64,000 nt of DNA from Utricularia gibba. Lineage: Eukaryota; Streptophyta; Magnoliopsida; Lamiales; Lentibulariaceae. Shown here one piece after another: positions 1 to 64,000 of this stretch; within the stretch, counting starts at the first letter, position 1; every line of letters begins with the position of its first letter. The position numbers and the translations under genes are program-made. The notes beneath the pieces are model-generated. The model was not told the origin of the DNA and searched no databases. It was given only the letters and a program-made list of their open reading frames with translations. The stretch covers positions 248,001-312,000 of the forward strand of contig NEEC01000027.1 of the NCBI GenBank assembly GCA_002189035.1, read 5' to 3'.

Positions 1-1532
1 TCTCATCATTAATATCAAAACACGCTTCTAGAAGCATTTCATAGAGACGAAGATTTAATGGTGAACCATCTGCCCAGTGGTAGCATTCAAAAACAGCCCC
101 CTCAGATGACCTGTTTGCAAGTGCCAATACTGTCGTACGAAGAACTTGCATTGATTCATTATTTCTTTCAGTTTCAATGGGGCGATCTAAGGCGGCATTA
201 ATGATATGGCCCAAACGTTGGGCTGCAGCATTACCCCTCTCCACAGGCACGTGGGGGTGCAAAAGCATGCCAGCTTCCAGCATTCGAAGGTTTCTCTTCT
301 GCCACGCATTATACTCTTCTGGATCAGTAAAATCTGAAGATTTGAACTGTTGTAAAAGCTCCAGAGGAAGAATGATTGATTCTGATACTCTTCCCACCTA
401 AATAAGAAAGAGTAAATCTGTAACCAGAAAAAGATACTGAGCATCATCATGTACAATTTCTACTTAAAAATACCATATACTGGGATTAAACACACCTATG
501 AACAAGATGAATGCACACAGGAAATTCATTTGCTCAAGGAGGAACAAATGAGTGTTCTTAGTTTATCATATTTAGAAAAGAAGAGTAGACATAAACAAGC
601 TTCAAATGGCTCAATTGTGACGTTCCCAGCCTCGAACACAGTGGCACACAAGAAAAATAACGCATCCTGAAAGACTCATTGATGTAAATGATCCTCCCAG
701 GAAGGAAATTTATAAACGAAAATCGTGGAAAAAGGAAAAAAAAGAAATCTTAAGAAAACCACCCGCTCTCAAAATCATAAATTTAGATGCACCAGTATCC
801 CCTCAGATTATGACACGTTACGCAAATTCCAGGTCTTAATTTAAGAACAAGGTGTCAATGATGAAGCGATAACCAGTATTATCAGTTTCAATTCATAAAT
901 CTGAACATTTCTTTTACGCATTTTTCACTGCAAAAGAACCATCCTTTTTCTTTCTCGCCAACCTGGGTAGCAGAGATTCTCAACAAGCCCCTTCGAATTC
1001 TTAAATCTTCAGCCTCAGAAATCCCCATATGCATTCTCATCAGCTCACTGACACTAATCGGCTTCTTCACCTTCCCCGTCAATGAAGAATTACTCAAATC
1101 CATGCTCCGCCTGGAACTGCTGGATCTCATCCCAAGCGCTTTCTTCATCTTAGATGCTGCTGTAGAAGTCAGCGAACGCTGCAAACTCACTGGAGAATTG
1201 CCGTTGGCGGAAGCAGCACTGGCTGGCGAATTACCATGATCGCCGCTAGAAATGTAGTGCAGGGGCCTAGAGGAAGATGAGCGGTTCGCGGAGAGGAAGA
1301 TCTCGTAAGCGGAGGCTCGAAGATCTGAATCGGAAAGCGTCGGCGTTAGGTCACCAAACGGAGACGGCAGCGGCGACAGCGATGCGGTGGAGACAGCAGG
1401 ATTGAAACGAGAAGTTGCCGATGATGCGGACACTGAGGACGCCGCCGGCCCCGCCCCAAAGGAGGCAGATGAAAAGGAATCTCGCCGGGAATGCCCCAGC
1501 CCCAGCGTTTGATCACGGAAGAGAGACGCCAT
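1..1532 (-). CDS. Unc-13-like protein (DUF810/MUN family), 5' part
   Basis: First two coding exons of a plant unc-13 homologue, cut by the window edge. Exon 1 is 1532-963 and exon 2 is 397 to beyond position 1. The intron 962-398 has GT-AG borders. The start at 1532 is the first in-frame ATG and gives MASLFRDQTLGLG, the usual N-terminus of this subfamily; the frame stays open upstream without an ATG. About 322 residues are visible. Residues 1-190 hold a Ser/Ala-rich segment, PFGDLTPTLSDSDLR, KMKKALGMRSSSSRR and KKPISVSELMRMHMGISE. The second exon continues with LPLELLQQFKSSDF and CYHWADGSPLNLRLYEMLLE, all typical of DUF810 proteins. Known members (PATROL1 is a distant one) act in tethering and delivering plasma-membrane cargo; that role is inferred from family only. 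The C-terminal MUN region is outside the window. Confidence 0.9.
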
Positions 1533-1620
1533 CGTAGCTGTGCCGGTACCGCTGTCGCTCAAGTGTGATAGAGCAAAACGAGAAAAAAAAAAAAAGAAAG
1601 TAAATGTTAATCATAGCCCA

Positions 1621-1630
1621 TTATTTATAG
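1621..1630 (-). promoter_or_regulatory. TATA box of the unc-13-like gene
   Basis: Read on the minus strand this is CTATAAATAA, about 90 bp upstream of the ATG at 1532. A TGGGC (Site II-like) motif directly precedes it on the minus strand. Confidence 0.55.
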
Positions 1631-2411
1631 ATTCTTCTATCATTTTATTCATATATTTTAATACATCATTAGCAAATTTACCCAACCAAAATGAAAAGGG
1701 CGTGCCGGCCATCAGCTAGTGGACCAGCATGCACGTATGGGTGGGGCCCACAGCCTCAATCGTGACGTGATTCACTAATACATCCCCAGCCAACCTTCCA
1801 CATCATTTTTATTTCTGACAAATATTACCTCTTTTAATCACAATTAATACGATTAAAACAGAATCCGCGCTTATGCAACTTATTAAAAATAAGAAATGCA
1901 CATAAAAATTTTAATATTTAATGAGAAAAAATAAAAACTATTTCAGATATAAGATTAACTTTAGAAAACGATGATTTTTTGGTGCAGGTGATCGTCAGTC
2001 AGTTAATGGGCCGGGAGTGAAGTCGTATTGGACCGTCCCCAAATTTGAAAATTAGAGGTGTTTTTAATGGAATTAAAGAATTAAGTGGTTTATTGTCCAA
2101 TGAGGCAGAGCCATTTTCTCAATAAAGGAGCCGGGCAGTGCGCACTCACCGAGGTCCCCCTCCATTGAAGGCCATTACAACAACATATGGCTCAAAATAA
2201 AGAGCTTGAGCCATGGGGGTAAAATGGGCAGAGAGGGGACACAACCGGCTGAGTTGACTTGTACGGGGAGGGTGAAATTGGTAAATGTGGGTAAGCGGTG
2301 CCCACCACGAGACAAATTGTTCTCTGTGAACTTATTTCCAAGGCGAGCGGGGGTGGGCCAGGCTGCGGCGTGAATGACTTTTTGACAGTGGGGTGCCGCT
2401 GTAAAACGCCG

Positions 2412-2511
2412 ACACGTGGATTAATGGTGCGCCGTACATGCAGCAAAATCATTCATGCATGTGCATTATTGCTGCATCATTCTTCATTTCTCTCTCTCTG
2501 CATCATGCATG
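2412..2511 (+). promoter_or_regulatory. G-box plus two RY elements upstream of the WD40 gene
   Basis: ACACGTGG (ABRE/G-box type) lies at 2412-2419, and two perfect CATGCATG RY motifs lie at 2454-2461 and 2504-2511, 43 and 93 bp upstream of the TATA box at 2554. ABRE/G-box plus RY is the classic layout of promoters under ABI3/FUS3-type and bZIP control in maturing seed. Regulation of this gene by them is inference. Confidence 0.5.
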
Positions 2512-2553
2512 CGATGCCCTCGAGGGTTTTTGTGAATGAGGGCGAGCTGCGGA

Positions 2554-2561
2554 TATAAATA
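2554..2561 (+). promoter_or_regulatory. TATA box of the JINGUBANG-like gene
   Basis: TATAAATA lies 60 bp upstream of the ATG at 2621 in a G-rich context, leaving a short leader. Confidence 0.65.
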
Positions 2562-2620
2562 GTGCAAAAACCCTTAGCGCTCCCTCCTCGGTATGCTGCA
2601 TCTGATCGCACGGGACAGAA

Positions 2621-4090
2621 ATGCTGAACCCGAAGAAATCTCTCTCCGCCTTCTTCGCGGAGGAAGAACCCAGATCACCTCCGTCGCCGCCGCGGCTTAC
2701 CGTCAAATGTTTCTCGCCGCCGTACGATCACTATCAAGATAACCACATCTTCAGCCCCCCGGGATCCTCAGCCGCAAATATCTACTCCCGGGAACCGCCG
2801 GAATCGCCATGGACGCTTTCCCCGCACACCACTCCTTCACCGTCACTGCTCTACCACTGCATCTCCGCCTTGTACCGACAAGAGGGCACCATATTCGCCG
2901 TCGCCGCGGCGAAGGGACTGGTTTTCACAGGATCCGAAAGCTCCCGGATCCGGGCATGGAGACAACCCGACTGCACCGAACGAGGGTACTTCCAGTCCGA
3001 CTACGGCGATGTCAGAGCCATTTTAGCGCATGGGAACACCATCTTTTCGTCGCATAAAGACTGCAAAGTCCGGATGTGGAAAATCACCTCCGCCCCTGAG
3101 AGTTTTCAGGCAAAAAAAGTCTCAGTATTTCCAAAAACTCAACAGATTTTCGGTATTTTTCCGACGAGCAGCGCCTTCAAACACAAGGACTCCATTTCCT
3201 GCATGGCGTATAATCATTCCGAGGGTCTTCTGTACACGGGCTCGTGGGATAGAACCGTCAGAGTATGGAGAGTTTCAGATAATGCCTGCGTTGACTTTTT
3301 CACAGCCCACGAGGACCAAGTCAATGGAATCGTCCTCAACCGCATCGACGGTAGCGTGTTTACTTGCTCCAGCGACGGCGCTGTGAAAATATGGAGGCGC
3401 GTGTATGGACAAAGCTCGCATACTCTCACAATGACACTCAAATTCCAGTACTCTCCGGTAAGTAGTGGGCTCTTTTCCCCACAAAAAATACACTTTAATG
3501 TTTTGGGATAAAATCCAATGTCTGAAATTTTGTCAGCGAATTTTACGATCATTTTCCAACAGGTAAACGCATTGGCGCTCAGCTCTTCGTCAAATGCATG
3601 CTTCCTGTACTCCGGTTGCTCTGATGGGATAATCAATTTCTGGGAAAAAGAGAAAATATCTGGAAGATTCAACCATGGGGGATTCTTACAAGGTCACAGA
3701 TTCTCAGTCCTCTGTCTGGTTGCCGTAGATAAACTTGTCTTCAGTGGTTCAGAGGATACCACAATCAGGGTTTGGAGAAGAGAAGAAGGGAGCTCCTACC
3801 ACGAATGCTTAGCCGTGATCGAAGCCCATCGCGGGCCGGTGAAGTCGCTCGCGGTGACGCTGGAGATTGAGAAAGTTGTGTTCGTAGGGTTCCTAGTTTA
3901 CAGCTCGGGATTGGATCAGGCGTTTAAGGCGTGGAGGATTAAGGTTTTGCCGGAGGATAAACCGCGCCGCCTTGAACCGGAAACCATGGAGGTTAAGACG
4001 AAGTCGGCGGAGTATGAAATGAGCCCCGTTTTGTCTCCGTCGTGGGTAGAGAAGAAGCTCCAAGGCAATGGTAGCCATTTTTTCTTGTAA
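2621..4090 (+). CDS. JINGUBANG-like WD40-repeat protein
   Basis: A 454-residue WD40 protein in two exons, 2621-3457 and 3563-4090, with a GT-AG intron in phase 0. Seven blades are visible, each ending in a W-containing strand: IRAWR, VRMWK, VRVWR, VKIWRR, INFWEK, IRVWRR and FKAWR. The long Pro/Ser-rich N-terminus (residues 1-90) precedes a segment starting LYHCISALYRQEGTIFAVAAAKG, the signature of the JINGUBANG (JGB) group. Arabidopsis JGB restrains pollen germination through TCP4 and jasmonate synthesis. The family match is clear; one-to-one orthology is not shown, since the family has several members. The start is the first ATG after the TATA box. Confidence 0.9.
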
Positions 4091-4616
4091 AATTGAACCC
4101 CCTCCCCTTCTTTTTTCAATTACATAAATATCATATTTCCGTAAAATAGCACAAAATTAAAAATTTCGATATCAAAAACCCTAAATTAATCATCTCAAGT
4201 AAAAACCTTGACCTACATTTATTAGGGTTCACGCGTGCATGCACTACATATTGCAATTTGAATGTAATTAATATTAAAAATTAAGTCCATTGGTATCCGG
4301 TCTGGAATATCGAGCCGGGTCTTCAAACCGGGTTAAGTATAATCAATGCCTCGTGATTTATGAGAAATTTGAAGTAGGATAATAGAAGTATATGGAGAAA
4401 TGAATGCAGAGCACTGAATTGGAGCTGCCCCTTATCATGAATGCATGGAATTTAATGGTTGATTATGGTTGCTCCTACTTTAGCAGCCCAACACTACCAA
4501 AATTAAAGCAACCAACTGCACTATCTTACCTACTAGATTCTTCGCAAATTCATGCACTTCTTTGAAGACGAATTGGGGGGACATGCTGCAAGATGAAGGA
4601 ATGGCCTTTCGGCAGC
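4091..4616. other. Intergenic, convergent 3' ends
   Basis: AT-rich sequence between the stop codons of the WD40 gene (+) and the GT43 gene (-). It should contain both 3' UTRs. No gene seen. Confidence 0.6.
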
Positions 4617-6002
4617 TTAGTCCAGAGCCCATGCCATAATCCCAGAAGATGCACTTGCAAGGCATTCTATCTGATCTGCGTTCTCCACCATCTGCCAAAT
4701 GAAACTGATCGCCTGCATGGAATGAAATAGGTGAATTCAGCCCGTGTCTCACCTGCCTTCTAACCACTACTATGTAGTTTTTTCTATTTTCGATCAGCCC
4801 ATCTTGAAATACGAGGTCTTGTATGCCAGAAAGTATGCAAAATGCATACCCATAAGCCATGGATCACACAATGGCAGAGTGTAATCCAACTCAATCTGAA
4901 TATAGCGCACCTAGTCTGAAAGCCAAAGGCGAGCTTACCCGATGTTCCTCGTTCATTTTCTCAGATAGCCTTATGGGTTTGTTGGTTGACATATTCCATC
5001 TACTGGGATCCCAAAGGATGGTGCTATTGAAAGCAAAGCCAACGTTATGCATTGAATTTGGCATCTTCATTGTTCTAGACCCGTCGCAAATTGGACCCTG
5101 CTCCCAAGTTTCCCCTTTGCCTCCCCTCACCTTCGCCACTCTCCACATGCTGATCCGCCTGTGCGTCATCATGAAAAGTCACCCCGAATTCCTTGCTTTA
5201 AAATAAGATATGAAATGAAATGGGGTTCAGGGATTATGCAGATCCATATGAATTTCATGGACTGTGTGGTAGGCGAGGGGTACCTTATCTTTCTCATAAG
5301 GTCAAAAAGCTCAGTTCTGTACACGCTGTCCTCGCTTGCGAAGAAAACTATTGCGTCGAACCTATGCTTTTCAATATGCGAAAGCGCAGCATTCCGAAGG
5401 ACATCCACGCTCACATTATTTCTCTTCTCCACATCGGCAACTTCCTTGTCCACGTAAGCCAGATGTCTGTACATCAGGCCACTCTTCCTCAACAGGTCAT
5501 ACGTTTCCAGTGACTGACACTTCTTCTCCACGACTATCCAAAGAAGAGGAGACGGCACGAGCCTCAGGGTCTGCGCCAACGAGCTCAAGTAGTAGCCTTG
5601 AAGAGGCCCCGCACCCGTCGTCGTGACGACGATGAGAAGACTGTTATCTTGGGTATCCTCATCTGAAGCAGAGGCTTTCGATTTCAAGTAGGTGAATTGT
5701 ATCGGATTCTCAATCTGAATGCCCAAGTCGTCTCTAGCCCGAATGGGGTCCGAGATGTTCATCGCCGACCCGATGATGAAGCCTAGCAGAAAGCAGGTGA
5801 AGAAGCTGATGAACCCGCGATGCCACAACCTTTCTTTCGGAATGAATGCTTGCAGTAGATGAAGACCATGGAGTAAATTCTGGACTACGTGCCAAGCATT
5901 ATTCAGTGAGTCCGTGCGGTTGGCGCATTCATGACTGATTGAAGAGGATTCGGATTTGGCAAGATGTGGATCGGGAGACGACGTTCTTCTAAACAACGAC
6001 AT
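4617..6002 (-). CDS. GT43 family glycosyltransferase, IRX9/IRX9H-like
   Basis: Three exons: 6002-5284, 5158-4939 and 4712-4617, giving 344 residues (Arabidopsis IRX9 is about 350). The start at 6002 gives MSLFRRTSSP, like the MASIRRTLSP start of IRX9H; an in-frame extension upstream has no ATG. A single membrane anchor lies at about residues 63-80 (FISFFTCFLLGFIIGSA), as expected for a type II Golgi protein. GT43 landmarks are LLIVVTTTG, LRLVPSPLLWIVVE, RNAALSHIEKHRFDAIVFFA, EQGPICDGS and FAFNSTILWDPSRW. IRX9-type proteins work with IRX10/IRX14 in elongating the beta-1,4-xylan backbone. The usual DxD region reads ASEDSVY, so direct catalysis is doubtful, as for IRX9 itself. The last exon (31 codons) was placed by GT-AG borders and by similarity to the family C-terminus, so it is the least certain. 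Confidence 0.87.
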
Positions 6003-7091
6003 GCCGGCGTTCCCCAGAGAACTGTAAATTGAACCCAGGTCTGTTATCAACCGGTCATAAAAGTAACCTGGAATAGGAAGCCATGGGATGCTGAGATATC
6101 AAGGGCTTCAGACGAAGACGGTGAGTTGCAGGCATCTTTAAGGCATGGTTCTTGGATGTTGAATTTGAATCCAGCCGAGTACATGCATTTGGGCAATCAT
6201 TCAAACAACTTCTTTGCCCACCTTTCACGTAACTGACTCTTACATATTTATTTTAATCACTGAATGATGAGTTGACTTTTGATATAAGGGAGTAACTGAG
6301 ACAGTGTTCTGTAGAAGAAATACCATTCATTTGGAGAAACAGAAGGCCAAGGCCGCCCATTGGGCTTTCTTCTGACTTCTGGGTTGGAGACAGTTACGAT
6401 GTCGGGAGCAGCGATCCAGGGACTAACTACGACGCCGCAGCCATCTTCACATCATTTACCACGATAACGGACACTCTGAAGTGAACGGGATCAAGCCGGA
6501 ACTCGATTCTATACCTGAAGTAAAGAATACTTGAGAGTAGTATTCAAAAAGTTCGAATATTCCATCCAAAGTTTCAACTTTCAATTAAAGCACAGTTGAA
6601 TCATTGTTTGAATCAAGTGTTTTTGACGATATTCTATGCAATGCAGTCCAACGCTCATAGCCATTATTTGAATGCTTTGCGTGCTCGCCTCTCTGTTCGC
6701 GCTGGCTGAACTCTATCGATCACAACAAGATGCTCCTGCTGTTTCTTTTCCTCAAATGGGCGGGATGCGTGTTGTAACAGATTACGATTGTTGGGTGTGC
6801 CGATTCTCGCTTAAGAAAGATAAAAACTGTGCATATCCCACAATCCTACAACAAAAATCGTATTTTGCATTCTGGGTTATGGCATCCATCTTGGCCCAAC
6901 TCGTTCTTATTAGCTTTTTGGTAGGGTTTCTCTTCTGTGGTTACTGACCCGTGAACCCGGATCTGCTGTGGTAGAGGAAGTATTCATTCGCTCCCAATCC
7001 GTTCTTTCTCGCTTTTTCGGGCACCCAACTCTCTGTTTTTGGTTGTTGGTTATTTGATTTCAAAGATCGAAGTTTTGATTCAATTTTCTTG
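6003..7091. other. Divergent intergenic region, GT43 / RGLG
   Basis: No recognisable gene. It should hold the GT43 leader (right after 6002) and the RGLG promoter and 5' leader. An inverted Site II pair, GCCCA-T-TGGGC, lies at 6355-6365. A 91-codon ORF at 6672-6947 has no recognisable family and is probably part of the RGLG leader or chance. Confidence 0.5.
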
Positions 7092-9959
7092 ATGGGAAAT
7101 GGGAAATCGAGCCCTGTAGATCAGAGAAGGCGTGAGGGATCCTCAACATCCCGTTCTAGATCTGCCTCCGGATGGCAGCATGATTATGCGCAATCTTCAT
7201 TCTCACAGTATGCTCGAAATTATCCAGTGCAGAACCCTAGTGCCGTTGGAACCGAGAACCCAATTCATGCCGACCAGGATAGGCGCGGGGAACCCTCAAC
7301 AACTCAGTCTAGACCCGCCTCTGGATGGCAGCAACATGGTTATGACCAATCTTCGTATCCTCAGAATGCTCAAAATTATCCAGTAGAAATCCCTTACCCA
7401 TCTGGGTTTCCACCAGATTACTCACAGTACCCATCTCATGCGGCTGCTAATCCATCATTGGAATCGAAGATATCGACACAATATGAAGCACCCCGGTCTC
7501 AGGTTCATGTACCCAAGAAGAAAATCGAAAGGCGGTACTCAAGGATCGCAGACAATTACAGTTCACTAGAGGAGGTATGTCCATGTTTATGGACTTGTGA
7601 TGATGGAACAGATGGAAAATATAGTCATGTGGTTGAGATAAAATGGTCCCACTTAAGAAAAAAAAAATTTGTATTTAATGTGGTTTACGGGGGATTAGTC
7701 ATTGAAACATACCTGTCCATCAGGGGGTCAGTGAGTCCTATATGACTGAACTTACTTCTGGTTTGTTGGTTTTCTGGATGATTTTTGCTCGAGGCAGCAT
7801 TTGAATAAAAAAACTTTTTTTGGTAGGTGACAGAAGCTCTTGCTCGTGCTGGTCTTGAGTCTTCCAACCTGATCATGGGGATTGATTTCACCATGAGCAA
7901 TCAATGGACAGGTTGACTTATAAAAATTCAGGATTTTTTTGGTGGGTGTAAATGAAGTGCAAATGGGGACTTCCTACATTTTCAGGAAAACATTCGTATA
8001 ATGGTAAAAGCTTGCATCATCTCGGATCTGGTCTTAATCCCTATGAGCAAGCAATAAGCATTATTGGAAAAACTATGGCTGCATTTGACGAGGACAACCT
8101 AATCCCATGTTTTGGATTTGGAGACAGTACGTGCTAAGCCATTTAGCTTTCTCGACTTCATAACATGCGTTAAATTTCTTATCTTTTTTCATACTGAACT
8201 TTGCAGCATCAACACATGATCAGGACGTATTCAGCTTCTACCCTGATGGTAAATTTTGTGAAGGGTTTGAAGATGTTCTAATGCAGTACAGAAAACTTGT
8301 GCCAAATCTTAAACTTTCAGGTTGGCAATAGTTTTCAATGCTGGTTGCCTCTTGCTACTACTCTTGAATTTGAACCGGACTACCTTTGCTGCAGGTCCAA
8401 CTTCGTTTGCCCCCATAATCGAAATGGCTATGACTGTTGTTCAGCAGAGTAGAGGCCAATACCATGTCCTACTAATTATTGCAGATGGACAGGTATCGTG
8501 TTACATGCGTGTATGCTTCTGTTTGAGAACACGGATTCCTATTTTGCGTATAGTCATTCCTCTTATCAACTGTGCTCATATTTCTTCTGAAAGCCATCGT
8601 TTTCCTTACCGATTATGATGTTTTGACGTTTAGTTGACTATAGAATCATGACGTAATTCCTGGAGGCTGGTTTGAAGCTACTGTGCTTCCTTAAGAAAAA
8701 CTCACCTCCACCTTGAATACTTAAATTCTGTTATTGTGCATCAGTTGTTCAATTGATACCGTTGATGAGACATGGATATAGAGTTGAAGTCATTATATCT
8801 TCCTACACAAGTATCCTTCCTTTTGAGATTTTTCAACTCCACAGGTTACCCGAAGTGTTGACACCGAAGATGGTCGACTGAGTCCCCAGGAGCAGAGAAC
8901 TGTTGACGCAATCGTTGAAGCCAGGTGGTAACTTCGGACTGATGTTGCATGATCTCTTTTCTCCTGGTAAGATAAAAAGTGGTAATGCGGCGGTTATTGT
9001 TCCTTTAACGTTTGCAGCAAGTTTCCATTGTCGATTGTTCTGGTTGGAGTCGGAGATGGGCCATGGGATACAATGAAGGAATTCGATGACAACATACCGG
9101 CTAGAGAGTTTGACAATTTCCAGGTACGCTTGAAGGTTCCTCTTCCTCCATGAGCCTCGTTCACCACAATAAGCTTTGTTCATCGTGTAGTGTAACTCTT
9201 TGGGTCCCAGTTTGTGAATTTCACAGGGATCATGTACAAAAATGCAACCCAACTCCGAAAAGAGACCGAGTTCGCTCTGGCTGCGTTGATGGAAATCCCA
9301 GTTCAATATAAAGCCACGTTAGAGCTCAATCTGCTTGGGTAAGGAAGCGAGAGCGACCTTGTCAGTTAGTCATCTGTCTCACTGTGTCTGCATATGCTGT
9401 GCTGATACCGTATCTGCATGCTCATAAATTGGTGAAATTCAAGTCAACGGAATCACAAAGTACCGGAGAGAATTGCCCTTTCGCCGCCGGGACTTGGTGG
9501 AGGAGCAGCATTCAGCACGATTCCAGGCCGCACGCACATGATTCCATCCGAGAGACGCTGGGAGCCTTCCACAGAAGCAGCTCCTTCTGCACCAACCGCT
9601 GCTTATGAGCAACAGGTACCGTACTTGGCAGCGTAATGGAAGCAGTAGAATGTGCTCCCCAGCAAGTGTTTTTAGGCTTATGCTAATGATGCTTTGCAAT
9701 ATATAACTGTGCTGAATCATTTCCTGCTCTCGCAGACTTGCCCCATCTGCTTCACCAATCCAAGAGACATGGCTTTTGGCTGTGGTCACCTGGTAATACC
9801 TTCTCCGGTGATCTGTCTTTGGATCTCAACGGCATCCGGAGAAGACGAACTTCTAACCATTTCGTTTGTGTTTTTCAGACATGCCGGGACTGCGGACGAG
9901 ACCTTGAAGTCTGCCCCATATGCAGGAGTGCAATCCAGACCAGGATAAAGCTCTACTGA
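7092..9959 (+). CDS. E3 ubiquitin ligase RGLG-like (copine/vWA plus RING)
   Basis: A protein of about 514 residues spread over about 11 exons, starting 7092-7574, 7827-7911 and 7986 onward and ending with the RING exons before the stop at 9957-9959. The start gives MGNGKSS, an N-myristoylation signal (Gly2, Ser6) as in known RGLGs, so the protein is probably plasma-membrane bound. Residues 1-150 are Gln/Tyr/Ser-rich low complexity with an internal duplication. The copine/vWA domain follows (about 160-410), with a DFTMS MIDAS motif. A C3HC4 RING closes the protein: CPIC, CGHLTCRDC and CPIC. RGLG ligases make K63-linked chains and act in auxin, drought and ABA signalling. The exon before the RING was joined with the acceptor at 9442-9443, because only that gives the conserved [11 protein letters not shown] reading. 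Confidence 0.92.
7137..7388 (+). repeat. Internal tandem duplication in RGLG exon 1
   Basis: Two copies of a unit of about 40 residues, offset by about 153 bp. Both read R-R..S-T..S-R..ASGWQ..Y-Q-SS..Q-A-NYPV. The DNA is also alike (GGATGGCAGCA occurs in both copies). It lies in the low-complexity N-terminal region. Confidence 0.7.
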
Positions 9960-10219
9960 TGGATGGATGCCCCGGAGATGGGGTGTGCTTGTCGAGATCT
10001 ACATTAATATATGGATGTGTAATATCGAGATTTTCTTATTTTTTAAAAAATAAATATTCCAATATACGGTTGCCCAACAACTCATATTTAATATTATTTA
10101 ATCTTTAAAATGCGAAGGATATCGAAATTTGAAAGGCGCTCGTCTTGTCCAAAAGCTTGGTTGTCCCGCTGAGACTTTGAAAGGCGACGAGTTCAGATTT
10201 CTGTGGGCTGTGCTCAGCC

Positions 10220-10823
10220 ATGGCTACTGCGGGCTATGAGGATGCCGACGAGTGGGAATTGGTGAACGATGACGGTTTCGTGTATCGAAGGAAGAAACGA
10301 CGACGGCTCCTCGAGCCCACCGCCACCGCTTCCCTCGAGCCACCGCAGCCGGATCCGGAGGTGGAGAGGAGGAAACGTCTTCAGAGGAGGAAAAGGGTTC
10401 TCCAGAAGCTGAGAGATAAGTACCGAATCGAGATCAGCCATTGGGAACTTTTATCGAACACTTTGAGGGGGGTGGAGAAGAGAGCCAATGTGCAGCCTTC
10501 TTCGACGGAACGTGAGCGAGGTGTCTCAGAGTTACCGCAGCAGCTTGCGCCTGATCGTTCTGGCCGCAGCATCGTTGAGGAGCTCTTAACTCAGGTATAG
10601 TGGCAGAAACCTTTGAAGAAAAATGAGTAGTAATTGAGCGCCATTGATTTTGAATTCGTAGGTTGAGACGCAAGAAGCTATAATTCAGGACGTTTCCAAG
10701 ATGTGTGATGTAGCTGAAGCATTATGCACTGCACAAGAGGAAAGACGAAAGCAACAGATTCTGAGCCTCCCAATTTGGGACACTTGTCCCCATGAGCTCA
10801 TGACCGTTCTTTGCGAACCTTAG
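10220..10823 (+). CDS. Conserved plant protein of unknown function, 178 residues
   Basis: Two exons, 10220-10594 and 10662-10823, with GT-AG borders in phase 0. The product is 178 residues. It begins with an acidic stretch ending DEWELVNDDGFVYRRKKRRR, then has a strongly basic and probably helical region (about residues 48-75, rich in R/K/E) and a C-terminal helix rich in E/Q. There is no signal peptide or membrane segment. The basic RRKKRRR cluster could be a nuclear localisation signal. I have seen similar D-E-W-E-L-..-D-D-G-F-V-Y starts in plant proteins of unknown function, but I do not recognise a named family. It sits 260 bp downstream of RGLG on the same strand and is probably a separate transcript. 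Confidence 0.8.
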
Positions 10824-11412
10824 GCCACAAGTTCCATTCGTTGAGATTCACAATGTATCGATTGGGTGAAAATCCGTAGAAAGCCAAGCAAGGTGTTTGA
10901 TGCAATGCTGCTCAGGTTGTTTCTCTGTTCTGTAGGAATATGTTAGTCAACCATGTATATCAAAGAAGGTAAGAGATGCTGCTTCATAATCTCTTCTTGT
11001 AACAGGGTTATCCATAGTGATTTTTTTCGAGTTCCTGGATCGAGCATGATGATGGCCTGTTGTTTGATCAAATCTGTGCGTCGATTATTTGAACATGAGA
11101 TTGTGTTAACTACAGTTATTCTGCAATGTATAGATTTCATGTTTTGTAAATGCTTCATGCTCTGGAAGGATTCTGTAGGTTGCGAGTTTTGGGCTCAGAG
11201 CGCATAACTTTGAGTGATTGCATTTGTAAAGTACTGGAGTTGAAGTTTTCTGGATGGACACTTATTCCACAGACTGTAACAGACATCACAGAAACCCGAA
11301 CTCCATAGCAATTAAGTCAAGGCATGTCAATGAGCAGCTGCCAGCTCCAGGAATCCAGATTTTTTTTTTACCACAGCAGTCTCTCCTTACACTTTTTTGC
11401 ATGCCTCTGTGG
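10824..11412. other. Intergenic, convergent 3' ends
   Basis: Space between the stop of the 178-residue protein gene (+) and the stop of the kinase gene (-). Short ORFs here have no family resemblance. It probably holds both 3' UTRs. Confidence 0.55.
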
Positions 11413-13769
11413 TTAGTAGCACTTGCTAAAGCAGGAGAAGAATCCATGGGGCTTGTCTTCCACCGGTGTTTTCAGTGTGTCCCCAGTATCGTTGTCATCC
11501 CTCTTTGCCATCAATGAGCTGGTGCCTGGAGATTCAGGCGGGAACACGGTGTTCTCACAAGTGAAAGTCGTTGGAGGTACAACAGGCTGAGGGTGAGAAA
11601 CTGTTGACTGATATTGCAGCAGCCTCTGTATTATCTGAGTGAAGTTGGGACGAGCTTGTGGGTCCTCCTTCCAACAAGAAGTCACGATGGAAGCCAAATC
11701 TTCTGGAAGATCATCTGCATTCGGCCTTACGTTCTGCATAAAGTTTTGGTGTAAGTATGGTCAAGAGTAACCCATCCGAAAAAAAGAGATGAGAATTAAA
11801 GCATCCCCTCACTTTGAAGGCTGCAGCATAGGCTGCTTGTAGGTTTGACATCCCCTCGAATGGCAGCTTATTATGTATGAGTTCCCACAGTACAATGGCG
11901 AAACTGTAAGCATCAACCTTGTGATTATAATGCTTCTTTTCTCCTTGTCTGAGAGTTACTGTGCTGTAGAGCTGGAAATGACTAGACATAAGCAAACAGT
12001 GTTTTCAATCCAAGTTCACAGGAAAGAAAAACAGCATGCTGAACGTTGAAACTAAAGCAGTTAAGGTGAACCAACCTCGGGTGCCATCCAGCGATATGTT
12101 CCGGTTTCGGCAGTCATCATCTCCGTCAATGACTCCTCCCTTGCCAAACCAAAATCTGCTAGCTTCACAGTTCTGTGGTCTGCTGTCAAGAGCAAGTTTT
12201 CTGTTGGAGGAAAACATAGTATCATAATCCCATTTTATTCAATGGCCGAAGAGCCATTACATAGCTCAATGGTAATTTGGGTGCATGCTGGTTGCTACAA
12301 AAAAACCAGGCATCTGCTGGTAACGTTTTCGGAAGCAACAGGATGCAACTTCTCTGTCAAACTCTACATGCTGCACACTAACACAGGTTCAAGAAGTGTG
12401 CAACTATTTCCTGTACGCTTTGTATCTCAAGAGACAGAAGAAATATAACATCATACACAAATATGAGATCTGAGTAGGGGTTGACAGGGAAGCACAAGGA
12501 CATGCAAAAATTAAACAATACACTGCATACTTCCACTGTCATGTGCTACAGTACATTAACTGCACAATCACTTTCATTGCATCACATGCTTCAGTACAAT
12601 CTAACTATCAAATGATAAAGGATAGCTAAATACCAGGTTTTAGGTCCCGGTGTATTATTCCATGAGAATGCAAACATTCCATAGCACGAGCAATGTCAAG
12701 AGCGAATCCAATGGCAATGTGCATCTCTAGACATCTTGGGCGAAGATTCAGCAGGTACTTACGCAGGGTCCCTCCTAGTAGAAGCTCTGTCACTATGACC
12801 ATGACAGGCTCCTTGCAAGCTCCAATAAACTGTAGATAGAATGAAATCCCAAAAGAAACTGAGATCATTACATTAGGAAATGAAAACACCCACAAAACCA
12901 AAGAAGAGCAACAGGAAGTTGCAAAATGGATTATGTAGAGCAACATCATCATGCTTTGCATGACTACATGAGTTTCTCGAATACAACGAGGAATCACTAA
13001 AAGGATCATCACCAGAATTCGGGTTCAATATGATCAAGAGAATGTACGCAGGTTGCAATCACACATTTACATAACCTGCGGTGATAATCTCGTTCAAAAT
13101 ATACATGAACTGTGGCCAAACTCGCATTTACACATCTTTTTATCAACAAATGGGAACCTTGACTAGATTCTTGTGTTGCACTCGAGAAAGCATTGCAACT
13201 TCTCTTCCAAATCTTGCCTCCCTCTTGGCTATATCTTCTGGCGCCTCACCTCTTTGAACAATTTTAACAGCCACATTCTGGTTTTTGTATCTGAAAAATG
13301 GTCATTAAAGAACAATTGAATGTCAGGACGAATCAAAGTTATGGACAAGATCTAAACATCTCAGACAAAATCTTTAAGAAACCTTAGCAACCCCAAGTCT
13401 GTAGATGGCAGACATTAAAATTTTGAGGAAATTAGAACAAAAACTGAATGGAGACTAAGTATTCTCGATTCCTTAGTATTTAAGGAAAAAAAAAAAAAGA
13501 CTTCTCCTTTGGATCCAATAAAAGGAAAAATATTTGATCACAGTTTTAAATCTATTGAACGTGTTATATGAGATGGAAATCATTTCAGTCAGAGCAATCA
13601 GGATTCGGATGGAAGAGCAAAATTGGTCAACTTACTTTCCCTCGTACACTTTAGCATGAGCTCCTTCTCCTATCTTTGGCCCTACAAAAAGAAGCTTTGG
13701 ATCGACCATCCATTTGGGATCTAGACTGAACTCTGTTTCTTCTTCAAAAAGATCATTCCTGGATCCCAT
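11413..13769 (-). CDS. Raf-like Ser/Thr-Tyr protein kinase, ATN1-like (group C MAPKKK)
   Basis: Six exons on the minus strand give about 355 residues, the length of Arabidopsis ATN1. The first exon is 13769-13636 and starts [18 protein letters not shown]; the last ends FFSCFSKCY at 11413. Kinase motifs in order: glycine loop [11 protein letters not shown] (about residues 34-44), VAVK lysine (about 53), HRDLKPENL catalytic loop, DFGLA and APE. A basic, Ser/Pro-rich tail of about 55 residues follows the kinase domain, as in the ATN1 and At5g50180/At5g01850 group. These soluble kinases belong to the Raf-like C subgroup; substrates of this one are unknown. All exon joins are GT-AG and in frame. 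Confidence 0.92.
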
Positions 13770-14567
13770 TTCTCTATGCCTCCCTCCCCCTCTCTATACA
13801 AAGATCGGCATCTATTTAGACAGCACAAGAATCAAACTCAACACGGTCTTACCACACATTTCAAGCAAATACCCACAACTCGAAACGAAGTATATATAAC
13901 ATACCTCTGAGCTGATACACACACAGAAAACTCAAACATTCACTTTCCAACACAGGTATCAGTAGTTCTTAAAAACCATCATTCTTCAGAAAAAATGAAA
14001 CAATGCTGCCCATCCGCGACAATGACAAAATGCAGTCGGTGAAGAAACCAAATCTAGAGGGGTTTGTTGACTAGCCTCAAGAAAAAGATCAACCACGAGA
14101 AAAAACAAGCGCGAGATTCAACTTTTTGTCTTCCCACCGCCTCTTCTTTCCTTCCCTTCCCTTTTCCCGTTCACACGCAGATGGGGTCTTCTCTCCTCCC
14201 TCGGCCTCGGGTGTCTTAAAAAGTTCTACTCAAATTGAAAATATTATTATGAGCAACAACGTCGTGGCGGGGAGACAGCGGAGGGTGAAATGGGAAATCT
14301 ACACTAAAACTGCTTTGAATCTTGTCTCTAACACTTTATTTATTTACGCTCATGTATCATCATAATTCAACCCGTTAATTCCACTCATAAAAAAATTATA
14401 AAAAATCCACGTGGATTTACGACAACATTCGATTAAACATTTTAATTACAAAAATTTCTCGTAAATATCTAAAAAATCTCCATGGATTGGTATAAATACC
14501 CGATGGTGAGCTTATCCAAAAAAGAAACTGCTTAAGCTGAGGCTGCATTTGCGTACATATCTGTGGG
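13770..14567. other. Divergent intergenic region, kinase / YrdC
   Basis: About 800 bp between two divergent start codons. It contains a CT-rich stretch near 14130-14210 and then an AT-rich part. No gene recognised. Confidence 0.6.
14491..14498 (+). promoter_or_regulatory. TATA box of the YrdC-domain gene
   Basis: TATAAATA lies 77 bp upstream of the ATG at 14568. Confidence 0.6.
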
Positions 14568-16535
14568 ATGGCGGTGGAGATGAAGATTTGCAGCGGCTCC
14601 CTTTCGCCGCTGTGTGCACGGCGGTCGATGAATCCGCGCCCTTGCTCTCTGGCTTTTCAGTCTTGCTCAGGAAGTTCTCATCGATTCGTTGCGCTCGCTG
14701 TAGTTAAGAGGAGCCCAAAACGGCTCAAGTACTCTGCTCCTCGTTTTACCAAGGTTTTAGATTGCCTTCCTTAACTATCATTCGTTTCTCTGATCGTTTG
14801 ATTGTGGACCTAAACTTTTCCCGCGGCAGGAAGGCGAGTTACTGTATGTTGAAGTGGATCCCATGGGATTCGACGCTTGGAAGTTGGATCCGGTGGTTGA
14901 GCTCTTGAAAAAAGGAGCGGTTGGAGTAATTCCGACTGACACGGTGTATGCCTCTGCATTCTCTTTTCTCTTGAACGTTGACGGGTTTATTTCTTGTGAT
15001 CATCGCCGGCGACGTCATTGAATACTCGCTGTTGGATTTTTGGTTGCTTTTGACGGAATTTAGAGCTCGATTATTTTATTCCTTGATTTAGGTATGCAAT
15101 GGTTTGTGATCTTAGGAACTACTCCGCCATTGATCGTCTTTGTAGGTGCGCAATCTTCTGTGGAGTATTTATGCTTTTTTCTTTCTGGTTTTATTTTGTT
15201 GAGGATGCTGCTTATTTTTTCCTATGGATGAACGTTGTATGTATGATTTTTTTTGCAGAATTAAAGATATCGAACCGTCTAAGGTACCTTTTCGCTCTTC
15301 GGAAATGCTACTTGCTTCATCCATAATTCACTGGCCTTCTTCATCTGTATGCACTATGTAATTCTTTCCTCCTGTTTTCAGCCGCTGAGTATACTATGCC
15401 ACTCCTTCAAGGACATTGACACATATACCACAGGGTTTCCTCGTGGGAATGATCATGGACTCACTAACATCTTTAGAGTTGTAAAACATTGCCTTCCTGG
15501 CCCGGTAATTTTTCTATGTTTATATCCTGAGAATCATATTATAACATTGAAAGCTATTCATCTCTTGTTGGCATATTTTTTGCACTTGCTCTCTTTCGAA
15601 TTCAATATTTGCCACTATTTAGAGGGTTGATATTGTGAAGTTGGTGTGTCAGTATACTTTTATTCTTTCTGCAAGCAAAGCGCTACCAAAGCGGTGTATA
15701 AGGTTTGGTACTACGACATCAAAGTTTGCATCTAGAAAGGATGTAGGAATTCGCATGCCAGATGATGTCGTATGTCAGAAACTGCTGGAAAAGATGGAAG
15801 CACCTCTAATATCAACAAGGTACACCACCCTTCCGAGGTTTACAGGTTCTACAGCCCTTTGTACTAAATATTATAAGAGATGAATGAAGTATATTCTTAC
15901 TGTCTTTGTTTGCATTCAGTGTCAAGTCACCCACAGAAAATGGATGGATATTGGATCCCGTCATAATAGCTGATGTATGGGGAAAGGAGGTAGCAATTCT
16001 TTTCAGTACTAAGCAAGCTGCTCTTTGCAGTTTGCATCCCTCTTTCCCGCAGTTCGTTCTGATTCTTGAGTTCTCCATTTTTATAGCATGCTCATGTGTA
16101 TACGCTTTAGGGAAGTGCTGGAAAATGTCTTCATAGCATGTGCCAGACGACGCTTATGTTTTTGTTAATAAGCACCTGTCTTTCCTGTCATGTTCTTTTT
16201 GTCTCATTTTTTTTTTTTTGGCTATGAAAAATCAGGGCCTTGATTTTGTTGTGGCCGCTGGAAAAAGAGTAGCAGATCCATCAACAGTCGTCGATATGAC
16301 TGGAGATTTGCCTCGCATTGTGCGGCTGGGAAAGGTAGACAGACACAAAGTACTAATTCACTACTCAAGGGAAGAATACCATCACGATTTTCCTCATAAT
16401 AGCTCATCGCATGTGCAAAATCCTGTTCCTCCCTTGAGCTCATCCGAGTGCATTTCCAGCATTTTATTTTGGTTTCATGCTCAGGGACCAAAGCAGCCAT
16501 GGATGATTGTAGAAGGCGAAGCAGGAGCAGCATAG
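14568..16535 (+). CDS. YrdC-domain protein (threonylcarbamoyl-AMP synthase type), organelle-targeted
   Basis: About nine exons give about 296 residues. Exon 1 (14568-14753) encodes a Ser/Arg-rich leader without acidic residues after position 5, which looks like a plastid or mitochondrial transit peptide. The YrdC/YciO fold follows: LKKGAVGVIPTDTVYAMVCDL, then R.K....SKPLSI, then HCLPGPYTFIL, VGIRMPDD and APLISTSVK. The C-terminal part (from ENGWILDP) fits the YciO-like plant group rather than bacterial TsaC. TsaC/Sua5 proteins make threonylcarbamoyl-AMP for the t6A37 modification of tRNAs; for this plant YciO-like group that activity is inferred. All joins are GT-AG and in frame, for example 14945/15092 splitting the Val codon of TDTVYA. 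Confidence 0.88.
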
Positions 16536-17358
16536 CAAACTGATCGCCTGTCTTCTCTCTGCTGCTAACTTTTGTACATAGAAAGGACAGCAGCAGCAGA
16601 GCGAGATGATCACCTGTCAGCCTGATGCTTCGGTAGATATGTGCGTTCGGCTAATTTTAGAACTAAAGGGAACTACACTATTCAGCATGCATGCGGTAGA
16701 GATGGGCCTAGTCACACCACAGGTAGTCCATGGCATACATACATTGCAAGAATCCGATGGAAAGAAAAGGTTTGCTCTTATGCTCCACATTGCATGGAGG
16801 TGCTGTTTGGCAAGTTAATTTAATTAAAAGTATATTTCAATTATACGTGCTTAAAATCATGTGATTAAAATTGAAAGTGTGTTTCATATATAAATTTTAG
16901 AAATGCATGCTGAAAAATGTATCATGTTTAGTAGATGTTTTTAAAGTAGATAAAAAATAAAATCTCATTTTACCTAATAAAATTGAAGTAGGATAAACAA
17001 TTTTCAAGAGATTATTTAAATATTTTATACATGATATATGTTGGAAAATATATTTATGAAATAAACTAATTTGCTAAATGCAACAAAAAACTTTTGCTCT
17101 TCAAAGCAAGAATTTTCAATGTCAAAAATCAATTATTAAAGAAGTTTCGAGGGCGGGTCCACAGCCCTCATATTTGAATAACTCTCTTCTAGCAAAAATA
17201 CCACAAGGCTTCAAGTTAAGTTTAAATGGGAAATCTAGTGATTTTTTATAGGGCTAAAGGGTGGATGAAAGCAAACCAGACGCGACCATTCCACATCTTT
17301 ATTGCCCCCGTAGGATGAAAGGGCTAGAGGCTTGGGTTCATCGAAGAAATTGGAGCCC
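16536..17358. other. Intergenic, convergent 3' ends
   Basis: Between the YrdC stop (+) and the phosphate-carrier stop (-). 16820-17100 is very AT-rich with many TTTAA/ATTAAA polyadenylation-like signals. No gene or transposon ends recognised. Confidence 0.6.
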
Positions 17359-19230
17359 TTATGCTTTCGCGAGTTCTGCGCCCGCTGAGGCAGAAGCAGG
17401 GGCCGGGGTAACGCCACCAGTTGTGGGTCTGGAAACAAAAATCGGCAGTTAGTACTGGAAGAAGGTAGCGGTGATGGAAGAGGGATGGCAACTTACAGCC
17501 CCACAAAAACTTTGAATGCGTCATAGATACCCCACTGAGCACCAGTGAGGGTTCCGATCATGACGATGCGAAGAGGAAGACCGCGAGTGAATAAGCCCCA
17601 CAGGCCGAGTTTCTTAACAGCCTGTGTAGATGAACAAAAACAAAAAGGCAAAGGCAGAAGATGTAAGGGCAAGCTCACACGCAATCGCACTGGTCAATCA
17701 AACATGGCTGAAGGTAAAAACACTCACATCACCAACAGAAGCATCCTTGGCATTGTTGAGGAAAGACACGAGGTTATCAGCTGGGTGTGATACAATAGCA
17801 CAGAAAACACCAGCTATGTAGCCGCCAGCGAAACTGATACCGAGCTGCGTGGGCTTGCTGCATTCATTTTTAGGTATAGGCACGGCGTGCTTGTAGATGA
17901 GCTCCACAATGGTCTCGAACGAGGCAAATTTCATCATTGTATCTGCCACGAGAAATCAGCATATATAATGCATAATAATATAATAATAAATACACCAAGT
18001 AAATGACTAACTTACATGGGATTTGACGTCCCCAGAGAGGAACCAAACCCTTGTACAGCCTGCGCACCACATGAAATGTTGTGAACATCTAATGGATAGC
18101 ATGGGCATGGGGTGAACGAGGCAGAGAACGCATACCCAAGAGCTCCTTCAGACTTCACGAACTTGGGGAATCCATCAGATAATCCTCGGGCAAAGCCAGG
18201 TTGGGTCTGAACTCGGACCTTAACTGCCTCAAAGGGGCAAAGAGCAATATCTGCAATCACCTCAGCAGATGCGGAACCAGCAAGATAGATGAGGGTCTTG
18301 TACTTGGAAAAATTTTCAGGCCCAGCAAGGTCTCCGTAGTATTTCTTGAAGAATTCATAGAATCCAAACTTGCAGGCACCCTGGGCGCTGTATCCAAGCA
18401 GGGTCGGAACCCATCCTCTAAAAAAACCTTTGAATCCCTGCTCCTTGAGTAACACGCCAAAGCCAGAAGATATGCTCTTGTACTTTGCAGGATCAATCTG
18501 ATAAGGAAGAAAAGACACACGCATTTCACTATAGTGATAAACAACACCTTTCATGTCCGGGCATCTTATGCCGTTCGCTCATCTTAAAACCTAAAAATCT
18601 TGAAGTATTTCATTCAGGAAAAATTTATATGGATAATCATAAATCTACGTGACGCACAATCTGACTGGAAGAATGCAGAAATCACAGAGAATAAACAATG
18701 ACACACAATACACTAGAAACACACACACCGACGGTCGCAGCAAAAACCACATAAAACAGGAACAAAATTAACAAATCCGCCACTAATCCTTTCACACCGG
18801 CAGAAAATGAAAATCAAGGATTCATCAATCGGCAGAAAAATGAACGCAATAAACGAACAAATGACAGTATCCTAATTGAATAACGGCGTTCGCATTAAAC
18901 AGAATATAAGAGGGAAAAGTCGTAGATCTGGACCTGCATGTTGCACTTGACGAGATCCAGAGGAGTAACTGCCATATGAGTAAGACCGCAACTCAGAATT
19001 CCTCCAAAAGTACACGCCGCGTAAAACTCAGGAGAATACATCTCAATCTTCCCGCTCTCGGCGGGAGCCGGAATCATGAATTTTTGCCTAATTTCAGAAA
19101 CCGGTGACGCCTCCGTGAAGCTATGAGCGACGTTCCTATTCGCTTGATCCAGATTCCGAGGCCTGGAAACGAATGAAGTGGAGTAAAGGAAGCTAGGAAT
19201 CAGAGATTGGCGATCGGAAGGGAAAGCCAT
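17359..19230 (-). CDS. Mitochondrial phosphate carrier (PHT3/MPT3 type)
   Basis: Six exons give about 369 residues, close to Arabidopsis MPT3 (375). The start at 19230 ([17 protein letters not shown]) is the first in-frame ATG; the open frame upstream lacks one. Residues 1-60 form a Ser/Arg-rich presequence. Three mitochondrial-carrier repeats follow, each with its signature: [30 protein letters not shown] and [14 protein letters not shown]. Phosphate-carrier-specific features include [18 protein letters not shown] and [22 protein letters not shown]. It imports phosphate with protons across the inner membrane for ATP synthesis. The last exon adds a Pro/Ala-rich tail ending AGAELAKA. Confidence 0.95.
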
Positions 19231-19787
19231 GACCGGAAGATTTTCGGAATCGGTCACGACGTCAGTATCCGAAACGATTGAAGCAGACGGCGCCCCGGCG
19301 AGAGGCGGCTACCGTAAGTCAGAATCTCTCTACTTGACAAACGCGACCAATGGAATGGGAAGAGAGTGAAAGGGGCACCCTGCGTTTTTTATAGGTGAAC
19401 AGTAAACGAGGAAGCTGCTAATTAATGGGTGGTTTATGACAAAATGATTGATATTATAAATATTAATTAATTCGCCAAAATGCGACGGTCGTGCATCTAG
19501 GTTTTGAACCGGGTGGCAAAAAAGTAATTACACACATCACAAATTCAATGGCGGCAGCCCCCCGGCATATTCCTTCACGCTTATGGAGAAAAGTAAATTA
19601 AATCCATCGTATTAAAAAAATTTAAAAATAAATATATGTATTTACACGGCGCGTGGATACATTACCGAAGGTTCCTGTCCGTACGATTCCTCCTGCTTTC
19701 CCTCCGGAAACCAACTTTCCCAACGACCGTTTCAGTTTATTTTCTTAGAATGAGATTTGGATCACTTTCCCTCATTCCACAACTTCC
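19231..19787. other. Divergent promoter, phosphate carrier / EXO70
   Basis: 557 bp between divergent start codons. The carrier side has a TATA element at about 19385-19394 (minus strand CTATAAAAAA), about 155 bp upstream of its ATG. No gene inside. Confidence 0.6.
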
Positions 19788-21779
19788 ATGGATTCCGATA
19801 AGGACGACGGCAGACCTACCGACGACAACCCCAACAACTTGGGCGCTCCGTCGGAGCAACGGCAGCAGCAGGACGTCGCTAGGGAACCGGAGGAAAAGGA
19901 GGGCGAGATCAAGGAAGATGAGGCGGAACAGGCGGTTGGAGGAGAAGCACCGCCTCTGCCGCCGCCCCTTGATCTCGAGAAAATCTCTCAAGAGTTCGAT
20001 GGATACGTGGCGACGATGACCAACTCGAAGGGCGATGAATCGGGGCCGCCGGATGTGCCGATTGCTGTCGAGCAATACGCCGTTCTTATTGAAGCCAAGA
20101 TCGGAGAGTATGATGCCGGCGAGAGTCACGTCAAATGGATCGATCTCAAGGGCGAGGATTCGTCGTCTTTTATTCAGGCGATCACGCGGCTTTCTTCTCT
20201 CGCAAATCTGCTGTCGAATTTCTCCTCTGAGTTCAAGTTCGCGTACACATTGAACCGGGTGGGAGCGGTTCTCGATCGGGCGATGACATATGCGGAGGAG
20301 GAGTTCAGAGCTCTTTGTGAAGATTTCAAGATCCCTGATCTGGATTCTGGCAACGAAACCGAAACCAATCAACAGTCACCTGAATCTGAACAGAACCCGC
20401 CGCCCGCAGAGTTGGAAGCGTCAGGCGAAGAGGTGAACGCCTTTCCAGGGTACTCAGACCAGATCCTATCGGAACTTATTCGATTATCAGCGGCGATGAT
20501 GACCGCAGGGTACGAAACTGATTGCACTGAGGCATATTTCATCGCGCGAAGAAATGCCCTGGAGCAGAGCCTGAAGAACATTGGATACGAGAAATGCAGC
20601 ATCGACGAAGTGCAGAAAATGCAGTGGGAATCCCTGGAGAGAGAGATCATCACCTGGATCAGAACTTTCAAGGCATTTGCCACCGTGCATTTCCCCATGG
20701 AGATGAAACTCGCCGGAAACGTGTTCTCCGGGCATCCATCTACGGCGGAGACCCTGTTTTACTCCTTGGCCAGCGGCATCATGATGCAGCTTCTTAATTT
20801 CTCCGAAGCCGTTGCAATGACGAAACGGGCGGCAGAAAAGCTGTTCAAGTTTCTGGATATCTACGAAGCTCTGAGAGATCTTCTTCTGACGACGGAAAGT
20901 TTATTCCCAGAAGAACGGAGAAACGAGCTTAAAACAGAGGCATCCATAATCAAAACCCGCATCGGGGAAGCCATGATACTCATCTTCCTGGAGCTTGAGA
21001 ACTCAATCAAGGCTGATTCGGGAAAAACTGCGGTGCCCGGAGGCGCAATCCACCCCTTAACACGCTACACGATGAATTACTTGAAATACACCTGCGAATA
21101 CAGAGCAACTCTGGACCAAGTCTTCAAGGAGCATCAGAAGATTGAAATGCCGGAGTCAGCATCTGGGTCCGAAGGGAATTCGTCTCCTCAGAGTCCATTC
21201 CACGATCAAATGATGAATGCCATGGACCTGCTAGACGCGAATCTGGAAGCAAAGTCAAAACTCTACAAAGACCCATCACTGAGCTCCATCTTCATGATGA
21301 ACAACGGGCGCTATATTCTACAGAAAGCAAGAGGGTCAAGCGAAATCAGCAGCCTGATGGGAGATTCGTGGATCAGGAAAAGATCCTCAGATCTGAGACA
21401 GTACCACAAGGGGTACCAGAGAGAAACATGGGGGAAATTGCTGAATTGCTTGAATCCCGAGGGGCTTACCTCGCACGGGAAAGTGGTGAAGCCAGTACTG
21501 AAGGAGAGATTCAAGAGCTTTAACACTATGTTCGATGAGATACACAAAGCGCAGAGTAGTTGGGTTGTGAACGACGAACAGCTTCAATCAGAGCTTAGGG
21601 TTTCGATTTCGAACATGGTGATTCCGGCGTACAGGTCCTTCTTGGGAAGGTACAGCCAGACTTTTACTCCAGGGAGACAGAGTGAGAAGTACGTGAAGTA
21701 CCAACCGGATGATATAGAAACATGTATCGATGAGCTCTTCGACGGCGGCGCGGCGGCGCAGGGGAAGAAGAAACCGTGA
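19788..21779 (+). CDS. EXO70 exocyst subunit, EXO70C-like, single exon
   Basis: An uninterrupted 663-codon reading frame. Residues 1-60 are acidic and Pro/Gln-rich (low complexity). Residues 60-190 carry the N-terminal helical bundle (VEQYAVLIEAKIGEYD, VKWIDLKGEDSSSFIQAITRLSSL, LDRAMTYAEEEFRALCEDF). The Pfam Exo70 domain spans about 270-650, with LFKFLDIYEALRDLL, MNYLKYTCEYRATLDQVF, SIFMMNNGRYILQK and AYRSFLGRY. EXO70 tethers secretory vesicles to PI(4,5)P2 membrane as part of the exocyst. The acidic N-terminus, the VKW motif and the lack of introns suit the EXO70C clade, which in Arabidopsis acts in tip growth; the clade call is from memory of the family and moderate. Confidence 0.93.
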   Translation: MDSDKDDGRPTDDNPNNLGAPSEQRQQQDVAREPEEKEGEIKEDEAEQAVGGEAPPLPPPLDLEKISQEFDGYVATMTNSKGDESGPPDVPIAVEQYAVLIEAKIGEYDAGESHVKWIDLKGEDSSSFIQAITRLSSLANLLSNFSSEFKFAYTLNRVGAVLDRAMTYAEEEFRALCEDFKIPDLDSGNETETNQQSPESEQNPPPAELEASGEEVNAFPGYSDQILSELIRLSAAMMTAGYETDCTEAYFIARRNALEQSLKNIGYEKCSIDEVQKMQWESLEREIITWIRTFKAFATVHFPMEMKLAGNVFSGHPSTAETLFYSLASGIMMQLLNFSEAVAMTKRAAEKLFKFLDIYEALRDLLLTTESLFPEERRNELKTEASIIKTRIGEAMILIFLELENSIKADSGKTAVPGGAIHPLTRYTMNYLKYTCEYRATLDQVFKEHQKIEMPESASGSEGNSSPQSPFHDQMMNAMDLLDANLEAKSKLYKDPSLSSIFMMNNGRYILQKARGSSEISSLMGDSWIRKRSSDLRQYHKGYQRETWGKLLNCLNPEGLTSHGKVVKPVLKERFKSFNTMFDEIHKAQSSWVVNDEQLQSELRVSISNMVIPAYRSFLGRYSQTFTPGRQSEKYVKYQPDDIETCIDELFDGGAAAQGKKKP

Positions 21780-23400
21780 AAGGAAAGAACATCACGGATC
21801 GTACGCGCGCGCTCCTTTGCTTGTTTTTCCCCATTTTTTGAATTATCATTTCTTTTATTAGATATTGGTTTCTACTTTCCATATTTGAATTAAAAATAAT
21901 ACTATAAAAATGCTAAAAAAGAAAATGATAGTTACAAAGTGGTTCATGATATATTATGTTGTTTTGAAAAAAAAACCCATTTAAAAAAGAAGTATAAATA
22001 GTACATAATTACGAGTAACCAACATTTCCACATCATCATTACATCTTGTTGAAATACGCGGAGGCATTATATTAATTCTGGTAATAGCTGTTCTCCCAGG
22101 TTCCAGATTACTCATACTTGAATGACTGGATCAACCGAAACAGATGTTGTCTGACTGCCAAAGTGTCTTGTGATATTTGCCTGTTGGATAAGCTCATGGT
22201 TCGTGAATATTTACAAAAAATGCAATGTTTTCTGGCCCCCTGAAAAGACAATTTTCACGTACAACCCAGGGAAAGGTAAGAAAAAAATACAGTTTTCATT
22301 ATTCTCACTTGCAAACTCATGTAACGATATATGCATAAATCCGAAGATCCAGTGGACTGCTGTGTGATGAAGAGCTTCAAAATAGAATCAGTGTCCTCCC
22401 CAATTCTCTGAGGTCGAACGAGGACAGGCATTGGAGTTAAAGGCAACTGATTGTCTACCTGAATTCCTCCCATTCTAATGTTTAGTCTACAAAAGAAGAT
22501 CCAGAATTATATACCACAAAATATTTTCACTCCTCCGGGTTCACTACATAGTTTCTGCACAAAACAATGATCGGACTCGCAAAAGCATCATCGATGAACA
22601 CACCGAAAACCTCCATCGACACAGAGATCCGTTAGTTTGACCGAGTTGGTCGAAAGAATTAGCAAGTTCAAAAATAAAAGAAATATAAAATAACACAGAA
22701 TTATGGAAAATGTGTGCTAGCGAGAGCGTGGCGAGGCAACCGGAGAGGTGAGTGTGGTCCCCACAACGGCTCCTTACGTAGAATAGAAAGGACAGTACAG
22801 GCTCGGCTTTTAACGGCCGGATATGTCATTGCGCCAACAAGGCGCGTACTGGGTTTCGATATACAGTCCAATATGTTTGGGCCTCAAAATAAGATGGGCC
22901 TAGGCCTTCATAACGAAAATATTTATAAGACCCAAAAAAAAGAAAATAATAATAATAATTCATCAGGTTAAAAAGAGAATGTCCAAATTTTTCATGCAAT
23001 CCACAAGAAGGCTGAAACCGGATATGTTAAATAAAAATGTTAGAAAATAAATATGGTACATATGTAAGCATTTTATTATTGTGGCGGAATTTTGTATATT
23101 TGGAAATAAATTTAAGAAAAAAATACCTAATTTTAATTTGAAAAAAAAAACATCTATCACAAAATTACCAATTACCTCAACTTATGAATAAAAGTAAATT
23201 AGAACTGCAAGAGTACAAAGCGATTAAAAGGTGAAACGATGACGAGTACGGAGTTTGACAAGTCGGCGGAGGGAAATATATCTGCCTGGTTTTTACCGGT
23301 GCCTTGCAACATTATATTCTTCCGTTGGGGAAGTTTCTTGGTTGCGAATCTTCACCCAACAGTTGGATTGTGCTCCCGCTAGGGTTCTTGGATCATAGAA
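21780..23400. other. Large intergenic stretch, EXO70 / UPL7
   Basis: 1.6 kb without a recognisable gene. It includes the EXO70 3' UTR, an (AAT)n run at 22945-22959 and the UPL7 promoter. The longest ORFs (65-85 codons) look random. One consensus C box (GTGATGA, 22364-22370) is discussed under rejected items. Confidence 0.55.
22945..22959 (+). repeat. (AAT)n microsatellite
   Basis: Five AAT units following an A-rich tract. Confidence 0.8.
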
Positions 23401-26400
23401 ATGTTCTTCTCCGGTGATCCATCCTCGCGGAAACGCGTGGATTTGAGAGGTCGGAGTTCCAAAGAGAGGGACCCTCAGAAACTTTTGAAGGATACGAGGA
23501 TGGAAAGGAACCGGCGCTTCTTGATACGTCAGCAGAATTCCGCTGCTCTCAAAATCCAGGTTTCTTCATATTGTCTACATTATGCGTCCACGAAGTTCAT
23601 CGTCGTGTGAGACTAAGACTAAGCATGTGTATGTAAAAGACTATATGCGCATTCTTGAGTGCGGATTTGCATACTTGGACCGAGAATAGAAGAAAGAAAC
23701 TGTGGCTGGTGAATGTGAATATCAATATTTTTGTGTTATATTTGTGGGTGGCCTCTGCCGTTTCTTTTCGGTAATTCCATTTATCTAGCGGTGTAATTTC
23801 GGTAATCCAATGTAACCCTTTCGTTGAAGTACGATATTTTTTGGGTTGTTATTCTTCAAAGGACGCAACTTGACTAATCATCACTCGCAGAAATGCTTTA
23901 GAGGAAGAAAGATGGTGGAAGCTGAACGCTGCAAAGTCCGAGAAGAGTTTTTTCTGAAATATGGCTATAATTGTGAAAATATCAATAGGTGAACCATCAT
24001 GTAAAATCATGCTTTTGTTTTTGAATTTATTGAAGTCCTTGAGTGTTTGTGTGTTCATCTGCTGCTTGTTGCACTTTTTTTAAGAGATGTGATTTACTAG
24101 AAGAAGTATATGGAGGACAATAAATTCATAATATCATTGAGATGATAGTAAAAATAGTATTATTGAGGCAGCAGGAAAATCTATATAGTTTCACCGGTAT
24201 AAGCTTGATCTTGATTCTTAACTCCATGTGATGGGAAGCACCAGTTACCTCTTCTATTCTGTCTAGGATTCAATGCCTTCTCTCTCTCTCTCTCTCTTTT
24301 TTTTTTTGTGTTCAGGGTGGTTAAATATCTTGCTTCTATGCAGGCAAAGCTTTGGACCGGATTCAAATTTAATTTTCCAGTTGAATTTTTTCTGTAATCC
24401 AAGATATGAGGCTGATTTTTCTGCCTTGGTCAAGATTTGCAGATCTCTCTCTGAATTCGTTCAAGATAGTGGTATGCTTCTCTCCATTTTTGCACTTTTT
24501 ATTTTCAATTTGTTCTCTTGGTTCCTTTTGGCTTTTCCATTGCTTTTGATCATCAAACGCTGTGACGCCTTGATGGCTATCCATTATGTGTTTTTTTTTT
24601 AACTCTTTCATCAATGAGAAACCCTTATATTTGGGTATCTTGTGTTTGTTAGACCAAACATTTTATCTTTAGTGTTATGTTCTATATAGTATGGTTAGAT
24701 ATCTATCCCTCGTTTTTTTTTCTGCTGCAGGTGATGTACAGAGTGTGTTTGCTGGTTTAGATTACGCATCCAACCATGATTTAGTTGACTTCAGAGTTAA
24801 GATTCTTGCGAAAGTTTGCATTCTTGCATTATATGAGAACAGGTATGGTCCAAGTTTCTGTGCTTCTTTACGTCTGTTGTATCTTTAGTGTCAACTCAGG
24901 CCTTGTGATTTACTTCCTGCCTTCTGAAGTGTCAGTCATGCTGAATTTATTGACCAGGATTTCGAAATACTTATGCTATTCACTTAGTTTAGTTTCTATT
25001 TCCACCTACTATTTAGGCTTTTTGTAACTAGATCTGTCGTTTCATTACTAACTCCAATATAGGTTTGTTGCAAAAATTTTATCTCTCTGTGAATTTTTCT
25101 TATCTTGTTTCCCCTTTGGAGTTAACAGAAGCCGTTTGAAAGACGAGTTGTTTCTAGCACCATCAAATACACCTTCACCAGCAACAATTTTGTTGGATAT
25201 GTTAGTTTTTCTGTTTGATGGAAGGCTTCCTTGGGCTTGTAAAACAACAAGTTATTTGTTAGAGAGAAATGCTTACCTAATGTTCAGAGAGATGATTCAA
25301 ATGGCAAAGGTACTTAGATTTTTCTCTTTTTCTCATGCTGACTGAGCATAACATACCATGGACCACTCTAGATCTTGCCGTTCTAGATTCCCTTGCTTAT
25401 TCTACTTGGTATGCCCCATCTCCTCGCCACCATTGTGCTTTTTTCTATGGAATCACTTGTAATTAGCCTTCTTTGTGTATAAAAAATGAGGCTGCATTAT
25501 GATGAAGAAATCACAGTACGATAATAACCTCCATTCATTGATTGAAGCTCATGGTTTATGCGCTCTTGAAGTTTTATTCTGCTTTTCTGTTAGTTCGTTG
25601 GTGGTAATTCCTGTCCGTGTATTCTTATAGACAAATCCACAAGATTCTACTGGATTTTTCTCCTCAGTGGAACGTGTACTGGTCCTCTTTATCTCTCACG
25701 TGGGTCTAGAAACTTGTAGTTGTCTGAATTATGATCCTGGGATGAGTTTTGCAAGCCAAATTCTCGTAATCCCCTTTATATGGAAGCTGTTTCCACACCT
25801 GAAAGAGGTAGATTGCAGAATTTTTGTTTTGGTTCCCCTTTGTGCAGCTAAATTGTTATATTTTTTTGCTTGCTTACGTATTCAAATTTTAGATCCTAAC
25901 TTTCTGTTGTGTCATACTTTGTTGATGATATCGCTAAAAAATCCAGGTTTTTGCATCATATGTTGGCAAAAGCTACACTCACAAGATGGCAATTTTCTTG
26001 AAAGAGCATTCCAACCTTCTACCTAATGATACCTCTGGTGACTTACCCAGTCATGCCTGCCTCCTAATAAACTTACTAGAAGCTGCTAAGCTTTCTGTCT
26101 CACAGCCTAGTTCATGTGCTTGGGTAATTCTGTTTTCTCTTGTTGGTGGTCTTGCATTTGCATCCTCACCGAAATACTGTGAACAATGTTCTGTATGTTG
26201 TATTGTTTCATTGCAGCGCTTCAGCAACAATGAAAATTTTATAGTTTCTGTATTCAGTAATTTTGTTTTCTTGAATGCACCAAACCTTGTCAATGAAATG
26301 CACCTCAAGTGATTCACAAAGATAACTCAATACCAAATAGCATGTCAAATTCAAGGGTTTTCATTATACAGTCACATTGGACTTGAATCTTCTAGGTTTT

Positions 26401-29400
26401 CTTAAGATATGAACACCTCGATTTCTCTTGAAAAACCTTCTGAACATCTTGATATCTCCCAACCGTAAAAAAGATGTCTGCTATGGATTGCTGCTGGCTT
26501 GTTGATTGGTATAACATTTACTATTTCTGATATCTACGCCCAGGCAGTGGATTTTTCTGTGGTCATGACATTCCTGCTTCAAAAACTTTCTCAAATTTTG
26601 AATGGAGGTTAGAGTACCATATATTGCTCAGAAATCTCACTTTCTGCATTTTTTGTCTGAATTTCACAGGATCTTTTCTGTAATCAAATTAGTTTTTATA
26701 GTTTTTCTTCTTTAATTTTCTTCAGAAACGACAGTAGATGAAGACGAAATGCTTATAAGTGAGTCTCATGAAGAAGTTCTACATAAAGATCTAAAACAAC
26801 ATATATTCAATGCTCTAGAGCCACAATTTCTTCAGCAATTGGTATGTACCCATTACCTTTTTCACAATATATTGTGTGATCTCACATTTGATGGTTTTTT
26901 TGCATTTTTCAAGATAAATGTTCTGTTGGGGGAGATGACTCTTGGAAGCGGTTTGCAGAAAGGGAAGCCAAATGATAAAGAGGTTGCTGCTGTTATTGCA
27001 GCTTGCTCTCTTCTGCATGCAACCTTTAACATCTTGCCCCTTGAGCGGATTATGACTGTTCTAGCATATAGGACAGAGCTTGTTCCTATTCTATGGAACT
27101 TTATGAAGAGATGTCATGAAAATGATATGTGGCCTTCAGTGTCTAAGCAATCAGCTTATTTCACAACAGATGCATCTGGTTGGCTGTTGCCGGTTGCTGT
27201 ATTTTGTCCTGTTTACAAGTAAAAACATATGCTGCTGTACTGAATGTTTCCTTTTCCTTGCAACTTCATACCCTATTTGAACTTATTTCTATAGTTTGAA
27301 AAAAGAGAGGCATAAGTTTCCTTCTATTCACCAGGCACATGCTAATGATTGTTGATAATGAGGAGTTTTATGAACATGAGAAGCCACTTTCATTGAAGGA
27401 CATTCGATTTTTGATTGTCTTCTTGAGAGACGTAAGTTTCTCGTGATGGTTTTGCATTTAAAATTTCTATGGTGCTTATTTGCTTCTTTTCAGGCATTAT
27501 GGCAAATTCTCTGGTTGAATCCTATTGCAATCGCCAGTTTCTCATTGTCTGGAGGTGCCCTTGTCGCTTTAAAGAGACGCCCCGTAGAGTTTCTTCAGTA
27601 CAGGGTTTGCATGGCAGCTTCAGAGCTCATGTCTCAGGTACTTGAAGTTAAATGCAGGAAGGTGCAATTAGAAAAAAATTGAAAAAAAAAAAACTTTTTG
27701 ATAAGCTTGACTAGTTCCACAATGCTCTATAGTTGCAAGACTGGAATAACAGGCGAGAATTTACTTTCCCTAGCGACTTTAGTGTTGATGGTGCCAGGGA
27801 GATTTTTGTGAATCAGGTAGCAGTTTTGGCCTAATATTTTGGATGTATCGAGTAAAGAAAAATACTTGACTTCCGTTTTCTTGCTTCTAGGCAAATACAG
27901 AGAGTTCAAGAGCGGCTGACATTTTGAAACTTGCTCCATTCTTGGTCCCATTCACAAGCAGGGCTAAGATATTTAACGTAAGCAAATTCAGTTGAATATT
28001 TTGGTACTTTAACCTCCAGTTTAAGTTAATATTGGATTCAAACCGCTGACCCTGCTTTACTATGTTCTTTTTGATCCAGGCACAACTGGAGGCAAAGAGA
28101 AAAAGAGATGGTGCTCATGCTATTTTTGCAAGAACGAGATTTAAGATACGAAGAGATCATATTCTAGAGGATGCATTCAGCCAACTAAATTCCTTATCTG
28201 AAGAAGATCTTAGAGGAGTGGTGGGTTCTTTTCTCCTTTTCTGTTCTTTCAAATAAAATGCTTATCCAAAAGATCAGATCTTCCATACTGCTAACTGATA
28301 ATGATGTCTGGTTTTGTATCCAGATTCGCGTGACTTTTGTCAATGAATTAGGAGTTGAGGAGGCTGGCATTGATGGAGGAGGAATCTTCAAAGACTTCAT
28401 GGAAAATATTACACGTGCTGCATTTGATGTGCAGTATGGTTTATTCAAGGTTGGCGACATACTTGGGATTATATATAGTTGTTTGATTGCATAGTCAGTG
28501 ATCTGCATGAAAGAATGCAAGTCTAGCCTCTTACAACATGGACACCACTTTGCTCTCTTAGGCTCCTTACGGAGATGGGCCATTCTGTTAATTCTTTGAT
28601 GCATCGACATTGTACGCTTGCTCCTTTCCCCAGCTTGTATCTATATTAGCACATGTCTTGCGCTATTTTGTGGAAGTGTTAACCACGTCCCTTCTTCTAA
28701 TTAATGCATGCTTTGGTGATGTTTCACTAGAACCTTGAAAATTAGGTTAATTTAGTCAGTTTGAATTGTTGATTATGATTTCTCTTGCAGTGCCTTGCTA
28801 CTTATATGATAATTGATCGGGTTTTCTTTGGTTGGTGGTAAACTGCTGTGTCTGTCTTTGTTAGGAAACTGCAGATCACCTGCTTTACCCAAATCCAGGA
28901 TCGGCACTTGTGCATGAAAATCATCTTCAGTTTTTCTACTTTCTCGGGACGATCCTTGCTAAGGTATTAGGGCACTTGTTCATAATGTGTTCAACCCTTG
29001 CACACACACACACACCTCCCCCCCCCCCCTCCCCCCCTTCCTGGTAGCTTCAGTACGTTGTTTTCCAACTGAGTTCCTATGGAGCAATATGTCAGTCATG
29101 GTTGGGACATCATGCCTTTGCTTCAACTTTTTGATTGCAGTCTCTATTTAAAATAAAAATAAAAGCTTTTTTCATCAATGTGTGATTGTGATACAATAAG
29201 CCAACTTCATCGTGATTGAGCTTTGTGTCATCTGCATACAACATAATATCACTGTTTGTGTCAGTTTCCACCTCTATGGATTATGCCAAGTTACAAAAGT
29301 CATTCATGTAGTTCCTCCAGCGGTATGGATGATCCGTTTGGTGATTATCCCATAATGTGTCCCTTATCAGAGTTCAAGGCCATTATTGTTCGTTGGCTAC

Positions 29401-31545
29401 ATAATCTCTTGACTGGTTTTGTTAAGAAGAATTGTGTTTCCAATTAAATTGGGTGATCCTGGTTTCTACTCATTTTTTAATCGGCAAGGTTTTTTTAGCA
29501 CATAGGCACACTACGCATGGGGTTTCATCCCCAGATCTCGGGGAGGAATACCACTAGGTTGTAAAGATTTGCCGAGTCTTCATTCTACCGTAACGTGGAA
29601 GTTGCCTTGTAGGCTATGTTCGAAGGAATTTTGGTTGATATACCGTTCGCAACATTCTTCTTAAGCAAACTGAAGCAAAAGTAAGTTTATTTTTTCTTTC
29701 GAGTTAAGTGCAAATTTTATTGTTTTCTATTCTAAAAGCATCGTATAAATTCATGTTGTTCGAACATTTCATGTCAAAATCCTGTCTCACAAATTGCCAT
29801 CCGTGGGCATTGTGTTTTAGATCTTGATTTTCTTCTTGCCCAGGTATAACTATCTTAACGACTTACCCTCCCTGGACCCAGAATTATATCGCCATCTAAT
29901 TTTCCTGAAGGTAAATATCATTGTATTTGTATCTATTCATTCCAATGTTTTTTTGGTAGCAGTCTAGGATACATTACAGGAAACAGCCAGACTAATTTGC
30001 TTAAAAATGGAAACGTTGTGTTGTAATCATGGATCAATCCTTTTGTCATCTAATCAAGAGTGTCAAAGTCTATCCCGTAGGAATATCATTCACTGCACAA
30101 GAATCCTCTCAATTGATTTTTTATTGTTTGATCGCTCTAACGATGTTGCAGCATTACAAGGATGACTTCTCCAAATTAGAATTATACTTCGTTATTGTTA
30201 ACAATGAGTATGGCGAGCAAAATGAAGAAGAACTTCTTCCTGGAGGCAAAAGTATGAGGGTGACGAGTGAAAATGTTATACAGTTCATCCATTTACTAGC
30301 CAATCACAGGCTGAACTTTCAGGTAGTGCCCATGCTATTTCTTTTAAAGCTTCAATTATTTTTGCGTATGCTTAACGCATGACTCAAGCTCTAATAACCT
30401 TCAGATACGCCAACAAAGTGCACATTTTCTGAGAGGCTTTCAACAACTAATCCAAAAAGATTGGATTGACATGTTTAACGAGCATGAATTTCAGGTCCAT
30501 TATGGTTTTCCACGTATATTATCTAATGCTTAGAGCATTCTTAAAATAAGGACCAATGTGTATCTGATGAATACATGATTTCCATGACTCGCTAGTAACA
30601 AAATGAGTTTCTAAGTCACTAGCATTCTGATAGGAGATCAACTTTGATTAATGTGATGCTTCATTTTCTTTTTTTCTTCACCAGCTTCTTATATCTGGAT
30701 CAGTTGATGAATTTGATATTGATGATCTGCGATCACATACCAATTACACAGGTGGTTATCATGCGGTAAGTATAGAGTTATTTTATTCCCAGTATGCTAT
30801 TTTCCATTGATGTCTACTTAGTGCATACTTGTTGGTGCGGAAGACCTTGTATAAATATGAAATGCCATTACCATATTTTCTTGACAGGACCATTATGTTA
30901 TAACGATGTTTTGGAACGTCATTCAGAATCTTGGCTTGGAGCATCAGAGAAAATTTTTGAAGTATGAGTCTTTCTGGAGCCTGCTGGTGTTGTTAGTTGA
31001 CAGAGTATCATGAGGAGAAAACATTTTTGTTACCTTCTCCACTATTCAATGCATTTTTTTTACAACTTGAATTCAGCGGTTTCATTCTTAGGGTCATGCC
31101 TTCTCCTATTATTTCGTAGATATGATGTTTCTTGCATAAACATGGTTTCCTCTATTTTCTTCTTAGATTTGCAACAGGATGCTCACGGGGGCCTTTGCTT
31201 GGATTCAAGCACTTGGAGCCACGCTTCTGCATTCAAAGGCAGATTAGCCTAATCACTTTGATTATCGGTTGAGCCTCTGATTAGATGCTAAAAATGGTTT
31301 CCATCAACAGGACCGCTGGTGAGGCCTCGGAGCAAGCACTTGATCGGCTGCCAACATCTGCCACGTGCATGAATCTCCTTAAGCTCCCTCCTTACTCGAG
31401 GTTCGTTCAGCATACAAGTCTTTCTGGTCCATCGAGTGTAGTGGAGCTGCGCTATGATATCATTGTTTTGTCCTACAGCAAAGAGCAAATGGAGCAGAAA
31501 CTTCTGTATGCTATAAACAGCACCACCGGGTTCGACTTGAGCTAA
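23401..31545 (+). CDS. UPL7: HECT E3 ubiquitin ligase UPL7-like
   Basis: About 25 exons. The first are 23401-23559, 23891-23988, 24344-24471, 24731-24842, 25129-25309, 25631-25807 and 25947-26123; the last is 31311-31545. The protein starts MFFSGDPSSRKRVDLRGRSS and carries an IQ motif at residues 45-60 (NSAALKIQKCFRGRK), a helical middle part, then the HECT domain. HECT landmarks are FVNELGVEEAGIDGGGIFKDF, FLGTILAKAMFEGI, LLISGSVDEFDIDDLR and the catalytic Cys in TSATCMNLLKLPPY, 48 residues from the end. UPL7 is one of seven Arabidopsis HECT ligases; it extends ubiquitin chains on proteasome clients and affects immunity. The penultimate junction, 31238/31311, uses a GC-AG intron. All other joins checked are GT-AG and in frame. 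Confidence 0.95.
24279..24310 (+). repeat. (TC)n / T-run in a UPL7 intron
   Basis: About nine TC units followed by a T run of about 14 bases, just upstream of the exon 3 acceptor at 24342-24343. It also serves as a strong polypyrimidine tract. Confidence 0.8.
29001..29039 (+). repeat. (CA)n followed by C-rich tract in a UPL7 intron
   Basis: About seven CA units run into 20 or more C residues broken by single T. Such a tract is prone to length errors in sequencing. Confidence 0.8.
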
Positions 31546-31931
31546 CTGTGGGCAGTCAGTCATATCCATGAAAGCGCCGCGATGCTTCTACGGGTTGCTT
31601 GAAGCAGGCAGAATTTGCGACCGTCGGCCTATTCTGCTTGTATGATGAATTCCCCATCTCTGTGATCTCCGGCGTGTGTAGTGACCAGAGTGACTTCACA
31701 AGGAAAAAGCACGGAGGATGCGGCAGCTATCTCCCCTGAGTCCTTTCGCTTGTGAATATTCTGTATAGCGGATACGTGATATTTCTCCGCCGGATTGTCT
31801 CTCATTTTGTAACAACGACTTTATCCAGAAAATAGAAAAAGCAAAACACCATTTAAAGCTGAACACGTGGAAGGTGAAAATGAGGCCCTTGCTCGTTTCG
31901 GAGTCCGACGCCGCCTCCTAGCAGCTTGTGT
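31546..31931. other. UPL7 3' UTR and S6 leader
   Basis: 386 bp between the UPL7 stop and the S6 coding region on the same strand. The A-rich part near 31830-31855 probably marks the UPL7 polyadenylation region. A short ORF from ATG 31880 stops after 13 codons. Confidence 0.5.
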
Positions 31932-33419
31932 ATGGAATCCTCTTCGGCGCTGGGTTTAAAGGCGGCGATGGGACCTGGTCGTCGTTCAACGGCACCAGTG
32001 GCTGTTCGGCTCCTGTGTTCCTCATTGGGTTTCCGCAGCCGTTTTCGCCGAAATTGAAGCTGAGGAGACGCGGTGCTGTGGTGGTTGCAGCCAAGAAAGA
32101 CGGTAAATCCAGAAAAGAAGATAAGCACAGCTTCGTTGCTCGGCCGGATGAATCCACAGGGCTTTTCCCCGAAGCAGTGCTTCTCAAAGAGGTCGTCTAC
32201 ACTTTCGTTTTCTTGTCATCCCGACGATCGTGAGTGCTTTGGGTAAAAATGGATAATTTGGTGGACTTTTGTTGCTGTTTATGTTTTAACAGAGAAAGGT
32301 AGCACATGATGGGAAGCGTTTGCCGGAGTTCGCGGATGCTGAGGAGCGTGAGTTATTACATTGCTTTTCTTTCTCCTTTTTCTTTATGGCTTTTGTAATG
32401 GCTACTTGGAGAATCTGAAGAGGATGACGTACGTAAACTTCGAGTTGCAGGTGAACTGTTTGAAGCTTTAAATCTGCAGCTTGAAAGCGATTTGGACACT
32501 GACAGGGGTAAGGCCTTGCACTTTCTCCGTTGGCCTGAACATATACATTACCTGATTTTGCTTTCCGTTTGATTGACTGCTGTTAACTCAGAGTTGGGAT
32601 GTGATGAACATGATTCCTTAGTGGAAGTTTGCTTGATTTCGTATGGATGAGGGCTTCTAATCTCGTCCATTTTATGCCAACCCTTTTCAGAAAATTTAAC
32701 CGTGAATTAATCGGTCCTGTTCTGTTCTTCCCGACAGTGCGACACTATGAAGTGGTGTACCTGGTCCACGAGAAGCACAAAGATGAGGTCGAAAATGTGA
32801 ACTCCAAAGTTAAAGGTGATCTATCTTTTCATGTGAGAAAATATGAAGCTTGCAATTCCCTATGCTTCGCATAATTCTGGTTGTAGCTGACTCTGTTCTA
32901 TTGATTACAAGATCACATTCTTTTCATACGTGTGCGAAATTTCCTTTCGTTTCATGTGAAGAAATCTGAAACTCGTTCTTTAGGCAAGAACGCTGTGCAC
33001 AATGTTTGTTTTGTGAGGTGAGCCTTGTGGTTTTGTCATTTTTCTATGCTTATTCCACAGATTTCCTGAGAGAAAAGAAGGGGAAAATATGGAGATTCAG
33101 TGACTGGGGAATGCGTAGGTTGGCATACAAAATACAGAAAGCAAAGAATGCACATTATATTCTTATGAACTTCCAACTGGAAGCTGAGTGGATCAACGAT
33201 TTTAAGAGCATGCTGGATAGTGATGGCAGAGTGATCAGACATCTTGTGATTAAAAGAGACATGGCAGAGACAGACGACTGTCCTCCACCTCCAGAGTTTC
33301 ACACATTACGTTCTGATATGAGCGACGCCTATGATGATGAGGATGCAATTTACGTGGACGATGAGGATGAAGAGGAAGAGGAAGAGGATAGTGAAGTAGC
33401 CATTAGTGGGGTGGAATGA
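31932..33419 (+). CDS. Plastid 30S ribosomal protein bS6c (RPS6 alpha type); frame break near the start
   Basis: Five exons encode a plastid S6 precursor. The body is clear: an Arg/Lys-rich transit region ending RRRGAVVVAAKKDGK, then ARPDESTGLFPEAVLLKE, then the S6 core (RHYEVVYLVHE, VKDFLREKKGKIWRFSDWGMRRLAYKI, YILMNFQLEA, VIRHLVIKRD) and a long acidic tail. It sits in the small subunit of the plastid ribosome, beside S18. Splice joins are GT-AG, for example the acceptor before RKVAHDGK. Oddity: the body frame has no ATG before the S6 core. The only well-placed ATG, 31932 (MESSS), is in another frame and runs to a stop at 32055-32057. One added base in 31936-31945 would join MESS to the FGAGFKGG reading. 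Gene call sure; start unresolved. Confidence 0.85.
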
Positions 33420-33565
33420 CAAGGGAAGGTCAATAGCCCTGTGGTATCTCAAAGTGTTACCATGCTCTTTTGCCAAACATTCCACCGTTTTGAATTTGAA
33501 TGAACTCTACTTTTGTGTAGGCAGTTGAGACTTGAAGAATGTACTGTACATAAAACTGGAGCCTG

Positions 33566-35577
33566 TCAGCATCCCGGTTCAGGAGACAACACGGCATTCA
33601 TTTGATTCATTGCTCCTGAAATCCCAACCCTGCTAACTAAACTCCGTACCACACAGCTCCATATGGAAGCACCCGGGGTGATCCCATCGCTTATCATGGC
33701 TCGAAGTTGACACTCAGCTGCATCGAAATCAAACTTCTTGCATAAGCCATATATCAGACTAGTGTAACCAGCGGTATCACAGCTCAGCCCCTCCTTCCTC
33801 GATGATTCCAAAACTTTTGTAGCTGATTCAATGTCACCCTGCTTAGAGTATGCTTCAATCAGCGTGTTCAAAGTGAAAGAATCCGGCACCAGCCCTTGCC
33901 TTAACATCCTTGCCACAAGCTTCTCAGCCTGCTTGAGGTCGCCAAATAGGCACTGGCCATGAATCATGGTGTTGTATGCCACCAAGTTGAGTTTGATGCC
34001 CTTGTTTTCCATCTCAGTCGCGAGATCTGAAGCAAGCCTTTTCCTGTTACCTTTGTATAGACCATCCAGCAACTCATTATATGTCCTAACATCGGGCTTG
34101 CATCCATGCCTTTCCATTTCAGACAGCATCTCCATCGCCCAGTCTACCCGGCCTGCTGCGCACAAGCCTTCAATGAAGACGTTGAACGTAACAGTGTTTG
34201 GAGGAGACTTATCTCTGATCATGGATTGGATAACATCATAAGCCTGATGGAGCATGGAGTTCTTGCAGAGTGCTTCCACCATGCAGGTGTAAATTATGAC
34301 ATTTGGGCGACAACCAGCGACGATCATCTTGTTCCAAATATCAGATGCACCAAGCAAATCCCCAGACTTTGCATAACCATTCATGAGGGTGCCAAAGGTT
34401 GTGATGGTCGGAAGGCAGCCATTAGCCTTCATCATTTCAACAATTGACAAAGAATCATCCATCATCCCAGCCAAGCATAGACTGTGAATCAGTGTGTTGT
34501 ATGTAACTTCATTCGGAAAAACCGCATCTTTTAACATCTGAATCAACACTTGCCGCGCTTCGAGCCATCTTCCAGATAAAGAGAGCCCTTTTATCAAGGC
34601 AGTGAATGTGCGAACATTTGGAAAGCACCCTTTTACAAACATTTTTGCCAGAACAGCAAGTGCGAGCTCGATTTGCCGTGTTTCGCTGAGACCATTCAAA
34701 ATTGTTGTGTATGTAATCACATTTGGAGTCACTGTCCTCTCCTTCATGATATCCAGCAATCCTAATGCTTCTCTAATATTCCCTTCTTGGCAGAATCCAC
34801 TTATCAGTGCATTATACGCCGGAACACTCGGAATAAACTTCAAAATCAACTCACTGGCCTCTTTCACCTGGCCATTTTTACACAAAAACGATATGATTGT
34901 TGAATAACTCACATCATCTGGCTCACATCCCTTGCTCGCCATCTCTTCCAGCAACCTCAGAGCTGCAGAAAAGCTACTATTCTTACACAGTGCTTTCAAA
35001 AGAATGTTGTAAGTATACACGTTTGGCTCCAAGCCATCATTCTTCATGTTGTTATACAGGGGACTGATCATATGGAACTTACTCTCCCTAAGCAATGCAT
35101 CCAGTACATGATTATATATCCTCACCGTAGGTACACAACTAAACTCACGAATCCGATAGAAAGTTTTCAATACCTGCTCAACTGTTCCACAATGACCATA
35201 TGATTTAAGCACACTAACGAACACATCTTCTGAGCAATTTATCCCTTCCAACTTCATCTGTTGAAGAAGATACTGCATAACATCAACCTCCCCTCTACCC
35301 GCAAGCTTTTCGATCATTGCACCATATGTCCTGGGGTGTGCTTAAAAGAGCACGCATTGGTCACAAATTTGAAGTACTCTAATGATAGTGTAATATCATT
35401 TTCGCATCTCAACTTATTCAACACTTGACTTTCCTTCAGAAAAACTGCCGCAGCTTTCTCATTCTGCTCATCCCCCTTATTTTCCTCAAACTGAAAAGAC
35501 GGATTCGTGTTAAGGATGAAAGGGATAGAAGGCCTGCGCACTTTTAACATCAACGAGCGTCCCTCCCTCAAATACAT
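33566..35577 (-). CDS. Pentatricopeptide repeat protein, At3g48810-like, with a 1-base frameshift
   Basis: An intronless PPR gene in two frames. The N-terminal part starts at 35577 (MYLREGRSLMLKV) and runs about 82 codons to FKHTP. The remainder is one open frame of 583 codons from 35317 to 33566. Both halves match the same region of Arabidopsis At3g48810: FKHTP at the end of the first frame should be followed directly by the RTYGAMIEKLAG reading of the second. The switch sits in the CCCC run at 35333-35336 (GGGG on the plus strand), where a fifth C restores the frame. About 15 P-type PPR repeats of 35 residues are seen (VYTYNILLKALCK, VITYTTILNGL, VRTFTALIKGL and so on). P-type PPRs bind organelle RNA; targets are unknown. 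It is either a consensus error or a recent lesion. Confidence 0.88.
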
Positions 35578-36769
35578 CAATAGAATCGGGTTCAATCCAA
35601 GAGACGACAGACATACAGCAGTACAGCTCTCTGAAAACCTAAAACTAGAGCCACGCTCATGTCGTTAACCAGCTTCACCACTAGGTTCTAATTCATCAAT
35701 TGCAGGAGAAGAAAGATCAACAGCGGTGAGAGCGAGGAGGAAAAAAAAATCTACACAACTTGGAAATCAGGATACCTCTCTTGCGTTACCCCCAGGCCAC
35801 ATTTTACATCCAGATTCGACTGCGTATGGTAAGCTCGGACCTCTTCAACTAAAGACGCTGCCGGAATCCCTATACATTCCGTCGATCTCGTTGACGCTGG
35901 CATTTCGATATCCCGAAAAACTCGCCGGAGAAACATCCCTCAACCACCGCACTCGAGGTTCTGCAGTGGTTTCCTTTCCGCAAAATCGCCGTCTGACGAG
36001 GAAGCAACGCATCTCAAGCGCGGGGTAGAAACTGGATTGGGCCACTTTGCAGGCCAAATTATTGGGCCATCTTATTTGGCGCTCCAGCAACGAAATGGGA
36101 CCCATAAAACATTTTGCGTTGTTTTTTTTTTTTTTTTGTAGTTTCAGTCATAACAAAAAAATAAAATAATCTAAACATGCATTAGGCAGGCGGCCGGTGA
36201 TTGCCGATCGGGGAGGTAGACCCGAAGGCAAGTGGGGACTGGGGCAGGCATGTGCAACAACAGGATTTGGGAGTAGTGAAAGCACCACTCACCAGATTCC
36301 GTAGGTGTGCCCACGTGAAATCCTCCAGCCTGTCACCACTTTATTACAAAATTAATCAAGAAAATAATTAAGTTTGGATCTTGTGCGTAATGTCCCAAAA
36401 GACTATCAGTAAACTACATATACATAAAATATTAAGATACACAAGTATCCTCCAACGGGTTTGGTGTTTTGAGTGTAGAATTTTTCGCATCGAAAATTGA
36501 ATTAAAAAATCAATACCATTTTGGCGTGGTCTCTTCCTGCAAATGGCCTTGATTCCACAGAAAACTACAAAACTACACACGCAAGTTTGCACAAGTGACT
36601 CCCTGCAAATAGTGGGCATGGAATCAGGGTAGAGGACAAGGTAAAATATCCCTTCTCAAAAAATAATAAAAACAGTTAGTCTATCCATTGTCAAGAGGAA
36701 ACACACAAAAACTCAACTATGTATTTATTTATTTATCAGATTAACGTGAAAGAGAAAGGGAGATTCACG
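35578..36769. other. Intergenic, PPR leader and bHLH 3' region
   Basis: 1.2 kb between two minus-strand genes. 35580-36050 could be a PPR 5' leader. ORFs of up to 100 codons there are not recognisable. A T run at 36122-36139 and AT-rich DNA follow, with the bHLH 3' UTR on the right. Confidence 0.5.
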
Positions 36770-37524
36770 TTAATTTGGGGGATTCGGATTTGAATCCGGC
36801 CGAACAAGAGGATCGTTGGAAGGCATTGGAGAAGAAGATCCAGTTGTTGAGAGCAGGTGCACCAACGCGCTCATGGCCCGAACCTACAAGAAGGTTTCAG
36901 CAGTCGTATCCTAAGTGCGCGATGGTAAAGTAGGCAATTGTGGGGGTGCAATTAATGTACCTGCATTTCCAGAGCGGGTATATAGTCGATAGTTTCTTCC
37001 AAAGTGACATGGAGAGGCTGTTTACGGCAACCGGGAATCAACCTTCTCAGAAGCCTGGCGCTTCGCTGGAAAGCCGGTAAATCCTTGGATTTGAAGGAGG
37101 AGAGAGTAGGATTGGATTTCTTGGTCATCAACCGGCGGTTACCGGTGGCTGCCAACCTCGTCAATTTACGCTGCTGTGACACCACAGTATTTTTCTTCAA
37201 CAACTTCGGCTTCACGCCGCTGGCGAAAATGGCTCGGCTCCATCGCGAGCGGCCTTTCGCCGTCCTCGCCAGTGCGTTGTTTGCGGCGTCGCGCACGCGC
37301 TGTTTAGAGGAAGCGCTGCCGCCTGTCATCCTGAGATGACGCAGCGCTTGGGATAGTTTATGTGAGTAAATTTGTAGCCGAGCGTTTGAATTCCATTGAA
37401 TGGACGATTTCTCGAGGAGAAATCCCGACTGATTTCCAGTTTCCTTGTCCAACTTCCTGCTCCTTGCTGATGAAGAAGTCTCGGAATTCACCAATTGATT
37501 TCGTGAAGACAGCGGCAACGTCAT
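36770..37524 (-). CDS. Atypical bHLH factor of the AIF / bHLH147-150 type
   Basis: Two exons, 37524-36961 and 36883-36770, give 225 residues. The first ATG (37524) gives MTLPLSSRNQL; the frame upstream of it has no ATG. The characteristic block begins YSHKLSQALRHLR, then RVRDAANNALARTAKGRSRWSRAI (residues about 90-115), as in bHLH147/148/149/150 and AIF proteins. The C-terminal helix-loop-helix half follows: RSARLLRRLIPGCRKQPLHVTLEETIDYIPALEMQVRAMSALVHLL. It lacks the Glu/Arg pair of DNA-binding basic regions, so it probably works as a non-DNA-binding partner that restrains growth-promoting bHLHs (brassinosteroid/PRE-IBH1 network). The splice site CAG|gtacat to tag|GTTCGG joins EMQ to VRAM in frame. 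Confidence 0.9.
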
Positions 37525-37636
37525 ATTGAGAGTTGAATCAGTAGGATCTGAATAACCAAATCGAGAGAAAAAGTGAGTAGATCCAGAGACGAACGACGCA
37601 CAAACCACCACCTAGAATCGGAAAAATCCGATTGCT

Positions 37637-37705
37637 TTACAGCATCCGCACAACACACGAATAAAAGAACACACAAATTTCAACGGGCGACACAACCGTT
37701 CTCAT
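37637..37705 (-). promoter_or_regulatory. Upstream ORF of 22 codons in the bHLH leader
   Basis: An ATG at 37705 opens a 22-residue frame (MRTVVSPVEICVFFY...) that closes with TAA at 37637-37639, 112 bp before the main ATG. It lies between the putative TATA element (about 37918-37928) and the coding start, so it should be in the mRNA unless spliced out. A regulatory role is inference. Confidence 0.4.
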
Positions 37706-37917
37706 AATGGCACGGATTCAAATCACGCCGATGATCACCTGAAGAAGCGAGCAAAATCGCAAGCCTGGCAACACGAATCTCCGATCTGGGAGAGAAATCG
37801 GCGAGAACTGAAGCCGGTGGTTAAAAGCGAAAAGAGCCTTAAAAGGAGATTGTCGATCAGCGGACGAAACCGCCAAAGGCCAAGTCACAGGTAGTGGTCT
37901 GATGATCTTCAACGCAT

Positions 37918-37928
37918 CCTTTATATAC
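37918..37928 (-). promoter_or_regulatory. TATA element of the bHLH gene
   Basis: Minus strand reads TATATAAAGG about 395 bp upstream of the ATG, implying a long leader. Confidence 0.45.
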
Positions 37929-38550
37929 GACGGATGATAAGCTCATGCCACATCGAATTACTGCTGAATTTTCGCATTTAATAAATTTAAATGGTTCCGT
38001 TTTGTTGGGTCGGCTGTTGCCTTTTGGGCCATGTGCCATGTGCCATGTGGTGGATTTAGCCCAAAAGCACCACACGTCCCATTCTCATGTGCGTTTCGGG
38101 TATCGGCTGCTCCCTTTGTCTTGTCGAGCTTTTCCCTAATCATTAATATTTATTATTTTAATTACGCTAATCATGTCTACAAGAGTGGGTGTTATTGGCA
38201 CCATGTGTCCGTCCCATGGGGCCGCCTTCCTTAATCATGAGATGGTCCACGCGAAAGATAGGGGACAGTGTTGGTTTTAGCCTTTAGTTTCAGTTCTCAT
38301 TTTAAAAGCTGGGCTCATCAATTGAACCAATTAATGCCACCGTCCATAATTTTTATAATAAATTTAACCGGATTAAAATATTTTTAATTTTTAGTAATTC
38401 ACATAATTTTTTTATAAAAAGCATTAAATGAAATTAAAAAAATTGTGTATTCAACACTAAGAAATAAACTATGTTTAGTGTTGTGTATGTGGTCGGGCTT
38501 CGGTGTGTCGCGTCCAGTCGGTCCAGAGCTCAATAGAATAGAACTCAATT
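37929..38550. other. Intergenic between the bHLH promoter and the ncRNA promoter
   Basis: AT-rich in its right half. Short ORFs here are not convincing. A short direct repeat of TGCCATG lies at 38034-38047. Confidence 0.5.
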
Positions 38551-38554
38551 GGGT

Positions 38555-38597
38555 GGCCCAGAGTATCTGTCCAGTCGGCCCGACGCCGAACCCTAAA
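38555..38597 (+). promoter_or_regulatory. Site II and telo-box promoter of a putative snoRNA gene
   Basis: Two GGCCC-type Site II elements (GGCCCA at 38555-38560 and GGCCC at 38577-38581) are followed by a telo-box AACCCTAAA at 38589-38597. This pairing is typical of plant ribosomal-protein and polycistronic snoRNA gene promoters. Downstream there is no credible protein reading frame but there are C/D-type RNAs. Confidence 0.55.
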
Positions 38598-38640
38598 ATT
38601 CCTCCTCCTCGTCAGTCAGAGTCATTTCTATTCTCTCTTC

Positions 38641-38660
38641 CTGAACCTGAACCTGAACCT
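38641..38660 (+). repeat. Hexamer repeat (CTGAAC)3
   Basis: Three perfect CTGAAC units plus a partial one, in the proposed 5' part of the snoRNA transcript. Confidence 0.8.
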
Positions 38661-38683
38661 GCGCTGTTTGCATCTTGAGAACT

Positions 38684-38818
38684 TTGATGAGATCTGCCTC
38701 TTTGCGGAGAGTCTGTTTCTCCGAAGATGCTACGCATTCGTAGTCTATTTCGTTTCGTGTCTGAAATGGAGGTAGGGAGACTTGTGTCGTGAGTCAGGCG
38801 AGGCGAATAATGCGCCTG
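38684..38818 (+). other. Hairpin-dense segment of the putative snoRNA precursor
   Basis: Three short perfect hairpins in a row: CGGAGA/TCTCCG (38705-38723, 7-nt loop), CTACG/CGTAG (38730-38743, 4-nt loop) and CAGGCG/CGCCTG (38795-38818, 12-nt loop). A C-box-like TTGATGA (38684-38690) and a CTGA (38761-38764) frame the first two. This could be another snoRNA, but no rRNA-complementary guide was recognised. Confidence 0.35.
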
Positions 38819-38864
38819 CTGTGATCCTGATCCAAGTTTTTCTCTTGTGAGTGCGTTCTTTTGC

Positions 38865-38940
38865 GTCCCGATGATGGCATGGAATCTTTGAGACCTGATT
38901 GTCCACTTGACGACGACTATAAGCAGTTCGTCTGAGGGAC
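38865..38940 (+). ncRNA. Box C/D snoRNA, predicted to guide 2'-O-methylation of 18S rRNA near C38
   Basis: All parts of a C/D snoRNA are in order. The 5' stem GTCCC (38865-38869) pairs perfectly with GGGAC (38936-38940). The C box is ATGATGG (38871-38877, one mismatch to RTGATGA), the D' box is CTGA (38895-38898), a C'-like TTGACGA lies near 38907 and the D box is CTGA (38932-38935). The 12 nt before D', AATCTTTGAGAC (38883-38894), are exactly complementary to GTCTCAAAGATT in the conserved 5' domain of plant 18S rRNA. By the D+5 rule the target is the last C of GUCUC, about position 38 by my count, a position I recall as methylated in Arabidopsis. The rRNA sequence is from memory, not a search. 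Confidence 0.78.
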
Positions 38941-39017
38941 CGAACTAAAAAATATATTATGATTTTGAGAACTTCTTGCCCTGTCCTCCTTTTTCGTGGT
39001 TGTTTTTCTGTTCGCTG

Positions 39018-39096
39018 AAATGATGATTGCACTGGGCTCTGAGCAGTAACTGCACCTTTTGATGCACAACGCAGCCTAGAAAGCTATATCTGATCT
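39018..39096 (+). ncRNA. Probable second box C/D snoRNA (possible 25S guide)
   Basis: It has an exact C box ATGATGA (39020-39026), a D' CTGA (39039-39042), a C'-like TTGATGC (about 39059-39065) and a D CTGA (39090-39093), about 75 nt overall, 80 bp downstream of the first snoRNA. The bases before D' include GCACTGGGC (39029-39037), complementary to GCCCAGTGC, which I recall upstream of the CTCTGAATG segment of eukaryotic 25S rRNA. That duplex is only 9 bp, and I find no clear terminal stem. Spacing and context support it; the target is tentative. Confidence 0.5.
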
Positions 39097-39403
39097 CTTT
39101 TGCGTTCATCATTGTATACCAACCTTCAGTGTACCTGGAGACTTCGACCTTGCAGTGGGAGGGGAAACTTGGGGGTTTGGTGCTTAAGTGCATCAAGTGT
39201 TCAAAAAATTACCGTTATTAAGTACATACCTCGGAAACAAACCCTTTCAGGAATCAGGATATTGAGCTGCTAACAATTTATCTAAACGCTACTGTATGTT
39301 AATAGGACAAAGGCTGTTACGTTCAAAGAAAAATTGTTCATAAAAGCTAATGTTTCCAAAACTGGAAGGGCTGTTGTTGATCCCGGGAGGTGTGGAGTGG
39401 TGA
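39097..39403. other. Intergenic, ncRNA 3' region and membrane-protein 3' UTR
   Basis: No further box C/D unit was recognised here. It should contain the end of the putative snoRNA transcript and the 3' UTR of the convergent membrane-protein gene. Confidence 0.5.
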
Positions 39404-42400
39404 TCAGCGTGCAGGCGTTGAGAAGAAGATGACAGCAAAGTAGACCAGGAAACCAGCCACCAAGATGCCTGCGTAGATGTAGTTTTGAGAGGGTGGTTCT
39501 GGGAATTTGTATTGAATGCTACAGCATTTCATCTTCTCCCTCTCGGTCGCCAAAATGTGATCCACATACCTGCAGACAGACCCCATAGTCATGGGTGGAA
39601 TTTACCGGTACAGAATGGAGTGCACGGTTTAATCCAAAAGGAATGCTAGTCATTTTGATAAGAAACATGCTCTCAAGATCAAGTGTTATTCTGATGGTGA
39701 TTTCCAAAATGATGCAACGAAAAGGTGGGATTTCAGGGGCAAGGAAGTTGAGAAAGACGTACTGATGAGTGAAGATGGAGCTTTGGTGGATCTGAGAACT
39801 GTTCAAGCGTGCCTCTTCCAGTCTGTGATCATATAGTAGGGCAGACAGGTCCACAAGCTGCTCTTCCAGGTTCTGCCAATGTTTGGAAATGCTGATTAAT
39901 AACTAAAGCTTCACACTACTTATATTTGCCAAGGGAAGGGAGGGACGCCTACATCCAAATATTTCTCTATGCCGTCGACTAGTTCATGAGGGAATGGCTG
40001 CGGCAAGTTTGTTTTCTTCTTGTAGAATTTCTCCAGCCAGAGCTCAGCTGAGGTCTTGTTTTTTCTACCCTTCACTGGCTCTCCCAGAGGAGTTTTGAGG
40101 TACTCTACTGCAAAGGATTGGACAGCCTGGGAGGAAACACATGGTATCACGTAAATGTTGCAATCCAACGCAGGAAAAGTAGATGGCATGCTGGTGCCCA
40201 AGAGGTAACATAAAATGAACCACCAAAGACATGAGACTTGAACTCTATTCTGCAGAATGTAACGGAACTCACATTCGATATGTCTCTAATTCGATGAAGA
40301 GCGCCATCAACTTGGGAATATATCTGGTTCCTCTGGAATATAAGTTAACAAAAATTCCATTATTTGTCAATCCCGGTGTTCAGAAAAGTGAAACAAGTGG
40401 ATTGGGCTGGAGGTAATATTTACCAAAGCAACGTCTCTGAGCATTTGGCTCAAGCGAGAAGTGTTTGAAAAGGGTCCGAATGGATGACATCCAGCTGCCA
40501 AGAGCCAATTCACCACAGGCCTCTCATGAACATGTGAAGACTTTTCATATGGCGCACCCAATCCACCTACAACAGAAGCCAAACCAGCTATGATATGACG
40601 CTGAGCCTGCGAAGGTATGGCATGTCTTCGCTCCAACTCGGAGACATAACTGTCCAGATGGAAGACAGAACGAAAGAAATAAAACGTTAAACAAGCCATT
40701 AACTTTCTCGGACTATCAAGCAAAATGACACCGAGAGTCATGGATGTCTGCAATTTGGAATGCTTTGTAGTCACCTTAAGGGAATCTTCTCGCTTTGATG
40801 CTGAAGCACAATAACAACATCCTTACTCGTCCATACAAGACTATCATCTTCCATCATGAGGTTTTGATCCACATCAGCTAGAGATAGAACAAAACTGCAA
40901 TAAAGAAGTATGAGCCGACATGGAAGAGTTATTGGAAGTATTTTTTCAGCAATATAATATGCATTCAAATCATAATAAAAATGAAAGGATGAACGCACAC
41001 TGGAACAACTCTCGTTCCATAAGTTCGGTACAGGTCTCCATTCTTTTTTTGATCAGATCTCTTCTTTCCCTTGTATAGTTTACTGCTTGAACCATGAGAT
41101 GCCCAAAGAGGTTTGTTCTTTAATATGGAGTCCCCAGCAGCATCATTTTCATCCATCCATGTCTTCAAAAACAACATTTCCATGACAAGGGGAAACATAT
41201 TAATCACATACCAACAGGGACAACAACAGTGCGAAAATCTTTTGTTATCACATTCAGGACACTATACTAACCTGGCGAATGAAAAATCTATTTGAAAGAT
41301 TTGGATCAGACACCTCGAGGAGACCAGCAGCAAGGACATCAGCAGATCGTTCCATTTCCTGCAATGATTCAAGATTTGTAACATTTAATATTGATGATAT
41401 TATGCATGTAGTCAGTTCCCCGATGTGTGCAGAGGTGCTTGATCAGGGGGCATGAACATTTTTATATTTATTCAGAATAAAGTGCATTTATATGGCATAG
41501 AAGTTAAAGAAAGGCACCTCCTTAAGAATTGCTCCATCTAAGTATGTCTTGGAATGAACATGAAATCGCCCATCATTTCTTGTTTCTTGAAGAGAGTGGG
41601 CCCTCATTGCTTTAGAGAGTGCAATGGCCAATTTCTCATGGCGATGTAGTGGATGCATACCCCTAACTATTACCACTTCCTGCTCTTTATGAACCATCTT
41701 CCTGACCTGAAGATTGTCATTAAAACTACAAAATAAATAGCATTCCTAGCATAACAGCAGATATCACAAACCATACAAGGAAATCTGAGAAACCCATTCT
41801 AAACAGCCAGAGACAACTGATCAAATTTTATGACACAGAAGACCATAACAACAGCACGCCAGAATTCAGTCTCACCTCAGCCTCAATGGCTCCAACATCT
41901 ATACTAAAATTCTGGCCTTTGTCCATGATATTGTATCTGTTATGATTCTGAAGGGCAATGATTGGCACAAGCAACCTAGTGGTCATATCAACGGTTTCAA
42001 ACCTGGTAGAAGGTAGAATAAAGCCAGCAGGTAAGATATAAAAAAAAATCAACCACATGAAATGCAAGGACAAAATGTTACGCCTGTGTTGGTTGCCATG
42101 ATATGCACACCTAAGAGCTGAGATTATCATAAACATCAGCAAAAAAATTATACCTAATATCTGGAGCAACGACATGCTCTACTGTGGTTGAAATTACAGC
42201 AGCTAAACGTCCGAGAAAAACATCATGGGAAGGAAGTCCAGCACCTGAAACTGGTCTATGGAACAGCAAATTCTGCAAACGAGGCAGTGTTCTAGGATTC
42301 ACACTCCCTTCTTCAGTTTCAATCTTCCCATATGTACAAGGTCCAGCTGAGAGGTCGATCACTACAAATCTGGTTGCAGGTTTTATTTTTTTAAAAATGC

Positions 42401-43811
42401 TACTCTCTCTCTTAGAAACTACACAGATCATTATTTCGCGGATCTTCTCTCATACCTGCCACATCCAAGCCAGACCTGAGATGCACCACCCCCGTTATAC
42501 CTGTACCTGTATATGTAACCTCCATCTTGATTTTTCAAGTCCTCCTCATTCAAAGGAGGAATTTTCGTATACATCAAACTTCCAATATCAATATCCTTAT
42601 TTCGAGGATCCAATCGAACCTGTAAAATAGGATTTTGGTAAAACAGGCTTTTAACACTATTCTGCAATATGCACTTTATGTGCATTGAAATGACTCTTCA
42701 GACAATTAAATCAATAATAAAGTGATTTATATTTCTTGCCTTATCTGTGTTCACCACAAATAATGCAGCTGGCTGTTGTCCATCCATTTCTTGCCCATGT
42801 TCAGAATCAAACAAGTAAGAATAAAGGTTCTCAAACTCAGGCTCAACAGCTGTTGCTTCCACCTCAAATAAAGGAAGTTCCCTGCCAAACTCTGCCTGTA
42901 TGCTATAACGTTAAAAGATTTCCAAAGAACTCCGAAAACATTGATCTTCAAGGGAAGATGGATAATAACGTGTTTTAACCTCTCTTGCAGTACCAGCAGG
43001 AACCATGGCAGTTTTGATTGCGAGCTCCAATGCTATCAATTGAGCTTGTCCAGCCTGTAAGAAAAAATAACCATGACCAAAGGAGATACGCATTCTTTTC
43101 CTGAGTTAAAAAAAAAAAAGGAGTCATTTTAGCTCCATTAAAACAGAATAGGTATGCTTACCGAGAATACATTAAAGATTACATGATGCTCAATATCTAG
43201 TGGCTGGCCAGTTTCTAAGCAGGATGGTCTGTGGGTGCGAAAAGCCACTCTCAAAAGCTCTTCTAGCCTTTTAGAATCCAACTCATATCTGTAGCCACCG
43301 TCACCATCAAAACCTATAAGAACCACATTGACTTCTAAGGGGACTTGAAACGGAACCTGCCAGACAACGAGGGGCGAGACCAATATTTAGTACGAAAAAG
43401 TAATGCTCTTGACAAGAAACACAAAGCCTGCCAAAGATATACACCCAGCCATTGAAACCATTCAGAATGTTTCATAATACTTAAATGTGACTAGCAACAT
43501 CAGCAAATATTGATTTCCATATTAGGTAACGGAGAGTGCAATTAGCAGTCAGAAGTTGTCTCCGCGCAATTCACTTCAATAAATCATGAGGAACCCAAGA
43601 AACAGTGATACGCGATACACACCTCTGCACGCGTGTGGAGCATCTGACGAACGTCTGATCGGACAGTATCCTTAACATCATGAAATGCCCCATGGTGCCA
43701 TGTCGGATGCCCTGGATCTCTACGATAAGCCTGTGGCGCAGATTCTGCACATAATATCCAGCTACTCAAAAGCAAGCCGATCAAAAACCATGAAACTTCT
43801 GTGCTCTTCAT
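39404..43811 (-). CDS. Large plant membrane protein, At5g58100 (SPOT1)-like
   Basis: About 16 exons give roughly 810 residues. It starts with a signal peptide (MKSTEVSWFLIGLLLSSWILC) and ends with one membrane span (about the last 27 residues, IYAGILVAGFLVYFAVIFF) and a short STPAR tail, so it is a type I membrane protein with a large lumenal or extracellular part. Recognisable blocks are VPFQVPLEVNVVLIGFDGDGGY, GGASQVWLGCGRFVVIDLSAGPCTYG, HKEQEVVIVRGMHPLHRHEKLA and HVHERPVVNWLLAAGCHPFG. They match the plant family of At5g58100 and At3g28720. At5g58100 has been linked to pollen exine patterning; the biochemistry is unknown. Joins checked are GT-AG and in frame. Confidence 0.85.
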
Positions 43812-44633
43812 TCTAGCAAAAACAACACGGATCTCAGGAAATTCAAGGCATCGCTGGGAGCATAGCTTGTTCTTCTTGAGTTCATCAGTAAACTAAAATT
43901 CACGGGGCAGTTCTTTTCCCGTCCGCTTCCTCGGCATTGTCGAGCGTGACCAGTAGGACTAGCGAACCATGGGTTGAATTCCATCCCTCCCATCATATTG
44001 GGCTGGGCCTTCTTCAAATGTACCCTCAATACCAGAGCCCAAGTGACGGGCTGAGGGGCTCCATAGTTAATACCAGTAACTAATTTTTATTAATCGTGAA
44101 AAATAATAATTATTTACAAGAATGTTTAAAAATCACGATTACATCATGCTGCTAATACTTTATGATAAAGATTAAATTAAATTCAAACTACTTTAAAATA
44201 AAGAAAATACATTATTATCAAATTACGATTCAATCATAATTCTAACATAATTTAATTATATTTTATTTTTTTTAATGAAAAATATAAAAACGAGCAGCAG
44301 ATCTTTATGACAACACTCACCCCAACTTGAGGTGGGTGGGTGACTAAAGACAACCAAACATTTCAAGAATGGAAGGTCAAAATTTAGGGCAACCCACAAG
44401 AGGGGCACACCTGCGCTGCAGTATCACGTTACAACAAGGAGAGGTCATGACACAGCCAACTGGATTTGATGCACACGCCTCGAGCAGATAAAACAGTGAA
44501 AATCTGCTTCCTGATGGGGGTTGAGCTGTATTATCCTCTCTGTGCTTGCTCTTTTCCCTTCTCTTGTCATCCCGGACGCAGCTTGTTCTATACCCACCGG
44601 TGATTGATGGCCAGGAATTTCAATGTTAGTCAA
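43812..44633. other. Intergenic, SMEK 3' UTR and membrane-protein promoter
   Basis: AT-rich centre (44080-44300) between two minus-strand genes. No gene recognised; the 62-codon frame ending at 44445 lies in the expected SMEK 3' UTR. Confidence 0.55.
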
Positions 44634-47600
44634 CTATTGTAAAAGTAGACAAGAGCTGCTCACGGATATTTCGGGTGATGAGGTGGGCATCAACAAAGGA
44701 TGGCCCTCACCGGATTTCGTATCATCAGCAGACTCATTTAGCTGATCATGAAAGCTGGATGGTGACACAGGATGCTCAGCTTTGAGCACTCTATGGTCAT
44801 TAGAACCAGTGGGCTGAACAGTTGAGCCTTTTGGAGGAACAACTTTCCTGTCTGGTCGGTTATCAATGTCTACGACTTGCTGTTGGCCTGCTTGAATTTT
44901 GCTGGATACCGCTGCCTCACCAAGAGTTGAACACGGGGCTGCAAAAACGCCTTCTCTAGGCTTTGCTCCATTTGGAGCACATTTTAACCTCTTTAGTTGT
45001 GAATTCCCTTTTGAAACTAATTTGCGTTTCAAAGGTAACTGTAGAAGTCCATCGTTCTCGTCATCAGCATTTGCTTTTCTTGGAGGAGGTTTGTACTCAT
45101 CATCGTCATCATCATCAACAAGTGCGTTGGACCTTCCATCACAATCGTAAATTCTGATTAAGGTTGCTCTCACTGGAAAAAAAAAATTAGAATTTGGAAC
45201 GGCAGAAATACCTCTGGGGTGAGCTCCACCCATTCTCTGAGACAGAAGATTCAGATGCACCACGATCAGCATTTGACGCATCCTCCTCGTCACTGGAGGA
45301 AAAACAAAAAGTGAATGGATTGACAAGGGATTTATAATAAAAATTAGAGAACTACGAAAGTGAATAAAAGAACCTGTCCTCGTTAAAATAATCCTCCTCC
45401 TCTTTCTCCATGGCCCGCTCATCATGCTGCTTCTTTTGATCTCCAGAAGCGTTGCTTGTTCTTGTATCAGTAAACTCTGTCAACTGAGAATGCCAGATGT
45501 GTCAAAAGAACAAAAAAGGAAGGATCCAGGAGGCAAATGGATACCACCTGTTCATATTTAACTTTTAGCGCACAAATTGAAGGTAATTTTCCAAATCTGG
45601 AAAGTTGATCCCAGAAAGTATCAACGAGGTACCGGACCAACACTTTCAAATTTTCCTGCAGGACAATTTTAAGATGAAAGATGAAGAGGCGAGAAATAAA
45701 ACATGAACAAAATAAGTGAATCAAAGAAACGATCCAAGGATACTAAAGAACTAGGCACCTTTCTCATGTACTCAAAGAGGTCAAGTGCAGCAGAATTCAG
45801 AAGGTTGTACCGATCACCATTAGCAACAAATATTTCCACAATTGGCTTAAACAGATTGTTCCTGGCCATGTGATTCATTAAGTACTCATCCTGCAGATGT
45901 CCGTTTAAAATATTGATAAAATGCCAAAAAGATGATTTTAACCACCAGAGGCAACTATATCGAGAAGACTTGGGTAAACAAGAGAATTCAACTTACGCTG
46001 AGAGATAGAAGAGCCCTCACAAATCGGATGGCAGCAAGTACAAGATACTTTTCTCTTCTTCTCGTCAAATACAAAACTTTCTCAATTGCATTATTGAGGA
46101 GAAAACTGCATCTGAATTTCCAAAAAAAAATATTAGTTTCAAAATACGCCTAAGAGTTGTTTCAACAAATGCAGTAATTAACAGGTCAGATAAATTACTT
46201 TATCCAGTAAGGATGATGTAACACACAAAAGCACAGCAGATCACAGACGCTCAACAGTATTTCAGGCTTTACGCCACCTTTCTTCCGTGATCCCTCACCC
46301 AAGCTCATGGCTGTACATTCTTTTTCATTTTCACTTTTTGGTAGGCATGATGATGTTATTGCATCAATTAATTGGCCTAAGTGCTTATCATAAAAAATCT
46401 CCACCACATTTTCCTTCTGAAACAAGATTGAAATAATTAAGTTAATCAAGGCAACGAATATAATAAAAGAAAAAAAGGCTGGCTAAAACTATGGAAAAAT
46501 GAGAATATATACGCCCTTGCAAGTGAGCATGATAACCAAGTTTTGCAAGACTTGCATACCAGTGGTCCTTGTGTCATTGGATCTAAAAGACTGCGAAGAA
46601 TTTCAGCATATTGGTAATGCATATCATCCCCTAAATCTCTAAGCATATTCTTCACCTTTAAAGAACAGGGTTGAGAATGTTACATTTCGCATTTGAATAT
46701 AATACACAGAAAAAGAAAAACATTGCACAACACCTTGAGAATCATATTAAACAAACTTTTGTAGAAGATTATGAAGGAAATGTCTTATGAAATTCATTAT
46801 CTCAAAGGAAGGGCATGTACCAGCAAAAGGTTACCGTTCTTGAAAATATGACGATGTGCAATATGAGAAAAAACTCTGGGATTTTCTTTTTAAAATATCA
46901 TAAGCGATAAATAACATCAGAATTGGCTACAGATTTTGCCACGTAAACAACACGTTCCATGATCCACTGTAATTAACTAGAGGACAGCAGCCTCACATTT
47001 ATTGTCCTGAAGAAGCTGATTCAAGCTGATAAAACCACAGAATCCGATTAACTCACCAGCAGTTCAAAAAGGCCAACTTCCTGCTGAGTTACAAAGGAAC
47101 GTAAAATATTGGGATCTAGACTCTGGTAAAGCATAAGGATGTCTGTTCTGCAGTCATTAAAAATGAAATTGCCTTCTTAAGGATAGATTAATCACACACC
47201 AGAACAAAAATGATCAGTAAAAATACTAATTAATTTTCTTACCCAATCAAAACAAGTTTATGGTCATCACTTCGCAAAATGTCAGATATGATGTCAAAAA
47301 TGCCTTCACTGACAAGATCCCTGCATAAAGGTTAACTGCTTATCCCATTCAAAGAAAGGATTTGGAGAGAGCCAAACAGCTGAATGGTAATGAAAGGAAA
47401 TCAGTACCAACAAAGATACCTGAAAAGGCGATGTTGAGTCGTCATCTGCAGGCTCTTAGGGTGCAGAATTCGTGTAAAAAAAACACCTGTTTTACACCAT
47501 CAGGACTATAAATGAAATGACTATACTCACTTTGTTAACTTTTACATGAAAACGTTCACAAGTTTTCCAATGTAGAAAAAGGATCAATCATATGCATCAT

Positions 47601-50600
47601 CGCATTATATGTTAATAGCACAAAAAATACTACTGCTTACCAAATTTTTCTTCGACTCTTCAGTGATCGAGAGAGGCTTAAGCCTAGCAAACAATTCCTT
47701 GACAAATATATTGTCGTCTTTCAGCAAAGAAACAACCTTCGACAAACATTGTATTAGAACACAAAGCATTCAAAAAGTAGCACAGAGAAACTGGCGTGAA
47801 TCTTACAACAACATTATTTGAGTGTATAATGGAATTGATATTCGTGATTGTGCCTTCATCTAATGCATTTGGCAAAATAACATCCTGGAAATGTACGGGA
47901 AAAGCATCAATACTCCAAAGATATCATTCGAACACCTGGAAAAGCAGCCAGAAATAAGAAGCGCACCTTCAGATAACCAAGCCTGTAATTTTGGTGGATC
48001 TTTGAGAGCGCAAGAGAATTCTTTATAGGTATTGCCTGAGCTTATAAAAAGAACATAATAAGAAAAAAGCTAATCAATCTGAATATCTTATATACAGTCC
48101 TACAAGACAGCATGCATCTATAACAGAATACAAGCAGAACAAGTATGGAAAGAGAGTATAACCTCCTTGAAAACCACATGCTCTTTCAAAAAGCTACGAT
48201 GATGGATTTGAGATGACTCCGGATCATCTGCAAAAAATTCGACAATCAAACATAAAAAAGGTGATTGGAATTCTAATTAACAAAAAAAAACCATTACTGA
48301 CACAAAACTGAACTGCAAGGAACTGTACGAAGGCAGCAAGGTTCAAGAAAGGGAAAGCAAATATCAACCATGAACTACAACCATGAGCAATGAAATGGCA
48401 AGTGAAAAAATGAGAGATAGGAGAGGAGGGGAGAAGGGAAAGAATCATACACTCTAGGCATCCAATTATATCAATCATAAAATCATCCCCAAATATTTTC
48501 TCAAAGACATGAGAGCTGTTTAATAGGACTGCAAATCCGAGTAGAAAACAGTTAAGACATTAAAAAAAAAAGGAAGAAATAACACCGAAAAATACTAGAG
48601 ATGCTACTAACTGATTCCTCTGACTATTTTAAAAATCAAGTGCAGCCCATCTATATCCTCCAGATCTTCACACGTTACAAAAAGTTCCATCAACTTCTTG
48701 AAGAAATCCTGCTGCATCAGAAGTGCAAAGCCTAAGCAATAACACAAATTTCATTCTTTGAAAACTAGAGGGTATTAAAAAAACCCAAGAAGTATAAAAA
48801 AAATAAAAACCTAACGCAATATACAAGGGGGTTTAAATATTTTTAAATTCATAACAGCCTTTCAAAATAAACACAATTTCAGGTCAACACATCATGGCCC
48901 GGCCTGCACAGACTTACCTTCACAATTCACTGTCATTGGAAGATAGTCATGTACAATACCTGTATATGAGGAATAAAAACTCACATTACAAAGATTTGGA
49001 GTATAAAGGAATTCTTACATCCTTCAATATAAGTTCAGCTACTCGTGATGAATCAACACTGCCATTTTCAACAACCTGCATAAGAAAAAAAAAAGAGGCA
49101 ATCGTTCTGTGTGCATGGCAAATAGTGTAGCAAGAGAATCACTAAAGTATGAAACAAAAACCAGTGCTTTGATGAAGCTTACAGCATAACAATAGTAGGA
49201 GAATCACAAACTATAGAGTGAAAACTAGCTCCGATAAATAGACGTTACAATTAACGCTCAAAACAAGATTCCAAAGAAAGTGAACAGAATTGATCAGTTT
49301 TTACCCTCAGAATAAGGGGGAGAGTTGAAAGTTCAACAGGAGGCAACTCAATCAGCTCATTGCTGACATTGTTAAATGTATCATCTAGAGAATTTAAATA
49401 ATGGAAACGTCAGTAACTACACTGTGAGTGGAGCTAGCAAGAAAAATTTCTACACAGGAGGCAGGCAATTGCACCTACAGAGCAAAGAATCTCCATAGAA
49501 GATTTAAAGCTTATTCACCAGAAATAGCTGCAATCTTCAATTTAATGAAAAGAAAACAGACCCCCCCTAGACAAACAATGCATGCACATGATGAACACCG
49601 AGATGAATCAGGAGAAATGCAAAGTACTTGGCGGCGTGCAGGGTGTCTGTTTTATAAACCACCATAATGATGGCAGTACATTTTAGGGGAAAGCTCGCAG
49701 TCTTGTCAGCTTTTTACATTTAAAAAATGCTCACAAACAAAATTACAATTTTCCACTAAAAGATCAGCCAAGAAAGGAAAGAAATTCTTCATTGAGACCT
49801 TTGGCCCTAATTCATAGTCATCAGCATCCAGGAAAAGAGGAAGTTTCAAAATCAAAATTGAAACCTGACACTATGAAAGATTGAACAAATCCAGGGAAAG
49901 CGAGAACCCCAGCAACTTCATAGTGGAGAAAAGGAATCAGAAAGAGCATGATTTCTAAATGCTGAATCAGCGACAAATCTGTGGGACTTACTGGCAAGAG
50001 AGTTAAAATGCATGTTTCTCTGCATATTACAAATATGGTCCCTGTACATACACACAAAAAAAGAAACAGATTTGAGCAAAAATAGATGAACTCTAAGAAC
50101 AAAAAAGGAGAGTGGAATCGAAGGCACTTGCCATATATATGAGCAACCAGTTGTCTCTTGGAAACTAAGGGCAAATTCTGTTGCATATTCTGGATCATTC
50201 CATGAAATGATCGTGTCTGATGACACCAAGGGAATGAAGAAGTATATTATACAACTGCAAAAAAAGAGATTCATATGCATTAATCTATGATAATATACCT
50301 TCTTGCTTGTGATATATATCATCTGAACTGATGCGGTGCAAAAGTAGTGTTTCCTTATCCTCTTCATCAATAACGAACAAAGCAAGGTCTTCTGATCTCT
50401 GCTTCATGTCAGTAGATAATTTAAATCATGAGCAAATAAAAATTATAGGTGCAGATAAATTTTTCTTGCAGTTTCACATTCTTTCCTGCTATTGGCATTT
50501 GCAAAGGGGGAAAAAAACGTCTCGCTTTAGATTATTGGTTGCGGTTTCTGGAGTTACATTTGAGAAATGTAAATGTATTACAGGATGGAAATATTGGTGT

Positions 50601-51159
50601 AAAGGGGCTCTGTAGCCTATAGCATATTGCTGTCGACACTTTTTATTATTTTATATAGTCGATGACATCTTGCTGATAAAAAAAAAAAGTGCAATTGAAT
50701 CAATTTGTGAATAGTTTCTTGAAAGTAAAGACGGGATTTTAACCTCCAAATAATCAACTGTGACATGGCCAGTTCCTTGATCATCCCATTTCCCATCCTC
50801 ATTCAGGCGGTATACATTCACGCGCTGAAGGCATGATTCAAACATATCAACAATAAAAAAAAAGAGGAATCATAATCCACTTGTTTCATAATTCATTGTG
50901 TGGAGAGACATCCATTCCATCGCAGTAAGAAAAAAAATAGAATTTCGAGACTTGAATACCCTTCAGCCTACATAATTAAACATACATTCCAAGGAATAGT
51001 TCACTTAACTAACAGTACCACTAACCAAAAGGAATTAAAATACGCATTCAAAGCCAATAAATCACGAAACTAATGAACTCAAACAGACTTATCTCTAATA
51101 TAAAATACACTCACCCGCATGGAATTGCTGGAATTTGGCAACTTATCCTGCAAACCCAT
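44634..51159 (-). CDS. PSY2L: Protein phosphatase 4 regulatory subunit 3 (SMEK / PSY2L)
   Basis: A long gene of 20 or more exons. It starts at 51159 ([15 protein letters not shown]; exon 1 51159-51115) and continues from 50824 with [21 protein letters not shown]. The EVH1/PH-like N-domain runs to [21 protein letters not shown]. The SMK-1 domain and ARM-like helices follow: [79 protein letters not shown]. The C-terminus is acidic then basic ([31 protein letters not shown]). PP4R3 brings PP4 to its substrates; in Arabidopsis SMEK1 promotes microRNA processing by dephosphorylating and stabilising HYL1. The intron 50131-50042 is GC-AG. The junction near 45217/45160 is uncertain. Stop TAG at 44634-44636. 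Confidence 0.93.
45102..45122 (-). repeat. Asp-coding trinucleotide run in SMEK
   Basis: Repeated GAT codons (ATC on the plus strand) encode the poly-Asp stretch before EYKPPPRK. Confidence 0.75.
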
Positions 51160-51637
51160 GGGCAATCACCCACTGAAACCGCCAAGCCTCGAAATTCTTT
51201 ACTCTCCCCGCAGATTACTTAACACCTAATCATCAATCCTCTGAAGCCAATGATTAGGGTTTCAAAGGACAACTATAGCGATTGAAATCGATTATGCGCT
51301 CATGGCTCCCCAAATCGCTGAAACCCGAAGCCCAACTATATCGTAGCAAGCTTATTCATCCCTCTGATGACCTTCTTGCTTCTAAGCTCTGCTCTATCGT
51401 CGATTTTTTCGCCACTTTTCTCTTTCCAGAATCTGATTAATAGGCAGCCTCTGCCTGAGCATTGAAAATACGGAATTGTCGCCAACGCCCTCAGGCGCTT
51501 CCCATCTATGTGGTAAGTCTTTGCCTTTTCCAGTCAAGTCGCATAATTTCCGCCACGTCAGCATTGGGTTTTTATACGCCAAACCACAGTTGGAAGCCAG
51601 TGTTACAGTCGGACCGTTCTCTTCTTGAGATTCGGCA
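51160..51637. promoter_or_regulatory. Shared head-to-head promoter of SMEK and plastid LPD
   Basis: Only 478 bp separate the two start codons. A telo-box, read as TTAGGGTTT on the plus strand (51254-51262, AAACCCTAA on the minus strand), faces the SMEK side. No clear TATA box on either side. The segment must hold both leaders and both core promoters. Confidence 0.65.
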
Positions 51638-54600
51638 ATGCTGGCCTCGGTATCATCGATATCCAGACTGCATTCCTCGTGCTTCTCTGTGATCTCGCCG
51701 GAGACGAATCTCCGGCTAGGCTGCGCTCGTAAGGATCCGGTAGGACGTCTCTCGGAGTCGTCGATTTGGAATCGGGAGTGTCCATGGGTCAGAATTGCTT
51801 CAAGAAGCTATGTATCTCGGCGGCGGTCATCTTCTATTGCTGTTCTGTCAATGGCTGGAAATGGAATTGGCAGCTCCGCTTCCACCTCTGCTAGGGCGGT
51901 TGATTATGATTATGACCTTATCATCATTGGAGCTGGCGTCGGAGGTCACGGAGCTGCTCTGCACGCCGTTGAGAAAGTAGGCACTTTTCCTTTGCTTTAT
52001 TCGATAGATTTGGCGAAATATTTTAATGAAATTGCAGTATGAAGACTTGAGGCAAACTTGATTATTTTCTACTGATGTATTTTTTACTATTTTCTGCCGA
52101 TATCGAGCGGAGTGTTGACTTGATTCTGTTTGAATTTTGAACTAAGTAAACGAGATATAGCAATTAATTGAAAAAGAATCCTCATGCATCACGTAATGTT
52201 CCAATACTTGATCACTGAAAAGCGGAAATCAACTGCCATCAGGGACTTAAAACAGCCATTATAGAGGGTGATGTTATGGGTGGAACCTGTGTGAACAGGG
52301 GATGTGTCCCATCTAAAGCCCTACTAGCAGTAAGTGGGAGAATGCGTGAACTTCAGAACGAGCATCACTTGAAAACTTTTGGTTTGCAGGTGCACAAGCC
52401 ACTCTAGTTTCATTTGATCATGACTTCTTATATTTCATTTCTTATTTTGATCTATTATCCATTTATAATTTTTATTCCTACAATGGTAGGTTGAAGCTGC
52501 TGGTTACGACCGACAAGAAGTAGCCAACCATGCGAGCAATCTTGCTTCAAAAATACGCTCAAATCTTACTAATTCCTTGAAAGCCCTCGGTGTAGATATT
52601 TTGACTGGATTTGGCACCATTTTGGTAATCTCTAGGATGGATTTTCTTTTCTTTTTGATATGCAAGTTATCTCTGATACATTTCACGAGAACCTTATGTG
52701 ATACGTGGTATTGGTTGAACTATTCAATTTCATATGTCTATGTGCATTCTATCGTAAGCACTATTACATTATTTCAGGGTCCTCAAAAGGTTAAGTACGG
52801 GAAGAGTTCTGAGGAGATTGTTGTTACTGCAAAAGATATAATTATTGCTACTGGCTCAGTGCCTTTTGTCCCCAGGGGGATTGAAATCGATGGTATGTAA
52901 GTAGTTTGTTCTACTTAAAAATTCTACCTAGCTTTATAAACCAGCATATTCAGTTGTCTCTTTGAACTTCAGTTGCCTCATAAGGCTTTAGAGAGTTACC
53001 TTCCTAGTATGCATGCTATGGATCGTAGTGTGAAGGTGGTTAATTTAGTTGCTTCTTCTTTACTCTTATCTGCAGGTAAAACTGTGATTGCAAGTGATCA
53101 TGCTCTTAAACTGGAGTCGGTTCCAGATTGGATAGCAATTGTTGGAAGTGGTTATATTGGACTTGAGTTCAGTGACGTCTACACTGCTCTTGGCAGCGAG
53201 GTCTGCTTCTGACTATTAGTTCCTTCTACCTTTTCAGACTTAGAGCTAAATAATATCAATTTTCCTTCGCAGTAGGAAAAGCGATATTATTTATTTGCCT
53301 CTGTGCACTGAATTTGTAGTCATTATGGTGGCTTTGATTTCATGTATGATCTTTCAGTTAGCACATGATTCACTAATCCCTGGGATATTATTATGTAGGT
53401 TACCTTCATTGAAGCTCTTGATCAACTAATGCCTGGATTTGATCCCGAGATAGGAAAGTTAGCACAGAGAGTCCTGATAAATCCACGGAAAATTGACTAT
53501 TATACTGGAGTGTTTGCCAGCAAGGTATCTAGTTAGTCTCTGTTGTGCCTTTAAAACCGTAACCTCTTTTGATGAATGTGTGCTTTTGCATCCTTTCAAA
53601 GGTTACCCCTGCAAAAGATGGGAAGCCTGTTACCATTGAGCTTATTGATGCCAAGACGAAAGAACCAAAGGATGTATTGGAGGTAACAGTATTCTTGTGG
53701 AGTTACATCCTCCCCTGTTTTTTCCAACGTGAGTAAAGTCTTACTAGTTCATGCTGTACATCTGTAGGTTGATGCTGCACTAATTGCAACAGGAAGGGCT
53801 CCATACACAGAAGGTCTTGGACTAGAGAATGTGAGTGTATTGAATAAATATTGGTTGGATTTTACGCTTGGCGTATATTGTTTGTTCCTGCAAGTCATCT
53901 TGTAGATTATATGGAAACAAAAGAAGCATTGTTGGTTATTCCTAGACACTGATATTAAATGAAAGAAAAAAAAAACCGTGTACTAATCTGTTGCTGTTCA
54001 TCTTTTTCTCCAAATAACTGGAAGTCTTTTTTTTTTTTAATTTTATTGCAGATTAATGTTGTCACACAGCGAGGTTTTGTACCCATTGATGAGCGAATGA
54101 GAGTGATAGATGCAGATGGAAACATGGTTCGAAGACAATTCTTAGTATTTCTTGTTTTATGATTAAATATAGTACCCCTAATTATGGAAATCCCAACATC
54201 AGGTTCCTCACTTGTATTGCATCGGTGATGCGAATGGAAAACTGATGCTTGCGCATGCAGCAAGTGCTCAAGGCATCTCTGGTACGTGTTGCATAATCTG
54301 CTAATTATTCACTACCTTGAGGGACTATCTAATTGCCTAGTGTTTCCATCTTACCTGCATTCTTCTCTACTTTTCTTCTTACAGTTGTAGAGCAGCTTAC
54401 TGGAAAAGACCATGTTCTTAATCATTTAAGCATTCCAGCTGCATGTTTCACTCACCCAGAGATCAGTATGGTTGGATTAACTGAGGTTTGCATATAAACA
54501 TTCCCGTAACTGAGAGCTAGATTTTCAAAATACATTGACTTCTTTTTATGATTTAATGAACTATTTCCTTCCTTTGTTCCGCTTTCCAGCCTCAGGCAAG

Positions 54601-55311
54601 AGAGAAGGCCGAAAAGGAGGGCTTTGAGATCAGCATTGCTAAAACAAGTTTCAAGGCCAACACCAAAGCCCTGGCAGAAAATGAAGCGGAAGGACTTGCC
54701 AAGGTTTCATTCACCAAAGTCCTAGCTGTTAATATTTCCTTGGGAAAGTGATTCCTCGATAGCGGCGTCTGAAATCATTCAATGAACTTCTTGATTCTCG
54801 CAGATGATATATCGACCTGACACTGGTGAGATCCTCGGAGTTCATATATTGGGGTTGCACGCTGCAGATCTCATACATGAAGCATCAAATGCTATAGCGT
54901 TAGGCACTCCCATTCAGGTATTCAGAATGTCATTCGCAGTTCTAGTTCACCCTTTTCCTCCATGACTTCAGGAAATGAGTATGTATAAGCGCCGCCGTTA
55001 ATCCACAGGATATCAAATTTTCTGTTCATGCACATCCTACCTTGTCCGAAGTTCTCGATGAGCTATACAAACTAGCCAAGGTACGTAAGTCCAAGGGTCG
55101 TAGCATCTAAACTCAAGCAAGTTATTACTATTCCTATTTTATTACTGTTACCATTCTCAATGAATGTAACCGCCTAGAGTATAAGTAGTTCAAAACGAAA
55201 TGCAATCAAACAAGGTCATCCGTTCACCCATCTGTTACGAGATTTGAGAGTTTGAGTGCCCTGCAGGTGAATGTGAAGGCCAAAAGCGCAGGCGCACCAG
55301 TAGCGGCTTAG
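51638..55311 (+). CDS. LPD1: Dihydrolipoyl dehydrogenase, plastidial (E3 of plastid pyruvate dehydrogenase)
   Basis: About 14 exons, beginning 51638-51976, 52243-52389, 52490-52624, 52778-52892 and 53076-53200, ending in 55267-55311. The protein has about 567 residues. Residues 1-80 are Ser/Arg-rich, a plastid transit peptide. The core follows: FAD site [17 protein letters not shown], redox-active disulphide [16 protein letters not shown] site [32 protein letters not shown], and the dimer-interface active site [12 protein letters not shown] with its His and Glu. It reoxidises dihydrolipoamide in the plastid PDH complex, which feeds fatty-acid synthesis. The plastid type is shown by the transit peptide and by the KAKDG-like insert [22 protein letters not shown]. 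Whether it is LPD1 or LPD2 cannot be decided. Confidence 0.95.
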
Positions 55312-55905
55312 GACCTGGAACTCCCAAACGAAAATTCGGAGGAGTGGGGGAACCAATCGCATAAAATATCCTATCAGTACGAGTAGCTGATGATGCATTG
55401 TCTACCGCGAGAAAGACCACGAAAGATGGATGCACTTCGTCGATCAGGTTCTGAACATCAGTCTCTTTTTGTTTTAATTTTTGGAGGCAGCCGTAGGAAA
55501 CATCGGGTCTTCACCATATCCGGATCATCGTAATCTCGTTGAGTACTTACTTCCCTTGTGAGAATTGAGCCTCTTTCTCAAACGTTTCTAGAATCCGCTA
55601 CCTTCAAATTACAATAATGTAGTGCCAAAAAAATTTTCAGAACAAGCTCTCTTTTTTATAGCAACATCATCATCTACAGCAGCTGGTTAAAGAGGAGACT
55701 CTAGGTGAGTACCACATATCATCTTGAGAATGATATCTTACACGATTTTACAAGAACCCCCTATGTACTGAATGCACATAAATAAAGATCATTGTTTAGG
55801 TACACCCCACCCCCACGGGGCCTAATATGTTAACGGTACCCAACACACATCTAAAGAGTGGTCAACTTCTGCTTAGTTTTTGGGCTCTCAAGCAAATCCC
55901 CTCCT

Positions 55906-58900
55906 CTAAATAATGTCGTGGTCTGGAGGTTGTGGCTCCTGGCACTCCAGCTGCAACAGAGAGTCAACAGATGGACATAATTTTAGCAACAAGAAAGTTT
56001 CACGATTTAAGGACTGAAGAACATACCGTCGCTTTGGTGTGTTCCCTTTTGACCCTTCTGTATTCTTCTTGTGCTTCTTTTGAGTGGATCAACGCCTGAA
56101 CTCGAGCGACTGATCTCTCCACACGGTCCTCAGCTTCTCTCCGACTGGCTTTGAAGAAGTCCTCCTCAACATCACTTGTTGGATAGGAGTCTTTGATTGT
56201 TTCATCCAGCTGAACTTGCAGCCCACGAAAACCTTTTCGCTTCAGGCGCCAACGTAGTATTGCTTTCTCAAGAACACCAACGGACCACACAAGTTTGCGG
56301 TACTGCTTTCGCACTTGGTACCCACGGAAATGAGCCTAAAGAGAGAGAATGAACAGATAGATTGCATCTTAAAATTATGAGATTCAAGAGAGTGCAAACA
56401 GGTCAACTTACTTGGATTCTGATGGCCTGACGTCGCATGTTTAGGAAATCCCTACGCATTTTCCAAGTGCGAAATCTATGCTGGATTCGAGCAGCAGCTG
56501 CTATCCTTTTACGAGCTTCATAATTTTTGTAAGCATGCTGGATCTTCAATGCTGCAACTATGTTTCTGGCTTCCATCTCAGGATGATGCAATTCTGCTTG
56601 TTTTGTCCTTATCTTTAGTGAACGCACCCTGAATGCGGTTTGAATTCGAGATGCAGCCTCAGCAGCAGTTCTGTAAGCTGTAAGGCTCTCCTTCATGTTC
56701 ATTTCCTCCTCAGAAGTATTACCAAAATAGATGGTGCTTCTCGCCGTTGTTTGTACTGAGTCACTTGCATTTCCAGCTAGCGTCATGTCATTAAGTTGTG
56801 CAAGCAAGGCCTTCTCAGCGAGATAAGCTGCCAAACCATTGTAACCATTTCTGGAAGCAAGGTCTGAAGCAGTGCATCCACTGGGGTTCTCTGAGTTTGG
56901 ATCAGTAACTAGATATGGCTTTGCTCCGGCTGACAAAAGGGCAGCCACCATTTTTTCCCTGAAAAGTACAACTCATATCTTTATCTATCTAACCATTGAT
57001 GTGGCATAGGAAAAACAAGCATCTTTAGACGTAATTGCCCACTTACTTTCCATAGAATGCAGCCCAATGTAGCGCTGTCCATCCAAATTTGTCACGATAG
57101 TCCATTGACAAACCGGACAATGAGAATGGCTGAACTGCCCATGCATACCCAAGGATGGTGCATAAATGAATCACCCCAAGTCCTTTTTCATCGCGTTCAG
57201 AAATTTTATCTCCTGAAACCACCTTTTCCAACAGCCATTCTCGAAGTCTGCTCTGTAGAATCAACTCAAACAATTTGGTTTTCGCCTGAGCGAAAGACAT
57301 TCTGGCATCTTCAATCATTCTGCTCAAATGCAACCAACCTTCGGAGATGCTTGAAGTACTCCGGTAAAATGCTCTTGCTTCTTTTAAAGAGGTCTCAGAA
57401 GTTTTATTTGAGTAAGTACTTGGAGCTCTGGACGATGAAAACAATAAACGAGCTAGCCTCATCTGGAGGTGATATTCTGCCCAATCCACTTCATCCTCCA
57501 ATAACGCTGGTGCATGGGACAGTACAGGACCTCGGTATTCAAAATTTAAGACCTGGCTAATAGGCTTGTTTCCGTCAACAGTCAAGTAGAGATTTTTCGA
57601 TCCAGGAGACTGTGGGGGAGAATACAACGGTAAACTCCTGCTTCAACAACTTCTACAGGAGCTATGCAGCTTCCACAGGCGAGATACAATTTCAGCCCTC
57701 GAACAAGTTGATGCCCTTCTTCAACAGCCACAACTACCAAGATCTGCGTTACTACCATTAAGTTCAACATATGAGTTCAGAACACCTGTACTTGATCCTA
57801 TGCAAAAATCTAGATGACACATATGTTAATGCTGCGCCTCAGCAGCTAGTATCTTTCTTAAAAGCATCATGTAACCATTTAAGTACTCATAGAGAAAGAA
57901 TGGGACAATTGACCCAAAGAGATTCATGGAACAGAACCTTTGTCTCTTCATTTGCGGAAGCCCATGCTGGTGAGACGTCCAGTATCTTAAATATTTGTCC
58001 AAGCACAGAAACATCATGGTTTTGCCCAGGAGGATAATTAAAAGACTCATTTGAGGACTCTGGAGATCGATCATCCATTGACTGTGGAGAGTCAACGATG
58101 AGATTTGAAATCCACCGCCCAAAACTATCCTGTGTTGACAAACCTTCAACTCTACATGACGGCAGATGTCCAGAGGTGATGGAGCCTCTCTTCACATGAA
58201 ACCCTTCAGCAATCTCCTAAAGGAAACATAGAGCAATGAACTTGAGCTTTCTCTACATTTTTCATTTGAAAATAGAAGCAAAAGTCATATGCAGGGCAGG
58301 AATTGCTTCTATTAATGTTTGGCATTTGTTTCCATCCAATGTTGTACAAAACGCATCCTTAGTTCCATGAATAATTTAAGTTACATTTGGTTTGCTTCTA
58401 AAGAGAATCAGTCCAACAAAGCAAAAAAAAAACAAAAATGAGACATCAATGTTAATTAAAGATATTCACATCAACTTACACATATTCCCTGATTGGCTGT
58501 CTGGTAAGCATTTGGCAACTCAGTGCCTGCAGTTTTTCCTGTGTTTAAGGAAACTCATGCATCAGTAGAAATAAATCAGAAATCCTTCATCATCATACAC
58601 TCATATCAGCACCTTCTTGTGGTGGGGTAAGCCTTTGAGGAACATCTGTACCTAAAAGCTCATCCCATTCAAGAGTATTAATCTCACGGAGCCTCTGCTC
58701 ATGATCTTCCAAAATCATACGCTCACTATGCTCTGGAATAAGGCAAGAAACCATGAAAATTATATACGGTGGATCACCTTCACATTCACTACACGTGAAG
58801 AGAAAGAATTAGGCTTCCGTGTGCAATCATTGCTTCTTCTTTTTAAAGAAGATGGCTACTGTTGATTATCTTAGCATGAAAAAATATACGATAATGCTTT

Positions 58901-60359
58901 AGTTCAAGAACCATCCAAGCCGTTAAAACAGCCTCATATTGTGAAAAAAAAAATGCATAGATTTTGTTGGTATTTTCGTATCATTCAAAAAGCAAAAGTT
59001 CCTATAACCCTCATACAGATCACCGAAGGCTGAAATGATAGCTCCATAACCTTGAACCTCAGCAGAATCAGGCTCTTCTGAGAAATTCCAGGATCCAGGG
59101 TCAGAGACTCCAGAGTTCGTGTAAGAGTTGACAGGCGTGGCTGGAGAACCATGTGACTGCATCTAAATGTAACGAGAATTAAATCACAGAAAACACACCC
59201 GATCAACAGGTTGAAGACAAAATAAATGGCAGCCAAGAGACTGATTGAGACACGTTAGATTCAGATCCATGCTATCAAGTACAAACATAATAAACTTTAA
59301 AAATCAACGGGAAAATGTGATTGATGTAAAACAAACCTCCTGTGTTTCGCGATAATGTACAAGAACTATATGATCCAGAGACCTGCAATAGACGCTCAAT
59401 GATTTCAGTGACTTGATGTCAAAATACATGTCCAATACGGCTCAGATTAACAAATAGTACTTTTCAAGTAGCCAGTAACATCTTCGAACAAAAGTAGGGT
59501 TGTTTTCACCATGCGCATAGTACACATGAATTCTTTCTTCATTACCAACCTGTTGCTCAGACAAAATAAGCCAGCTCTTAGGGTACAAAACAGAATCTTC
59601 GAAATTCAGAAAACAGAACATGGAAGTGATAAAGCAATCCATTCATTAGGGAAAATAGTTAATAGGTGTAAGCTTTCACATCTAGCGAACCATTTCAAAG
59701 GGCATTCAAAACTTCACAGTAGCATCTGAAAACCTAGAATGGATCAAAAGTGTTTTTTTACCTTTAAGTGTTCATGAGCTTCCTTAATAGTCTTTCCATC
59801 TTTTTTCTTCTTCCAGCTATAACCATCCTTGCGAAAGTTACGAAACATCTTACGGTCAAACAATAAGATTGTGCCACCTGAATATAGTCATGATAGTCAG
59901 CCGCCGTTTTTCAGCACCCTCAACACAAAAATTTACGGATTTATAATTTAGACGAATTTTTTTTCTTTGGTGCGCCAAAAATGATAAGGAATTACACGTT
60001 GAGCAGAATGATTCTTTACTTTTTGGCAAGGTAACAGGTTTGACATTGATTGTAAAAAATTTGTGGTTACACAATATGGCATGGATCTCGTTTGGGCGAA
60101 GCCACCTTGTTCTTGCTTCCTCCAATATACTACGAACATCCAAGTCTGTAAATCAGGGGCATCCAGAAAATTTCATTCGAGTATCACAGACAGAAATCAA
60201 CATTAATATCCAGCTCCATGTTCACTCTCACTAACAAGCACAAGTCACACCACATCCTCCAACATATGCACAAATTCAACTGAAAACAACACCTGCCATA
60301 CTCCGGAAGCCATGAATCTCCGATCCAACAAGTTGAATGAGTCCACTGTTATGCTCCAT
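55906..60359 (-). CDS. CAMTA5: Calmodulin-binding transcription activator, CAMTA5-like, with a 1-base frameshift
   Basis: About 13 exons. Early exons are 60359-60293, 60145-60020, 59877-59762 and from 59549; the last is 55950-55906. Domains in order: CG-1 DNA-binding domain (LDVRSILEEARTRWLRPNEI, CNHKFFTINVKPV, LFDRKMFRNFRKDGYSWKKK, HVYYAHGENNPTFVRRCYWLL), a variable region, the TIG domain (QIFKILDVSPAWA, EAGVYRCILP), ankyrin repeats (GLGVIHLCTILGYAW, GWTALHWAAFYGK), IQ motifs (IQHAYKNYEARKRIAAAARIQ, IQAHFRGYQVRKQYRK) and WSVGVLEKAILRWRLKRKGFRGL. The NHKFFTINVKPV reading marks the CAMTA5/6 clade. CAMTAs bind CGCG boxes and relay Ca2+/calmodulin signals in cold and defence responses. In the TIG exon the frame breaks at the C run 57614-57618: upstream it reads GVYRCILP then leaves frame; downstream PPQSPGSKNLYLTV continues. 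Confidence 0.93.
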
Positions 60360-61575
60360 CACTACTGCAATCAGAATCGCGATCCCGCGAATATCATTGA
60401 GAATTATGTTGCAGATAAAATTTCATTATTAGAAAACACACCTCTCTAATCACCGTGGAGCCCGCAAACGGCCGTCAAATGAGACTCCTAAAATCAGCTA
60501 CCTTCACCCTACAATCCCTAAACGCAGCCGCAAACTAGGATACAGCAATCAAATCGGAGTCTGCGAGTCACCGTGTTTCTTCCCCAGTAACATCCAGCAA
60601 CTACCGTGGTCAAATCGAGCTCAGCAAGTCTTTTCGTAGATTATTGGAAGCTGAACGATACAAGTTAGCTCTCGCGCATCTCTCCCTGAGATTTGTACGG
60701 ACCTTTTCGCAAAAATTATCTTTCATCAAAACTGTCAAAAGATAATTCCGTTTGTATAGATAACGACCTACAGAAACCAAATCCTCTTTTATCTTTATCC
60801 ACGACAGTCAAAGAGACTTCCTATCCACCGCCTATAACGAAAATTAAAAAAAAAAAAGGGAAAATAATGATTTTTTTTGTTATATTCATATTAATTATAA
60901 TATTTTCTAAACAATATTGATTTTGAAGTAAAAAAAATTTTAGAATCAAAGAGATAATAATATCTTTTAAAACATGAAATTCATAAAAAAAAAACGAATA
61001 TGTGTTTCACCTTATATAGTATAATAAATTATCAAGATATCTAATTTGTAATATTATATATTTTTTATTATATAGTTATATTGTTAAAATATTTTGTGGA
61101 AATTCAAAATTTTGAAAATATCAGCTCCCCTCCCGTCAGCACAGAGAGCGGCAAATGATCTGGAACCCTAAAATTTCCATGGCGGCAAACACCAAAATCT
61201 CAATGCTACAATACCAAAACTACCCCGACCTGGTAACGAAAATTCCGCAGTACATTTTAGAAGATTCAGCACTCTTTTCGTCTTTTCCGTTGTCCCGCGC
61301 GCGTTAGGGTTTTTATATAAAAACCCACCTGAGAAATTTGCTCCGCCCATCTTCAATCTTCATCTCTCTCTATCTCTCCATCTTACCCAGTTCTCCTTCA
61401 TTCCCAGCCTCCCGAAAGCTCCTTCCGTTTCACGATCGGGGTTCTGGCTTGTTTTATCTGGACCGCATATCGGAGTTTCTTGCATTTCTTTTGAGATTTG
61501 TGTATCTCGGTGTGACTCTTCTTGGTTTTGCTTGCGGCTGGTATAGAAATTGCACCAGGGATTCGCTTTGAAGAG
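60360..61575. other. Divergent intergenic region, CAMTA5 / GATA
   Basis: No gene recognised. The centre (60840-61110) is strongly AT-rich. The right end contains the GATA promoter and a CT-rich leader (61360-61385). Confidence 0.6.
61304..61326 (+). promoter_or_regulatory. Telo-box and palindromic TATA of the GATA gene
   Basis: TTAGGGTTT (61304-61312) overlaps a TATA element, TTATATAAAA. The whole block 61307-61326 is a perfect 20-bp palindrome with GGG/CCC ends. The ATG follows 250 bp downstream. Confidence 0.6.
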
Positions 61576-62412
61576 ATGGATCTGAGTGATAAGGTAATCT
61601 ACGGCCCTCCTCAACAGGATATGTTTTACTTTCACAATGGTTTTAGCATGCAGCAGTGTTTTTAATTTAAAGCCCTCCCTGATCTTGATTTTTTCTTATT
61701 TTTTGTAGGGTTCTGAGTGCGAAGAAATGAGTGGAAGCCCAGATAGGGTTTCTTCCGGTACCAGGACCTGTGTTGACTGCGGTACGTCTAAAACCCCACT
61801 GTGGCGAGGTGGTCCTGCTGGCCCTAAGGTCCATTCCCTTCTTTGAATATCACCATTTAGCTTCAGTAGAATAAAACCTGAATCATGTTTTTCTAGAGTG
61901 GTTTCGTGCTGATTGCGCATGTTTACTTCAAAGAATTTTAAATGTTCGGATAAATTGCTTGATCAAAAGTAGCTAAAGAGCAATCACTTTGGTTTATTGG
62001 GTGATTGTCTTTCATGTTCTCGCGAGTGAAATGATTCGGATGCTTGATTGTTGACTCCTGCTGTAGTCATCCATTATTAAAGAGTACCTGTCTACAATCT
62101 CACATCTGATGCGATCCGGTCCCCTGTTTCGTGTCTGTGCAGTCACTTTGCAACGCCTGCGGAATCAGGAGCAGGAAAAAGAGAAGAGCCTTAATGGGTA
62201 CGTCAAAAGAGGTGAAGAAACCCAAGAAATCATCAAGCAGCAGCAGCAGCAGCGGGGACAGCGTCTTGCGGAACAGAGACGGACTGTGGTCGTTGACCAG
62301 AGACGTGGCCGTGAGGCCCAGATCAAACACCAACCGGAGGAGGAAACTCGGAGAAGAAGAACAAGCGGCTTTTCTTCTGATGGCGTTATCATGTGGCTCT
62401 GTGTATGCGTAA
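61576..62412 (+). CDS. B-class GATA factor with LLM domain, GATA15/16/17-like
   Basis: Three exons, 61576-61593, 61709-61828 and 62143-62412, give 135 residues. Exon 1 encodes only MDLSDK. The zinc finger has the class B spacing C-x2-C-x18-C-x2-C (CVDCGTSKTPLWRGGPAGPK, then CNACG), followed by the basic RSRKKRR. A run of eight Ser is encoded by an AGC repeat. The last residues, AAFLLMALSCGSVYA, form the LLM domain of the short B-GATAs (GATA15, 16, 17, 23), which act downstream of auxin, cytokinin and light in greening and development. The finger is split by an intron after GPK, the usual position in this family. Confidence 0.94.
62236..62253 (+). repeat. (AGC)6 microsatellite coding for Ser
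   Basis: Perfect repeat inside GATA exon 3; lengthens a poly-Ser tract. Confidence 0.85.
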
Positions 62413-63481
62413 GTCATGTTAGCGGCTTGTGGTGTATTGTAGCAGCATTCTCTTAGATTGATGTTCAAAACCTTCCAAAGCCCAAATCAAATGAAGACTA
62501 CAAGATGCATTAATTACAAAAATAAATAAACTATTTCACGGATAAAAAGCAAAAATGTCACAATTCTTAATCCTGATTTCAGTCTTTATATTTTTCTTAC
62601 AGCCAAAAATATCTTAATATAATGAGATATCGGAACCCAATTTGGAGATGTGTTAACATAATTTGTTGCAAATTTATGTTTTCTCTTAAAATGTCATTTT
62701 TTACATTTTTTTATATAATTAATAATTTATGACTCAACAATCTAAAATATTAATTATACCTTCTATTTTCAATATTAAATTATATTAATGTCATTGAGAT
62801 GGTTTAATTTGCAGATATTTGTCAAGTTGAACGTGTATGGAACGAGTTTATAGTATATAGATGCGGGTGAATTCGAAGAGTTATCTAATACAAAAATTAT
62901 ATTTTTTTATCAAATTAATTGGGTAACCAACCAAATGAAATCAAAACTTATTCATTAAGTCAATTCGTGTTAGTATATAAACTATCTAATGATTTGAGTT
63001 AACTTATAATTCAGGACAGGTTTAACATAAACATACATAGACTCGGTATCTTTCAAATTGCAATTTTGTATGTTGATTTGATGGGTCACATGTTCACCTT
63101 TAGTTTACCCAGAGTACTAATAAGATCAACTTATGTCGAAAACCCAGGTATAACAGATATTTTAAGAAAACATAGGTATCAAGCATTCATTTTATATTAC
63201 ATCTACCATTTCACCCTATAAAAAAGTCGGAATTTATAAACGTGTTAAATCTCACATTCCGAAAGTAATGAAAATTAACACGATGATTGAGTCGGATGGA
63301 CGTTTTAAATAAGTAAACTTGCTTTACATTTACCACTAACGGCTGATTATTACAGCAGCATGCATGCGTTGCGCAGCAGCGTTTACAGTCGTAGCTTATC
63401 TAACAGGGGCGAGGGTAAAAGGATGATGCATCAGGAAGGATCCTGGAATTTACAGGGCCAGGCAGGCACGCAGGCAGCAGC
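62413..63481. other. AT-rich intergenic stretch, convergent 3' ends
   Basis: About 1 kb of strongly AT-rich sequence without recognisable genes or transposon ends. It holds the GATA 3' UTR on the left and probably the 3' UTR of the small minus-strand gene on the right. Confidence 0.6.
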
Positions 63482-63721
63482 TCAGTAGCCCTTCGGAACA
63501 CTCACGTAGTGAACTTCAGACTTCTGGGGATAGTAAACATACCCCCACTGCGTCTGCGTCTGCATCTGCATCTGGGGCTCCCTTTCGATGAAATTTCTGG
63601 GCGCAGGGGGATGCCCGATTCTCGGTTTTTGCGGCTTCCCGGGGCCGAAGAAGTCGTCGATTATCCCAAACCCCTCCCTGCCGATCTTCGCAAGCTCCGC
63701 AGCCGTGTGACTACGAACCAT
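63482..63721 (-). CDS. Small hypothetical protein, 79 residues
   Basis: A single exon from the ATG at 63721 (MVRSHTAAELAKIGREGFG) to TGA at 63482-63484. Its features are an amphipathic N-terminus, IDDFFGPGKPQKPRIGHPPAPRNF, a short M-Q/T-Q repeat (MQMQTQTQ) and a Tyr/Val-rich end (VHYVSVPKGY). There is no signal peptide or membrane segment. A TATA box (minus strand CTATATAA at 63778-63785) lies about 60 bp upstream of the ATG, which supports a real gene. I do not recognise the family. Confidence 0.55.
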   Translation of the reverse strand: MVRSHTAAELAKIGREGFGIIDDFFGPGKPQKPRIGHPPAPRNFIEREPQMQMQTQTQWGYVYYPQKSEVHYVSVPKGY

Positions 63722-64000
63722 CCTGATCACTCAAAGAACTGTCTCGAGTTTCCCCTGTGGTAACGGAGTGCAGTCAGTTATATAGAGAGGAGGGAGGGCA
63801 GCATCTACCCTTTCACAGGGAGACCATATGCTATGCTTTTTCTATCCCCTTCTCAGGCATCGTGAAGTTTCAAAGGATGTTGGAGGGAATAGGCGGGGGT
63901 TCCTCCTCATCTCTATGCACAAAAGTTATTCCCTCGGCTAAGGGTAAGGTGAGCAAGAGGGTCGATTATTCCCCCGTCAACATGAAGATTCGTTAGTTAA
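63722..64000. other. Promoter of the small gene and window end
   Basis: Contains the TATA box for the 79-residue gene at 63778-63785 (minus strand). A plus-strand frame from 63757 to the end has no recognisable content. Confidence 0.45.

Follow-up and report, generated by a model that had tools for sequence, protein, structure and literature searches.

The 64,000-nucleotide stretch of Utricularia gibba DNA analyzed here (the window) very probably carries, at a probability of about 0.96, a plant snoR66 gene that leads a snoR66-snoR118 dicistron, and we infer from the sequence that it is expressed and guides methylation of C38 in 18S rRNA. The locus at 38865-38940 is an added member of the described snoR66 family, not a novel snoRNA, and its target is already known.

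The whole window was scanned with 4227 Rfam models at their curated gathering cut-offs. Only two matches exceeded these cut-offs, namely snoR66 (RF00202) and snoR118 (RF01424). The snoR66 match, at 38865-38940 on the plus strand, scored 56.4 bits against a gathering threshold of 43 (E 2.5e-9). The cmscan alignment covered the full model, positions 1-76 of 76, and the consensus was followed in the guide as well as in the C, D', and D boxes. The original prediction had called this segment a box C/D snoRNA from its letters alone, and the covariance model matched it. The elements of the gene were located as follows.

38865..38940, plus strand: snoR66 box C/D snoRNA, about 76 nt including the terminal stem (Rfam RF00202)
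38865..38869, plus strand: 5' arm of the terminal stem, GTCCC, with 5/5 pairs to GGGAC at 38936-38940
38871..38877, plus strand: C box, ATGATGG, whose last base is G against RTGATGA, like the Rfam consensus
38883..38894, plus strand: D' guide, AATCTTTGAGAC, with 12/12 Watson-Crick pairs to 18S nt 34-45 in antisense
38895..38898, plus strand: D' box, CTGA, from the sequence
38907..38913, plus strand: C' box, TTGACGA, against TTGATGA in both the paralogue and the Rfam consensus
38919..38925, plus strand: possible extra-pairing element, ATAAGCA, complementary with one G-U pair to 18S nt 29-35, suggestive only
38932..38935, plus strand: D box, CTGA, from the sequence
38936..38940, plus strand: 3' arm of the terminal stem, GGGAC, with 5/5 pairs to GTCCC at 38865-38869

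The C, D', C', and D boxes thus lay in order within the terminal stem. The stem, the C, D', and D boxes, and the guide preceding D' were all found exactly where they had been placed beforehand. The C' box had gone unmentioned in the original prediction; it differs from the paralogue and the RF00202 consensus by a single T to C change.

Box motifs are short and common, and the segment could in principle be a chance arrangement of boxes and an 18S-complementary 12-mer with no snoRNA at all. As a null, the window was shuffled 200 times under a Markov (dinucleotide) model, and both strands were compared with the initial 408 nt of 18S. A 12-mer antisense to 18S and immediately 5' of CTGA occurred 0.01 times per shuffle (200 shuffles, both strands), and the full snoR66 architecture appeared in 0/200. 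The E-value of the RF00202 match, a retained paralogue, and an adjoining second snoRNA likewise speak against coincidence, and the family match together with the paralogue rules it out, leaving it a practically negligible probability. That chance co-occurrence would be very unlikely, as had been claimed, is borne out by the Rfam E-value and the shuffles. On sequence grounds, 38865-38940 is confirmed as a genuine box C/D snoRNA.

Pairing of the guide was examined against the 18S rRNA of U. gibba itself (locus L001), the comparisons resting on the first 408 nt of 18S, the part found in the assembly. Aligning 38883-38894 with this sequence gave a perfect 12-mer complement, with all 12 of the 12 bases paired at nt 34-45, as expected from the complement predicted near the 18S 5' end. 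The exact 24-mer GTCTCAAAGATTAAGCCATGCATG was found once in the assembly, in this same 18S locus, and the 16-mer comprising the guide and D' box, AATCTTTGAGACCTGA, occurred exactly twice in the genome, both times in a snoR66 copy. The base facing position D'+5 is C38, the nucleotide named in the original prediction. In Table 1 of the Arabidopsis RiboMeth-seq map, 18S C38 is listed as methylated and attributed to SnoR66 (Wu et al. 2021, PMC8053127). The Rfam match, the perfect pairing with the species' own 18S, the paralogue with its compensatory stem change, and the Arabidopsis C38 site mapped to SnoR66 together support the prediction that the window snoR66 guides 2'-O-methylation of 18S C38.

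A D box preceded by a spacer of fitting length exists, and this spacer might guide an additional or different target. We consider this very improbable. The bases adjoining the D box differ among the window copy, the paralogue, and the Rfam consensus, so that a conserved second guide beside D was rejected; the AUAAGC common to all three is too distant from the D box to satisfy the D+5 rule, and among the Arabidopsis table entries examined SnoR66 stands at C38 only (PMC8053127). In the window copy, AUAAGCA can pair with 18S nt 29-35, one of the pairs being G-U, and this site adjoins the main duplex. The number of pairs there was 7 for the window copy, 7 for the paralogue, and 9 for the Rfam consensus. 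The pairing was not significant for either copy, being equalled in 878/5000 and 715/5000 composition-preserving shuffles, and was suggestive for the Rfam consensus, being equalled in 55/5000. The element and guide sites overlap at 18S nt 34-35, so that all pairs cannot form simultaneously. In Arabidopsis, extra pairs beside the primary duplex are frequent (45/104 sites; PMC8053127). We tentatively propose, at somewhat below even odds, that snoR66 grips 18S by two adjacent duplexes, the D' guide at nt 34-45 and AUAAGC(A) at nt 29-35, and that the D-side is maintained for this additional pairing, not for guiding a second site. If true, the dual duplex would be another case of the extra pairing known at nearly half of the Arabidopsis sites.

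Genome-wide searches with the snoR66 model returned two matches over the cut-off, the window and C1:7756735-7756810 (57.9 bits), and those with the snoR118 model also returned two, the window and C1:7756872-7756949. The region C1:7756735-7756949 is thus a second snoR66-snoR118 pair in the same order as in the window. Weak matches to snoR66 or snoR118 elsewhere in the genome (L004-L007, L010-L017) all fell far under the cut-off; among them, L010 contains GCACTGGGCT with no D' box directly after it, and nothing snoRNA-like was seen at L004. On alignment of the window with the C1 locus, both snoRNAs were similar, whereas the sequence between them and upstream had diverged. The snoR66 guide was identical and the boxes were conserved. 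The terminal stem, GTCCC/GGGAC in the window, is CTCCC/GGGAG in the paralogue; both sides of the outer pair have changed, from G-C to C-G, and the stem is retained. Similarity in the flanks was found in blocks at 37557-37758, 37839-37905, 38013-38210, and 39434-39501, which suggests that the paired loci arose from a segmental or whole-genome duplication.

With two snoR66 copies in the genome, expression of the window copy could be low, or this copy may be a decaying or silent duplicate while the C1 copy provides the working RNA. Its C' box (TTGACGA against TTGATGA) and its slightly lower score (56.4 against 57.9 bits) are in keeping with decay. C' boxes are commonly degenerate, however, and the window copy has kept its C, D', and D boxes, its guide, and its 5-bp stem intact. 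The maintenance of the stem by a two-sided change between the copies and the presence of a telo-box and site II motifs at both loci also argue against a decaying or silent copy, a reading that we regard as improbable.

The second match of the scan and the putative promoter elements upstream of snoR66 are listed below; none of these, nor the C1 pair, had been noted in the original prediction.

38555..38560, minus strand: site II element, putative promoter, TGGGCC on the minus strand (GGCCCA on the plus)
38589..38597, plus strand: telo-box, AACCCTAAA, putative promoter, by motif; a telo-box is also present in the paralogous locus
39016..39096, plus strand: second box C/D snoRNA, snoR118 (Rfam RF01424, 72.9 bits, gathering 44, E 3.1e-11)

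snoR118 lies about 75 bases 3' of snoR66, both on the plus strand. The Arabidopsis map attributes 25S C2198 to SnoR118 (PMC8053127), and by family membership the window snoR118 would probably direct 2'-O-methylation of the same nucleotide. In the search for this target, 25S rRNA was not found in the assembly, and none of the 30 AGCCCAGTGC contexts examined resembled rRNA.

At the paralogous C1 locus, three site II motifs accompany the telo-box. None of the TATA-box variants searched for was found in the window copy's interval from the telo-box to snoR66. In Arabidopsis and rice, snoRNA clusters that are transcribed independently are marked by telo-box and site II elements (PMC3022908, PMC4660826). 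An intronic location of snoR66 was also considered, as a splice-donor-like GTGAGT lies near 38847. This motif is missing from the paralogue, and a non-intronic unit is preferred on that account. From the arrangement of these elements, snoR66 and snoR118 likely form an RNA polymerase II (Pol II) dicistron. The telo-box/site II promoter would drive a non-coding precursor containing both snoRNAs, endonucleolytic and exonucleolytic trimming would free them, and the freed RNAs would assemble with fibrillarin and the other C/D core proteins. The D' guide of snoR66 would then pair with 18S nt 34-45 and direct 2'-O-methylation at C38.

A block of about 30 nt at 38803-38832, 5' of snoR66, was conserved in the paralogue (C1:7756683-7756698 and surroundings). 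Rfam run over this block at permissive settings gave no match. A third snoRNA here was rejected, as the block has no Rfam match and no visible C box, and its hairpin is not kept in the paralogue. A long hairpin was predicted just upstream of snoR66 at 38774-38843 (-28.3 kcal/mol, z -2.9), against z -0.7 to -1.1 in the paralogue. The conserved block also contains a tiny reading frame, Met-Arg-Leu-Leu-stop, which is ATGCGCCTGCTGTGA at 38810-38824 and ATGCGCCTGCTATAA in the paralogue. The two versions show two differences, one synonymous and one stop-to-stop. Conservation of this reading frame and of the 38803-38832 block may be due to chance.

Two further reading frames were observed on the minus strand. 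That at 33566-35341 encodes a pentatricopeptide-repeat protein with many PPR repeats (Pfam). The other, at 36952-37611, is on the strand opposite the snoRNA promoter and upstream of it; Pfam gave no match to this frame, and we take it to resemble an IBH1/AIF-type atypical bHLH protein.

The snoR66-snoR118 gene pair and its duplicate are an addition to the annotation of the U. gibba genome. The window snoR66 supports conservation of the Cm38 guide beyond Arabidopsis, and general knowledge of C/D snoRNAs is left unchanged by the pair. Compared with Arabidopsis SnoR66 and RF00202, the window gene has an identical D' guide core, the same target nucleotide C38, the same C-D'-C'-D order, and the same deviating C box. 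It differs from RF00202 in variable positions only, namely the D-side spacer sequence, one base of the C' box, and a slightly shorter variable region. The snoR118 copy at 39016-39096 likewise matches RF01424 over its full length at 72.9 bits, but with a shorter variable loop. Like the telo-box/site II snoRNA clusters described in plants (PMC3022908, PMC4660826), the window has both motifs 5' of same-strand snoRNAs that lie close together.
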